Positions 1-42,120 of a DNA stretch of 42,120 bases are shown in pieces. The position numbers were made by a program, and so were the translations under genes. Within the stretch, counting starts at the first letter, position 1. Each line of letters opens with the position of its first letter. The stretch is from Deltaproteobacteria bacterium (GTDB lineage: Bacteria; Desulfobacterota; Desulfobulbia; Desulfobulbales; SURF-16), in NCBI GenBank assembly GCA_030667965.1, contig DAOUUW010000005.1, positions 1 through 42,120 on the forward strand, read 5' to 3'. Below the pieces are notes generated by a model. The model was not told where the DNA came from. It made no database searches and saw nothing but the letters and a program-made list of their open reading frames with translations.

Positions 1-119
1 AACTCTGTGACGGGTTCAAGACCCAAGGCACATCCCTTCTCTTTCCCATATTTAATTAAAGTTTCTACCGAAAAGAAGATTAAATTTATTTATTAACTTT
101 TGTTTAACTTTCACCATAC

Positions 120-264
120 AAGGCACAGAGGCACAGAGTTTAAGGAAAAAATCTTTTAGAAAACTACCTTCACTCAGTGCCTTCGAAGTCTTCGCTTATC
201 TGTGCCTCTGTGCCTCTGTGCCTCTGTGCCTCTGTGCCTTTGTGCCTTTGTGCCTCTGTGCCTA
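120..264. repeat. Tandem 8-bp repeat with distal inverted copy
   Basis: Positions 201-264 are exactly eight tandem copies of an octamer TGTGCCTY (the last ends in A). Positions 120-138 carry the reverse complement of 222-240, so a perfect 19-bp stem can form around a roughly 80-bp loop. The rest of 1-322 is AT-rich and I see no gene, tRNA or clear promoter in it. The array lies just downstream of the alanine racemase gene, so it could affect 3' end formation, but no T-tract marks it as a terminator. Confidence 0.85.
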
Positions 265-322
265 GGGCATCAGCAGACGTATCAAAGCTAAATGAATCAA
301 AATAACCACCTACATAGACAAT

Positions 323-1447
323 TTAAGAAATATAAACCCGCCGGTTACTGTTGCCAAACAGGCAGAGCACCTCATAATGGATGGTATCCATCCAGCCGGC
401 CACCTCGCCGGCGCTGATTTCATCGCGCCCCTGACGCCCCATGAGCACGGCTTCGTCTCCCGGCTCCACCCCGGCAATATCGGTAACATCGACAACCGTG
501 GCATTCATGCAGACACGGCCACGCTGGGGCGCTCTCTGCCCACGGATGAGCACCTGAGAACGATTGGACATGACACGCAGATAGCCGTTATGATAACCAA
601 CCGGCAGAACCGCCAGGCGGCTTGGACGGCTGGTGGTAAACGTGTGCCCATAGCTGACAGGAAAACCTGCCGGCACATCCTTTACCTGGATGACCTTTGT
701 TTTAAAAGACATCACCGGTGCAAGTTCGGCTCGGCAAAACAGGGTACTATCCAGGGGATTACAGCCATAAAGACTGATGCCGGGCCGCACCATATCCATC
801 TGCATATCCGGAAACCTGAGCATAGCTGCTGAATTGGCAATATGGGCAAGCGGCCTGTTTTCTCCTGCATGAAAAGACTGGGCCGCAATGTCTTTAAAAA
901 GCGCATCCTGTTTTACGGATGGCTGTACCGGTGGTTCATCAGCCATGGGGAAATGACTCATTATTCCTGCAAGATACACCCCGGACGCTTTTTCCACCTG
1001 GCGAAGATAGCCTGCAACCTCATCCGGCAAAATCCCCAGCCGCCCCATGCCGGTATCAACCTTTAAATGAACGCCAATGCGTGCATCTGCAGCCGTGGCA
1101 AATGCGGAAATTTCAGCCAGCTGCCTGCTGTCAAAAAAAACCGGCTGCAAATTGTGCCGTACAACTTGCGCCAGGCAATCTTCATCCGCCCCGAGAAAAA
1201 CGATAATATCACCGGAAATACCGGCCTGCCGCAGCAAAACGCCTTCATGAACTTCCGCCACCCCGAAAGAATGCACTCCCTCATCCTGCAGGCAGCGGGC
1301 CACGGGCAGCATTCCATGTCCATAGGCATCCGACTTGACCACCGCAAGAAGACGTGTCACGTCCTCCCTGAGCTCTTCCTGCAGGGCGCGACAGTTCGAG
1401 CGAAGAGCAGCTAGATCAATTTCAACCCGGTTCATTGACTCAATCAT
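323..1447 (-). CDS. alr: Alanine racemase
   Basis: PLP-dependent interconversion of L- and D-alanine in the cytoplasm, supplying D-Ala for peptidoglycan. The 374-aa product has the family's usual length. The PLP lysine lies in AVVKSDAYGHG (about residue 38), the second catalytic tyrosine in VSYGHTF, and the C-terminal beta domain ends in YEVLCLFGNSNRRVY, typical of Alr. The ATG at 1447 overlaps the stop of the upstream membrane-protein gene by four bases (ATGA), so the two are probably translationally coupled. A second in-frame ATG lies four codons in. The family assignment is secure from motifs; nothing here links it functionally to the sulfur genes. Confidence 0.95.
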   Translation of the reverse strand: MIESMNRVEIDLAALRSNCRALQEELREDVTRLLAVVKSDAYGHGMLPVARCLQDEGVHSFGVAEVHEGVLLRQAGISGDIIVFLGADEDCLAQVVRHNLQPVFFDSRQLAEISAFATAADARIGVHLKVDTGMGRLGILPDEVAGYLRQVEKASGVYLAGIMSHFPMADEPPVQPSVKQDALFKDIAAQSFHAGENRPLAHIANSAAMLRFPDMQMDMVRPGISLYGCNPLDSTLFCRAELAPVMSFKTKVIQVKDVPAGFPVSYGHTFTTSRPSRLAVLPVGYHNGYLRVMSNRSQVLIRGQRAPQRGRVCMNATVVDVTDIAGVEPGDEAVLMGRQGRDEISAGEVAGWMDTIHYEVLCLFGNSNRRVYIS

Positions 1448-1866
1448 GACCTACCGCTCATCCATTCAAGCCAGAAAACCCTGCTTGACCAGAGAAGTCC
1501 CCATCCCACCGCCGAAACCAGAAAACCATAAAAGAGAAGGGAAACATCCGAGGTCCGCAAAAACCTGCCCATGACAATCATCAGCAAAATCAAGCCCCAG
1601 GCCTTAAATGAAAAAACCGCACCCAGGCAGACCCCCTCCTGCTTATCCATGATACGGGTGATATTTTTGGTGGCAGTACGCTCAAAGATCATTTTCCCTT
1701 TCACCAGCCCAAACACAAACCCGGCGGCCAGAACGAGGTACTGTTGATCCATGAAAAGAAACCACCCTCCCCGAAAAAGCAAAAGCGCGCCAACGGCAGT
1801 CCAGAATAATGCCGCAGTAAGAAGAAGTGTTCTGCGGGAAACCGCTGGTTTAAATTTACGGAGCAC
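1444..1866 (-). CDS. Small integral membrane protein, unknown function
   Basis: I do not recognise a family. From the GTG at 1866 the product is about 140 aa with four hydrophobic segments (starting near LLLTAALFWTAVGALLLF) separated by short charged loops, consistent with an inner-membrane protein. The frame is open to a TTG at 1965, but that stretch contains a strong rho-independent terminator for the upstream ferredoxin gene. The GTG, preceded by a purine-rich AGGGAAGAGG, is therefore the more likely start. It overlaps alr by four bases and probably forms a two-gene operon with it. The start choice is inference. Confidence 0.6.
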   Translation of the reverse strand: MLRKFKPAVSRRTLLLTAALFWTAVGALLLFRGGWFLFMDQQYLVLAAGFVFGLVKGKMIFERTATKNITRIMDKQEGVCLGAVFSFKAWGLILLMIVMGRFLRTSDVSLLFYGFLVSAVGWGLLWSSRVFWLEWMSGRS

Positions 1867-1916
1867 GCCTCTTCCCTGATCAGACTTCCCACTTCTCAGC
1901 AATTTCGCCTGAAGCA

Positions 1917-1957
1917 GAAAAAAGAGAGGCCCATCTTCTTTTACAGAAGACAGGCCT
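1917..1957 (-). terminator. Rho-independent terminator of the ferredoxin gene
   Basis: On the minus strand a 13-bp stem (1945-1957 pairing with 1927-1939, with two central G-U pairs) and a short loop are followed by a T-rich run at 1917-1926. It starts about 30 bases after the ferredoxin stop codon. Its position argues against translation of the membrane-protein frame from the TTG at 1965. Confidence 0.8.
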
Positions 1958-1985
1958 TTCAACAAGCAGGATAACCTGCAATATA

Positions 1986-2174
1986 CTAATTTTCAAATAC
2001 GGTGATGGCGCCTTCCGTACATACCTCAACGCAGGTCTCGCAACCAAGACATTCTTCCATGTTTACAGGATCAGCTTTGCCGTCAACCATTTCCAGAACC
2101 TGCGAAGGACAAGCGTTTACACATTCTTCATCACCATTACATTTGTCTGTATCAATCTCAACAACCCACGCCAT
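1986..2174 (-). CDS. Small 4Fe-4S ferredoxin of the dsr region
   Basis: A 62-aa electron carrier with two cysteine clusters. The first, CNGDEECVNACP, is a Cx5Cx3CP arrangement that differs from the classical CxxCxxC and has acidic residues in the widened spacer. The second, CLGCETCVEVC, is a standard CxxCxxCxxxC. The protein is strongly acidic, as expected for a soluble ferredoxin. A good Shine-Dalgarno (TGGAGG) lies just upstream of the ATG. A similar small ferredoxin accompanies dsr genes in many sulfate reducers, so electron supply to sulfite reduction or to an accessory enzyme is a reasonable inference. Whether the first motif binds a 4Fe-4S or a 3Fe-4S cluster cannot be told from sequence. 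Confidence 0.9.
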   Translation of the reverse strand: MAWVVEIDTDKCNGDEECVNACPSQVLEMVDGKADPVNMEECLGCETCVEVCTEGAITVFEN

Positions 2175-2456
2175 AATAAAACCTCCAGTCGTATAAATGT
2201 TTTCTTGAGCTTAAATTCGCCCATTTCCTAATTATAACCAATATTACTTGATTACTTTTATCCTCATTTTAGAATCAAAAATTGTATTTGCATTAAATCA
2301 AAGGGCACTTTTTGTCAACACAATTTTTTCCAAAAAGAAAAGGTTATATGTATTTAAAAAATCATTCTCATCTTCCTGTTGACCTTCACTCTGCAATATT
2401 TTAAAAAGAAAAATTCATTTATCATTTACCATTTTTTATTTATCCAGGGAGAACCC

Positions 2457-2810
2457 ATGAAAATAAAGAAAAAAAAAGCAACTGTATCCAAAAAGCTTGT
2501 CGCCCTAAAATCCGAAGAGGCAATGATCGCCGGAATTATTGAAGGAAGCCCGGAAGGTGTCGGTGTGGCTGTTATCAGGCTCGAATGCGGCTGCCGCAAA
2601 ATGGCTGCTGTGGATATCAAAGGTGATGCAGCCAGTAAGGTCATCATATACTGTGACTCAGCCGAATCGATCTGCGACAAATGCAAAGAAGACAACGGCA
2701 CCTTTGCCCGAGTGACTGAAGAGTTCATCCATTGGGTTGAGCCGGAGCCCGACGGGGCAACACAGACAAAAATTGAGGCAAAAGTGCTGGGAACCAGGCC
2801 GACTCATTAG
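2457..2810 (+). CDS. Conserved small Cys-containing protein, unknown function
   Basis: A 117-aa product that I cannot assign to a named family. It begins with a lysine-rich tail (MKIKKKKATVSKK), followed by a compact alpha/beta-looking domain with four cysteines: ECGCRK near residue 45 and CDSAESICDKC near residues 65-75. Together these could form a zinc or Fe-S site. The ATG at 2457 follows CAGGGAGAA and is preferred to a TTG at 2379, which would add a hydrophobic leader without a ribosome site. The gene is convergent with cbiA/dsrN and divergent from the ferredoxin, placing it inside the dsr neighbourhood. Function unknown. Confidence 0.65.
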   Translation: MKIKKKKATVSKKLVALKSEEAMIAGIIEGSPEGVGVAVIRLECGCRKMAAVDIKGDAASKVIIYCDSAESICDKCKEDNGTFARVTEEFIHWVEPEPDGATQTKIEAKVLGTRPTH

Positions 2811-2842
2811 GCTGAAGGTTAAAGGTTGAAGGTAGAAGGTTT
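2811..2842. repeat. Heptamer-like AAGGTT/GAAGGT tract
   Basis: A degenerate short-period tract built on GAAGGTTAAA/GAAGGTAGAA units fills the gap between two convergent genes. Reverse-oriented relatives (CTTCAACCTTCAGCC) occur at 4289-4303, and the same unit flanks the element at 26712-26861. It has no coding potential. Confidence 0.6.
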
Positions 2843-2849
2843 AAGCTGA

Positions 2850-4247
2850 TCAGCCTTTATTCCGGGCACGGTGAAACTCTTTTGCCCTGCCCACCAGGCC
2901 CTCTGCCCATTCAGGCGTACCCACGGCATGGACATGGGTGTAGAGGGCCAGCACATTTTTATAGATCAATCCATCACCGCCGCCGGTAAAACCAACCCCC
3001 CTCTGCATATCAAACCCTAGAGATTCGGGGGAATCCGTCCAGGATGTCACCTTGCTGTAACGGAATTCATGACCCTTTATTTCCGTACCCTGCCGGTAAA
3101 AGGGATTGCCCTCTCTAGCCGTCAACACCGTATAGCCATGGGCCTGGGGTCTTTTTTCCAGGGTGAAATGTACCGGGAAAATGCCGACCAGCGGATAGTC
3201 CTTCCCTTCCAGAGTAATCTTCTCACCCAGGTAAATAAGGCCGCCGCACTCAGCGTAAATCGGTAATCCCTGTTCCGCTCTTTCGGCAATGGACCGGCGA
3301 AAAGAGACATTGGCCGATAAAAGACCTGCACTGGTTTCAGGAAATCCGCCGCCAATGTACAGAGCATCAACATCGGGCAACTCGGCCTGCTGCAGGGAGT
3401 TTATTTCCACAATATCCGCCCCCTGGCGCTGCAGGGCAAGAAGATTCTCAGGGTAATAAAACTGAAAGGCAGCATCGCGGACAACACCGATGCGCACCTG
3501 ATTGTCCAATCTGGAAACACACGGCTGAGATTGGGCCGACACGGCAGGAGAACGCATCAGCTGCTCCACCTGCTCCAGGGAAATATTTTTTTCCACTGTT
3601 TCGGCAAGGTCCGCCACCGCCCCGCTCGCTCCTTCATATTCCTGGAAAGGGGTCACACCCAGATGACGCATGGGGAAAATATCTTTTTTCATGCGCCTGA
3701 TAGCACCGACAACCGGAATGCCCGTGTATTTTTCCACCGCCTGGCGGACAATTTTTTCATGGCGCCGGCTGCCGATCCTGTTCAGCACCACACCACATAT
3801 GTCAACATTGGGATCAAGTGTTTTACAGCCAAGAACCAGCGCGGCAACCGTTCGTGTCGTTTTGGTGCAGTCAACAACAAGCAGGACAGGAAGACCGAGG
3901 CGAATAGCCAGTTCGGCAGTGCTGTAAGTTCCGTCCGCATCAACCCCGTCAAACAAACCCCGATTTCCCTCGATAATAAGAAAATCACCTCCAGCGCCAT
4001 GTTCGGCAAAAGAGGATAGCATGGGGCCTTCATCCATCAAAAAAGGATCAAGATTAAAACAGGGACGACCCGCTGCCAGACTGAGCCAGCCGGCATCTAT
4101 ATAATCCGGCCCTTTTTTAAAAGGAACAACCCCATATCCCCTACGGGACAAAAGGGCGACAAGGCCGACAGAAACCACGCTTTTTCCGGATCCCCCGCCG
4201 AGGCCCGCAACCACAAGGCCCCTGGGAAGTTTTACATTCTTTTGCAT
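2850..4247 (-). CDS. cbiA: Cobyrinate a,c-diamide synthase family amidase (CbiA/DsrN)
   Basis: ATP- and glutamine-dependent amidase, 465 aa, the usual length for CbiA. The N-terminal dethiobiotin-synthetase-like domain has the P-loop GLGGGSGKSVVSV near residue 16. The C-terminal class-I glutamine amidotransferase domain has the nucleophilic Cys in YAECGGLIYLG and the His in THVHAVGTPEW. CbiA amidates cobyrinate, but the dsr-linked homologue DsrN is thought to amidate sirohaem of dissimilatory sulfite reductase. No other corrinoid gene is in the window and dsrAB lies 3.3 kb away on the same strand, so the DsrN role is my preferred inference. It is divergent from the TPR module, sharing a 246-bp gap with it. 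Confidence 0.9.
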   Translation of the reverse strand: MQKNVKLPRGLVVAGLGGGSGKSVVSVGLVALLSRRGYGVVPFKKGPDYIDAGWLSLAAGRPCFNLDPFLMDEGPMLSSFAEHGAGGDFLIIEGNRGLFDGVDADGTYSTAELAIRLGLPVLLVVDCTKTTRTVAALVLGCKTLDPNVDICGVVLNRIGSRRHEKIVRQAVEKYTGIPVVGAIRRMKKDIFPMRHLGVTPFQEYEGASGAVADLAETVEKNISLEQVEQLMRSPAVSAQSQPCVSRLDNQVRIGVVRDAAFQFYYPENLLALQRQGADIVEINSLQQAELPDVDALYIGGGFPETSAGLLSANVSFRRSIAERAEQGLPIYAECGGLIYLGEKITLEGKDYPLVGIFPVHFTLEKRPQAHGYTVLTAREGNPFYRQGTEIKGHEFRYSKVTSWTDSPESLGFDMQRGVGFTGGGDGLIYKNVLALYTHVHAVGTPEWAEGLVGRAKEFHRARNKG

Positions 4248-4493
4248 TATATAATTACCTGCACCGTTGGTAACTGTTCATATCAGCCTTCAACCTTCAG
4301 CCTTTTACCTGATCCCATGACATTGACGTTAATATTTCTGTTTTATAGCCAGTCAAGCAAGGCAAAGTCCAGCAATCCCACAAATGCCATGAAATCTTTC
4401 CCTTCTTTACATCTGTCCCTTGAAATTCCCCATCGTCATGGTTAATATCTCACAACTTGACTAAAAACCATTAAAATAATTATGAGGATCCCC

Positions 4494-5123
4494 ATGTCTG
4501 ACCAGAAATTGACTGAAAATTTACCTAAAGTTATTGAAGAAATGAAGCAGAAATGCAGGGAAAACCCCGACTCGATCATGGCCCATCACCACCTGGCCCT
4601 GGTTTACCGTAAATCCGGTCGTCATAATGACGCAATTAAAGAGCTGAAAAGATGCATTGAAATCGATGACCAGTCGGCAGAAGCCTATATCAATCTCGGT
4701 GCCGTCTATTTTGAACTTGGCCAGATGGATGAAGCGTTAAACGCCAACAAAATGGCCCTTCTCTACGCTCCCAACCCTGCCCAGGCCCACACCAATATCG
4801 GCCTCATCATGCAGCAAAAAGGCGAACAGGAAAAAGCGGTTGATGCTTACACCAAGGCGACCCACCACGATCCCAAACTCGCTTTTGCCTGGATTAACCT
4901 GGCCTCGGCCCTGATTATGGCAGGTGATTTTGATAAAGCCTTAGTTGCCGCCAAAAAGGGCGTAGAACTTGATCCTGATTACCCCATGGCCCATAACAAC
5001 CTGGCAGTGGCCCATTTTTACAAACAGGATTTCAAAGCGGCAAAGGCATCCATTAACGAAGCAGTAAACCAGGGCTATCCGGTGGATCCTAATTTTATTG
5101 CATTAGTGGACAAGGAACTATAG
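4494..5123 (+). CDS. TPR protein, first gene of TPR-HEAT-TPR module
   Basis: A 209-aa soluble protein made almost wholly of about five tetratricopeptide repeats (for example AYINLGAVYFELGQMDEAL and HNNLAVAHFYKQDFKAA), with no signal peptide or catalytic motif. TPRs form helical scaffolds for protein-protein contacts, so an assembly or adaptor role is likely. The ATG at 4494 has a GAGGA sequence 4-8 bases upstream and is preferred to the ATG at 4482, which contains that ribosome site. It is followed after only two bases by the zinc-ribbon/HEAT gene, so the two are co-transcribed. Its position between dsrN and dsrD suggests a link to sulfite reductase maturation, which is inference. Confidence 0.85.
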   Translation: MSDQKLTENLPKVIEEMKQKCRENPDSIMAHHHLALVYRKSGRHNDAIKELKRCIEIDDQSAEAYINLGAVYFELGQMDEALNANKMALLYAPNPAQAHTNIGLIMQQKGEQEKAVDAYTKATHHDPKLAFAWINLASALIMAGDFDKALVAAKKGVELDPDYPMAHNNLAVAHFYKQDFKAAKASINEAVNQGYPVDPNFIALVDKEL

Positions 5124-5125
5124 CC

Positions 5126-6256
5126 ATGGGCAAAGGAGCGACAACTAATCTACGGCCCTGGTGTCCGTTCTGCGGCCAGGATGTGCAACAACCCCAGGAG
5201 CCCGTACAGCGCAAGATGGACGAATTCAAGGTCGGCACCTGCCAGTGCGGCGCCGTCTACACCTCTGATCCCACCGGCTTTAATGTGGGCGCGGCCATGG
5301 TGGAATGTCTCAATTATGCCTGTAACGACAACTGGGATCTTGCCTGGGAATTAATGCCGGACGACGATTATCTTACCGGCATACTGGATGACTATGATGA
5401 GGTGACCCATCAGGTTTGTAAAAACAGGTCTATCGACGGCCGCAAGGTATCCGGGGTTCTTTACTTTATCCGCCTGACAAGGGATATTTCCGAATTATCC
5501 CACAAGCTGAAGGTCCATAAAATAAAGACCAACGAACAGATCAAGCCGATATCCAAATTTGTCATCCCGCAAATGGAGCCTGCCCGAGACCCGAAACGCA
5601 AGAAAAAACGGGCCAAAAAACAGGAGATCAAGGAGCTGGCTTTTGCCGGAGACATTGACTCTTTAGTTGACTTTGCCTTAGATGACCTGAAGACCTTACG
5701 TTTCATGCAGCGCTTGCTTTACGATCCGGAAGAGGACAAAAGATGGCATTGCGCCCATGTTTTAGGGCAGGTCAGCGCGCGGCTTTCCACCCGCAAGCCA
5801 GGTGCTGTCAGTGATATGCTGCACAGGATGTATGAATCATGCACCGACTCCGCCTCTACCCATTGGGGCTTGCTGGAGGCCATCGGCTCTATTATCGCGG
5901 CGCGTGCCGATATTTTCGGCGGCTTTGCCAAGCATCTTCTCATGTTTCGGGGCTTACCGACAAGCCGGGTGCAGGTCCTGTGGGCCATGGGTACTCTTGC
6001 TGAAAAAAACCCGGAAATTGTCCGCGCTACGCCGATTTACAGCGTCTTTGAGGATGTCGACCATCCTGATTCCTTTACCAGGGGCCATGCCATCCGTCTT
6101 CTCGGTCGCATCAAGGCTCTTGAGGTAAAAAGCGAAATTGAAAAGCAGGTTGACGATGCGGCCGAATTGACGGTGTATGAAGAAGGGAAACCCATGCAGA
6201 CAACTGTCGGTGAGTTGGCCCGTGAGGCGCTTGAATTAATGACGCAGGATGAATAA
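5126..6256 (+). CDS. Zinc-ribbon and HEAT-repeat protein (DVU0298-like)
   Basis: A 376-aa cytoplasmic protein. The N-terminus has a zinc-ribbon-like CPFC (residues 13-16) and TCQC (39-41) pair. A middle domain of unknown fold (about 50-150) leads to a lysine/arginine-rich linker (KRKKKRAKKQ). The C-terminal half consists of HEAT/PBS-lyase-type helical repeats (WHCAHVLGQV, THWGLLEAIGS, GHAIRLLGRI). It resembles the conserved family known in Desulfovibrio as DVU0298; I state this from memory of the family, without a search. AAGGAA precedes the ATG. It is operonic with the preceding TPR gene. No enzymatic motif is visible; scaffold or maturation factor is the likeliest class. Confidence 0.75.
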   Translation: MGKGATTNLRPWCPFCGQDVQQPQEPVQRKMDEFKVGTCQCGAVYTSDPTGFNVGAAMVECLNYACNDNWDLAWELMPDDDYLTGILDDYDEVTHQVCKNRSIDGRKVSGVLYFIRLTRDISELSHKLKVHKIKTNEQIKPISKFVIPQMEPARDPKRKKKRAKKQEIKELAFAGDIDSLVDFALDDLKTLRFMQRLLYDPEEDKRWHCAHVLGQVSARLSTRKPGAVSDMLHRMYESCTDSASTHWGLLEAIGSIIAARADIFGGFAKHLLMFRGLPTSRVQVLWAMGTLAEKNPEIVRATPIYSVFEDVDHPDSFTRGHAIRLLGRIKALEVKSEIEKQVDDAAELTVYEEGKPMQTTVGELAREALELMTQDE

Positions 6257-6283
6257 TATTTTGATCATTGCTTCACTTTCTTC

Positions 6284-6374
6284 GGTGCGCAGTGCGCACC
6301 CTACTTCTGTGGCCAATGCAATGCGCTGTACATACATAAAAAAATGAACACGAGTAGGGTGCGCACTGCGCACC
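6284..6374. repeat. Palindromic GTAGGGTGCGCA element, copy 1
   Basis: A perfect 22-bp inverted repeat (6284-6305 and 6353-6374) with a 47-bp spacer. The outer part of each arm is itself the palindrome GGTGCGCAGTGCGCACC, so each arm can form its own hairpin and the two arms a longer one. It sits between the HEAT and TPR genes of the module. A diverged second copy is at 18522-18585. The form resembles REP/MITE-type mobile repeats. Confidence 0.85.
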
Positions 6375-6395
6375 TTTAAACAACGGAGTATTACC

Positions 6396-6971
6396 ATGAC
6401 AGACGAAGTACAAAAAGAAAACGAACAGAAAGAGGAAAAAAGCCAGGCCCGGCTTGATTATGAAGAAGGGCTGGAGTTTTTACAAAAGGGCGAGGCGGCC
6501 CAGGCTGCCAATATGTTCCATAATGCGTTGATCGCCTTTGAGCAGGATAATGATATTAAGGGCGTTGCCAACGCCTCGGACAAGTTATGCGATATCTGCG
6601 CGGAAAAAGAAGATTACGACAATGCCCTCAAACATTTCCAGCGAGCTTTTGATATCTGTTACGAGCAGGGTGACGCATTCAGCGTTTTCGCCCTGGACAA
6701 AAAAAAGGCCCAGTTACTGGCTGACAGCGGCAGACATAAAGAGGCAATCAACATGTACCTGGATCTCATAGATGAATACCAGGCCATGAAAAACCCCGAT
6801 GGCGTCATTAAAACCTGTGAAAAGATGGCCGACATATATATCACCATGGGCAAGCGAGACATGGCAGCCGACTGCTACCGAACAGCCGCCTCAATCCACC
6901 AAAATCACAAACATCCGAGAAAAGCTGAAGCTTTCCTCAAAAAAGCAGAGGAAATTTCCGTAGCTAACTAA
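6396..6971 (+). CDS. TPR protein, third gene of the module
   Basis: A 191-aa soluble protein with about four tetratricopeptide-like helical pairs (EGLEFLQKGEAAQAANMF, LCDICAEKEDYDNALKHF, KAQLLADSGRHKEAINMY, MADIYITMGKRDMAADCY) after a charged N-terminus. It has no signal peptide, membrane segment or catalytic motif. The ribosome site is CGGAG, 7 bases before the ATG. It follows the HEAT gene after 139 bp that hold the GTAGGGTGC palindrome, and is convergent with dsrD across a bidirectional terminator. Its repeat spacing is looser than that of the TPR protein at 4494, so the two are not recent duplicates. Partner unknown. Confidence 0.85.
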   Translation: MTDEVQKENEQKEEKSQARLDYEEGLEFLQKGEAAQAANMFHNALIAFEQDNDIKGVANASDKLCDICAEKEDYDNALKHFQRAFDICYEQGDAFSVFALDKKKAQLLADSGRHKEAINMYLDLIDEYQAMKNPDGVIKTCEKMADIYITMGKRDMAADCYRTAASIHQNHKHPRKAEAFLKKAEEISVAN

Positions 6972-7073
6972 GCAATTTCGCTCACAGTACGCGTATTGCC
7001 TGCTTCTGGGAGCTCTACTTTCGTGTGATCCCTGCTTCTTGCGTGGGGCCTGCTTCCAGCAGGCCATAAAAAC

Positions 7074-7113
7074 AAAAAAAGCCATATGTCCTTTTGGGCA
7101 TACGGCTTTTTTT
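7074..7113. terminator. Bidirectional terminator between TPR gene and dsrD
   Basis: A run of seven A's, the stem GCCATATGTCC, loop TTTT, complementary GGGCATACGGC (one mismatch), then a T7 run. It can terminate both the plus-strand TPR gene and the minus-strand dsrD. Confidence 0.85.
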
Positions 7114-7131
7114 GTGAAACAAACGTAAAAA

Positions 7132-7392
7132 TTAATCGTCTTTATGTTCTTCAGCGTCTTCACGAGTTTCTTCGTTCTTAATACGATCAGGACGGGCATA
7201 CATGGTAGTACTGCCGCTTGACCAGAACATCAGCTCACCTTCTCTAACCAGCTCATTGGCAACATTCTTGATCACACGCGGCTTTGAATCAGGATCACAT
7301 TTATAAAAATCTTTAATATACAACTGCGGCTTGGGAGACTTGGTTGCTTTTTCAATGATTGCTAATTTCAGATCTTCTGTACTTAAAGCCAT
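7132..7392 (-). CDS. dsrD: Dissimilatory sulfite reductase-associated protein DsrD
   Basis: An 86-aa winged-helix-type protein. DsrD is a hallmark of reductive sulfate and sulfite reducers and is reported to stimulate DsrAB activity. The core from about residue 5 to 72 (STEDLKLAIIEKATKSP, KPRVIKNVANELVREGELMFWSSGSTTMYARP) carries the conserved helix-turn-helix and the aromatic wing. The C-terminal tail (KNEETREDAEEHKDD) is acidic and slightly longer than in the classical 78-aa protein. AAGGAG lies 8 bases before the ATG. It follows dsrB by 132 bp that hold a strong hairpin, so its expression is probably uncoupled from or reduced relative to dsrAB. Confidence 0.95.
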   Translation of the reverse strand: MALSTEDLKLAIIEKATKSPKPQLYIKDFYKCDPDSKPRVIKNVANELVREGELMFWSSGSTTMYARPDRIKNEETREDAEEHKDD

Positions 7393-7446
7393 ATTACTTA
7401 CTCCTTCATGTAAAGGGTTATCAGTAAGCTTCCAACCTCAGCAGTC

Positions 7447-7494
7447 ATAAAAACTACAGGCGCTAGGACCTGAGGTCCGCACCTGTAGTTTTTT
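7447..7494 (-). terminator. Hairpin between dsrB and dsrD (terminator/attenuator)
   Basis: A 10-bp outer stem (7451-7460 with 7482-7491), an inner GGACCT/AGGTCC stem, and T-rich runs on both sides. On the minus strand the stem ends in CCTGTAGTTTTTA. It lies directly after dsrB and before dsrD, as expected of a partial terminator or an RNA-stabilising 3' structure for dsrAB. Confidence 0.75.
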
Positions 7495-7524
7495 CGAGAG
7501 CCGACTGCCAAAAAGGCAATCAAT

Positions 7525-8655
7525 TTACTTGATATGGCTTGTAAACTTAAACTGAGTAGTCGTTCTCCAGGTATCATAAGCAAGACGATAATCATCAATA
7601 CAGTGAATGGTAAACGGAATACCTGTTTTTTCGAAAAATTTCTCCCAGCCGATTCTCTCAGCCCAGTCACCAATACGCTCGTATTTACGGGCATCTTTAG
7701 CATAGGTATCAATAATATTCTTCACTGCAGCAACGGTCTCGGGCCAGCGCGGCGGGGTGTTGGGCAGGAAAGGAATAACAAGTTTGGAGAACTTGGGATA
7801 GGAAATCCGGTTTGAAACCTTACCGCCAACCAGGATGGCAATACCGTCACCATCCGGATCAGACAGAGGCATGGCCGGACACATGGTGTAGCAGTTACCG
7901 CAGAACATACAGCGCTCATTCTTAACCTTTACGGATTTGACTTCCACGCCCTTGCTGTTGGTCGCCTTGGTGGGAGAAACAGCGCCAAGCGGACAGGAAG
8001 CAATGGCCAAGGGTAGCTCACAGAGACCGGCGATGGCGTCATGGTCAACCATAGGCGGTTTACGGTGAATACCGAGAATAGCAACATCGGAAGCATGAAC
8101 AGCACCACACATGTTCAGGCAACAGGCCAGGGCAACACGAACCTGGGCAGGCATGGTATGGCTGGTGAAGTAGTCAAACAGTTCATCCATAACCGCTTTA
8201 ACAACGCCGGAGGCGTCGGTGGCAGGCGTATGGCAATGCACCCAACCCTGGGTATGAACAATGCTGGTCATACCGGCGCCGGTGCCGCCAACAGGAAACT
8301 TATTACTGCGGCTGGCCAGATCGTCCATCAGGGGCTTCACTTTATCTTTTGCATCAACCATGAACTCAACATTGTTTCTGGTGGTCCAACGGACACTGCC
8401 TTCACAATGTTTATCTGCGATCTCGCAGATCTCACGGATGTACTCAATACTTACCAGACGGGCGGCGCCAATACGTACTGTCCAGCACTCATCGCCTGTC
8501 TCGCTTTTATGCATCAAAACGCCGGGCTGGGTGATCTCATGATAGAGCCACTTGCCGTAATTATTTTTTATAACTGGTGGGAAAAACTGCTCAAAATGTG
8601 GGGGACCTATATCTGTTATTCTATCCACCATCGGATTTGCTGGATCGTAACCCAT
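7525..8655 (-). CDS. dsrB: Dissimilatory sulfite reductase beta subunit
   Basis: Beta subunit of the cytoplasmic alpha2beta2 enzyme that reduces sulfite, with DsrC, in the last step of sulfate respiration. 376 aa, typical length. The sirohaem-[4Fe-4S] ligands are visible: C141 in [11 protein letters not shown] and C178/C179/C183 in [14 protein letters not shown]. The inserted ferredoxin domain has [12 protein letters not shown] (about 249-259). AGGAGG lies upstream of the ATG. It is separated from dsrA by 63 bp, so the two are one transcript. All cofactor ligands are intact, so the subunit should carry the catalytically competent sirohaem. Confidence 0.98.
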
Positions 8656-8718
8656 TTTTTATACCTCCTTATAGTGTCTATAAAGTAAATATCTGATTAA
8701 TGCCAATAAGAGCAGTTT

Positions 8719-9999
8719 TTATTGCGCGTGTTTTTTACGGAACTCTCTAACATCACGCTCAAAACCACCTGGAACCTCGTCTTCCTGCCAGAAAATGTAT
8801 GGATTTGAACGAGGCTCTCTGACCATCTGCGGAATAGGCTCAAGCTCCATAATCTTCATAAAGGTGGGCAGACCGACACGCTGAATGGTCTCACCAACGC
8901 GCTCACGGTTTTTACCGATTTCCATCCACCAATCCCAGATTTTTTCAATCTGCTCAATGAGTTCTTCAAATTCACTCTCAGGATCAACCTTGATAAACGG
9001 AATGGTCAAGGTGGCGAACTGAGCGCCTTCTAGGATGGGGGCTTTTGCGCCAACATTGACGGTAGCACCTGTCTCAACACCCGGACGCAATGCTCGAGGC
9101 ATAACGTTGATGCAATGCATGCAGCGTGTACACTCGGAGGTATCTATTTTCAGCTCATCGCCTTCCATCCACATACACTCAGTGGGGCAGAGACCGATGA
9201 CTTCTTTCTGGATGTCGAATGGACCCCAGTCACGGCCTGAATGGGCGCCGCCGTTTGAGGGAAATTCACCTTTTATATAGCTTTGCACTGCAGCCTGATC
9301 GATGCGGATATCGTCTTTCCAGGTACCGATAACAGCAAAGTCGGAACGGGCGAGAGCGGCAACACAGTCGTTGGGACAGCCGGAGAATTTAAATTTAAAT
9401 TTGTAGGGGAAAGCCGGGCGATGCAGCTCATCCTGATAATGCATGGTCAACCCATGGCATGCAGCCTGGGTATCAAAGCATGACCACTCGCAACGTGCCT
9501 TACCGATACAGCAGGCAGGACTACGCAGGTTGGAGCCGGAGCCGCCGAGATCCTGGTGCAGCTCATGAGTCAGTTCGTAAAACAGGGGCTCAAGATGGTC
9601 TGTAGTTGTTCCAAGTAAAATCAGGTCGCCTGTGGAGCCATGAAAGTTGGTCATACCTGAACCGTGTTTCTCCCAGAGATCACAGAGAGCACGAAGCTTC
9701 GCGGTGTTGTAAAATTTACTGGACGGCTGGTTGACACGGATGGTATGGAAGTGGGCAACTCCGGGAAACTCTTTGGGCAGGTCGGAATAACGTCCAACAA
9801 TACCACCGCCGTATCCGAAGACACCTACGATTCCACCATGTTTCCAGTGGGTGATCCTGTCATGATAAGACAGTTCCAACTGTCCAAGAATGTCCCAGCA
9901 TTCCGGTTTCTTCTCGGCCTGACGTTTAAGGTCTGTTACAAAGCTAGGCCATGGTCCTTTTTCGAGCTCGTCCAACAAGGGCGTATCACGCTTTGCCAT
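8719..9999 (-). CDS. dsrA: Dissimilatory sulfite reductase alpha subunit
   Basis: Alpha subunit of DsrAB. 426 aa, usual length. Cofactor ligands are C164 and C170 (CIGKARC) and C208/C212 (GCPNDC). The ferredoxin insertion has C290, C293 and C296 (CTRCMHC) with an upstream Cys at about 271 or 275. The sequence has the reductive bacterial character and co-occurs with dsrD, which argues against the oxidative (rDsr) type. AAGGAGG-like sequence precedes the ATG at 9999. A TTGACA promoter lies about 165 bp upstream. First gene of the dsrAB transcript. Confidence 0.98.
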   Translation of the reverse strand: MAKRDTPLLDELEKGPWPSFVTDLKRQAEKKPECWDILGQLELSYHDRITHWKHGGIVGVFGYGGGIVGRYSDLPKEFPGVAHFHTIRVNQPSSKFYNTAKLRALCDLWEKHGSGMTNFHGSTGDLILLGTTTDHLEPLFYELTHELHQDLGGSGSNLRSPACCIGKARCEWSCFDTQAACHGLTMHYQDELHRPAFPYKFKFKFSGCPNDCVAALARSDFAVIGTWKDDIRIDQAAVQSYIKGEFPSNGGAHSGRDWGPFDIQKEVIGLCPTECMWMEGDELKIDTSECTRCMHCINVMPRALRPGVETGATVNVGAKAPILEGAQFATLTIPFIKVDPESEFEELIEQIEKIWDWWMEIGKNRERVGETIQRVGLPTFMKIMELEPIPQMVREPRSNPYIFWQEDEVPGGFERDVREFRKKHAQ

Positions 10000-10118
10000 T
10001 TTCTCGTTTCCTCCTAAGGATCTGTTAAGTTATGTGAGCCAATTGCTCATCCCAAGACTTTTTACTTTAAATTGCATCAAAGCCTCATTTTTTTGCTTCG
10101 GGATAAACAAAAACATTA

Positions 10119-10171
10119 CTGAATGCTAATTCAGTTTGGACGAACTTATACAGCTCGCAAGGTTTTGTCAA
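10119..10171 (-). promoter_or_regulatory. dsrAB promoter with inverted repeat near the start site
   Basis: On the minus strand a perfect -35 TTGACA (10166-10171) is 15 bases from a -10-like TATAAG (10145-10150). Just downstream, near the predicted transcript start, ACTGAAT-gcta-ATTCAGT (10119-10136) forms a perfect 7-bp inverted repeat suited to an operator. The spacer is shorter than the ideal 17. The predicted leader is about 135 nt. Confidence 0.6.
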
Positions 10172-10316
10172 CAAAAAATCAGCATCTTTTCAATGAATTT
10201 TCATGCAAAAAATGCAGACAGGATAAATTCTCTTTTTTTTAGACCAATTTTCTTCATATCATGGTTTAATAACTCACTAAAATATCGTTAATTACGTGCC
10301 ATTAAGAAGGAAAAAG

Positions 10317-10361
10317 AACTATTCAGATAGATAGATAGATAGACTGAATTCCTGAATAGTT
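10317..10361. repeat. GATA microsatellite inside an inverted repeat
   Basis: A 10-bp perfect inverted repeat AACTATTCAG/CTGAATAGTT (10317-10326 and 10352-10361) encloses tandem GATA units (10326-10342). It lies between the dsrAB promoter and the first MITE. The rest of 10000-10425 is AT-rich and holds only the promoter above. Confidence 0.7.
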
Positions 10362-10425
10362 AAGGAAAAATAATAATTCTGCCAGCCAGGCCGGCATTCA
10401 TGCTGTTATTAATCGCTTATTATTA

Positions 10426-10613
10426 TGTGATTACCACTAATTTTCAGCCTTCTGCGTAAATAACCGGCGAAGAATGAGGGTGGGAGCGGATTTATCCGCG
10501 AATTTTCTGGGTTGGCAAGCAAACAGTTCCATCTCCTTGCCGGCCCTTTTCGCGGCTAAAGCCGCTCCTACAGCACTGCACTGATGAATGGCTGAATTTC
10601 GATGGTAATCACA
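10426..10613. mobile_element. 188-bp MITE-like element, copy 1
   Basis: Bounded by inverted ends TGTGATTACCA...TGGTAATCACA that continue imperfectly for about 23 bp, and flanked by a perfect 8-bp duplication TATTATTA (10418-10425 and 10614-10621). The interior has a REP-like pair in opposite orientation, GGAGCGGATTTATCCGCGAA and TTCGCGGCTAAAGCCGCTCC. It differs from copy 2 at only four positions. It encodes no transposase, so it would need one supplied in trans. The right duplication ends in the first base of the next gene's start codon. Confidence 0.9.
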
Positions 10614-10620
10614 TATTATT

Positions 10621-10935
10621 ATGCCGCGTCCAAGAAAAATACGATTATGCCAGGGGAAAATGTTTGACAGGGGTTTTAAGCCAACCCGCACCCCAATGCA
10701 CAAGTTGCGCAAAATTGAAATGCTGCGTGATGAGCTTGAAACCCTGAAACTCTGTGATCTCGAAGGGTTAACACAGGAGCAGGCAGGTCTAAGAATGGGG
10801 ATTTCCAGGGGAACGGTACAGCGCATTCTAACGGCAGCACGGCGCAAGGTGGCTGAGGCATTGATTGAAGGGGCTGCGCTGGTCTTCCAGCAGAATTCAC
10901 CGGACGTGGAGCATCTTATTGAAGAACAGGTTTAA
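10621..10935 (+). CDS. DUF134 (UPF0251) DNA-binding protein
   Basis: A 104-aa protein starting MPRPRK, the typical start of DUF134 proteins. A sigma-like helix-turn-helix follows at about 57-80 (LTQEQAGLRMGISRGTVQRIL). These proteins are presumed regulators, often found beside NifX/NifB-like iron-cluster or metal-binding proteins, as here (next gene, opposite strand). The family's usual Cys-containing N-terminal region is reduced to one Cys (RLCQGK). Oddly, the first MITE's target duplication runs into the ATG, so no Shine-Dalgarno precedes it within the normal range. Expression may be low or may come from the element itself. Confidence 0.85.
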   Translation: MPRPRKIRLCQGKMFDRGFKPTRTPMHKLRKIEMLRDELETLKLCDLEGLTQEQAGLRMGISRGTVQRILTAARRKVAEALIEGAALVFQQNSPDVEHLIEEQV

Positions 10936-11021
10936 GTTTTAAAATTTAAAGAAGAACCGGCCTTGTCAGTCCTTAAGACCAACAAGACCAGTCTTACCAA
11001 TTCGGCTAACAGTCCATCCAA

Positions 11022-11411
11022 TTAATGCTGCTGGCCGCCGCCGCAGGCATCTTTCGCCTCCATTTCGGGCAGTCTGTCCTGCAGAAAGCCGTCAACAACA
11101 TCCTGTACGTTGATAAATTCTTCCTGGGGTGCATAAAAAACCTTGATGCCCACCTCGTTAAAACCGACCAGCGGCCTCATTCCCATACCGCCCACCACCA
11201 GCACATCGACATTATGATCTCTCAGGTGATTCACCGGCACCAGGCAGCCGCCCTCAGAATGCTCCACATTGCCCACCGTGCTGACTTTGTCAATCTTCCC
11301 ATCGGCAAAATCAATAATAGTAAAGACATCCGCATGGCCAAAATGGCCTGAACGGGTTGCCTGCATTCCTCCCGGATTATTTGTCGGGACAGCAAGTTTT
11401 AATGTTTTCAT
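11022..11411 (-). CDS. NifX/NifB-like dinitrogenase Fe-Mo cofactor-type protein
   Basis: A 129-aa member of the dinitrogenase iron-molybdenum cofactor family (LAVPTNN...GHFGHADVFTIID...DVLVVGGMGMRPLVGFNEVGIKVF). Outside nif clusters, members are small proteins that bind or carry Fe-S or metal clusters. The C-terminus ends DACGGGQQH, a likely extra metal-binding tail. The ATG at 11411 has AAGGAG upstream and is preferred to a longer frame to 11462. A TATAAT hexamer lies at 11467-11472. It is convergent with the DUF134 gene, a common pairing. No nif genes are present, so a nitrogenase role is unlikely. Confidence 0.85.
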   Translation of the reverse strand: MKTLKLAVPTNNPGGMQATRSGHFGHADVFTIIDFADGKIDKVSTVGNVEHSEGGCLVPVNHLRDHNVDVLVVGGMGMRPLVGFNEVGIKVFYAPQEEFINVQDVVDGFLQDRLPEMEAKDACGGGQQH

Positions 11412-11535
11412 TAACGTCTCCTTGTCCGGCAGCATGGCCGGACGAAAATAAAAAAATACCAATTAAATTATACGCAAACTTTACATAAATTATGCGCTCA
11501 CTTTACACTATTTCCACTCACTCTTCAAAAGATAT

Positions 11536-11723
11536 TGTGATTACCACTAATTTTCAGCCTCCTGGGTAAATAACCGGCGAAGAATGAGGGTGGGAGCGGA
11601 TTTATCCGCGAATTTTCCGGGTTGGCAAGCAAACAGTTCCATCTCCTTGCCAGCCCTTTTCGCGGCTAAAGCCGCTCCTACAGCACTGCACTGATGAATG
11701 GCTGAATTTCGATGGTAATCACA
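11536..11723. mobile_element. 188-bp MITE-like element, copy 2
   Basis: Same length and ends as copy 1, with four substitutions, and flanked by a different perfect 8-bp duplication AAAGATAT (11528-11535 and 11724-11731). Two copies with different target duplications show independent insertion rather than a segmental duplication. It lies upstream of the NifX-like gene, and its right end is about 120 bp before the promoter of the flavoprotein gene. Confidence 0.92.
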
Positions 11724-11843
11724 AAAGATATTGAACATCTCAATCCCAGAGGATATGTTATGTGCATATGTCCAAATATACGACTGACCACCAAACTTGT
11801 CAAGAAAGAACGTAAGCATTTACTGAAATTTCATCCACTTGAA

Positions 11844-11872
11844 TTGACAGCGCACTGCTTTTGAGATATTAA
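11844..11872 (+). promoter_or_regulatory. Sigma-70-type promoter of the flavoprotein gene
   Basis: TTGACA (11844-11849), a 17-base spacer, then TATTAA (11867-11872), about 45 bases upstream of the ATG at 11924, which has AGGAG before it. Confidence 0.7.
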
Positions 11873-11923
11873 TGAATGCGCTCTCATTTATTATACAATC
11901 AAAACCTATTTCAGGAGAATAAT

Positions 11924-13654
11924 ATGGGCGAAAAAATTGTAATCATCGGCAGTGTAGCGGCAGGCCCCAAGTCTGCCTGTCATGCAAAACGGCTCATGCC
12001 GGATGCAGACATTACCCTTCTTGACCAGGACACCCTTATATCCTATGGCGGGTGCGGTATTCCTTATTATGTATCCGGTGATGTCAACGACGAAGACGAA
12101 CTGCGCAAGACAAGTTTTCACATGACGCGGGACGCATCTTTTTTTGAGCATGCCAAGGGCGTCAAGGTGCGCACCAGCACCAGGGCCACTGCCATTGACC
12201 GGCAAAAAAAATGCGTTGAGGTTGTCAATGTGGACAGCGGAGAAAAAGACTCCATCCCCTATGACAAACTTGTTATCGCCACCGGCAGCCAACCTTTTGT
12301 TCTTCCCATTCCCGGCGCGGAACTGGAAGGTGTTTTCACAATCAGCGATCTGCACAAGGCCATTGCCATCAAACAGAGCCTGGCCCAGGGGAAAATCGGC
12401 AAGGCGGTTGTTATCGGCGGCGGCGCCATCGGCCTGGAAATGGCAGAAGCTTTTGCCGATCTCTGGGGAGTTGAGACAAGTGTTGTGGAATTCATGCCGC
12501 AGATTCTGCCTCGCATTGTTGACAGCCCCTTTGCCACCATGGTGCAGAAACACATAGAAAAAGCCGGTGTGCATATCTATACAGGTGAAGGCGCCCAGGC
12601 AATCGAGGCGGACGAAAACGGCCGGGCCTGCCGGGTGGTGACCCCGAACCGCAGTATCGACACAGACATCGTTGTCATGGCCGCCGGCGTACGACCCCGC
12701 ACCCAGCTTGCCCAGGAAGCCGGCCTGCAGGTTTCCCCCTGGGGCATTGTCGTCAACAACAGGATGCAAACCTCTGATCCAAACATCTATGCCGCCGGAG
12801 ACTGCGTTGAAAGCACCAACCTTATTACCGGTAAAAAAATGATTGCCCCCATGGGTTCTCTGGCCAACCGCGAAGGCCGTGTGGTGGGCGACAACCTGGC
12901 GGGCATCCCGACAGTCTTTCCCGGCGTTGTCGGCAGCTTTATCATGAAGGCCTTTGAGTGCTGCATCGGCACCACCGGCATCAGCCTGGAAACAGCCCTT
13001 GCTGAAGGCTTTGACGCAGACGCCTCCATATCAGCTCCATCAGACCGGGCCCACTTTTTCCCCACCGAGGCCAAAATACCGTTGCAGCTCGTTTTTGACC
13101 GGCCAAGCAGACGGGTTCTCGGTGTGCAGGGATTCGGCCCCATGGGTGATGCCGTACTGGCCCGCATTAATGCCGCAGCAGCACTCATTGCCAAAGGCGG
13201 AACAATTGACGACTTCAGTCTGCTGGAAATGGCCTATGCCCCACCCTTTTCCACGGCCATTGACGCATTGAATGCTGCTGCCAATGTGGCGGACAATATG
13301 TGCCGTAACCGCCAGCGCAATGTTTCCATCCAGAACTTCCTGGCATGGATCGACAAGCCGTCTTCCCAGCCTGACTGGACAGCCTTTGACATCAGGCATC
13401 CGAATGAGGTTGCTCCTTTTGCGGAGAAATTCGGCGACATCTGGCAGGCAATTGCCTACAATGAAGTGCGAAATCGTTACAGCGAGCTTCCCACTGACAA
13501 AACCCTGATCATTATCTGCGACGCCGGCTCCCGGTCCTATGAGATACAGGTTTTTCTCGACAGTGTCGGCATGACCAACACCCTGATACTTGGCGGCGGC
13601 TTTAACTGCATCGCCAGGATGGATGTGGACTGGTGGCCTCAAAAAATAGTGTAA
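11924..13654 (+). CDS. CoA-disulfide/polysulfide reductase-like flavoprotein with rhodanese domain
   Basis: A 576-aa FAD- and NAD(P)H-dependent oxidoreductase of the single-cysteine disulfide reductase group. An N-terminal FAD motif (IVIIGSVAAGPKSA) is followed by the active Cys44 in SYGGCGIPYYVSG. A second nucleotide-binding motif (VVIGGGAIGLEMAEAF) and the dimerisation domain come next. A C-terminal rhodanese domain has an active-site loop CDAGSRS (Cys532). The fusion is known in CoA-disulfide reductases and NADH:polysulfide oxidoreductases, where it handles persulfide or polysulfide sulfur. That fits the sulfur context, but the substrate is inferred. The ATG at 11924 follows AGGAG; an upstream in-frame start at 11876 lacks one. 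Confidence 0.9.
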   Translation: MGEKIVIIGSVAAGPKSACHAKRLMPDADITLLDQDTLISYGGCGIPYYVSGDVNDEDELRKTSFHMTRDASFFEHAKGVKVRTSTRATAIDRQKKCVEVVNVDSGEKDSIPYDKLVIATGSQPFVLPIPGAELEGVFTISDLHKAIAIKQSLAQGKIGKAVVIGGGAIGLEMAEAFADLWGVETSVVEFMPQILPRIVDSPFATMVQKHIEKAGVHIYTGEGAQAIEADENGRACRVVTPNRSIDTDIVVMAAGVRPRTQLAQEAGLQVSPWGIVVNNRMQTSDPNIYAAGDCVESTNLITGKKMIAPMGSLANREGRVVGDNLAGIPTVFPGVVGSFIMKAFECCIGTTGISLETALAEGFDADASISAPSDRAHFFPTEAKIPLQLVFDRPSRRVLGVQGFGPMGDAVLARINAAAALIAKGGTIDDFSLLEMAYAPPFSTAIDALNAAANVADNMCRNRQRNVSIQNFLAWIDKPSSQPDWTAFDIRHPNEVAPFAEKFGDIWQAIAYNEVRNRYSELPTDKTLIIICDAGSRSYEIQVFLDSVGMTNTLILGGGFNCIARMDVDWWPQKIV

Positions 13655-13676
13655 AATGCAAAATGCAAAATGCAAA

Positions 13677-14486
13677 ATGAAGGGCCGGCAACCCGTTTCC
13701 GGCTTCATCCGGGGACTGGTTGCCTTTTTTCTTCTGGCAATGTGGCCGCTGCATGCTTTCTGTCTGACAGGTCAGATCGATATCAATACCGCTTCAAAAG
13801 AGCAGCTGCTGGAACTTCCCTTTATCGGTGAGCAGCGGGCTGATGCCATTATCAGTTACCGCCGTGAGCGCGGCGATTTTACCAATCTTGACGAACTGCT
13901 CGACGTAACGCACATCGGCGAAAAATCTCTGGAAGCGATAAAGCCGTATCTCTCCATTGGCCCTACCCTCCAACCCCGCGACGATCATGCCGCCACCGCT
14001 TTCCATAAAAAAATAAGCACCCGACCCGGCGATATTGTTATGCTGCCGGATGAAACATATTACGACACATTGGTCGATTTTATCAGGGGCGCAGACCATT
14101 CCATCGACATAGCCATGTTTCTTTTCAAGACCACCTCCTCCCCGCAAAACAGAGCGGCGCTGCTTGTGAAAGAGCTGATTAAGGCTCGTAAAAAAGGGGT
14201 GACGGTCCGGGTGGTTCTGGAAAATTCAGGCTATGCAGAGTCCATCAATAAAGAGAACAAAAAAGTGGCGGCTACATTGCGCAAAAACAAAATCAAGGTT
14301 GTCTTTGATTCACCGAACATAACGACCCATGCAAAAATAGTGGTCATTGACAAACGCTACTCATTCATCGGCAGTCATAATTTCAGCCATTCGGCCCTGG
14401 CCTTTAATCATGAATTTTCCGTCCTCATCGACAACCGCGAACTTGCCGGAAAGTTGGTTAAATACGTGGAAGCAATTGATAATTGA
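13677..14486 (+). CDS. Exported HhH-phospholipase D domain protein
   Basis: A 269-aa protein with a hydrophobic signal sequence (LVAFFLLAMWPLHAFC). It has a ComEA-type helix-hairpin-helix DNA-binding domain (IDINTASKEQLLELPFIG...HIGEKSLEAIKPYL), then one phospholipase-D domain with an intact HKD motif (HAKIVVIDKRYSFIGSHN). Single-HKD proteins of this size act as dimeric nucleases (Nuc type). With an HhH domain, a periplasmic DNA-processing or uptake role is plausible. An ATG at 13656 in the same frame would add a stretch encoded by a tandem AAAATGC repeat, so the ATG at 13677 is preferred. Neither has a good ribosome site. It follows the flavoprotein gene closely. Confidence 0.8.
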   Translation: MKGRQPVSGFIRGLVAFFLLAMWPLHAFCLTGQIDINTASKEQLLELPFIGEQRADAIISYRRERGDFTNLDELLDVTHIGEKSLEAIKPYLSIGPTLQPRDDHAATAFHKKISTRPGDIVMLPDETYYDTLVDFIRGADHSIDIAMFLFKTTSSPQNRAALLVKELIKARKKGVTVRVVLENSGYAESINKENKKVAATLRKNKIKVVFDSPNITTHAKIVVIDKRYSFIGSHNFSHSALAFNHEFSVLIDNRELAGKLVKYVEAIDN

Positions 14487-14576
14487 CAATTGATAATTAT
14501 CATGCCCATGCAACCTTCACACACTGGCACTCAATTCCAAAATCCCCAATCCCCAATCTAAAATCCAAAATCCACC
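14487..14576. repeat. Short-period low-complexity spacer
   Basis: Units ATTGATAATTGACA (including the last codons of the preceding gene) and CCCCAATC/AAAATCC are repeated with small variations between two plus-strand genes. Similar AAAATGC units lie at 13653-13679 and AAAATGAAAAATGC units at 20734-20765. No promoter or hairpin terminator is evident. Confidence 0.6.
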
Positions 14577-15863
14577 ATGTCAATTGACGAAGCATTACAC
14601 GAAGCCCTTTCCTTGCAGCAACAGGGCAAAATTAATAAAGCCCTGAATCTTTGCATCAATCTGCTTGAAAGCGCTGCTGATGATTTCCGTCTGCATTTTT
14701 TACTGGGCATGCTGCACAATCAGGTGAATGAAACTGATGCGGCCATCACCCATTTCTCAGAGGCAGTCCGGATCCACCCCGGACTTGACAGGGGGCACTA
14801 CAACCTGGGCGTTCTTTATTTTGCCGGAGAGGATTTTGAACAGGCCAAATCGTCCTATGAACAGGCTGCCGAGCTTTGCCCTGATGACCCGGACATTTTT
14901 TTCAACCTGGCCCTCACTGTTAAAAACATGGGTCTCTTCCAGCAGGCCCGGCAGCATTATGAAAAGGTGCTGGCTTTAACGCCTGAAGACCACGAGGCCC
15001 ATTACAATCTTGGCGTTCTTTTCAGGGAAACCGATGAAACAGAAGCAGCCATCAGATCTTTTGAAAAAGCCGTCGCTATCCATCCTTCATATATTCAAGC
15101 CCACAACAATATGGCCTATCTCTTTCACAAGATGGGACAGAGTGAAAAAGCTCTTGCCTGCTACCGGAAGGTACTGGAGCTCGACCCCACCCACCAGTCT
15201 GCCGGCCATATGGTTGCGGCCCTGTCCGGCGAAACGACAAACACCTCCCCGCTGTCCTATGTGAAAGATCTTTTTGATCAATTTTCAGATGATTTTGACG
15301 AAGCGCTCCTGCAAAAGCTGCAGTACGGAACGCCTGCCATGTTGCGGCAAATGCTTGATGAGGAGAAAGGACTTGAAAGGGTCTTTCAAAACGGACTGGA
15401 CATGGGCTGCGGCACCGGTCTTTCCGGGCTCGCCTTTTCAGACAGGACAAAACGCTTTACCGGCCTTGACCTTTCAACCGGAATGCTGGAAAAGGCAGCA
15501 GAAAAAGGGGTATACAGCATATTGCAGGAAAGCGACATAAACTCTTTCCTGACTGAGACGGAAGAGGTGTTTGATCTCTTTCTCGCCGCCGACGTTTTTG
15601 TCTATCTCGGTGACTTAAGCGACATTTTTGAACGTGTCAGAAAAAAATCAGCACAAGCGGGCTGTTTTCTTTTCTCCACGGAGACCTGCGGAGAAAACTT
15701 CACCCTGCAGACATCAGGACGCTATGCCCATGCTGAAAGCTATATACGAAAACTTACAGCGCAAACAGGTTTTGCAATGATGTGTTGTAAACCTGCCAAA
15801 CTGCGGCGGGAAAGAGATGGGTGGATCATGGGCAATCTTTTTCTTCTGCGAGCAACAAACTGA
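14577..15863 (+). CDS. TPR-methyltransferase fusion protein
   Basis: A 428-aa protein. Residues 1 to about 215 hold roughly five to six tetratricopeptide repeats (HYNLGVLYFAGEDFEQA, HYNLGVLFRETDETEAA, HNNMAYLFHKMGQSEKA). The C-terminal half is a class-I SAM-dependent methyltransferase with the glycine-rich motif I LDMGCGTGLSG, then TGLDLSTGMLEKA and DLFLAADVFVYL. The TPR part probably selects a protein partner or substrate. No signal peptide. The start lies right after a low-complexity tract and has no obvious Shine-Dalgarno. The methyl acceptor cannot be told from sequence or context. Confidence 0.88.
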   Translation: MSIDEALHEALSLQQQGKINKALNLCINLLESAADDFRLHFLLGMLHNQVNETDAAITHFSEAVRIHPGLDRGHYNLGVLYFAGEDFEQAKSSYEQAAELCPDDPDIFFNLALTVKNMGLFQQARQHYEKVLALTPEDHEAHYNLGVLFRETDETEAAIRSFEKAVAIHPSYIQAHNNMAYLFHKMGQSEKALACYRKVLELDPTHQSAGHMVAALSGETTNTSPLSYVKDLFDQFSDDFDEALLQKLQYGTPAMLRQMLDEEKGLERVFQNGLDMGCGTGLSGLAFSDRTKRFTGLDLSTGMLEKAAEKGVYSILQESDINSFLTETEEVFDLFLAADVFVYLGDLSDIFERVRKKSAQAGCFLFSTETCGENFTLQTSGRYAHAESYIRKLTAQTGFAMMCCKPAKLRRERDGWIMGNLFLLRATN

Positions 15864-15899
15864 TCTCAAAATCAACGCAGAGGCGCAAAGAAAAAACCG

Positions 15900-18425
15900 T
15901 TACTTCTTGCGGCGGACAACAACCTTTCTTGTTTTGCCACTGTCGCTGCTTCCCTTTTTACGGCGCACCAGAATTTTTTTCTTTTTTACAGGCGTCTCTT
16001 CCGCTACCGGTTCGTCACCTTCCCCACTGTGGAGAGGTTGCTGATAATTGCAGCCTGCCTGGGGACAGCGCAGAACCACCGAACCGTCATTCAGCTTTTT
16101 CTCCACCAGGAAGGGAGACGAGCAATCCGGACAACTGATCGAATGAGGCATGGACCAGGCCATAAACTCACAGTCGCGGCCTGAGCAGGCATACATTTTT
16201 TTACCGGTGGGGGTACGCTCTATTTTGATGGATCCTTTTTCACATAAGGGACAGATGCGGTCCAGCTTTTCTTCCAACGTACCAAATGATTCCGTGTGAC
16301 GACAGGCTGGATAACCGGAACAGGCCCAGTATTGGCCATAACGATCATTCTTCAGCAACAGCGGCCTGCCGCATTGGGGACACTCCCTGATATCCATGGT
16401 CCCGGAAACAGCAGGCTCTTCAACAGGAGCAGTCTTGCCAGCTGATTCCTCGACAGGCTCCTCCGGCAAAACATCGGCGTGCACCTCTGCCGTCTTCCCG
16501 GGCCCTTCATCTTCCACCTCCAGGGCATTCTCAGCATCATCCTCTTTTACATTTTCCTGCTCCGCTTCCTCCACTTGGCCTGCAGATTCCACTGCCGCCT
16601 CTTCTTCAACAGGCAAGGCTTCCGGCTGCAGAGCCTCATCCAGCTCAATTTCCGCTTCTTCCGACTGAAGCGGTTGGGCCGGTTCCGGCATTGCACTTTT
16701 AATTATATTTTTAGATCTCTGTGTTCTCAGCGGCACGAGCGGAGTGACATTTGGACGTTGCGCCTTCACCAGGGAAACTCCCTGCATGGCACAATTCTGA
16801 TCAAACTGTTTCATGGCAAAATCAAAGGGCTTGCGACCACTTACAACTTCGGCAACCGTCTGTTCAAAGTAGGCCGACAGATTAATCCCCTTCATCTTCG
16901 GAAAAACACGCTCCATTATGGCAACAACTTTTGCCGTGTTGGCCTGACAATGAAAGCCACCTTCTGCGTCAAGGCTCACATAACCCTTATCAATCATATC
17001 CTGCAGCATGACAATAACAGGAGATTCAACCGGCGGGGAGAAATCCAGCAAATCATCCAGCAGGGTTGTAATAGTATAATTTTCCACCAACCCTGTGGAA
17101 ATCTGCTCCGGCAAAATCTGCTTCGCCACAAACTTTTGTCCACTCTCAAGTTCCGGCAGGGATTTATTTTGCAATAACTCCCCATCGCAACCGCCCGGCA
17201 GTGCAGCCAAAAAGCCCTTTTCCATCAACAAAGATTTTTTCCCATGGAACAAACAACTGCCTGCGGCAAATTCCGCTTCAAGACTACGCCCCCTGGCCTG
17301 GCCCATCTGGCTCGCCAAAGCCCGGCAACGGATGAGTTCATATAGCTGCTCCTCGTCCCTGCTGACACATTGCGTCAGGTCAAACCCCTGACGCTCCTGA
17401 ATCAGAGGCAGAATACAGCCCTCTTCCACCGTCCTTTCCACCAGATTCTCTTTGCCGAAAACCGCCTCTACCTCCTGCCTTATCCGCTTGAGGCTTATCC
17501 CATGATCGACAGGCACATGACTAAATGGCGCAGTAATAAGACCGGCACATTTCCCGTCAATCTCAACACCGCTGTACAGCTTTTTTAAAACATGCATGAC
17601 CTGCAGCGGCCCCATGGAAAGCTTGACAAAACCATCATGCAGCAGCGGCGACAATAGATAGGGCTGCGGCGGCTCCAAGGCGAAATCGGATTCCAGCGGA
17701 TTATTCACCCAGAAAGACCGGCCGCCAAAAAGGGCCACCGCCTTTTTCACCTGATCAACATTTCCCAGCAGGCCGTCTACGCTCAGCCCATCCGCCTCTT
17801 TTAAAACAACCGAAAAATCCCCCTTGGGAAGGGCCAAGCGAACCGAAATGCGCCATTTGACAGGAGAGGGAAAAGACGCAATCTCCGTCTCTCGTTCCTG
17901 CAGAAGAAACAGGATTGTCAACGTCTGGTGCTGCAATTGCAGGCCGCCCGGTCCACTGCCGGTACCAAGAAGACGATGCAGATGTCCGGTCAGGCAGGAA
18001 TTAAACAAAGTCCTGATATACAGAGAGGCGCCAATCTCGCCCTGAACAGGGCAAGGCCTGCGAAAACTTTCGGCAATTTCCTGCTGAGTAAAGCCGGATA
18101 TATGGATGCGTTTTACATTCTCAGCTCCTGAGCTGTAAAGAAAACAGGCAATCATCCAGCTGCGAAACTCGCCAATTCGGTCACTGTCCAGGGCCAGATA
18201 AATATCGTGGTCTAAATAGGAAAGCAACGTGCCGAGCAACTCTTTTTCCTCTTCCACACCGGCAAAGTGAAAACCGCTCAAACCGGTGTGGAGACCTGCA
18301 TCCTTTGCATCATGACTGATCTTGACAGGCAAAGAACGTAAGACAAGCGTCTCGAATGTACCGTCCGACTGATCGTGTAATGATTTGGCCTTTTCCTCGG
18401 ATTCGACAAGCACCAATGATGGCAT
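15900..18425 (-). CDS. Degenerate topoisomerase I-like protein with three C-terminal zinc fingers
   Basis: An 841-aa protein with the type IA topoisomerase plan. The N-terminal TOPRIM begins LVLVESEEKAKSL. Its acidic motif reads LALDSDRIGE (about 79-86) where TopA has DxDREGE, so one acid is Ile84. The region matching SAGRVQS reads GPGGLQL, and the strand that normally holds the catalytic tyrosine, LITYMRTDS, reads LITAPFSHV (Ala299). An acidic linker (about 570-665) leads to three topoisomerase-type zinc fingers (about 682-793: CPQC...C, CPLC...C, CPDC...C) and a KKKKILVRRKK-type basic tail. Single-strand cleavage is therefore unlikely, but DNA or RNA binding should remain. The ATG at 18425 follows AAAGGAG. 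Function unknown. Confidence 0.85.
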   Translation of the reverse strand: MPSLVLVESEEKAKSLHDQSDGTFETLVLRSLPVKISHDAKDAGLHTGLSGFHFAGVEEEKELLGTLLSYLDHDIYLALDSDRIGEFRSWMIACFLYSSGAENVKRIHISGFTQQEIAESFRRPCPVQGEIGASLYIRTLFNSCLTGHLHRLLGTGSGPGGLQLQHQTLTILFLLQERETEIASFPSPVKWRISVRLALPKGDFSVVLKEADGLSVDGLLGNVDQVKKAVALFGGRSFWVNNPLESDFALEPPQPYLLSPLLHDGFVKLSMGPLQVMHVLKKLYSGVEIDGKCAGLITAPFSHVPVDHGISLKRIRQEVEAVFGKENLVERTVEEGCILPLIQERQGFDLTQCVSRDEEQLYELIRCRALASQMGQARGRSLEAEFAAGSCLFHGKKSLLMEKGFLAALPGGCDGELLQNKSLPELESGQKFVAKQILPEQISTGLVENYTITTLLDDLLDFSPPVESPVIVMLQDMIDKGYVSLDAEGGFHCQANTAKVVAIMERVFPKMKGINLSAYFEQTVAEVVSGRKPFDFAMKQFDQNCAMQGVSLVKAQRPNVTPLVPLRTQRSKNIIKSAMPEPAQPLQSEEAEIELDEALQPEALPVEEEAAVESAGQVEEAEQENVKEDDAENALEVEDEGPGKTAEVHADVLPEEPVEESAGKTAPVEEPAVSGTMDIRECPQCGRPLLLKNDRYGQYWACSGYPACRHTESFGTLEEKLDRICPLCEKGSIKIERTPTGKKMYACSGRDCEFMAWSMPHSISCPDCSSPFLVEKKLNDGSVVLRCPQAGCNYQQPLHSGEGDEPVAEETPVKKKKILVRRKKGSSDSGKTRKVVVRRKK

Positions 18426-18486
18426 TTCACCAGCTCCTTTGAGCAAAAATAATTTGCAAGAACTAAAAATTGTATTCCTTGCGGCG

Positions 18487-18612
18487 ACTGGAATTTCAGT
18501 CTTTATGTAACTTTTTACAAAGGTGCGCAGCGCACCCTACCTGGAATCAACATGTTAGCCCTTGTAGGGTGCCGCATTGCGCACCATCAATATTGAAACT
18601 CCAAATTCCAGT
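18487..18612. repeat. Nested palindromic element with GTAGGGTGC core, copy 2
   Basis: Outer 10-bp inverted repeat ACTGGAATTT (18487-18496) / AAATTCCAGT (18603-18612). Inside is an inverted pair GGTGCGCAGCGCACCCTAC (18522-18540) and a diverged partner at 18564-18585, related to the element at 6284-6374. It occupies most of the 356-bp gap between the divergent topoisomerase-like and SUMF1-like genes. A run of C's and the palindrome CTCCCTCGAGGGAG follow at about 18707-18743. No clear promoter was found. Confidence 0.8.
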
Positions 18613-18781
18613 GTAGCGATAATCCAGGAGAAAATCAAAATATAGATTTTTTGTTTTTCCTTCAGTATGCTGAGACATTGACATAGTCATAAATTATACC
18701 ACCTTCCCCCCCCTCCAACCCTCATGACTCCCTCGAGGGAGAGGGAGCAACTGCCACTGAAGGGGTCAAACAGGATACATC

Positions 18782-20722
18782 ATGGCATTAATAACTCTAC
18801 AGGGAATGGATCAGGCCGTTGCCGGTCTCAACGTCAAGACGGAGACGCTGAAAGGACGCCTCATTGCCCTTATCCGCTCCTCGTTCGCAACAGAGGAAAG
18901 TATTTCCGACATCTCCTCCATCCCGGCGGAAGATCTAATCGCAGAACTGTGGGGTATTGATGATCCGGATGCAATTCGCCGGAAAAAGAAAAATCTCAGC
19001 AGCCTCAAGTCCGCAATCAATAAGACTCTTAAACAACTGACCACGGAAGGAAACAACCCGGAAGGGCTGATTATCAGTCAATACAACGTCTTTGCCATAT
19101 CAGACGAACATAAGAACGACATACTGGAAAAGCTGGGAATCAACGCCTCCCAAGATCCCGGCGACCTTCTGGCCGCCTTTCGTCAGTTGGTGGATGAAAT
19201 GGTCAAGGGCGACACCGGCGGCGACGGGCAGAATACCTCAATTAACCTTCTTGACGAACTCGACAAGGCCAGAGAGCTGGTGGCAAATCTCACTGGAAAG
19301 CAGGCACACCCGTATGGTAACCAGGATGGTGAAGAGGGTGGTGACACAGGCACGGGAACAGGCACCGAAGAAGTTGAGGAGTTTGAGCTTGCAGAGGATG
19401 AGGACATTGAAATTGTTAAACAAGGAGGCAACAGGGACGAAATTGGAGATGGAAGTGAAGATGGGGATGAATCCGAGTCCGCTGGTGGAGTTGAAGAAGA
19501 ACCGGAATTACTCGGAGAGATGGAAGAACTGGAGATCGAAGATGATGAACTTGAGGAGATAGAAATTGATGAGGTTGATGAAATCTCAGAACAGGGAGGA
19601 GAGGGAGAACTTGATGATGGAGGGAGTGAGGGAGAGGGCGGATTCGGCGAAGGGGATGAACTGATCGAAGAAGCCGATGAGATTGAAATTGACGAAGACG
19701 AGATTATTGAGGAAGAAGACGAGATTATTGAGGAAGAAGATGAGATTATTGAGGAAGAAGACGCTGATGAATTTGAAGAAATTGAATCAGCGGAAGAGAA
19801 TGGCGGCACAACAGCAGAAGACGACGAACCCGGAAGCCCAATGGATATCAGCCATTACATCGAACCGGATGAGGCCCTTGCCTCCCCCACAGATACATTA
19901 ATGGAAAGCCATAACGATTACCTGAAACAAATCATCGAACGGTTCATGCCCAAATTCATCAAGATTACATCAGACTCATACCAGACAGGACGCCGACATC
20001 CCAGGCACAACGAACGACCCCGGCAGTTAATCACGCTCGACACTTTCCACATAAGCCAACTGCCGGTCACCAACGACCTCTTTGATTTTTTCGTACGGGA
20101 AACCGGCTATGAAACCGACGCGGAGAAAACAGGTTTCGGTACCGTTGTAGAAGGACGAATCAGCAACCGCATAGACCCGTATACAGGACATGTCATCATA
20201 TCCATCGGCCAGGGAACACGCTCACATCGCGAACAGGGGGCAAACTGGCGGCATCCTTCCGGGCCGGACAGCTCCCTGGAAAACAAAACAAATCATCCGG
20301 TGGTGCAGGTCAGCCGCCGTGACTGCCAGGCCTTTGCCTCCTGGGCGGGCAAGAGGCTGCCGACCGAAGACGAATGGGAGGCCGCAGCCCGTGGATCTGC
20401 AGGATTCCTTTTCCCATGGGGTAATGAGTGGAACAGCAAACTGGCCAACTGCGAATCATCCCATATTGGCGACACCACCCCTGTGCTACATCATGGCAAA
20501 GAATCCATGAGTCCTTTCGGCCTCTACGATATGCTCGGCAATGTCTTTGAATGGACGGCAACGCTTTTTCAGTCTCCCACCCGACAAGGGTCTGGAAACG
20601 TATCGCCAATTTATATCCTCAAGGGCTGCAGCTGGTCATCAAAACCAGATATCAGCGCTGCCGCACGCCTCCTTGAAAGAGAAACCTGGTCAAACATCAT
20701 CGGATTCCGCTGCGCGGTTTGA
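18782..20722 (+). CDS. SUMF1/FGE-like domain protein with long acidic region
   Basis: A 646-aa cytoplasmic protein. Residues 1 to about 175 are helical and unrecognised. Residues about 190-345 are extremely acidic (Glu/Asp about half) and include three direct repeats of DEIIEEE. The C-terminus (about 375-646) is a formylglycine-generating-enzyme/C-type-lectin fold (HPVVQVSRRDCQAFASWAGK, RLPTEDEWEAAARG, YDMLGNVFEWTA, GFRCAV). The two active cysteines of true FGE are replaced: the segment equivalent to GGSYMCHRSYC reads GCSWSSKPDIS. No sulfatase is nearby, so it is probably a binding or signalling domain. AGGA precedes the ATG. It is divergent from the topoisomerase-like gene. Confidence 0.85.
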   Translation: MALITLQGMDQAVAGLNVKTETLKGRLIALIRSSFATEESISDISSIPAEDLIAELWGIDDPDAIRRKKKNLSSLKSAINKTLKQLTTEGNNPEGLIISQYNVFAISDEHKNDILEKLGINASQDPGDLLAAFRQLVDEMVKGDTGGDGQNTSINLLDELDKARELVANLTGKQAHPYGNQDGEEGGDTGTGTGTEEVEEFELAEDEDIEIVKQGGNRDEIGDGSEDGDESESAGGVEEEPELLGEMEELEIEDDELEEIEIDEVDEISEQGGEGELDDGGSEGEGGFGEGDELIEEADEIEIDEDEIIEEEDEIIEEEDEIIEEEDADEFEEIESAEENGGTTAEDDEPGSPMDISHYIEPDEALASPTDTLMESHNDYLKQIIERFMPKFIKITSDSYQTGRRHPRHNERPRQLITLDTFHISQLPVTNDLFDFFVRETGYETDAEKTGFGTVVEGRISNRIDPYTGHVIISIGQGTRSHREQGANWRHPSGPDSSLENKTNHPVVQVSRRDCQAFASWAGKRLPTEDEWEAAARGSAGFLFPWGNEWNSKLANCESSHIGDTTPVLHHGKESMSPFGLYDMLGNVFEWTATLFQSPTRQGSGNVSPIYILKGCSWSSKPDISAAARLLERETWSNIIGFRCAV

Positions 20723-20801
20723 GAGGGCAGTTCAAAATGAAAAATGCAAAGTGAAAAATGAAAAAAAGTCGTCTCTGTGCTGCGTAACAACTTTAGCTAC
20801 T

Positions 20802-21875
20802 TCAACTAAACGCCTTATCAACCAGCTCATCCGCCACATCATCGGTGATGGTCACTGCGCCGATGCAGGTTGGCAGGACGAAAAAGGGTTTGCCGGCAAC
20901 GGCTTTTTTGTCTGTTTTCAGAAACGACTTCATTAATTTTTTATCAAGATCGCCCGGAATGGTAACGGGCAGCCGGAAGTCGGCGATGAGATCACTGATT
21001 GTCTGTGCATCTTCACTGGAAAGAAGAGATTTTCCCACAGCAATTGTATTGACAGCCACCATGCCCATTGCCACGGCCATGCCATGGGCAATGGAAAAAT
21101 CCGATGCCGCTTCCACGGCATGGCCCAGAGTGTGGCCGTAGTTGAGAATACGACGCAGACCGCCTTCTTTTTCATCGGCCTCCACCACAGCTGCCTTAAT
21201 CTGACAGCATCGCACAATAACCTCTTCAACAACAGACAAATGAAGATCAAGGATCTGCTGGCGACGGTTGCCGAGGAAATCAAAAAATTGCCGATCATAA
21301 ATAACACCGTATTTAATGACTTCGGCCAGGCCATTTAACAACTCGACAAAGGGAAGGCTTGCCAGAACGTTGCTGTCGATATAAACGGCCCTGGGTTGGT
21401 AAAATGATCCGACAAGATTTTTTCCTTCCGGGATATCCACACCGGTCTTACCGCCCACCGAGCTGTCCACCTGGGCAAGCAGGGTGGTGGGAACCTGCAC
21501 AAATGGAATGCCCCTCATATAAATAGCGGCCACAAAACCGGTTATATCACCGGTGACACCACCCCCCATGGCAACCAGACAATCCTTGCGGTCCACTCCC
21601 AGGCGGGCAAGAGAACGGGTCAGTTCGGCAATAGTGCTTAAATTCTTGTTGACTTCACCATGATCAAAGGTAAGGATCTCGCAATCAAGTCCTGCGCTCT
21701 TTAGCGACTCGAGCAATTTTGCCCCGTAAAGTCCGGCAACCCGGTCATCCGATATTATAATATAGCGCTTTCCAACCGCGCGCCGGGCCAGATCGGGACC
21801 AACCTCCTCCAGCAGTCCTGCTTGAACCATAATCGGATAGGCCCTGTCACCCAAACCAACTTCTATTATCTTCAT
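20802..21875 (-). CDS. aroB: 3-dehydroquinate synthase
   Basis: Second shikimate-pathway step: DAHP to 3-dehydroquinate, NAD+- and metal-dependent, cytoplasmic. 357 aa, typical length. NAD-binding and active-site motifs are present (GGGVTGDITGFVAAIYMRGI, VPTTLLAQVDSSVGGKTGVD). The metal ligands are Glu in EVIKYGVIYD and His in NYGHTLGHAVE and IAHGMAVAMG. The ATG at 21875 has AAGGA upstream. It lies downstream of sat but behind a strong terminator, so it probably has its own expression. Confidence 0.96.
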   Translation of the reverse strand: MKIIEVGLGDRAYPIMVQAGLLEEVGPDLARRAVGKRYIIISDDRVAGLYGAKLLESLKSAGLDCEILTFDHGEVNKNLSTIAELTRSLARLGVDRKDCLVAMGGGVTGDITGFVAAIYMRGIPFVQVPTTLLAQVDSSVGGKTGVDIPEGKNLVGSFYQPRAVYIDSNVLASLPFVELLNGLAEVIKYGVIYDRQFFDFLGNRRQQILDLHLSVVEEVIVRCCQIKAAVVEADEKEGGLRRILNYGHTLGHAVEAASDFSIAHGMAVAMGMVAVNTIAVGKSLLSSEDAQTISDLIADFRLPVTIPGDLDKKLMKSFLKTDKKAVAGKPFFVLPTCIGAVTITDDVADELVDKAFS

Positions 21876-21905
21876 TACCCGTTCCTTAAAATCAAATCAG
21901 CCAAT

Positions 21906-21940
21906 AAAAAAAGGAGGGCCTTACGGCACCTCCTTTTTTT
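21906..21940 (-). terminator. Terminator after sat
   Basis: On the minus strand A7, then GGAGGTGCC, loop GTAA, GGCCCTCC and T7. It lies about 30 bases after the sat stop codon and is nearly symmetrical, so it could act in both directions. Confidence 0.88.
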
Positions 21941-21970
21941 ATTGATACATCAACTTGAAGTTGATCTCAA

Positions 21971-23248
21971 TTACATTGATTCACCGGATGCAGCAGCCTG
22001 CATTTTAACCTCAACTTTCTCAGTGAGGCTTCCATAGTACAACTTCAGGTGATCAAGAACTTCAATACGACCAAAATGATCTACGATTTCAGCACCTTCG
22101 GACAAAGCTTTACGCAGCTTGGTACCGGAGAGGATAACGCGATCGTCTTTGGTGTGGTTACAGGTACGCAGAGAAGCCATACCGTCACATTTGTGGCAGT
22201 AGAAGGTCCAGTCGATCTTCATCGGCCTGCACTGCAGATCTTTTCCGGTATCACCGGTCTGGGGGATTTTGTCAAAAATTTCCTGGGCTTCGAACAGACC
22301 GTAAAAATCACCAACACCAGCGTGATCACGACCGATCAGCATGTTGTTTACACCGTAATTCTGGCGGAAGGTAGCATGGAGCAGACCTTCACGAGGACCG
22401 GCATAACGCATATCCAGAGGATATCCGGCGTTGATTACATTGTCTTTTACAAAGTAGTTCTCGATCAGAATATCAATAGCTTGAACACGGGTATCAGCAG
22501 GAATATCACCTGGTTTCAGGTTACCGATCAAAGAATGAATCAGTACGCCGTCACATACCTCAACGGCGATCTTGCACAGATACTCATGGGAACGATGCAT
22601 GGGGTTACGCAGCTGCAGGGCGGCAACGTTGCTCCAGTTTCTTTCCTCAAACATGGCACGGGTCTCGGCAGGTGTCAGGTAAACACCTTTGTACTCTGTC
22701 GGATATGTGCCCTCGGACAGAACTTTTACAGGACCGGCGATGTTAACTTCTTTCTGGGCCATAACCATGATAACGCCGGGATGATCTTCTTCTGCGATTT
22801 TCCAGAAGGTATCACCCTGGGACTCTTCACCTTCGCCTCTGAATACTTTCTCACATTCCCATTTTTTGTCGGCATCGGACATTTCAAATTTTTCATCGAC
22901 CTTCATGGTAGCAAGAACTACACCATTGCGGACGAGAGCAATCTCTTCACCGGTTTTGAAAGAATCAGCCTCAGCTTTAGTGACGTCAAGAGTAATCGGT
23001 ACAGGCCAGAAGGTACCGTCTGCCATCTGGAAATTCTCACAAATGCCTTTCCAGTCAGCTTTGCCCATGAAACCGGTCAGGGGACTGAAACCACCGATAC
23101 CCATCATGATCAGGTCGCCTTTAGCGCGGGCGCTTACTTCAATCTGCTTCATACCGGCTGCTCTCTCTTGCTCAGCTTCCAGTGCACCACCATGAAGCAG
23201 TGCACATACAAGACCTTTTCCACCATGAGGCTCAACTAAGTTTGCCAT
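21971..23248 (-). CDS. sat: Sulfate adenylyltransferase (ATP sulfurylase)
   Basis: Activates sulfate to adenosine 5'-phosphosulfate in the first step of dissimilatory sulfate reduction, or runs in reverse to make ATP during sulfur oxidation or disproportionation. 425 aa from the ATG at 23248, preceded by AAGGAG; a longer frame to 23311 has no ribosome site. Catalytic motifs are [13 protein letters not shown] (nucleotide-binding QxRNPxHxxH) and [13 protein letters not shown] cysteine-rich C-terminal stretch ([14 protein letters not shown]) is the zinc site of the dissimilatory bacterial/archaeal homo-oligomeric type. The perfect TTGACA-N17-TATATA promoter upstream suits a very highly expressed enzyme. 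Monocistronic. Confidence 0.97.
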
Positions 23249-23298
23249 TTGATTCTGTCTCCTTAAGATAAAGTTAAAGTCAAATAAGTCCTCTAACA

Positions 23299-23359
23299 AA
23301 TAATGAACCATTATTCATTTTCACCCAATCTATATAAAGGGGAGACTAAATGTTGTCAA
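23299..23359 (-). promoter_or_regulatory. sat promoter with inverted repeat in the leader
   Basis: On the minus strand TTGACA (23354-23359), a 17-base spacer and TATATA (23331-23336). The predicted start is near 23324, giving a leader of about 75 nt. In the leader, AATAATG-aac-CATTATT (23299-23315) is a perfect 7-bp inverted repeat that could be an operator. Confidence 0.8.
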
Positions 23360-23470
23360 GAAAAAAACAGGAAAAAAGAAGAAGAACGGAGAAAAAAAAC
23401 AAACCTCTCCCACAGTATGACCTAAAAGCCACTTTACCCGCAGAAGAGGTCTACAATGTCAGGAATGAAA

Positions 23471-23914
23471 TCAGACTTTTTCGTCAAAGAGCAGACCGAC
23501 GAGATCCTTTAATTTAGCGCGCAGCTTAAGAACTTCTTCGGACGGGAACTGTTTGAGAATCTCCCCGGTGTTTCTGTCGCGAAGCTGGGCCACAATACTT
23601 TTACTCTCAAGATGCTCGTGCAGACCAAAATTAAAGGAACTGCCCATGGCGTCAAAACGGCCCTGGATCTCCTCCACTGCGTCCTCAAGCTCCTCCTGGG
23701 AGATCTTGCCATCTCCCTTTTCACCCTTTTCACCCTTTTCACCCTTTTTACCCTTGCCGTGCAGGGCCTGGTCATTGAGCTTGACAGTGTCCCCCTCACC
23801 GCTTGCCGGTACAGGCTGAACCGGCGGTTTTTGCGCATCTTCCATCTCAATCGTGGGGACTGAGGGCACACCATACATTTTGACATCAGTCGTTACGTTG
23901 ACATCTACCATCAT
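23471..23914 (-). CDS. flaG: FlaG family flagellar protein with collagen-like repeat
   Basis: A 147-aa protein. The C-terminal half (about 75-147) is the FlaG domain (ISQEELEDAVEEIQGRF...LHEHLESKSIVAQLRDRNTGEILKQFPSEEVLKL). FlaG affects flagellar filament length. The N-terminal half is disordered and holds an unusual GKKGEKGEKGEKGDG collagen-like Gly-x-x run, encoded by tandem 9-bp units. The start is one of two adjacent ATGs (23914 or 23911) after GGAGG. It is the last gene of the fliD-fliS-fliT-like-flaG set on the minus strand. Confidence 0.88.
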   Translation of the reverse strand: MMVDVNVTTDVKMYGVPSVPTIEMEDAQKPPVQPVPASGEGDTVKLNDQALHGKGKKGEKGEKGEKGDGKISQEELEDAVEEIQGRFDAMGSSFNFGLHEHLESKSIVAQLRDRNTGEILKQFPSEEVLKLRAKLKDLVGLLFDEKV

Positions 23915-23963
23915 GATAACCTCCAATTGCCTAAATAATCTGACAAGTCAACTTAAAACACAT

Positions 23964-24359
23964 TCATGTTCGGCTGCTTAAATATTTCGGTTTCGGACCG
24001 GCTCCGGGAGAAAGGCTGTATCCTTGCAGCACTTTTTTCCCCTTACGCATTGTCCGCAATTTTTCTTCAATCACTGTTCTCTGTTGTCCAGCCAGAGTCT
24101 TCAGAGATTGTTCTCCAAGCAAAATTTCCTTTATCTTTTCCAGGATCTGCCCGGCAACCTCTCTTTCTCCAGAGCCCGGTCCCAGATCAACGCCCTCAAA
24201 ACAGCGCTTCAACCGCATAAAAACCTGCTGACGCCTGTCATACCAGGAAGGCAAAGATTTTAATCTGTTTCCGGCAAGCAGCTGCGCATGCTCCCGCTGC
24301 ACCTCGGCAAATTCTTCCAAAGCGGCGGCAATTTCACTGGGGCCTTCATAGCTGATCAT
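23964..24359 (-). CDS. FliT/FlgN-like flagellar export chaperone (putative)
   Basis: A 131-aa, mostly helical, charged protein (IAAALEEFAEVQREHAQLL, WYDRRQQVFMRLKRCF, GQILEKIKEILLGEQSLKTLAGQQ) ending in a basic tail. It lies 12 bp after fliS and before flaG, the place where FliT, the FliD chaperone, is often found. Length and helical pattern fit FliT or FlgN, whose sequences are poorly conserved. The call depends mostly on context. No clear Shine-Dalgarno, so it is probably translationally coupled to fliS. Confidence 0.6.
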   Translation of the reverse strand: MISYEGPSEIAAALEEFAEVQREHAQLLAGNRLKSLPSWYDRRQQVFMRLKRCFEGVDLGPGSGEREVAGQILEKIKEILLGEQSLKTLAGQQRTVIEEKLRTMRKGKKVLQGYSLSPGAGPKPKYLSSRT

Positions 24360-24371
24360 ATCGCCACCGCG

Positions 24372-24863
24372 TTACACTGAAAAAGACAGACCCTGCACCG
24401 CAGCTTTTGCAGGACCGACATTCATCTTTCTCTCCTCCAGATCAGGGCGGGCAAAACCTCTTGATTCCGCTTTCTTTTTTTCATACCCGTCCTGCATGGC
24501 TGTCTGTTCCCATATTTCCTTCAGACGCTTGATATAGGAAATGGTCTGCTGGACAATTTTGGCATCGTCTGCAATAGCCGCTTTCGGCAATTCCACCAGG
24601 ATAGCACTATAAAGCCCCCGCAGAAAAAGAGCTGCTTCCGAGGTATCGTCTTCCTTTACCGAGGCATTCAGTTCAGCGATGATAGCAATGGCCTTCCCCA
24701 GATTCTCTCCCCGTATCTTGGGATCTTTCCCGGCTATCCCCACACCTGTCATCTCCAGATGAGTCAGGGCTCTCTCATACATCAGATGAATAAGCTTTAC
24801 AGGATGAATTTGAGACTGGGATTCTGATTGCCGATAGGCGTTATGTGCCTGAGCTGAATTCAT
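24372..24863 (-). CDS. fliS: Flagellin chaperone FliS
   Basis: A 163-aa cytoplasmic chaperone that binds the flagellin C-terminus and prevents premature polymerisation. The core (AHNAYRQSESQSQIHPVKLIHLMYERALTHLE...RGENLGKAIAIIAELNASV...LRGLYSAILVELPKA) is typical FliS. The C-terminus is about 30 residues longer than usual (EKKKAESRGFARPDLEERKMNVGPAKAAVQGLSFSV). AAGGAG precedes the ATG. Second gene after fliD. A CCCCTC/GAGGGG hairpin lies in the fliD-fliS gap. Confidence 0.95.
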   Translation of the reverse strand: MNSAQAHNAYRQSESQSQIHPVKLIHLMYERALTHLEMTGVGIAGKDPKIRGENLGKAIAIIAELNASVKEDDTSEAALFLRGLYSAILVELPKAAIADDAKIVQQTISYIKRLKEIWEQTAMQDGYEKKKAESRGFARPDLEERKMNVGPAKAAVQGLSFSV

Positions 24864-24962
24864 TATATTCTCCTTATAAACCCCTCTCTTGAGGGCGATG
24901 GACAGAGTGAGGGGCGGACTAGTTTATTAAATATTATATAAGATTGCGTGTCAAGCTGCAGC

Positions 24963-26681
24963 CTAATCACTGCTGCCGATCCACGACTTGGAAATACTAT
25001 CAAACTGGTTGGTCAAATAACTTGAAAGCGACGTCATCTGGTTCATATATCGGTCTAACTCAATAAACTGCTTTGTCATCAATTCATATTTTTTATCCAG
25101 CCTGCCATTTTCCTGTTCAATCTTCAATTCCAGATCATCAATTCGCGACTGGGCGGTAGTTTTCTCCCCAGCTATCTGACCGGTAAAACTAGTCAGCGAA
25201 CGAAGTCGGTCATTTACCTTATCGGCAAATCCTTCAATATCACTATCAATATCCCCAAGAAAAAAGGCACTGACCCCATCAGGGTTATCAGCAATAGCCG
25301 CATCAAGCATTTCTTCATCGAGAGAGATGGAGCCGTCCCGGTTAAACTCCAGACCGAGACCAAAAAGCGAGGTGATATTTTCATCCTCATCGGCATAGAC
25401 AAAGGAAGTCATCAGACCCTGCAAAGTGGAGGGCAAATCTCGCACGGTGGTGCCGGAGAGAATGCCGAACTGTTCAGTCTCACTGTCATAATTTATGCTT
25501 GCGTTTATCTCCTGCACGGCTTCATTATAGGCGGTTACCAGGGCCTGGATCATCTCTTTTGTCTGGTCTACGTTTTTACTGATGGTAATTGTTACTTCTC
25601 CGGCGCCTTCAAGATTGATGGTCAATCCGGAGACAACATCCGTAACAGAATTCGTCTGACGCTGGTAATTGATGCCATCCACACTGAACTGGGCGTTCAG
25701 CGAGGCCTCTTCAGCCCCCTGCTGCTCCTCCATGGCCATATCGGCAAGCTGTGACAAAAAGGAGATGCGCCCGTCCTCGCCCGTACTGTTCGAGCGCAGG
25801 CTGAGACGATAGGGCGCGATGGCGTCACCATCGTTTATAACCGCAGCAGTCACACCCGGATTGTCGTCTGCATCGTTAATAAGGGCGGCAAGACCTGTAA
25901 TGGATATATCGGCAGCTACGGTAACGGAAACAGTATCTCCATCGCCGACCTGATAAAACAGGGTTTTTTCAGGGGCGGCAAAATCAAAATCCGCCATATC
26001 TTCAGAGATCATGACCCGGTTGTCCTCGCCGGTGCCATCGGCCACATCAGAACGGATGCGGAGAAAATCTTCCCCGTCCACGGTATAGGTTTCGGCTGTG
26101 ACAAGACGACCATTGTCCCCTGCTCCGACGTTGTCGGCATGGCTGTTAATGGCCGAGACCAGATCATCCATGGTCATATTGGTTGCAATGGAAAGAGCAA
26201 TTTCATTGCCGTCGCCAAAGGTAATGGTCATGCTTTCCCCGGCCTGGGCAACAATGTCGACGCCGGCATCCGCCACGCCGGCGGTGGACTCCTGACTCAC
26301 CGGCACATAGACGCTTGCAGTGGAATCAGCCGTGCCCGTTGCGGACAGCCAGGAACTCTTTGCGGCAAGACGGGTTATATCAAGAGAAAGACTCTGGGCT
26401 ACGGTTCCATCCACCACGGTGCCCGTCGTTGCCACCGTTTCATCGGAACTGGCCACCGTCCGCCCCAAAAACGAACCCTGCAAAGAAAGATCCAGAGCAG
26501 CCCTTTTCATGGTAAGCAGCTTATTGTTTACCATGGTAAACTGGTTCAGCTGATTTCCAAGGGTGGTAATCTCATTTTCCTTGCGGGTAACGACTTGCTG
26601 GTCTATTTCCCGCAACTGCTCAAGCATCCCCTGAAGATCGATACCGGACCCGATACCTAATGTCGTTATTGCCCCTGCCAT
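24963..26681 (-). CDS. fliD: Flagellar filament cap protein FliD
   Basis: A 572-aa capping protein (HAP2) that promotes flagellin polymerisation at the filament tip and is exported by the flagellar type III system. The N-terminus is GIGSGIDLQGMLEQLREID. A flagellin-hook IN motif region (DDLVSAINSHADNVG) lies in the middle, and the C-terminal coiled coil is typical (ELKIEQENGRLDKKYELMTKQFIELDRYMNQMTSLSSYL). The ATG at 26681 encodes MAGAITTLG, the canonical start; the frame extends further but into a low-complexity tract. Somewhat longer than the enteric protein because of a larger variable domain. Confidence 0.95.
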   Translation of the reverse strand: MAGAITTLGIGSGIDLQGMLEQLREIDQQVVTRKENEITTLGNQLNQFTMVNNKLLTMKRAALDLSLQGSFLGRTVASSDETVATTGTVVDGTVAQSLSLDITRLAAKSSWLSATGTADSTASVYVPVSQESTAGVADAGVDIVAQAGESMTITFGDGNEIALSIATNMTMDDLVSAINSHADNVGAGDNGRLVTAETYTVDGEDFLRIRSDVADGTGEDNRVMISEDMADFDFAAPEKTLFYQVGDGDTVSVTVAADISITGLAALINDADDNPGVTAAVINDGDAIAPYRLSLRSNSTGEDGRISFLSQLADMAMEEQQGAEEASLNAQFSVDGINYQRQTNSVTDVVSGLTINLEGAGEVTITISKNVDQTKEMIQALVTAYNEAVQEINASINYDSETEQFGILSGTTVRDLPSTLQGLMTSFVYADEDENITSLFGLGLEFNRDGSISLDEEMLDAAIADNPDGVSAFFLGDIDSDIEGFADKVNDRLRSLTSFTGQIAGEKTTAQSRIDDLELKIEQENGRLDKKYELMTKQFIELDRYMNQMTSLSSYLTNQFDSISKSWIGSSD

Positions 26682-26711
26682 GGTTTCTCTACTTTTTTGA
26701 GGCTGAAGGTT

Positions 26712-26861
26712 GATGGTCTCGTAAAAAGTCCATTTTGTCGTCATTCCCGCGTAGGCGGAAATCTATAACGTATTAAAATTACTGGATCGAAGTCTACGCT
26801 TATCTCCCGTTTTCACGGGAATGACAATTCCCAGTCAATTTTGACTTTTTACGGGTTCATC
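26712..26861. mobile_element. 150-bp inverted-repeat (MITE-like) element with CGTAAAAAGTC ends
   Basis: The ends are imperfect inverted repeats: GATGGTCTCGTAAAAAGTC on the left and GACTTTTTACGGGTTCATC on the right. An inner inverted pair is GTCATTCCCG / CGGGAATGAC. AAGGTT lies directly outside both ends (26706-26711 and 26862-26867) and may be a 6-bp target duplication, although the surrounding tract itself is repetitive. No coding capacity. The rest of 26682-27138 is AT-rich and without a gene; I found no convincing promoter. Confidence 0.75.
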
Positions 26862-27138
26862 AAGGTTAAAGGCTGAAGTGATGTCACCGCATTCCGTCAA
26901 TGCTTGTCCCGGTCTCACCAACACACTCAAGTCCCCTCTTTTATAATGCGTTACATAAAACGTATCGTCAGCTTGGAAGAAAACTTAAACATTTTTTACC
27001 AGACATGCGCAGACCGATCTTTTTTTGCGCCGAAAAAATATCACCTAACATTATATTTCACATTACAACTTGGAATTATCATGATAAAATAAAAGTCAAT
27101 TTGAAATTATCACAGAAATTAACCAACCAGGGCAGCAT

Positions 27139-28287
27139 ATGCTAAAACGAAATCTCATCCTTCCTAAACCGTCAACGGAAACTTTTTTCCTGTGGGGGCC
27201 TCGCCAGACAGGCAAAACCACCCTGCTCCGCAGCACCTACCCCCAGGCCCTCTGGATAGACCTTCTCAAGGCGGAAGAATACCGCCGCTACACGCAACAG
27301 CCTGAATTACTGCGCGCCGAACTTCCGGAAGCAGGAGAAATGCCATTTGTTGTCATTGATGAAGTACAGAAAATCCCACAGCTTCTTGATGAAGTGCACT
27401 GGTTGCACGAAAACCGGGGAGTGCACTTTGCCTTATGCGGCTCAAGTGCACGAAAAGTACGCCGAGGGCATGCCAATCTTCTGGGAGGCAGGGCCATACG
27501 TTATGAGCTGTCGGGTCTGACCTCCGCAGAACTTGGTTCCGATTGGCATCTCGACAGGATGCTCAATCATGGGTATCTCCCGAGAATTTACCAGGCAGCT
27601 ACACCCCGCCGTCTCCTTAACGCATATACGGCCAACTACCTCAAAGAAGAAATTGCAGCCGAGGGACTGGTTCGCAACCTGCCGGCATTTTCTGATTTCC
27701 TCAACAAGGCATCGCTTTCCGATACTGAGCTTGTCAACTATTCCACTATTGCCAGGGATTGCGGTGTTTCAAGCCAGACAATTAAGGGATATTTCCAGAT
27801 ACTTGAAGATACGCTCCTTGGCAGATGGCTGCAGGCTTACCGAAAACGGCCCAAACGCCGTGTCATTTCTTCCCCGAAATTTTATTTTTCAGATATTGGC
27901 GTGGTCAATTTTCTTGCTAAACGAGGCAACCTTGAACAAGGTTCTGAATTATACGGAAAAGCTTTTGAAAATTGGCTGTTGCACGAACTTTACGCATATA
28001 ATTTATATAATGAATTATATGCGGACATAAGTTACTGGCGATTGGCAAGCGGCATTGAAGTGGATTTCATTATCAATGACATGGAGATAGCAATTGAAGC
28101 AAAATCTGCCGGAAAAATATCAGCAAACCACCTGAAAGGATTACGCCACATCAAAAAAGAACATCCGGACATCAAAAGGCTTATCGTGGTCTGCTGCGAA
28201 GAAAAAAGAAGAAAAACCGAGGATGGGATAGAAATTATACCGGCTCAATTCTTTGCCAAAATGCTGTGGGGAAAAGAAATTTTCTAA
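27139..28287 (+). CDS. AAA_14/DUF4143 family ATPase
   Basis: A 382-aa ATPase. Walker A is WGPRQTGKTTLLR (about 15-27), Walker B is FVVIDEVQKIP, and a sensor-like CGSSARKVRRG follows. A winged-helix segment comes next, then a C-terminal DUF4143 domain with a PD-(D/E)xK-like signature (EVDFIINDMEIAIEAKSAG). The family is abundant and patchily distributed in bacteria and archaea and its function is not established. The gene is on the opposite strand to the surrounding flagellar genes, next to a toxin-antitoxin pair, so it probably arrived as part of an accessory insertion. Start at the ATG preceded by AGGGCAGCAT, a weak ribosome site. Confidence 0.88.
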   Translation: MLKRNLILPKPSTETFFLWGPRQTGKTTLLRSTYPQALWIDLLKAEEYRRYTQQPELLRAELPEAGEMPFVVIDEVQKIPQLLDEVHWLHENRGVHFALCGSSARKVRRGHANLLGGRAIRYELSGLTSAELGSDWHLDRMLNHGYLPRIYQAATPRRLLNAYTANYLKEEIAAEGLVRNLPAFSDFLNKASLSDTELVNYSTIARDCGVSSQTIKGYFQILEDTLLGRWLQAYRKRPKRRVISSPKFYFSDIGVVNFLAKRGNLEQGSELYGKAFENWLLHELYAYNLYNELYADISYWRLASGIEVDFIINDMEIAIEAKSAGKISANHLKGLRHIKKEHPDIKRLIVVCCEEKRRKTEDGIEIIPAQFFAKMLWGKEIF

Positions 28288-28343
28288 AACCCTGCTCCGC
28301 GCTGTTTCAAAATAGCATGTAAACAAAATGCCACTACATTCCC

Positions 28344-28384
28344 TTGCGAAATAATAGCACCGCTGGTATTCTAAAAATAGAATA
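28344..28384 (+). promoter_or_regulatory. Toxin-antitoxin promoter with overlapping operator
   Basis: TTGCGA (28344-28349), a 17-base spacer and TATTCT (28367-28372). The -10 box lies inside a perfect inverted repeat TATTCTA-aaaa-TAGAATA (28367-28384) directly upstream of the AAGGAG of the antitoxin gene. This is the expected layout for autorepression by the RHH antitoxin. Confidence 0.75.
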
Positions 28385-28401
28385 AAAAAAGGAGAAATAA
28401 T

Positions 28402-28659
28402 ATGAATACCTTAAAAGTAGCTATCAGTATTCCTGAAGAAATCGTCAAGTCAATCGACAGATTGCGAAAAAGCAGGGGCATATCCAGGAGCAAATATATT
28501 ACCAACACAATGATTCAGAAAATTCATGAAGAACTGAACAGAGAACTGAAAGCTCAATACGACAAAATTTTTTCAGAGCCCGGCATGCAGGAAGAACAAT
28601 CAGAAACAACAGAATTCTTTAAGAATGGCGACCGCATGGAGGGACAGGAATGGCAATAA
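28402..28659 (+). CDS. Ribbon-helix-helix antitoxin
   Basis: An 85-aa protein. Residues 1 to about 45 form a CopG/Arc-type ribbon-helix-helix (LKVAISIPEEIVKSIDRL...GISRSKYITNTMI) that binds DNA as a dimer. The acidic C-terminal tail is likely to wrap around and neutralise the toxin. AAGGAG precedes the ATG. It overlaps the MazF-like gene by 10 bases, so the two are translationally coupled. The perfect inverted repeat in its promoter is the probable operator. Confidence 0.88.
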   Translation: MNTLKVAISIPEEIVKSIDRLRKSRGISRSKYITNTMIQKIHEELNRELKAQYDKIFSEPGMQEEQSETTEFFKNGDRMEGQEWQ

Positions 28660-28997
28660 GGAAAGGATCAATTTACTGGGTTGACTTCTCTCCAGCCAAA
28701 GGTTCCGAACCTATGGGCAGAAGGCCCGGCCTCGTTCTTCAGAACAACGCACTGAACGACAGCAAAATAAACACCGTAATCATGCTTGCCATTACTTCCA
28801 CCCTGAAATTTGGGGATCTCCCCGGCAATGTTACCCTGAAAAAAGAAGAAGCAAATATGCCAAAAAAATGTGTCATCAACGTCTCCCAAATTAAATCCGT
28901 AGACAAAAACAGCCTTGTTGAATTAATCGGCACACTTTCCGACGACAAACTTCAGCAAGTACATGAAGGGATCAAGCTGGTGATGGACATGAACTGA
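28650..28997 (+). CDS. mazF: MazF/PemK family mRNA endoribonuclease toxin
   Basis: A 115-aa toxin with the typical MazF core: GSIYWVDFSPAKGSEPMGRRPGLVL near the N-terminus (the RP dipeptide contains the conserved catalytic Arg) and the strand CVINVSQIKSV (catalytic Ser/Thr region). It cleaves single-stranded RNA at short sequence motifs; the recognition site cannot be predicted here. It overlaps and follows the RHH antitoxin. Intact by length and motifs, so probably functional. Confidence 0.93.
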   Translation: MAIRKGSIYWVDFSPAKGSEPMGRRPGLVLQNNALNDSKINTVIMLAITSTLKFGDLPGNVTLKKEEANMPKKCVINVSQIKSVDKNSLVELIGTLSDDKLQQVHEGIKLVMDMN

Positions 28998-29008
28998 CAT
29001 CATAAAAG

Positions 29009-29048
29009 AAAAAAAAGGGGGCAACAGCCGTTCCCGGCCATCACCCCC
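29009..29048 (-). terminator. Terminator of the flagellin gene
   Basis: On the minus strand GGGGG, an inner GCCG/CGGC stem, CCCCC, then a run of eight T's. It lies about 55 bases after the flagellin stop. An AAAGCC/GGCTTT-like small repeat lies between. Confidence 0.78.
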
Positions 29049-29101
29049 TGTTAAGGTTTATTTATTTAACCATCGGCTAAAAGCCAACGGCCATCAGCTT
29101 T

Positions 29102-31552
29102 TTACCCCTGCAGCAGACTCAGAACATTCTGTGCACTTGCATTGGCCTGGGCCATGGCAAAGGTGCTTGCCTGGGTCAGGATCTGCATTTTGGAGAAGTT
29201 GGCTGATTCCTCGGCAAAGTCAACGTCCCTGATGGAAGATTCAGCAGCAAAGATGTTAACCCTGGTGACCGAGATATTGGAAATTGTCGCGGTCAACTGG
29301 TTCTGCACGGAACCAAGGTCGGAACGAACCTTATCCAGAGACTTCAGGGCGGAGTCAGCCACGGAGATGGCAATCTGGGCTCCCTCCTGGGAGGTGACAT
29401 TCACATCAGCCAACCGGTAGGACTGGGCTCCGGAGACATCGGATTCTACGGTATCAGCGACCTGGGCATCGTTGGCAGCCAGAGTAGTACCTGCAGCCAG
29501 AATAGAACCTTCATTAATGACCATGTCATTGGCCAGAGCAGCATTCGTACCTGTGACAATATCATACTCAAGGGTGGTTCCTTCAGCATAGGTAGTGCCA
29601 TCGTCAGCAAGAATGTCATTGGTCAACACGGTGCCTGCCGTCAAGGTAGAGCCATCAGCAATATCCGAACCAGCCGCTATCAGCATATCCGTATTTTCGG
29701 ATACAACTTCAACATCAACCGTAGTAACGGTAGCGCCAAGGGATGATCCATTGGCCAACAGAGTATCGGCAGAAAGAGTACTGCCCAATTGCAGGGTCAT
29801 ATTATCGGTCACGGTACCACTAGCAGCCACAGCATCGTTTGAAAAAACGGTTCCGGCCTCAAGCACACTGCCCGCAGTAATTGAAGCAGTAGTGCTTGTC
29901 AACATTGTCATATCGGAGCCAAGGGTAACAGTACCAGAAGCTGTATAATCATCACCAACAATTGTCGTACCTGCGGCAAGCGTAGTGCCGGCGGCCAGTA
30001 TAGAGCCTGAGGCAATGGTAGCACCACCGGTCAAAGTCAAGCCGGTTGCAATGATATCCGCACCGGTGTTGGTAACATAGGTATTACCACCACTGACCAC
30101 AACATTACCAGCTGCTGCACCTGAAAGGCTTTGCGACACATCGCCCTCAAAAACAGAGCCACTTGCAATAAGTGTAGCAGCTCCTCCGATCAACTGTGTC
30201 CCAGTAATCACCGTACTATCTCCACCATCGGTGGTGATAGCTGTCGACGTCATGACATCGCCAGTTACAGTGGAACCAGAACCAATTATCGAGTTGTCGG
30301 CAAGGATTGATCCAGCGGCTATAATATTATTATCATCAACCATCCCTGTCACTGCACCTGTAGTGGTAAAAGTACCCGCAATAACAGTCCCAGAGGCCAG
30401 GGATGCACCATCAAGCAAAGAACCTTCTGTCACGGTCATTAACTGAGTGCTTGCAGCCATAGCACCAATTTCCATCAACCCATCCGCAGTGGACACGGCA
30501 ATACCGGCCTGGGCATTGGCATCGGTGATCAAAATCTCACCAGCGCCATTCTGGGTCATCTTGATCTGACCGAGGGTGTCGCTTACACCGCCAAGAACAG
30601 CCATGGTATCGTCGGTTCCTGTTATCTGGATGGCACGATCATCGGTGGAGGTCAGGGTAAGGACACCGGCCTGATCCACAGAGGCGAGCAAACCATGCTG
30701 ATCGGTCTTCTGGTTGATGGAGGCCACCAGAGCGCCGTTGGCATCATTCTCCTGAATTGCGAGAGCACCAATAACAACACCGTTAATGGCAAAGCTGGAA
30801 TCCGTGCTGCCGGCGGTAATATTGCCGGTACCGCTGGTCTCCACCTGGGCCGCAGCGGTGATACCAAGAACATCACTCAACTTATTGATGGCATCGGCAA
30901 CTGCGCCGAGACTGTTGTCACGGGTGTTGTCAAAGGCCAGCTCAATGGAATTAAGGGAGTAGGTCTGATCCTGCAGGTTACTGTAGATGTTAAGCTGCGT
31001 TGTTCCCTCACCGCCAAAAGTCAGGTTGGAGGTGGCGATATGACCGACTTTGGTGGACTCACTGGAAGCGATGGAAATACTGACGGTCTCTCCCGAGTAG
31101 GCGCCTACCTGGAACTTTTTATTGGTAAAGTTACCGGAAAGAAGCTTCTGGTTGTTAAAAGAAGTGGTCTTGGCAATGATATCCAATTCCTGCATCAGCT
31201 TATTGATATCAGCCTGGATCGCTTTACGGGATTCCGTCGTCTGACCGTCCTGGGCGGCCTGAATTGACTTGGTTTTAATGCTGTTGACAATATTGATGGA
31301 CTCATCCAGGGCACCATCTGCGGTCTGCACCATGGATATACCATCATTGGCATTCCTGATTGCCTGACCAAGACCCAAACCCTGAGAACGCAACGAGTCG
31401 GCAATGGCCATACCCGAGGCATCATCAGCAGCCTTATTAATTCGCAGACCGGATGACAATTTTTCCAGAGAAGCCGACAAAGCATTATCGTTTTTAATCA
31501 TGTTTTTGTGGGCGCTTAACGCTGCCACATTGGTGTTAATTCTTAAAGCCAT
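29102..31552 (-). CDS. fliC: Flagellin with very large repeat-containing variable domain
   Basis: Main filament protein, 816 aa against 270-500 for most bacterial flagellins. The terminal D0/D1 domains are intact: MALRINTNVAALSAHKNM...KLSSGLRINKAADDASGMAIADSLRSQ at the N-terminus and RVNIFAAESSIRDVDFAEESANFSKMQILTQ...NVLSLLQG at the C-terminus. Residues about 375-700 are a low-complexity Ser/Thr/Gly/Ala-rich run of short repeats (SGSILAAGTTLAAGTTIVG, AAGSDIADGSTLTAGTVL) suggestive of a parallel beta-helix. They offer many Ser/Thr for O-glycosylation. The ATG at 31552 follows GGAGG. A sigma-28 promoter is upstream and a Maf/legionaminic acid locus lies beside it. Confidence 0.95.
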   Translation of the reverse strand: MALRINTNVAALSAHKNMIKNDNALSASLEKLSSGLRINKAADDASGMAIADSLRSQGLGLGQAIRNANDGISMVQTADGALDESINIVNSIKTKSIQAAQDGQTTESRKAIQADINKLMQELDIIAKTTSFNNQKLLSGNFTNKKFQVGAYSGETVSISIASSESTKVGHIATSNLTFGGEGTTQLNIYSNLQDQTYSLNSIELAFDNTRDNSLGAVADAINKLSDVLGITAAAQVETSGTGNITAGSTDSSFAINGVVIGALAIQENDANGALVASINQKTDQHGLLASVDQAGVLTLTSTDDRAIQITGTDDTMAVLGGVSDTLGQIKMTQNGAGEILITDANAQAGIAVSTADGLMEIGAMAASTQLMTVTEGSLLDGASLASGTVIAGTFTTTGAVTGMVDDNNIIAAGSILADNSIIGSGSTVTGDVMTSTAITTDGGDSTVITGTQLIGGAATLIASGSVFEGDVSQSLSGAAAGNVVVSGGNTYVTNTGADIIATGLTLTGGATIASGSILAAGTTLAAGTTIVGDDYTASGTVTLGSDMTMLTSTTASITAGSVLEAGTVFSNDAVAASGTVTDNMTLQLGSTLSADTLLANGSSLGATVTTVDVEVVSENTDMLIAAGSDIADGSTLTAGTVLTNDILADDGTTYAEGTTLEYDIVTGTNAALANDMVINEGSILAAGTTLAANDAQVADTVESDVSGAQSYRLADVNVTSQEGAQIAISVADSALKSLDKVRSDLGSVQNQLTATISNISVTRVNIFAAESSIRDVDFAEESANFSKMQILTQASTFAMAQANASAQNVLSLLQG

Positions 31553-31731
31553 TCTATTTTCCTCCGTGAGAAATAAACATCGAAAATTCCTTTTTCCGAT
31601 GTAGTGCTGCGGCAAGGCTCATCCCTGCTGCATTTATTGACAAATTGTTCTTTTCTATCCTTTTTCTCAGCACCCCCTTTTGTTTTTTTTAAGCCCAAAA
31701 AAAGTAAACGTAATTTTGTTATCCAATAACC

Positions 31732-31758
31732 GTATCGGCCACTGGCTCCATCTCTTAA
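31732..31758 (-). promoter_or_regulatory. Sigma-28 (FliA) promoter of the flagellin gene
   Basis: On the minus strand TTAAGAGA (31751-31758), an 11-base spacer, then GCCGATAC (31732-31739), matching TAAAGTTT-N11-GCCGATAA well. The predicted leader is about 170 nt. The remainder of 31553-32017 is AT-rich and I see no gene or tight promoter for the plus-strand gene that follows. Confidence 0.8.
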
Positions 31759-32017
31759 AAAAAATATGCTTTTAATGTGATTTTTTTGACAAAAGGCCAA
31801 GAAATTGACAATGATAGAGAACAACAAAGATGTACAAAAGCGGAGAACTCGTTATTTTTCCCTTATGCAGGCCCACAAAATGGCCGATGTTTATCTTATG
31901 TACAACAGATAAAAGTCACATGGCACGAATTTAAAAAAAATACAATCGGCACAAACCTTGCTAATTACACGCCATGAACATCTCTCTCTGAACACCAATC
32001 AGGATAAAATCCTTACT

Positions 32018-34915
32018 ATGATCTCTCCGCCTAATTTTTATAATGCCAATATTATACTTTTAAAAGAGTACCACCCACAAATATGGCAGCAAATATCTGA
32101 CGCTGCCCCTGAACCGACCGGCAGCCTCTGCCTTGCCCAAAACGGCAGCCTTAACCTCATTGTAGCCAACAAGGAAGGCAGAGAGGTTTCACTGCATAAA
32201 AAATCCAACCCTGAAAGTGAAGCAGACGATTTCCTGGCAAAGGTGCCCACAGATCACACTGGATTTGTTGCCATGTTAGGTATGGGGCTTGGATATGCCC
32301 CATTGGGAATCCTAAAACAAAGACCGCTGCTTCAATATCTTGCAGTTTTTGAACGCGATACGGGTATCTTCATACAGTCCCTCAAACATATGGATCTTTC
32401 AACGCTTCTCAGCGACAAAAGGCTCATCCTGGGAATTGGCAAGAAAATCAGTGTCAGCGACGTCTTGGCTCCAGCCTCTCGCACATTGCAACTCGAGGGA
32501 TCCAGCGTTTTTCACCATCTTCCGTCCTTTGACTTTGACCCCGCCGGATATCAGGCCCTGAAAGAACAGCTTTTTACCCATCTCAACACTCTCAACGTAG
32601 GCGGGACCACCACCAGGGTTTTAGGAAGGAATTTTTTCAACAACCGCTTCAGGCACGTCACCACCATTCATCACCACCTTCTTCTCGAGCAGCTGCACAA
32701 TGCATTTACCGGAGTTCCCGCCATCCTTGTGGCTGGAGGCCCTTCACTTGACAAAAACATTCATCTCTTGAAAGAGGCCCAGGATAAAGCGGTCATTCTG
32801 GCTGTTGACACCGTGCTTCCCGCACTTCTTAAAAACGGAGTCATGCCGCATTTTCTCACCTCCATTGACCAGAATAATCTTACCTATGAAAAATTTGCCG
32901 ATGTGATACCCAAGGCCAAAAACATATCCCTCATCTGTTCATCATGGGTAAACCCTAAGACCACCCGAAATTTTCCAGCGGAACAGGTGTTCTGGACATT
33001 TACCGCAAAGCCCATGGAAGCCTGGCTCAACTCATTGCTTGGCGGGAAAATATTTACCGGAGGAGCAAGCACTGTTGCCCATCTCAACCTCATTGCCACA
33101 GACATTCTCGGCTGTGATCCCATTATCTTTGTCGGTCAGGATCTGGCCTACCCTCAAACGGCAAGCCATGCCAAAGGCACTGTGCTGCAAGGCACCGCTC
33201 CCACAGATACTTTGCAACCAAACAACACAGAAGGACAAATTGTAAAAGGAATTGACGGAACAACTCTCCGGACGAATCGTTCTTTTTTGAGCATGAAAAA
33301 ATTCTTTGAGTCAGCAATTGCTCAATCGCATAAAAAGTACATCAATGCCACAGAGGGTGGCGCTCATATTGAGGGGACAACGGTACTTTGCCTCCGGGAT
33401 GTACTGGATTCATATTGCACAAAAGAAACCGCCGGCAGAAGACAGATTCAAGAACTCATACAATCAGCCAAGAAAATTGATCCCTACCGATTACTTGACG
33501 AATTCGGCAAGACTCTTAAAAAAGTCAAAAACCTGCAAAAAGACATTTCTGAAGCAGACAAACTCAGCAAATCCGTGCAAAAAGAGATGGGAACCTCTGC
33601 AAAGAACAAGCAGTATGTCCGGTCCTTCAACCTGCTTCCCTCACGCACTCAACAAAAAATCAAAAAGATAGACTCTCTCCACAATAAACTGGATAACTCG
33701 GTGGGAATATGGAGAATCCTTGAAGAAATAACCATGGATGGACTCCAGCAAAGCGAACGGGACCGGCAAGCCATTTCAACTCTGGCAAATGATCCGGCTA
33801 AATACTTCGAATGGCTGCAACAAAACCTGATACGCCTGCTCAACATCAATAAGGTGCGCAAAGAGACCCTCGACCTGCTTGCCGAAAACCTCAGCAGAAT
33901 TCTGTCCTTCCACCAAAAGGAAAATTCTCTTTTAAACAAAATAGCAAAAGGCGAAGACACGGAACAAAACCGTCTCACGCTTGCCCGCCTCTATATGGAG
34001 GAGGAAAATTATTCACTGGCCAAGCCGATATTGGAAAAACTGCAAACAACAATGCCGCAATCAGGTGAAATATTTTTCTTCCTGGGCTGCATAAAGGCGC
34101 TGCGCTCAGAGCTTGCAAAGTCAGCGGAATGTTTCAGTAAGGCTCTATCAATTGACCCAGGGTTTGCGGAGACTATTGATAATTTTCACAAAAAACTCGG
34201 AGACGAATTCCTGTCTTTTGCCGGATATTTCAAAACACATGCTGGTCGTCAGGCAAGCGTAAAATACATGGTGCAAAAGGGGCTAGGATTTACACCGAAT
34301 CACCGTCAGCTTATCAACGAACTGGAAGAAATCATCAACAAAGACATACGACTCAGTCGATCCAGCCAAAATACCGGTAATGATCAGGATGCGGCTGTAC
34401 AGATCTGCGACTGGTACAATTTTCTCAAAGAAGAGAAGGCATTAAGCGCCAACCTCAATCCCGAACTTGTCAGCAATATTTATCTTCATTATGGCAGACT
34501 CCAGGTAAAAAAAGGGAGACAGGCTGAAGCCATAGCAAATTTCCACAAGGGACTTGAATATTTTCCTCACAGCTACGACCTCAACTCTACCATCATTGAT
34601 ACTCTTTTTGAAATTGGCGATTTTAGTAACGCTATAGAATCTCTGAATAAAGCGGTCACAATAGATAACAAATTCGCTGCCTATTGGGAGACCATAGGAG
34701 ACAGCCTGCAGGCCAATGGACAAAATGAAGATGCCGGATTTGCCTATGAGCGCTGTTTTATGTTGCAACCTGAAAATAACGGCCTTCTCAAAAAAATCGG
34801 CGATTGCTATATGGCCGGCGGCCAACTGGAGGCGGCCAAAGAGGCCTATCAGCAGTTAAAAGCCAGAATGGAAGAGTTGGGTGCTTCAACAAATGATGTG
34901 CATAATGTACAATAA
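32018..34915 (+). CDS. Maf-type (6-hydroxymethylpterin pyrophosphokinase MptE-like) flagellin glycosyltransferase with TPRs
   Basis: A 965-aa protein. The middle has the DUF115/Maf core (VAGGPSLDKNIHLLKEAQDKAVILAVDTVLPALLKNGVMPHFLTSID...IFVGQDLAY). The C-terminal third has tetratricopeptide-type repeats (RLYMEEENYSLAKPILEKL, CIKALRSELAKSAECFSKAL, YGRLQVKKGRQAEAIANFHKGL). Maf proteins transfer pseudaminic or legionaminic acid to flagellin. Position between the flagellin gene and a nonulosonic acid operon strongly supports this. The TPR tail may recognise flagellin or its chaperone. The start is probably the ATG at 32018; an in-frame TTG at 31958 is an alternative, and neither has a strong ribosome site. 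Confidence 0.85.
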   Translation: MISPPNFYNANIILLKEYHPQIWQQISDAAPEPTGSLCLAQNGSLNLIVANKEGREVSLHKKSNPESEADDFLAKVPTDHTGFVAMLGMGLGYAPLGILKQRPLLQYLAVFERDTGIFIQSLKHMDLSTLLSDKRLILGIGKKISVSDVLAPASRTLQLEGSSVFHHLPSFDFDPAGYQALKEQLFTHLNTLNVGGTTTRVLGRNFFNNRFRHVTTIHHHLLLEQLHNAFTGVPAILVAGGPSLDKNIHLLKEAQDKAVILAVDTVLPALLKNGVMPHFLTSIDQNNLTYEKFADVIPKAKNISLICSSWVNPKTTRNFPAEQVFWTFTAKPMEAWLNSLLGGKIFTGGASTVAHLNLIATDILGCDPIIFVGQDLAYPQTASHAKGTVLQGTAPTDTLQPNNTEGQIVKGIDGTTLRTNRSFLSMKKFFESAIAQSHKKYINATEGGAHIEGTTVLCLRDVLDSYCTKETAGRRQIQELIQSAKKIDPYRLLDEFGKTLKKVKNLQKDISEADKLSKSVQKEMGTSAKNKQYVRSFNLLPSRTQQKIKKIDSLHNKLDNSVGIWRILEEITMDGLQQSERDRQAISTLANDPAKYFEWLQQNLIRLLNINKVRKETLDLLAENLSRILSFHQKENSLLNKIAKGEDTEQNRLTLARLYMEEENYSLAKPILEKLQTTMPQSGEIFFFLGCIKALRSELAKSAECFSKALSIDPGFAETIDNFHKKLGDEFLSFAGYFKTHAGRQASVKYMVQKGLGFTPNHRQLINELEEIINKDIRLSRSSQNTGNDQDAAVQICDWYNFLKEEKALSANLNPELVSNIYLHYGRLQVKKGRQAEAIANFHKGLEYFPHSYDLNSTIIDTLFEIGDFSNAIESLNKAVTIDNKFAAYWETIGDSLQANGQNEDAGFAYERCFMLQPENNGLLKKIGDCYMAGGQLEAAKEAYQQLKARMEELGASTNDVHNVQ

Positions 34916-34942
34916 CGAACTTTCCCTCCGATAAGGCGTTTC

Positions 34943-35935
34943 ATGAAGCTATCAAACAAAAAAATACTGGTAACCGGGGCCGATGGTTTCATTGGTTCGC
35001 ACCTGACAGAGATGCTTGTACATAAAGGAGCTGACGTATTGGCTTTAAGCCAATACAACTCCTTTAACAACTGGGGCTGGCTTGAGGATATAGCATGTAA
35101 AGACGATGTGGAGATTGCAAGCGGAGACATTCGCGATCCCCATTACTGCAAGCATATCACAAAAAATGTGGATATTATTTTTCATCTGGCAGCCCTGATC
35201 GCCATCCCCTATTCATATGTTGCCCCGGACAGCTATGTTGACACAAACATCAAAGGAACACTAAACATTTGCCAGGCAGCACTGGAAAACAATTGTCAAC
35301 GCGTTATTCATACATCCACCTCGGAAGTGTACGGCACGGCACGGTATGTGCCGATAGATGAAAAGCACCCAATACTGCCCAAATCACCGTACAGCGCTTC
35401 AAAAATCGGAGCAGATTGTATGGCAATGAGCTTTTTCAACTCTTTCAAACTGCCACTTATCATTGCCAGGCCATTTAACACATTCGGCCCCCGCCAATCG
35501 GCCCGAGCCATTATCCCGACCATTATAACCCAGATTGCCAAGGGAGCCTCTGAGCTCAAGCTTGGCGACCTTACCCCAACCCGCGACCTCAATTATGTAA
35601 CTGACACATGCAGAGGCTTTATCGCTGTGGCTGAAAGCGAAAGCTGTCTCGGCGAAATCGTCAACATAGGCTCCAACTCCGAGGTAACCATGGCCCAGGT
35701 AGTTGATGAAATCAAAACCATTATGGACAGCAACGTGAATATTGTAACGGAGCAACAGCGCATACGCCCGGAAAAATCAGAAGTTTTTCGACTGTGGTGC
35801 GACAACTCTAAAATAAAAAATCTCACCGGATTTCAACCAAAGTATTCGCTAAAGCAGGGACTCGAGAAGACCATTGCCTGGTTGACAGAACCTGCCAACC
35901 TCAAAAAATATAAGGCGCACATCTATAATGTTTGA
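34943..35935 (+). CDS. legB: NAD-dependent 4,6-dehydratase of nonulosonic acid synthesis (LegB-like)
   Basis: A 330-aa extended short-chain dehydrogenase/reductase. The NAD-binding motif is VTGADGFIGSHL, followed by substrate-site STSEVYGTA and catalytic YSASK. LegB removes water from a nucleotide-GlcNAc to give the 4-keto-6-deoxy sugar, the first step toward legionaminic acid. Its C-terminus overlaps the aminotransferase gene by 8 bases, as expected for an operon. By sequence alone it could be another sugar dehydratase; the six following genes fix the pathway. Confidence 0.88.
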   Translation: MKLSNKKILVTGADGFIGSHLTEMLVHKGADVLALSQYNSFNNWGWLEDIACKDDVEIASGDIRDPHYCKHITKNVDIIFHLAALIAIPYSYVAPDSYVDTNIKGTLNICQAALENNCQRVIHTSTSEVYGTARYVPIDEKHPILPKSPYSASKIGADCMAMSFFNSFKLPLIIARPFNTFGPRQSARAIIPTIITQIAKGASELKLGDLTPTRDLNYVTDTCRGFIAVAESESCLGEIVNIGSNSEVTMAQVVDEIKTIMDSNVNIVTEQQRIRPEKSEVFRLWCDNSKIKNLTGFQPKYSLKQGLEKTIAWLTEPANLKKYKAHIYNV

Positions 35936-37070
35936 AGATGTAATTTCATTCATACAAGCCCTTTTTCCAGGAAAAGAGTTTATTCCTCTCCATGAACCGA
36001 CATTTATCGGTAAAGAAAAAGAGTATGTCAATGCTGCCATTGACTCGACATTCGTTTCGTCGGTTGGTAAATTTGTGAACATCTTCGAGGAAAAAATCTG
36101 CCAATATACCGGGGCGAAACATGCGGTTGCCACGGTTAACGGGACGTCTGCCCTCCATGCCGCCCTGCTGGTTGCAGGGGTAAAGAATGGAGATGAAGTC
36201 ATAACGCAGTCCCTGACGTTTGTGGCAACGGCCAACGCCATATCATACTGTGGCGCATCCCCCGTCTTTATGGATGTCGACCGCGACACAATGGGGCTGT
36301 CCCCTGGGGCTCTCAAAGAATTTTTAAAGAATCACACCAAAAAATCTGGAAAAAGTTGCCTGAACAAAAAAACAGGCCGACGAATACGCGCTTGCGTGCC
36401 AATGCACACCTTTGGCCATCCATGCCGGATTGAAGAAATTGCAGAGCTATGCCGAAACCATAATATCATACTGATTGAAGATGCAGCGGAGTCACTGGGC
36501 AGCACTCTTGACGAAAAGCACACAGGAACCTTCGGACGTATGGGCGTATACAGTTTTAATGGCAACAAAATAATCACCTGTGGCGGTGGAGGCGCTATTG
36601 TCACAGATGACAAAGAATTTGCTGATCATGCCAGACACCTGACGACCACTGCAAAAAAAACGCACCCGTATTACTATGACCATGACGAGGTGGGCTTTAA
36701 CTATCGCATGCCAAACATCAATGCCGCTCTGGCATGCGCCCAACTTGAAAATATTGATATTTTCCTTGCAGACAAACGAAAACTTGCTGAAAAATACAGC
36801 AAGTTCTTTGACTCCGTCCCATCAGCATCCTTTGTTCCTGAGCCTGATGGCACAAAAGCAAACTACTGGTTAAACACGATATTACTTCAAGACTGCAAGG
36901 CACGGGATCTATTTCTACACGAAACGAACCAGGCCGGAGTAATGACGCGGCCTTCCTGGACACTTTTGCACAAACTGCCCATATACAGCCACTGCCAGTC
37001 AGACCCGCTGACAAATGCCCTGTGGCTGGAAGAACGTATTGCCAACATCCCGAGCAGTGTACGGTTATGA
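35928..37070 (+). CDS. legC: LegC-type PLP aminotransferase
   Basis: A 380-aa DegT/DnrJ/EryC1/StrS-family aminotransferase that adds the 4-amino group to the keto sugar made by LegB. Family landmarks are VNGTSALHAALLVAG, the pocket AVHTFGH-like PMHTFGHPCRIEEI, DAAESLGS, and the PLP lysine in YSFNGNKIITCGGGGA. Length is normal. It overlaps legB and ends in an ATGA overlap with the acetyltransferase gene, so translation is coupled along the operon. Confidence 0.92.
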   Translation: MFEDVISFIQALFPGKEFIPLHEPTFIGKEKEYVNAAIDSTFVSSVGKFVNIFEEKICQYTGAKHAVATVNGTSALHAALLVAGVKNGDEVITQSLTFVATANAISYCGASPVFMDVDRDTMGLSPGALKEFLKNHTKKSGKSCLNKKTGRRIRACVPMHTFGHPCRIEEIAELCRNHNIILIEDAAESLGSTLDEKHTGTFGRMGVYSFNGNKIITCGGGGAIVTDDKEFADHARHLTTTAKKTHPYYYDHDEVGFNYRMPNINAALACAQLENIDIFLADKRKLAEKYSKFFDSVPSASFVPEPDGTKANYWLNTILLQDCKARDLFLHETNQAGVMTRPSWTLLHKLPIYSHCQSDPLTNALWLEERIANIPSSVRL

Positions 37071-37681
37071 AAAAAAAGTTAATACTGATAGGTGGCGGCG
37101 GTCACTGCAAATCATGCATTGACGTTATTGAGCAGGAAGGACTGTATGACATCGTCGGCATCCTTGACAGGGAGAAGAAAATCGGTGAGTCCATTTTCGA
37201 TTATCCAGTTATCGGCAATGATGACATGCTGCCGGCACTGATAAAGAAACATTACTTCCTTATCTCCGTCGGCCAGATCCATACAGCGGAAACCAGGTAC
37301 CGTCTTTACACAGAACTCGTTCATCTTCATGCCAAACGAGCGACAATAGTCTCTGCCCGCGCCTATGTCTCCCCCCATGCGACAATTGGAGACGGCTCCA
37401 TTATCATGCATGGCGCAACGGTAAATGCAGGAGCAAGGATCGGCAGCAACTGCATTATAAACTCTCATGCACTGATCGAACACGATGCCATAATTCACGA
37501 CCATTGCCATATTGCCACCGGCGCCATTATCAACGGCGGGGTCGCTATCTATTCGCAGACCTTTATCGGCAGCAGGGTCATGACCAGAGAGTATGTCACC
37601 ATAGGCGCAAAATCCTTTATCGCAGGGGGGGTAAACATATACAACAATCTTCCGGAACAGAGCAAGGTGAAACCAAAATGA
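37067..37681 (+). CDS. NeuD/PglD-family sugar O/N-acetyltransferase
   Basis: A 204-aa protein. An N-terminal Rossmann-like nucleotide-sugar domain (KLILIGGGGHCKSCIDVIEQ) is followed by a left-handed beta-helix of hexapeptide repeats (ATIGDGSIIMHGATVNAGARIG). It most likely acetylates the 4-amino group (LegH role) with acetyl-CoA. A GTG 15 codons upstream is in frame, but the ATG at 37067 overlaps the aminotransferase stop (ATGA) and gives the canonical start. It also overlaps the next gene by four bases. The LegH role is inferred from order. Confidence 0.85.
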   Translation: MKKKLILIGGGGHCKSCIDVIEQEGLYDIVGILDREKKIGESIFDYPVIGNDDMLPALIKKHYFLISVGQIHTAETRYRLYTELVHLHAKRATIVSARAYVSPHATIGDGSIIMHGATVNAGARIGSNCIINSHALIEHDAIIHDHCHIATGAIINGGVAIYSQTFIGSRVMTREYVTIGAKSFIAGGVNIYNNLPEQSKVKPK

Positions 37682-38694
37682 GCTTTGAGCAAAACCATGT
37701 CTTCATCATTGCCGAAGCAGGGGTGAATCATAACGGCAACCTGGCTCTTGCCAAAAAGCTTGTGGAAGCCGCAGCCGAGGCGGGAGCCGATGCCGTAAAA
37801 TTTCAGACGTTTAAAACAGAAGAAATTGTTGCGGCCTCAGCCCCCAAAGCTTCCTACCAGACAAAAAATACTTCTTCAGAAGAAACACAATATAAGATGC
37901 TCAAAAAACTTGAGCTTTCAGAAAATGATTTTTTCAAACTTCAAGATCATTGCGCAAAACATGGGATTGCCTTCATGTCAACCCCTTTTGACCATTCAAG
38001 TATTGATCTGTTAGTAAAAATGGGGCTCGAGATTTTCAAAATTCCTTCGGGGGAAATCACCAATCTGCCATACCTGCGCAAGATAGGCAGCCTGCAAAAA
38101 AAGCTTATCCTTTCAACTGGGATGTCTGACTTGGCAGAAGTAAAGGCCGCTGTTGATGTATTACTTGATTCCGGCACCACTAAAAAACATCTTATCCTTC
38201 TTCACTGCAACACCCAATACCCAACCCCGTTTGAAGATGTTAATCTGCCGGCAATGAACACACTAAAAACATTCTTTGGCCTTAAAATCGGTTATTCCGA
38301 CCACACACTAGGCATAGAAGTCTCCATTGCAGCTGTTGCATTGGGCGCCAGAGTGATTGAAAAACATTTCACACTGGATAAAAAAATGACCGGCCCGGAC
38401 CATCAAGCCTCTCTTGAACCTAAGGAGCTTAAAAGGATGGTGCAGTCTATTCGCAATACTGAAAAAGCAATGGGAAGTCGGGAAAAAAGGCCAACAACTT
38501 CAGAGTTGCGAAATCGGCCTGTTGCCAGAAAAAGTATCATTGCAGCCCAACCAATTGCCAAGGGAGTAAAATTTTCCGAAGAAAACCTTACGGTAAAAAG
38601 GCCGGGAACCGGGATTTCCCCCATGAATTGGGATACCATTATCGGCAAATCAGCCACCAAAGATTTTAACAAAGACGAACTCATTACTCTCTGA
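37678..38694 (+). CDS. legI: NeuB-family nonulosonic acid synthase (probable LegI)
   Basis: A 338-aa enzyme condensing phosphoenolpyruvate with a hexose to give a sialic-acid-like nine-carbon sugar. The N-terminal TIM barrel begins FIIAEAGVNHNGNLALAKKL and contains KFQTFKTEEIV, KIPSGEITNLPYL, STGMS and EKHFTLDKKMTGPDHQASL. The C-terminal SAF/antifreeze-like domain (ARKSIIAAQPIAKGVKFSEENLTVKRPGTGI) is present. The true start is the ATG at 37678, overlapping the previous stop; a longer frame is open upstream but codes for a shadow of the acetyltransferase. Legionaminic versus neuraminic specificity is inferred from legB/legC. Confidence 0.93.
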   Translation: MSFEQNHVFIIAEAGVNHNGNLALAKKLVEAAAEAGADAVKFQTFKTEEIVAASAPKASYQTKNTSSEETQYKMLKKLELSENDFFKLQDHCAKHGIAFMSTPFDHSSIDLLVKMGLEIFKIPSGEITNLPYLRKIGSLQKKLILSTGMSDLAEVKAAVDVLLDSGTTKKHLILLHCNTQYPTPFEDVNLPAMNTLKTFFGLKIGYSDHTLGIEVSIAAVALGARVIEKHFTLDKKMTGPDHQASLEPKELKRMVQSIRNTEKAMGSREKRPTTSELRNRPVARKSIIAAQPIAKGVKFSEENLTVKRPGTGISPMNWDTIIGKSATKDFNKDELITL

Positions 38695-38700
38695 GCAACT

Positions 38701-39873
38701 ATGCGAAAAATATGTGTCTTTACAGGAACCCGCGCCGATTACGGCATCCTTAAACCTCTCTTAAATAAAATCAAGAAATCACAGGACCTGAGGCTGCAAC
38801 TTTTGGTATCAGGCATGCACCTCTCTCCCGAATTTGGCATGACCTATCGAGAAATCGAAAATGACGGCTTCTCCATTGACGAAAAGATTGAGATCCTCCT
38901 CAGTTCAGATTCCTCCCAGGGGATCTGCAAGTCAGCAGGCCTCGGAATTATTGGTTTTGGAGACGCCCTAATTCGCCTTGCCCCGGACATTCTCCTTTTG
39001 CTCGGTGACCGCTTTGAGACTTTTTCTGCAGCCGCAGCCGCCATGATTTCGCGCATCCCCATCGCCCATGTCCATGGAGGCGAAACAACATTCGGAGTCA
39101 TCGACGAACCAATGCGTCACGCAATCACCAAGATGAGCCATCTTCACTTTACCAGCACCGAAAAATATCGACAGAGGGTTATTCAGCTGGGAGAAAATCC
39201 TGGTCGAGTATTCAATGTGGGTGCCCTTGGGGTGGAGAACATCCGCACGATTTCTCTTCTTGATCGCAGGGATCTCGAAAAAGAACTCGCCTTTTCTCTT
39301 AATAAACCATTCGTGCTGGTAACCTTCCATCCCGTTACCATGGAAAAGGATACAGCAGGAAAGCAGTTCAGGGAATTGACTAGTGCCTTTGAGAAGTTCC
39401 CGAAGCTTCGAATAATCTTCACCAAGGCCAATGCTGACACAGAGGGCAGAATTATCAACACAGAAATCGACAACTATGTGGCCAGTCATCCTGAAAGGAG
39501 TACGGCTTTTACTTCCATGGGTCAGATCAGATACCTGAGTGCCATGCGCCTTTGTACGGCGGTTGTAGGAAACTCATCAAGCGGCATAATCGAAGCCCCT
39601 AGTTTCGGAATTCCAACCATCAATATAGGTGACCGCCAAAAAGGACGAATACGCGCCACCAGCCTTATTGACTGTGATCCGGACCAAAAATCCATTGTTC
39701 AAGCACTGAAAACAGGGCTATCAGCCAGCTGCCGGGAAAAGGCCAAAAAGACAATTAACCCATACGCAGGAACTGATACGGCAAAGAAAATTACAACAAT
39801 AATCAAGAGATTCGATTTAACCGACATAGTTAAGAAAGAATTTTATGACCTTCCCTTACAAGCAATGAATTGA
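38701..39873 (+). CDS. legG: UDP-N-acetylglucosamine 2-epimerase, hydrolysing (NeuC/LegG family)
   Basis: A 390-aa GT-B-fold enzyme that removes the nucleotide and inverts C2, giving the hexose used by the NeuB-family synthase. Landmarks are FTGTRADYGILKPLL, LLLGDRFETFSAAAAAMISRIPIAHVHGGETTFG, VTFHPVT, and the C-terminal GNSSSGIIEAPSFGIPTINIGDRQKGR. All are intact. It starts 6 bases after the synthase gene. In the legionaminic pathway this is LegG; the same family works in sialic acid synthesis. Confidence 0.93.
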   Translation: MRKICVFTGTRADYGILKPLLNKIKKSQDLRLQLLVSGMHLSPEFGMTYREIENDGFSIDEKIEILLSSDSSQGICKSAGLGIIGFGDALIRLAPDILLLLGDRFETFSAAAAAMISRIPIAHVHGGETTFGVIDEPMRHAITKMSHLHFTSTEKYRQRVIQLGENPGRVFNVGALGVENIRTISLLDRRDLEKELAFSLNKPFVLVTFHPVTMEKDTAGKQFRELTSAFEKFPKLRIIFTKANADTEGRIINTEIDNYVASHPERSTAFTSMGQIRYLSAMRLCTAVVGNSSSGIIEAPSFGIPTINIGDRQKGRIRATSLIDCDPDQKSIVQALKTGLSASCREKAKKTINPYAGTDTAKKITTIIKRFDLTDIVKKEFYDLPLQAMN

Positions 39874-39886
39874 GGTGCATCTTTAA

Positions 39887-40996
39887 ATGTATAAGGATTG
39901 GCAAAAAACTCTGATCTCGCCCGCCACTGCCATCATTGAGGCCATGCGCCTCATTGACAAGATTGCCCTGCAGATCCTCCTGGTTACAGACGAGGACAAG
40001 ACCCTGCTGGGAACGATCACGGATGGTGATATACGCCGGGCCATTCTCAGGGGGGAGTCGCTTGAAGACCCCATTGAAAACGTGATGAACACCAGGCCCA
40101 CGGCCTTCACCGCAGACGAAAGTGTGGAAGACATGCTGGTAGCCATGCGGCTCCTGAAGATATCCAAGGTCCCGGTTGTGGACCACAAGAACCGGGTGGT
40201 GGGCCTGGAAATTCTTGACGAGCTGCTACGCCCTTCCCCTAAAGACAACCCCGTTGTCCTCATGGCCGGCGGCCTGGGAAGCCGCCTGGGCTCTCTCACC
40301 AAAAACTGCCCCAAACCACTGCTCCATGTGGGCAACAAACCGGTGCTGCAAACGATCTTGGAAAACTTCATGGCCTACGGTTTTCACAACTTCTACTTCT
40401 CGGTAAACTATAAAGCGAAAATGATCGAAGAATACTTCGGTGACGGGACAAAGTGGGGCGTGAGCATCAAGTACATCCATGAGGACAAGCGCATGGGCAC
40501 GGCCGGCGCCCTGAGTTTGCTGCCAGAGAACCCAAAGATGCCCTTCTTTGTCATGAACGGCGACATCCTGACCAAGGTCAACTTCCTCCAGCTTCTCGAC
40601 TTTCACGGTGAGCATCGGGCCGCTGCTACCATGTGCGCCTTCAAGTATGACCTGCAGATCCCTTATGGTGTTTTGCAGATTGACAAACATCGTCTGGTGG
40701 AGATCGACGAGAAACCGGTGCAAAACTTCTTTGTCAATGCCGGCATCTATATCCTGGAACCCAAGACCCTGAATCATATCCCAGCAGATACTTTTTTTGA
40801 TATGCCGAGCCTCTATGAAACGCTTATTGAGACCAAACAGGAGGTGGCTGTCTTTCCCCTCAGGGAGTACTGGCTGGACATTGGTCACACGTCTGATTTT
40901 GAGAGGGCTCAGGTTGATTTTAAAAACTTTTTCAACCAAGAAGAGAAAGAGTCTCCAGAGGCTGCGCTCATAACCAAGGTTCCCAAAAAACCATGA
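39887..40996 (+). CDS. ptmE: CBS-domain sugar nucleotidyltransferase (PtmE-like)
   Basis: A 369-aa protein. Tandem CBS domains fill residues 1 to about 120 (LGTITDGDIRRAILRGESLEDPIENVMN...). A GlmU/RmlA-type nucleotidyltransferase follows (VVLMAGGLGSRLGSLTKNCPKPLLHVGNKPVL...FVMNGDILTKVNFLQLLDFH). In Campylobacter, PtmE makes the GDP-activated amino sugar that feeds legionaminic acid synthesis. Its DNA is visibly richer in G+C at third positions than the neighbouring leg genes, which suggests a different history. It overlaps the next gene by four bases (ATGA). GAGGTG lies before the ATG. Confidence 0.9.
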   Translation: MYKDWQKTLISPATAIIEAMRLIDKIALQILLVTDEDKTLLGTITDGDIRRAILRGESLEDPIENVMNTRPTAFTADESVEDMLVAMRLLKISKVPVVDHKNRVVGLEILDELLRPSPKDNPVVLMAGGLGSRLGSLTKNCPKPLLHVGNKPVLQTILENFMAYGFHNFYFSVNYKAKMIEEYFGDGTKWGVSIKYIHEDKRMGTAGALSLLPENPKMPFFVMNGDILTKVNFLQLLDFHGEHRAAATMCAFKYDLQIPYGVLQIDKHRLVEIDEKPVQNFFVNAGIYILEPKTLNHIPADTFFDMPSLYETLIETKQEVAVFPLREYWLDIGHTSDFERAQVDFKNFFNQEEKESPEAALITKVPKKP

Positions 40997-41691
40997 TAGA
41001 CGGAAAAAAAGTTCTGGCTATAATACCTGCCAGAGGCGGTTCAAAGGGTCTGCCCCGAAAGAATCTCCTTGAGGTGGGAGAAAAACCCTTACTGGCCTGG
41101 ACCATTGAAGAAGGCTTAAAGTCCCGTTTTATTGACAGGCTCATCCTCTCCTCCGAAGACATCGAAATTATAAAAACAGCAAAAAAATGGGGCTGTGAAG
41201 TCCCCTTTATCCGTTCTCAAGAGTTGGCAACAGATGAGGCAACAACAGCCGCTGTGGTACTTCATGCCCTGGAAGAACTGAGAGAGACATACGACTATGT
41301 CGTTCTCTTACAACCGACCTCCCCCTTACGCTCTCATCAGGACATCGACAGCTGCATTGAGGAGTGCCATGAAAGAGATGCAGCCTCCTGTGTTACCGTC
41401 TCAGCGACTGACAAAAGTCCGTTCTGGATGTATTTTTTGAACGCCGACAATCATATGAAGGCCGTTATTGAAACCTCAAACCGACCCACACGCAGACAGG
41501 AACTGCCAACCGCTTATGCCCTAAACGGCGCGGTCTATGTTGTCAAGAGGGAGTGGTTTCAAAAAACAGAAAGCTTTATCACAGAGGACACTATTGCCCA
41601 TGTCATGCCCAAAGAACGGAGCCTTGACATTGACACCGAGCTTGACCTTAACATATTTCGTTACCTAGACACGATCAAAAAAAACAGATAG
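40993..41691 (+). CDS. legF: CMP-nonulosonate cytidylyltransferase (LegF/NeuA family)
   Basis: A 232-aa enzyme that activates the nonulosonic acid with CTP, giving the CMP-sugar donor for the Maf transferase. The N-terminal nucleotide motif is IIPARGGSKGLPRKNL, followed by LLQPTSPLRSHQDID and a C-terminal ALNGAVYVVKREWF and DIDTELDLNI. Normal length. The start overlaps the ptmE stop. It closes the biosynthetic set of seven genes. Confidence 0.94.
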   Translation: MIDGKKVLAIIPARGGSKGLPRKNLLEVGEKPLLAWTIEEGLKSRFIDRLILSSEDIEIIKTAKKWGCEVPFIRSQELATDEATTAAVVLHALEELRETYDYVVLLQPTSPLRSHQDIDSCIEECHERDAASCVTVSATDKSPFWMYFLNADNHMKAVIETSNRPTRRQELPTAYALNGAVYVVKREWFQKTESFITEDTIAHVMPKERSLDIDTELDLNIFRYLDTIKKNR

Positions 41692-41735
41692 CGAAACACC
41701 CCCTCCTCGCCAATAATAAAAAAAGGAGAAAATAG

Positions 41736-42120
41736 ATGAAAGTACTACTGGTGGTTTACGATAATGACTCATACATCCACTGGTTCCCTCAAGGACTGGC
41801 CTATATCGCCGCTGTTCTCAAAAGGGAGGGCTACGAGGTTGAGATATACAATCAGGATGTCCATCATTATCCAGAGGAGCATCTCACCGCCTATCTAGAC
41901 AATCATGACTTTGATGTCATTGGAGTCAGCATCATTGCCGGTTATTATCAGTACAAAAAATTATTAGATATATCCATGGCCATTGCCAAATCAAAAAACA
42001 GACCAGAACATTATATCATCGGCGGTCACGGCCCATCACCTGAACCGGAATATTTTCTCAAAAAAACCGAGGCAGATATTGCCGTTATCGGCGAAGGTGA
42101 AGAAACCGTTGTCGAACTCC
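41736..42120 (+). CDS. Cobalamin-binding radical SAM-type protein, 3' truncated by the window
   Basis: The first 128 codons are visible. They encode MKVLLVVYDNDSYIHW, then GLAYIAAVLKREGYEVEIYNQD, VIGVSIIAGYYQYKKLL, IIGGHGPSPEPEYFL and IAVIGEGEETVVEL, the Rossmann-like B12-binding domain that precedes a radical SAM domain in this superfamily. The CxxxCxxC cluster is not yet reached. AAAGGAG precedes the ATG. It follows the nonulosonic acid operon by 44 bases. It may modify the sugar or the filament (methylation of flagellar glycans by such enzymes is conceivable), but this is speculation. Confidence 0.8.
   Translation, partial: MKVLLVVYDNDSYIHWFPQGLAYIAAVLKREGYEVEIYNQDVHHYPEEHLTAYLDNHDFDVIGVSIIAGYYQYKKLLDISMAIAKSKNRPEHYIIGGHGPSPEPEYFLKKTEADIAVIGEGEETVVEL

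Follow-up and report, generated by a model that had tools for sequence, protein, structure and literature searches.

Few DNA enzymes are as conserved or as intensively studied as topoisomerase I, and the locus described here raises the question of what a relative of this enzyme does once its catalytic residues are gone. The gene lies in a stretch of 42,120 nucleotides, referred to as the window, and encodes a pseudo-topoisomerase I, designated PAR. The initial annotation described a full-length TopA relative with the TopA fold markers and an intact 841-codon frame, without catalytic residues, maintained rather than decaying, and perhaps a scaffold or a modulator of the real TopA.

The gene, its domains and its fold

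The PAR frame starts with ATG and runs for 841 codons with zero internal stops. Its parts are arranged as follows.

15900..18425, minus strand: PAR, pseudo-topoisomerase I, 841 aa, intact frame
18051..18425, minus strand: Toprim/domain I N-terminal part, residues 1-125, keeping the equivalents of E9, K13, D111 and D113
codon 18174-18176, minus strand: Ile84 in place of E115, within Toprim
17856..18050, minus strand: domain IV, first part, residues 126-190, also in short forms
17088..17855, minus strand: domains II/III, residues 191-446, missing from short forms
codon 17529-17531, minus strand: Ala299 at the catalytic Tyr position
16758..17087, minus strand: domain IV, second part, residues 447-556, also in short forms
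16398..16757, minus strand: acidic linker, residues 557-676, evolving fast
16026..16397, minus strand: zinc-ribbon region, residues 677-800, three C4 ribbons
15903..16025, minus strand: conserved basic C-terminal tail (KKILVRRKKG...RKVVVRRKK)

In Pfam searches, Topoisom_bac matched PAR at 2.3e-19, Toprim appeared only below threshold, and the Zn_ribbon_Top1 match covered only the first of three CxxC-type ribbons; the second and third were read from family-invariant cysteines, both ribbons being invariant across the family. The NCBIfam TopA model TIGR01051 scored 142 bits against a cut-off of 456, as expected of a divergent relative. The AlphaFold model, built from a 37-row alignment, exceeds a pLDDT of 90 across most of residues 1-550, and Foldseek matched it to the TopA of E. 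coli (E 5.7e-36) and of S. mutans (TM 0.81). PAR meets the test for the type IA topoisomerase fold, a four-domain toroid with C-terminal zinc ribbons, and the claim of a full-length TopA relative with an intact frame held by Pfam, AlphaFold and Foldseek. The source genome also encodes a normal TopA (G000:C61, L001), on a contig other than that of PAR, and a fragment whose start resembles TopB (G000:C176).

Loss of the active site

Eleven canonical TopAs of the order, among them the genome's own L001, served as references in an alignment of PAR and its relatives. The TopA segment GLITYMRTDS reads GLITAPFSHV in PAR, placing Ala299 at the catalytic Tyr and Phe301 where TopA has Arg two residues later, and the test for the catalytic Tyr with its Arg (YMRTD) is not met. 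DPDRE reads DSDRI, with both Asp retained and the last acid, E115, replaced by Ile; three of the four Toprim acids (E9, D111, D113, E115) are present, and the test requiring them is likewise not met. By these criteria and by its TIGR01051 score below the cut-off, PAR does not qualify as a TopA enzyme, only as a TopA fold. SAGRVQ aligns with GGLQLQ, the place of this loop in the first part of domain IV being occupied by the motif HLxRLLGTxxGPGGLPL. Arg321, His365, Arg493 and Thr496 are also gone, while K13 is retained alongside E9, D111 and D113.

These losses extend across the 37 full-length PARs. Tyr319 is missing in 36, with Ala, Ser or Thr there in nearly all; the lone apparent Tyr, in L075 (ILYPDQ), has no Arg behind it. 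Arg321, His365, S192, R195 and Q197 are missing from all 37, and E115 is present in just one. Retention is highest at E9 (E or D in 37) and K13 (35), followed by D113 (32) and D111 (30), the last two being variable in several members. A misaligned Tyr elsewhere in the loop was considered and rejected, as a profile alignment to solved TopAs also puts Ser, Thr or Ala at this position. The active-site loss across orthologues is far beyond chance; that none of the 37 proteins has a working active site is inferred from sequence alone.

The initial reading of Ala at the catalytic Tyr position (LITAPFSHV) was confirmed by this alignment. The letters DSDRI for DxDxE also held, although the loss is only partial, and loss of the SAGRVQ loop held, the aligned segment reading GGLQLQ.

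Selection, ancestry and charge

Reading frames are open in all 37 full-length PARs, and dN/dS between close pairs ranges from 0.14 to 0.31. By region, values are 0.10-0.15 in Toprim (0.15), domains II-IV and the ribbons, 0.26 in the basic tail and 0.50 in the acidic linker. In a midpoint-rooted tree, the full-length PARs form a single clade with support of 100 on a long stem, separate from TopAs both within the order and from other groups. Family-specific motifs are strongly conserved, including HLxRLLGTxxGPGGLPL, the hallmark of the second part of domain IV (FPxMxGiNLSAYxEQTvxEVxSGRKxxxxAxxQFDQ), the two invariant ribbons and the doubled KVxVRR tail. PAR is kept under purifying selection in dozens of sulfate-reducing bacteria, and decay or a frameshift artefact was rejected on the alignment and selection data. 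The claim that the gene is maintained held on the same losses in orthologues across the order, low dN/dS and a single clade. Either a conserved Tyr with a full DxDxE or frameshifted, decaying orthologues would have refuted the initial annotation, and neither condition was met.

The mean net charge of the core is -12 in PAR versus +7 in TopA, with -21 in the PAR linker and +10 in the tail. Since the core is acidic, the hold of the former groove on DNA has probably weakened greatly, and polyanions are likely bound by the tail and ribbons; both statements are inferences.

The FGE-fold partner

Upstream of PAR lies a divergently encoded gene, which, like the shortened forms of PAR found elsewhere and the retention of D111 and D113, had not been noticed initially.

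18426..18781, no strand: intergenic region common to the divergent pair, from coordinates
18782..20722, plus strand: acidic FGE-fold partner, 646 aa
18782..19141, plus strand: conserved helical N-terminal domain of the partner, residues 1-120, no Pfam or PDB relative found
19955..20716, plus strand: FGE-sulfatase (SUMF1-like) domain of the partner, without the catalytic Cys pair

In the partner, a helical N-domain of about 120 aa is followed by a long acidic stretch and then by the FGE-sulfatase domain. AlphaFold models the N-domain with a pLDDT of 78-91 across most of its length; no convincing relative was found in Pfam or the PDB, and the domain was not found among viral contigs or plasmids. 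Beyond residues 1-120 the model is poor, and its Foldseek hits confirm only the FGE part. The FGE-sulfatase fold test is met by PF03781 (1.2e-48) and by PDB hits, the best of which is SUMF2 (E 1e-35). The test for the catalytic Cys pair is not met: the family reads ILKGGSWxTGGxxTAAxR at GGSxxCxxxxC, the place of this pair in true FGEs.

Since targets of diversity-generating retroelements often use the FGE fold, the partner C-terminus was considered as such a target; this was rejected, as no reverse transcriptase occurs among the window genes examined, a search confined to the window. Contigs often end at the acidic repeat of the partner gene (window 19300-19860, and in relatives), so draft genomes probably under-report the pair.

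Pairing within the order and phylum

The partner adjoins PAR divergently in 38 of the 39 loci with sequence upstream. Among 44 loci from named genomes, 38 show this arrangement; of the remaining six, five begin at the edge of a contig and in one, L078, the PAR frame is broken. Of 58 relatives, 29 have both genes, one has only the partner and one only PAR, giving 30 carriers of each. A phylum sample of 395 genomes was searched with the partner N-domain, recovering 17 genomes, and with PAR-specific motifs, recovering 18, the motif search separating PARs cleanly from ordinary TopAs (at least 54 versus at most 45 bits). Both genes occur in 17 of the 395, PAR only in one and the partner only in none; in the PAR-only genome, G231, PAR sits at a contig end and the next gene runs off the contig. 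G025 and G013 are likewise solitary cases located at contig ends. Fisher's test for this co-occurrence gives 7e-29, a value that ignores shared ancestry and is illustrative only.

In G021, G035, G005 and G023, PAR and partner are both missing between the same flanking genes, leaving the site intact. The same-genus genome G001 was left out, as its contig ends just past the TPR-methyltransferase gene and gives no clean loss. Elsewhere the flanks (aroB, sat, the PLD-HhH protein and an oxidoreductase) are stable, indicating that the pair occupies a fixed chromosomal site. Co-occurrence within the order partly reflects physical linkage and vertical descent. The pairing itself has good support; the biochemical role is an inference.

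Neighbouring genes of the window

A fusion of helix-hairpin-helix and phospholipase-D-like nuclease domains (window 13656-14486) matches DrmC models in PADLOC and stably accompanies the pair in many loci. The gene at 14577-15863 encodes TPR repeats fused to a methyltransferase domain and adjoins PAR in some of the loci. Side by side lie two genes of the nitrite/sulfite reductase type, which probably encode subunits of dissimilatory sulfite reductase; with an ATP sulfurylase gene (window 7525-9999 and 21971-23311), they are consistent with a sulfate reducer or disproportionator. A fliD/fliS/fliT/flaG cluster (window 23471-26744) lies near the gene of an unusually long flagellin of 837 aa (window 29102-31615).

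Short forms and ParA-type genes outside the order

Outside the order, all 13 sampled partner-bearing genomes, from six families, also have a PAR relative. These relatives are about 460-520 aa long, except in G422, and retain the domain IV parts, the ribbons and the basic tail, lacking Toprim and domains II/III. G422 carries a full-length PAR whose frame is broken into overlapping pieces (L078:4285-7212 = G422:C216, L185), possibly through decay or an assembly error.

The order of the PAR-relative and partner genes varies, including operons with overlapping frames, divergent pairs and convergent pairs, and in G422 and G532 the two lie on separate contigs. A partnership that stays constant while the arrangement changes gives the best indication of a functional and not only positional link.

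In several of these lineages, the PAR relative and the partner are separated by genes for a ParA-type ATPase and for A5, a small uncharacterised protein; ParA is missing from the PAR locus in the window's order. Cassettes of ParA-type ATPase, A5 and short PAR occur at L168:8454-11257, L170:1513-4125, L101:793-3604 and L173:2-2003, with the FGE partner divergent beside them. A5 proteins share the motif DLDWG...DIVxYNxQVAYxLxFDIK, and the ParA P-loop of L173 appears altered. A5 was not found in the window's order, by a query without a positive control in the sample.

Proposed function and alternative explanations

The lost catalytic residues, intact fold, selection, single origin, near-absolute co-inheritance and the parts that survive reduction are all shown at the level of sequence. 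On this basis, the explanation given a modest preference is that PAR serves as a nucleic-acid-binding scaffold, derived from TopA but without catalysis, in concert with the acidic FGE-fold partner; no binding, complex or phenotype data are available. In this model, a TopA duplicate would have given up strand cleavage long ago, yielding a nucleic-acid-associated scaffold that forms half of a two-protein module. PAR and its partner are inferred to bind each other directly. The working surfaces would be the parts common to full-length and short forms, namely the hallmark helices of domain IV, two ribbons and the KVxVRR tail; the helices may hold the partner, while the ribbons and tail may grip nucleic acid (DNA or RNA) or the acidic stretch of the partner. 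The complex would act on the nucleoid, joined in some lineages by the ParA-type ATPase. Two observations weigh against the scaffold: the acidic core argues against the old groove still gripping DNA, and the kept E9, K13, D111 and D113 leave room for some remaining metal or nucleotide function, which would be superfluous in a pure scaffold. The initial suggestion of a scaffold is upheld as part of this reading of PAR as a dead but maintained TopA paralogue, with binding inferred.

A bolder extension, clearly less likely than not at present, is an undescribed nucleoid-organising or cargo-positioning system in Thermodesulfobacteriota, in which a complex of pseudo-TopA and acidic pseudo-FGE coats or tethers nucleic acid and is driven by ParA in some lineages. 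The nucleoid or positioning role rests solely on the ParA neighbours and remains a minority reading.

The initial annotation's other suggestion, a modulator of the real TopA, stays a possible rival. PAR would be an antagonist or modulator whose zinc ribbons compete for single-stranded DNA or RNA polymerase, tuning supercoiling, with the acidic partner titrating PAR. A canonical TopA is present alongside PAR in the carriers checked, and few parts of PAR are better conserved than its ribbons and basic tail. However, the short forms retain only domain IV, ribbons and tail, many close relatives manage TopA without the pair, and no regulation shared with topA, itself on another contig, was seen. 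Less plausible is a different chemistry, in which the Toprim site (E9, K13, D111, D113) binds metal for a nuclease or nucleotide-handling activity without tyrosine. The retention of these residues (37, 35, 30 and 32 of 37, E9 as E or D) and the Toprim dN/dS of 0.15 favour it; the loss of E115 in 36 of 37, the variation of D111 and D113 in several PARs and the complete absence of Toprim from the short forms of the module speak against it.

A defence or toxin-antitoxin-like module, in which the acidic FGE-fold protein neutralises a DNA-binding effector, would fit the patchy presence, the joint absence at one site and the acidic-basic complementarity of partner and PAR. It is nevertheless very unlikely: PADLOC matches neither protein, searches of viral contigs and plasmids did not recover the partner N-domain, the pair occupies an old, fixed site in the order rather than a mobile one, and the supposed effector has lost its catalytic residues. 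Ordinary decay of a TopA duplicate could account for the missing active-site residues and for the broken frame in one relative outside the order (G422/L078), but 37 intact frames, dN/dS of 0.14-0.31, conserved new motifs and a single old origin all but exclude it.

Significance and comparison with known systems

No description was found of a whole family that keeps the complete TopA fold while discarding cleavage. The literature searched, which left most subscription journals out of scope, contains no description of the pseudo-topoisomerase I family or its partner pairing, and the words paralog and inactive are absent from a 2024 review of type IA topoisomerases. The dead FGE companion and the forms trimmed to domain IV and ribbons make non-catalytic roles of TopA domains directly testable. 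The pair suggests that sulfate reducers have a layer of nucleoid biology still unknown; if the bolder reading is true, lineages with only domain IV, ribbons and tail show which parts of TopA can be reused without catalysis.

PAR resembles bacterial TopA (type IA) in its full toroidal fold, domain order and C-terminal C4 ribbons. It differs in lacking the catalytic Tyr, Arg321, His365, SAGRVQ and the last Toprim acid, and in having an acidic core and linker, a basic tail and a near-constant partner. The TopA of Streptomyces with a lysine-repeat C-terminus, an active and highly processive enzyme (PMC7398561), likewise places a basic C-terminal stretch on a TopA-fold protein; unlike it, PAR has no active site and its tail is built of KVxVRR. 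Outside the order, several lineages carry a ParA-type gene next to the pair, recalling the ParA/Soj partition ATPases, but no ParB homologue was seen beside this gene, A5 being found instead. The partner shares its FGE-sulfatase domain with the FGE/SUMF family and is closest to human SUMF2, the paralogue of human FGE; it differs in having no catalytic Cys pair and in the fusion of this domain to a long acidic stretch and a novel N-domain. Although the biochemical role is unproven and both folds are known, neither a family of pseudo-topoisomerases I nor its pairing with a pseudo-FGE protein was found in the literature searched, and the evidence points to an undescribed two-protein system made of two enzyme folds that have both lost their chemistry.
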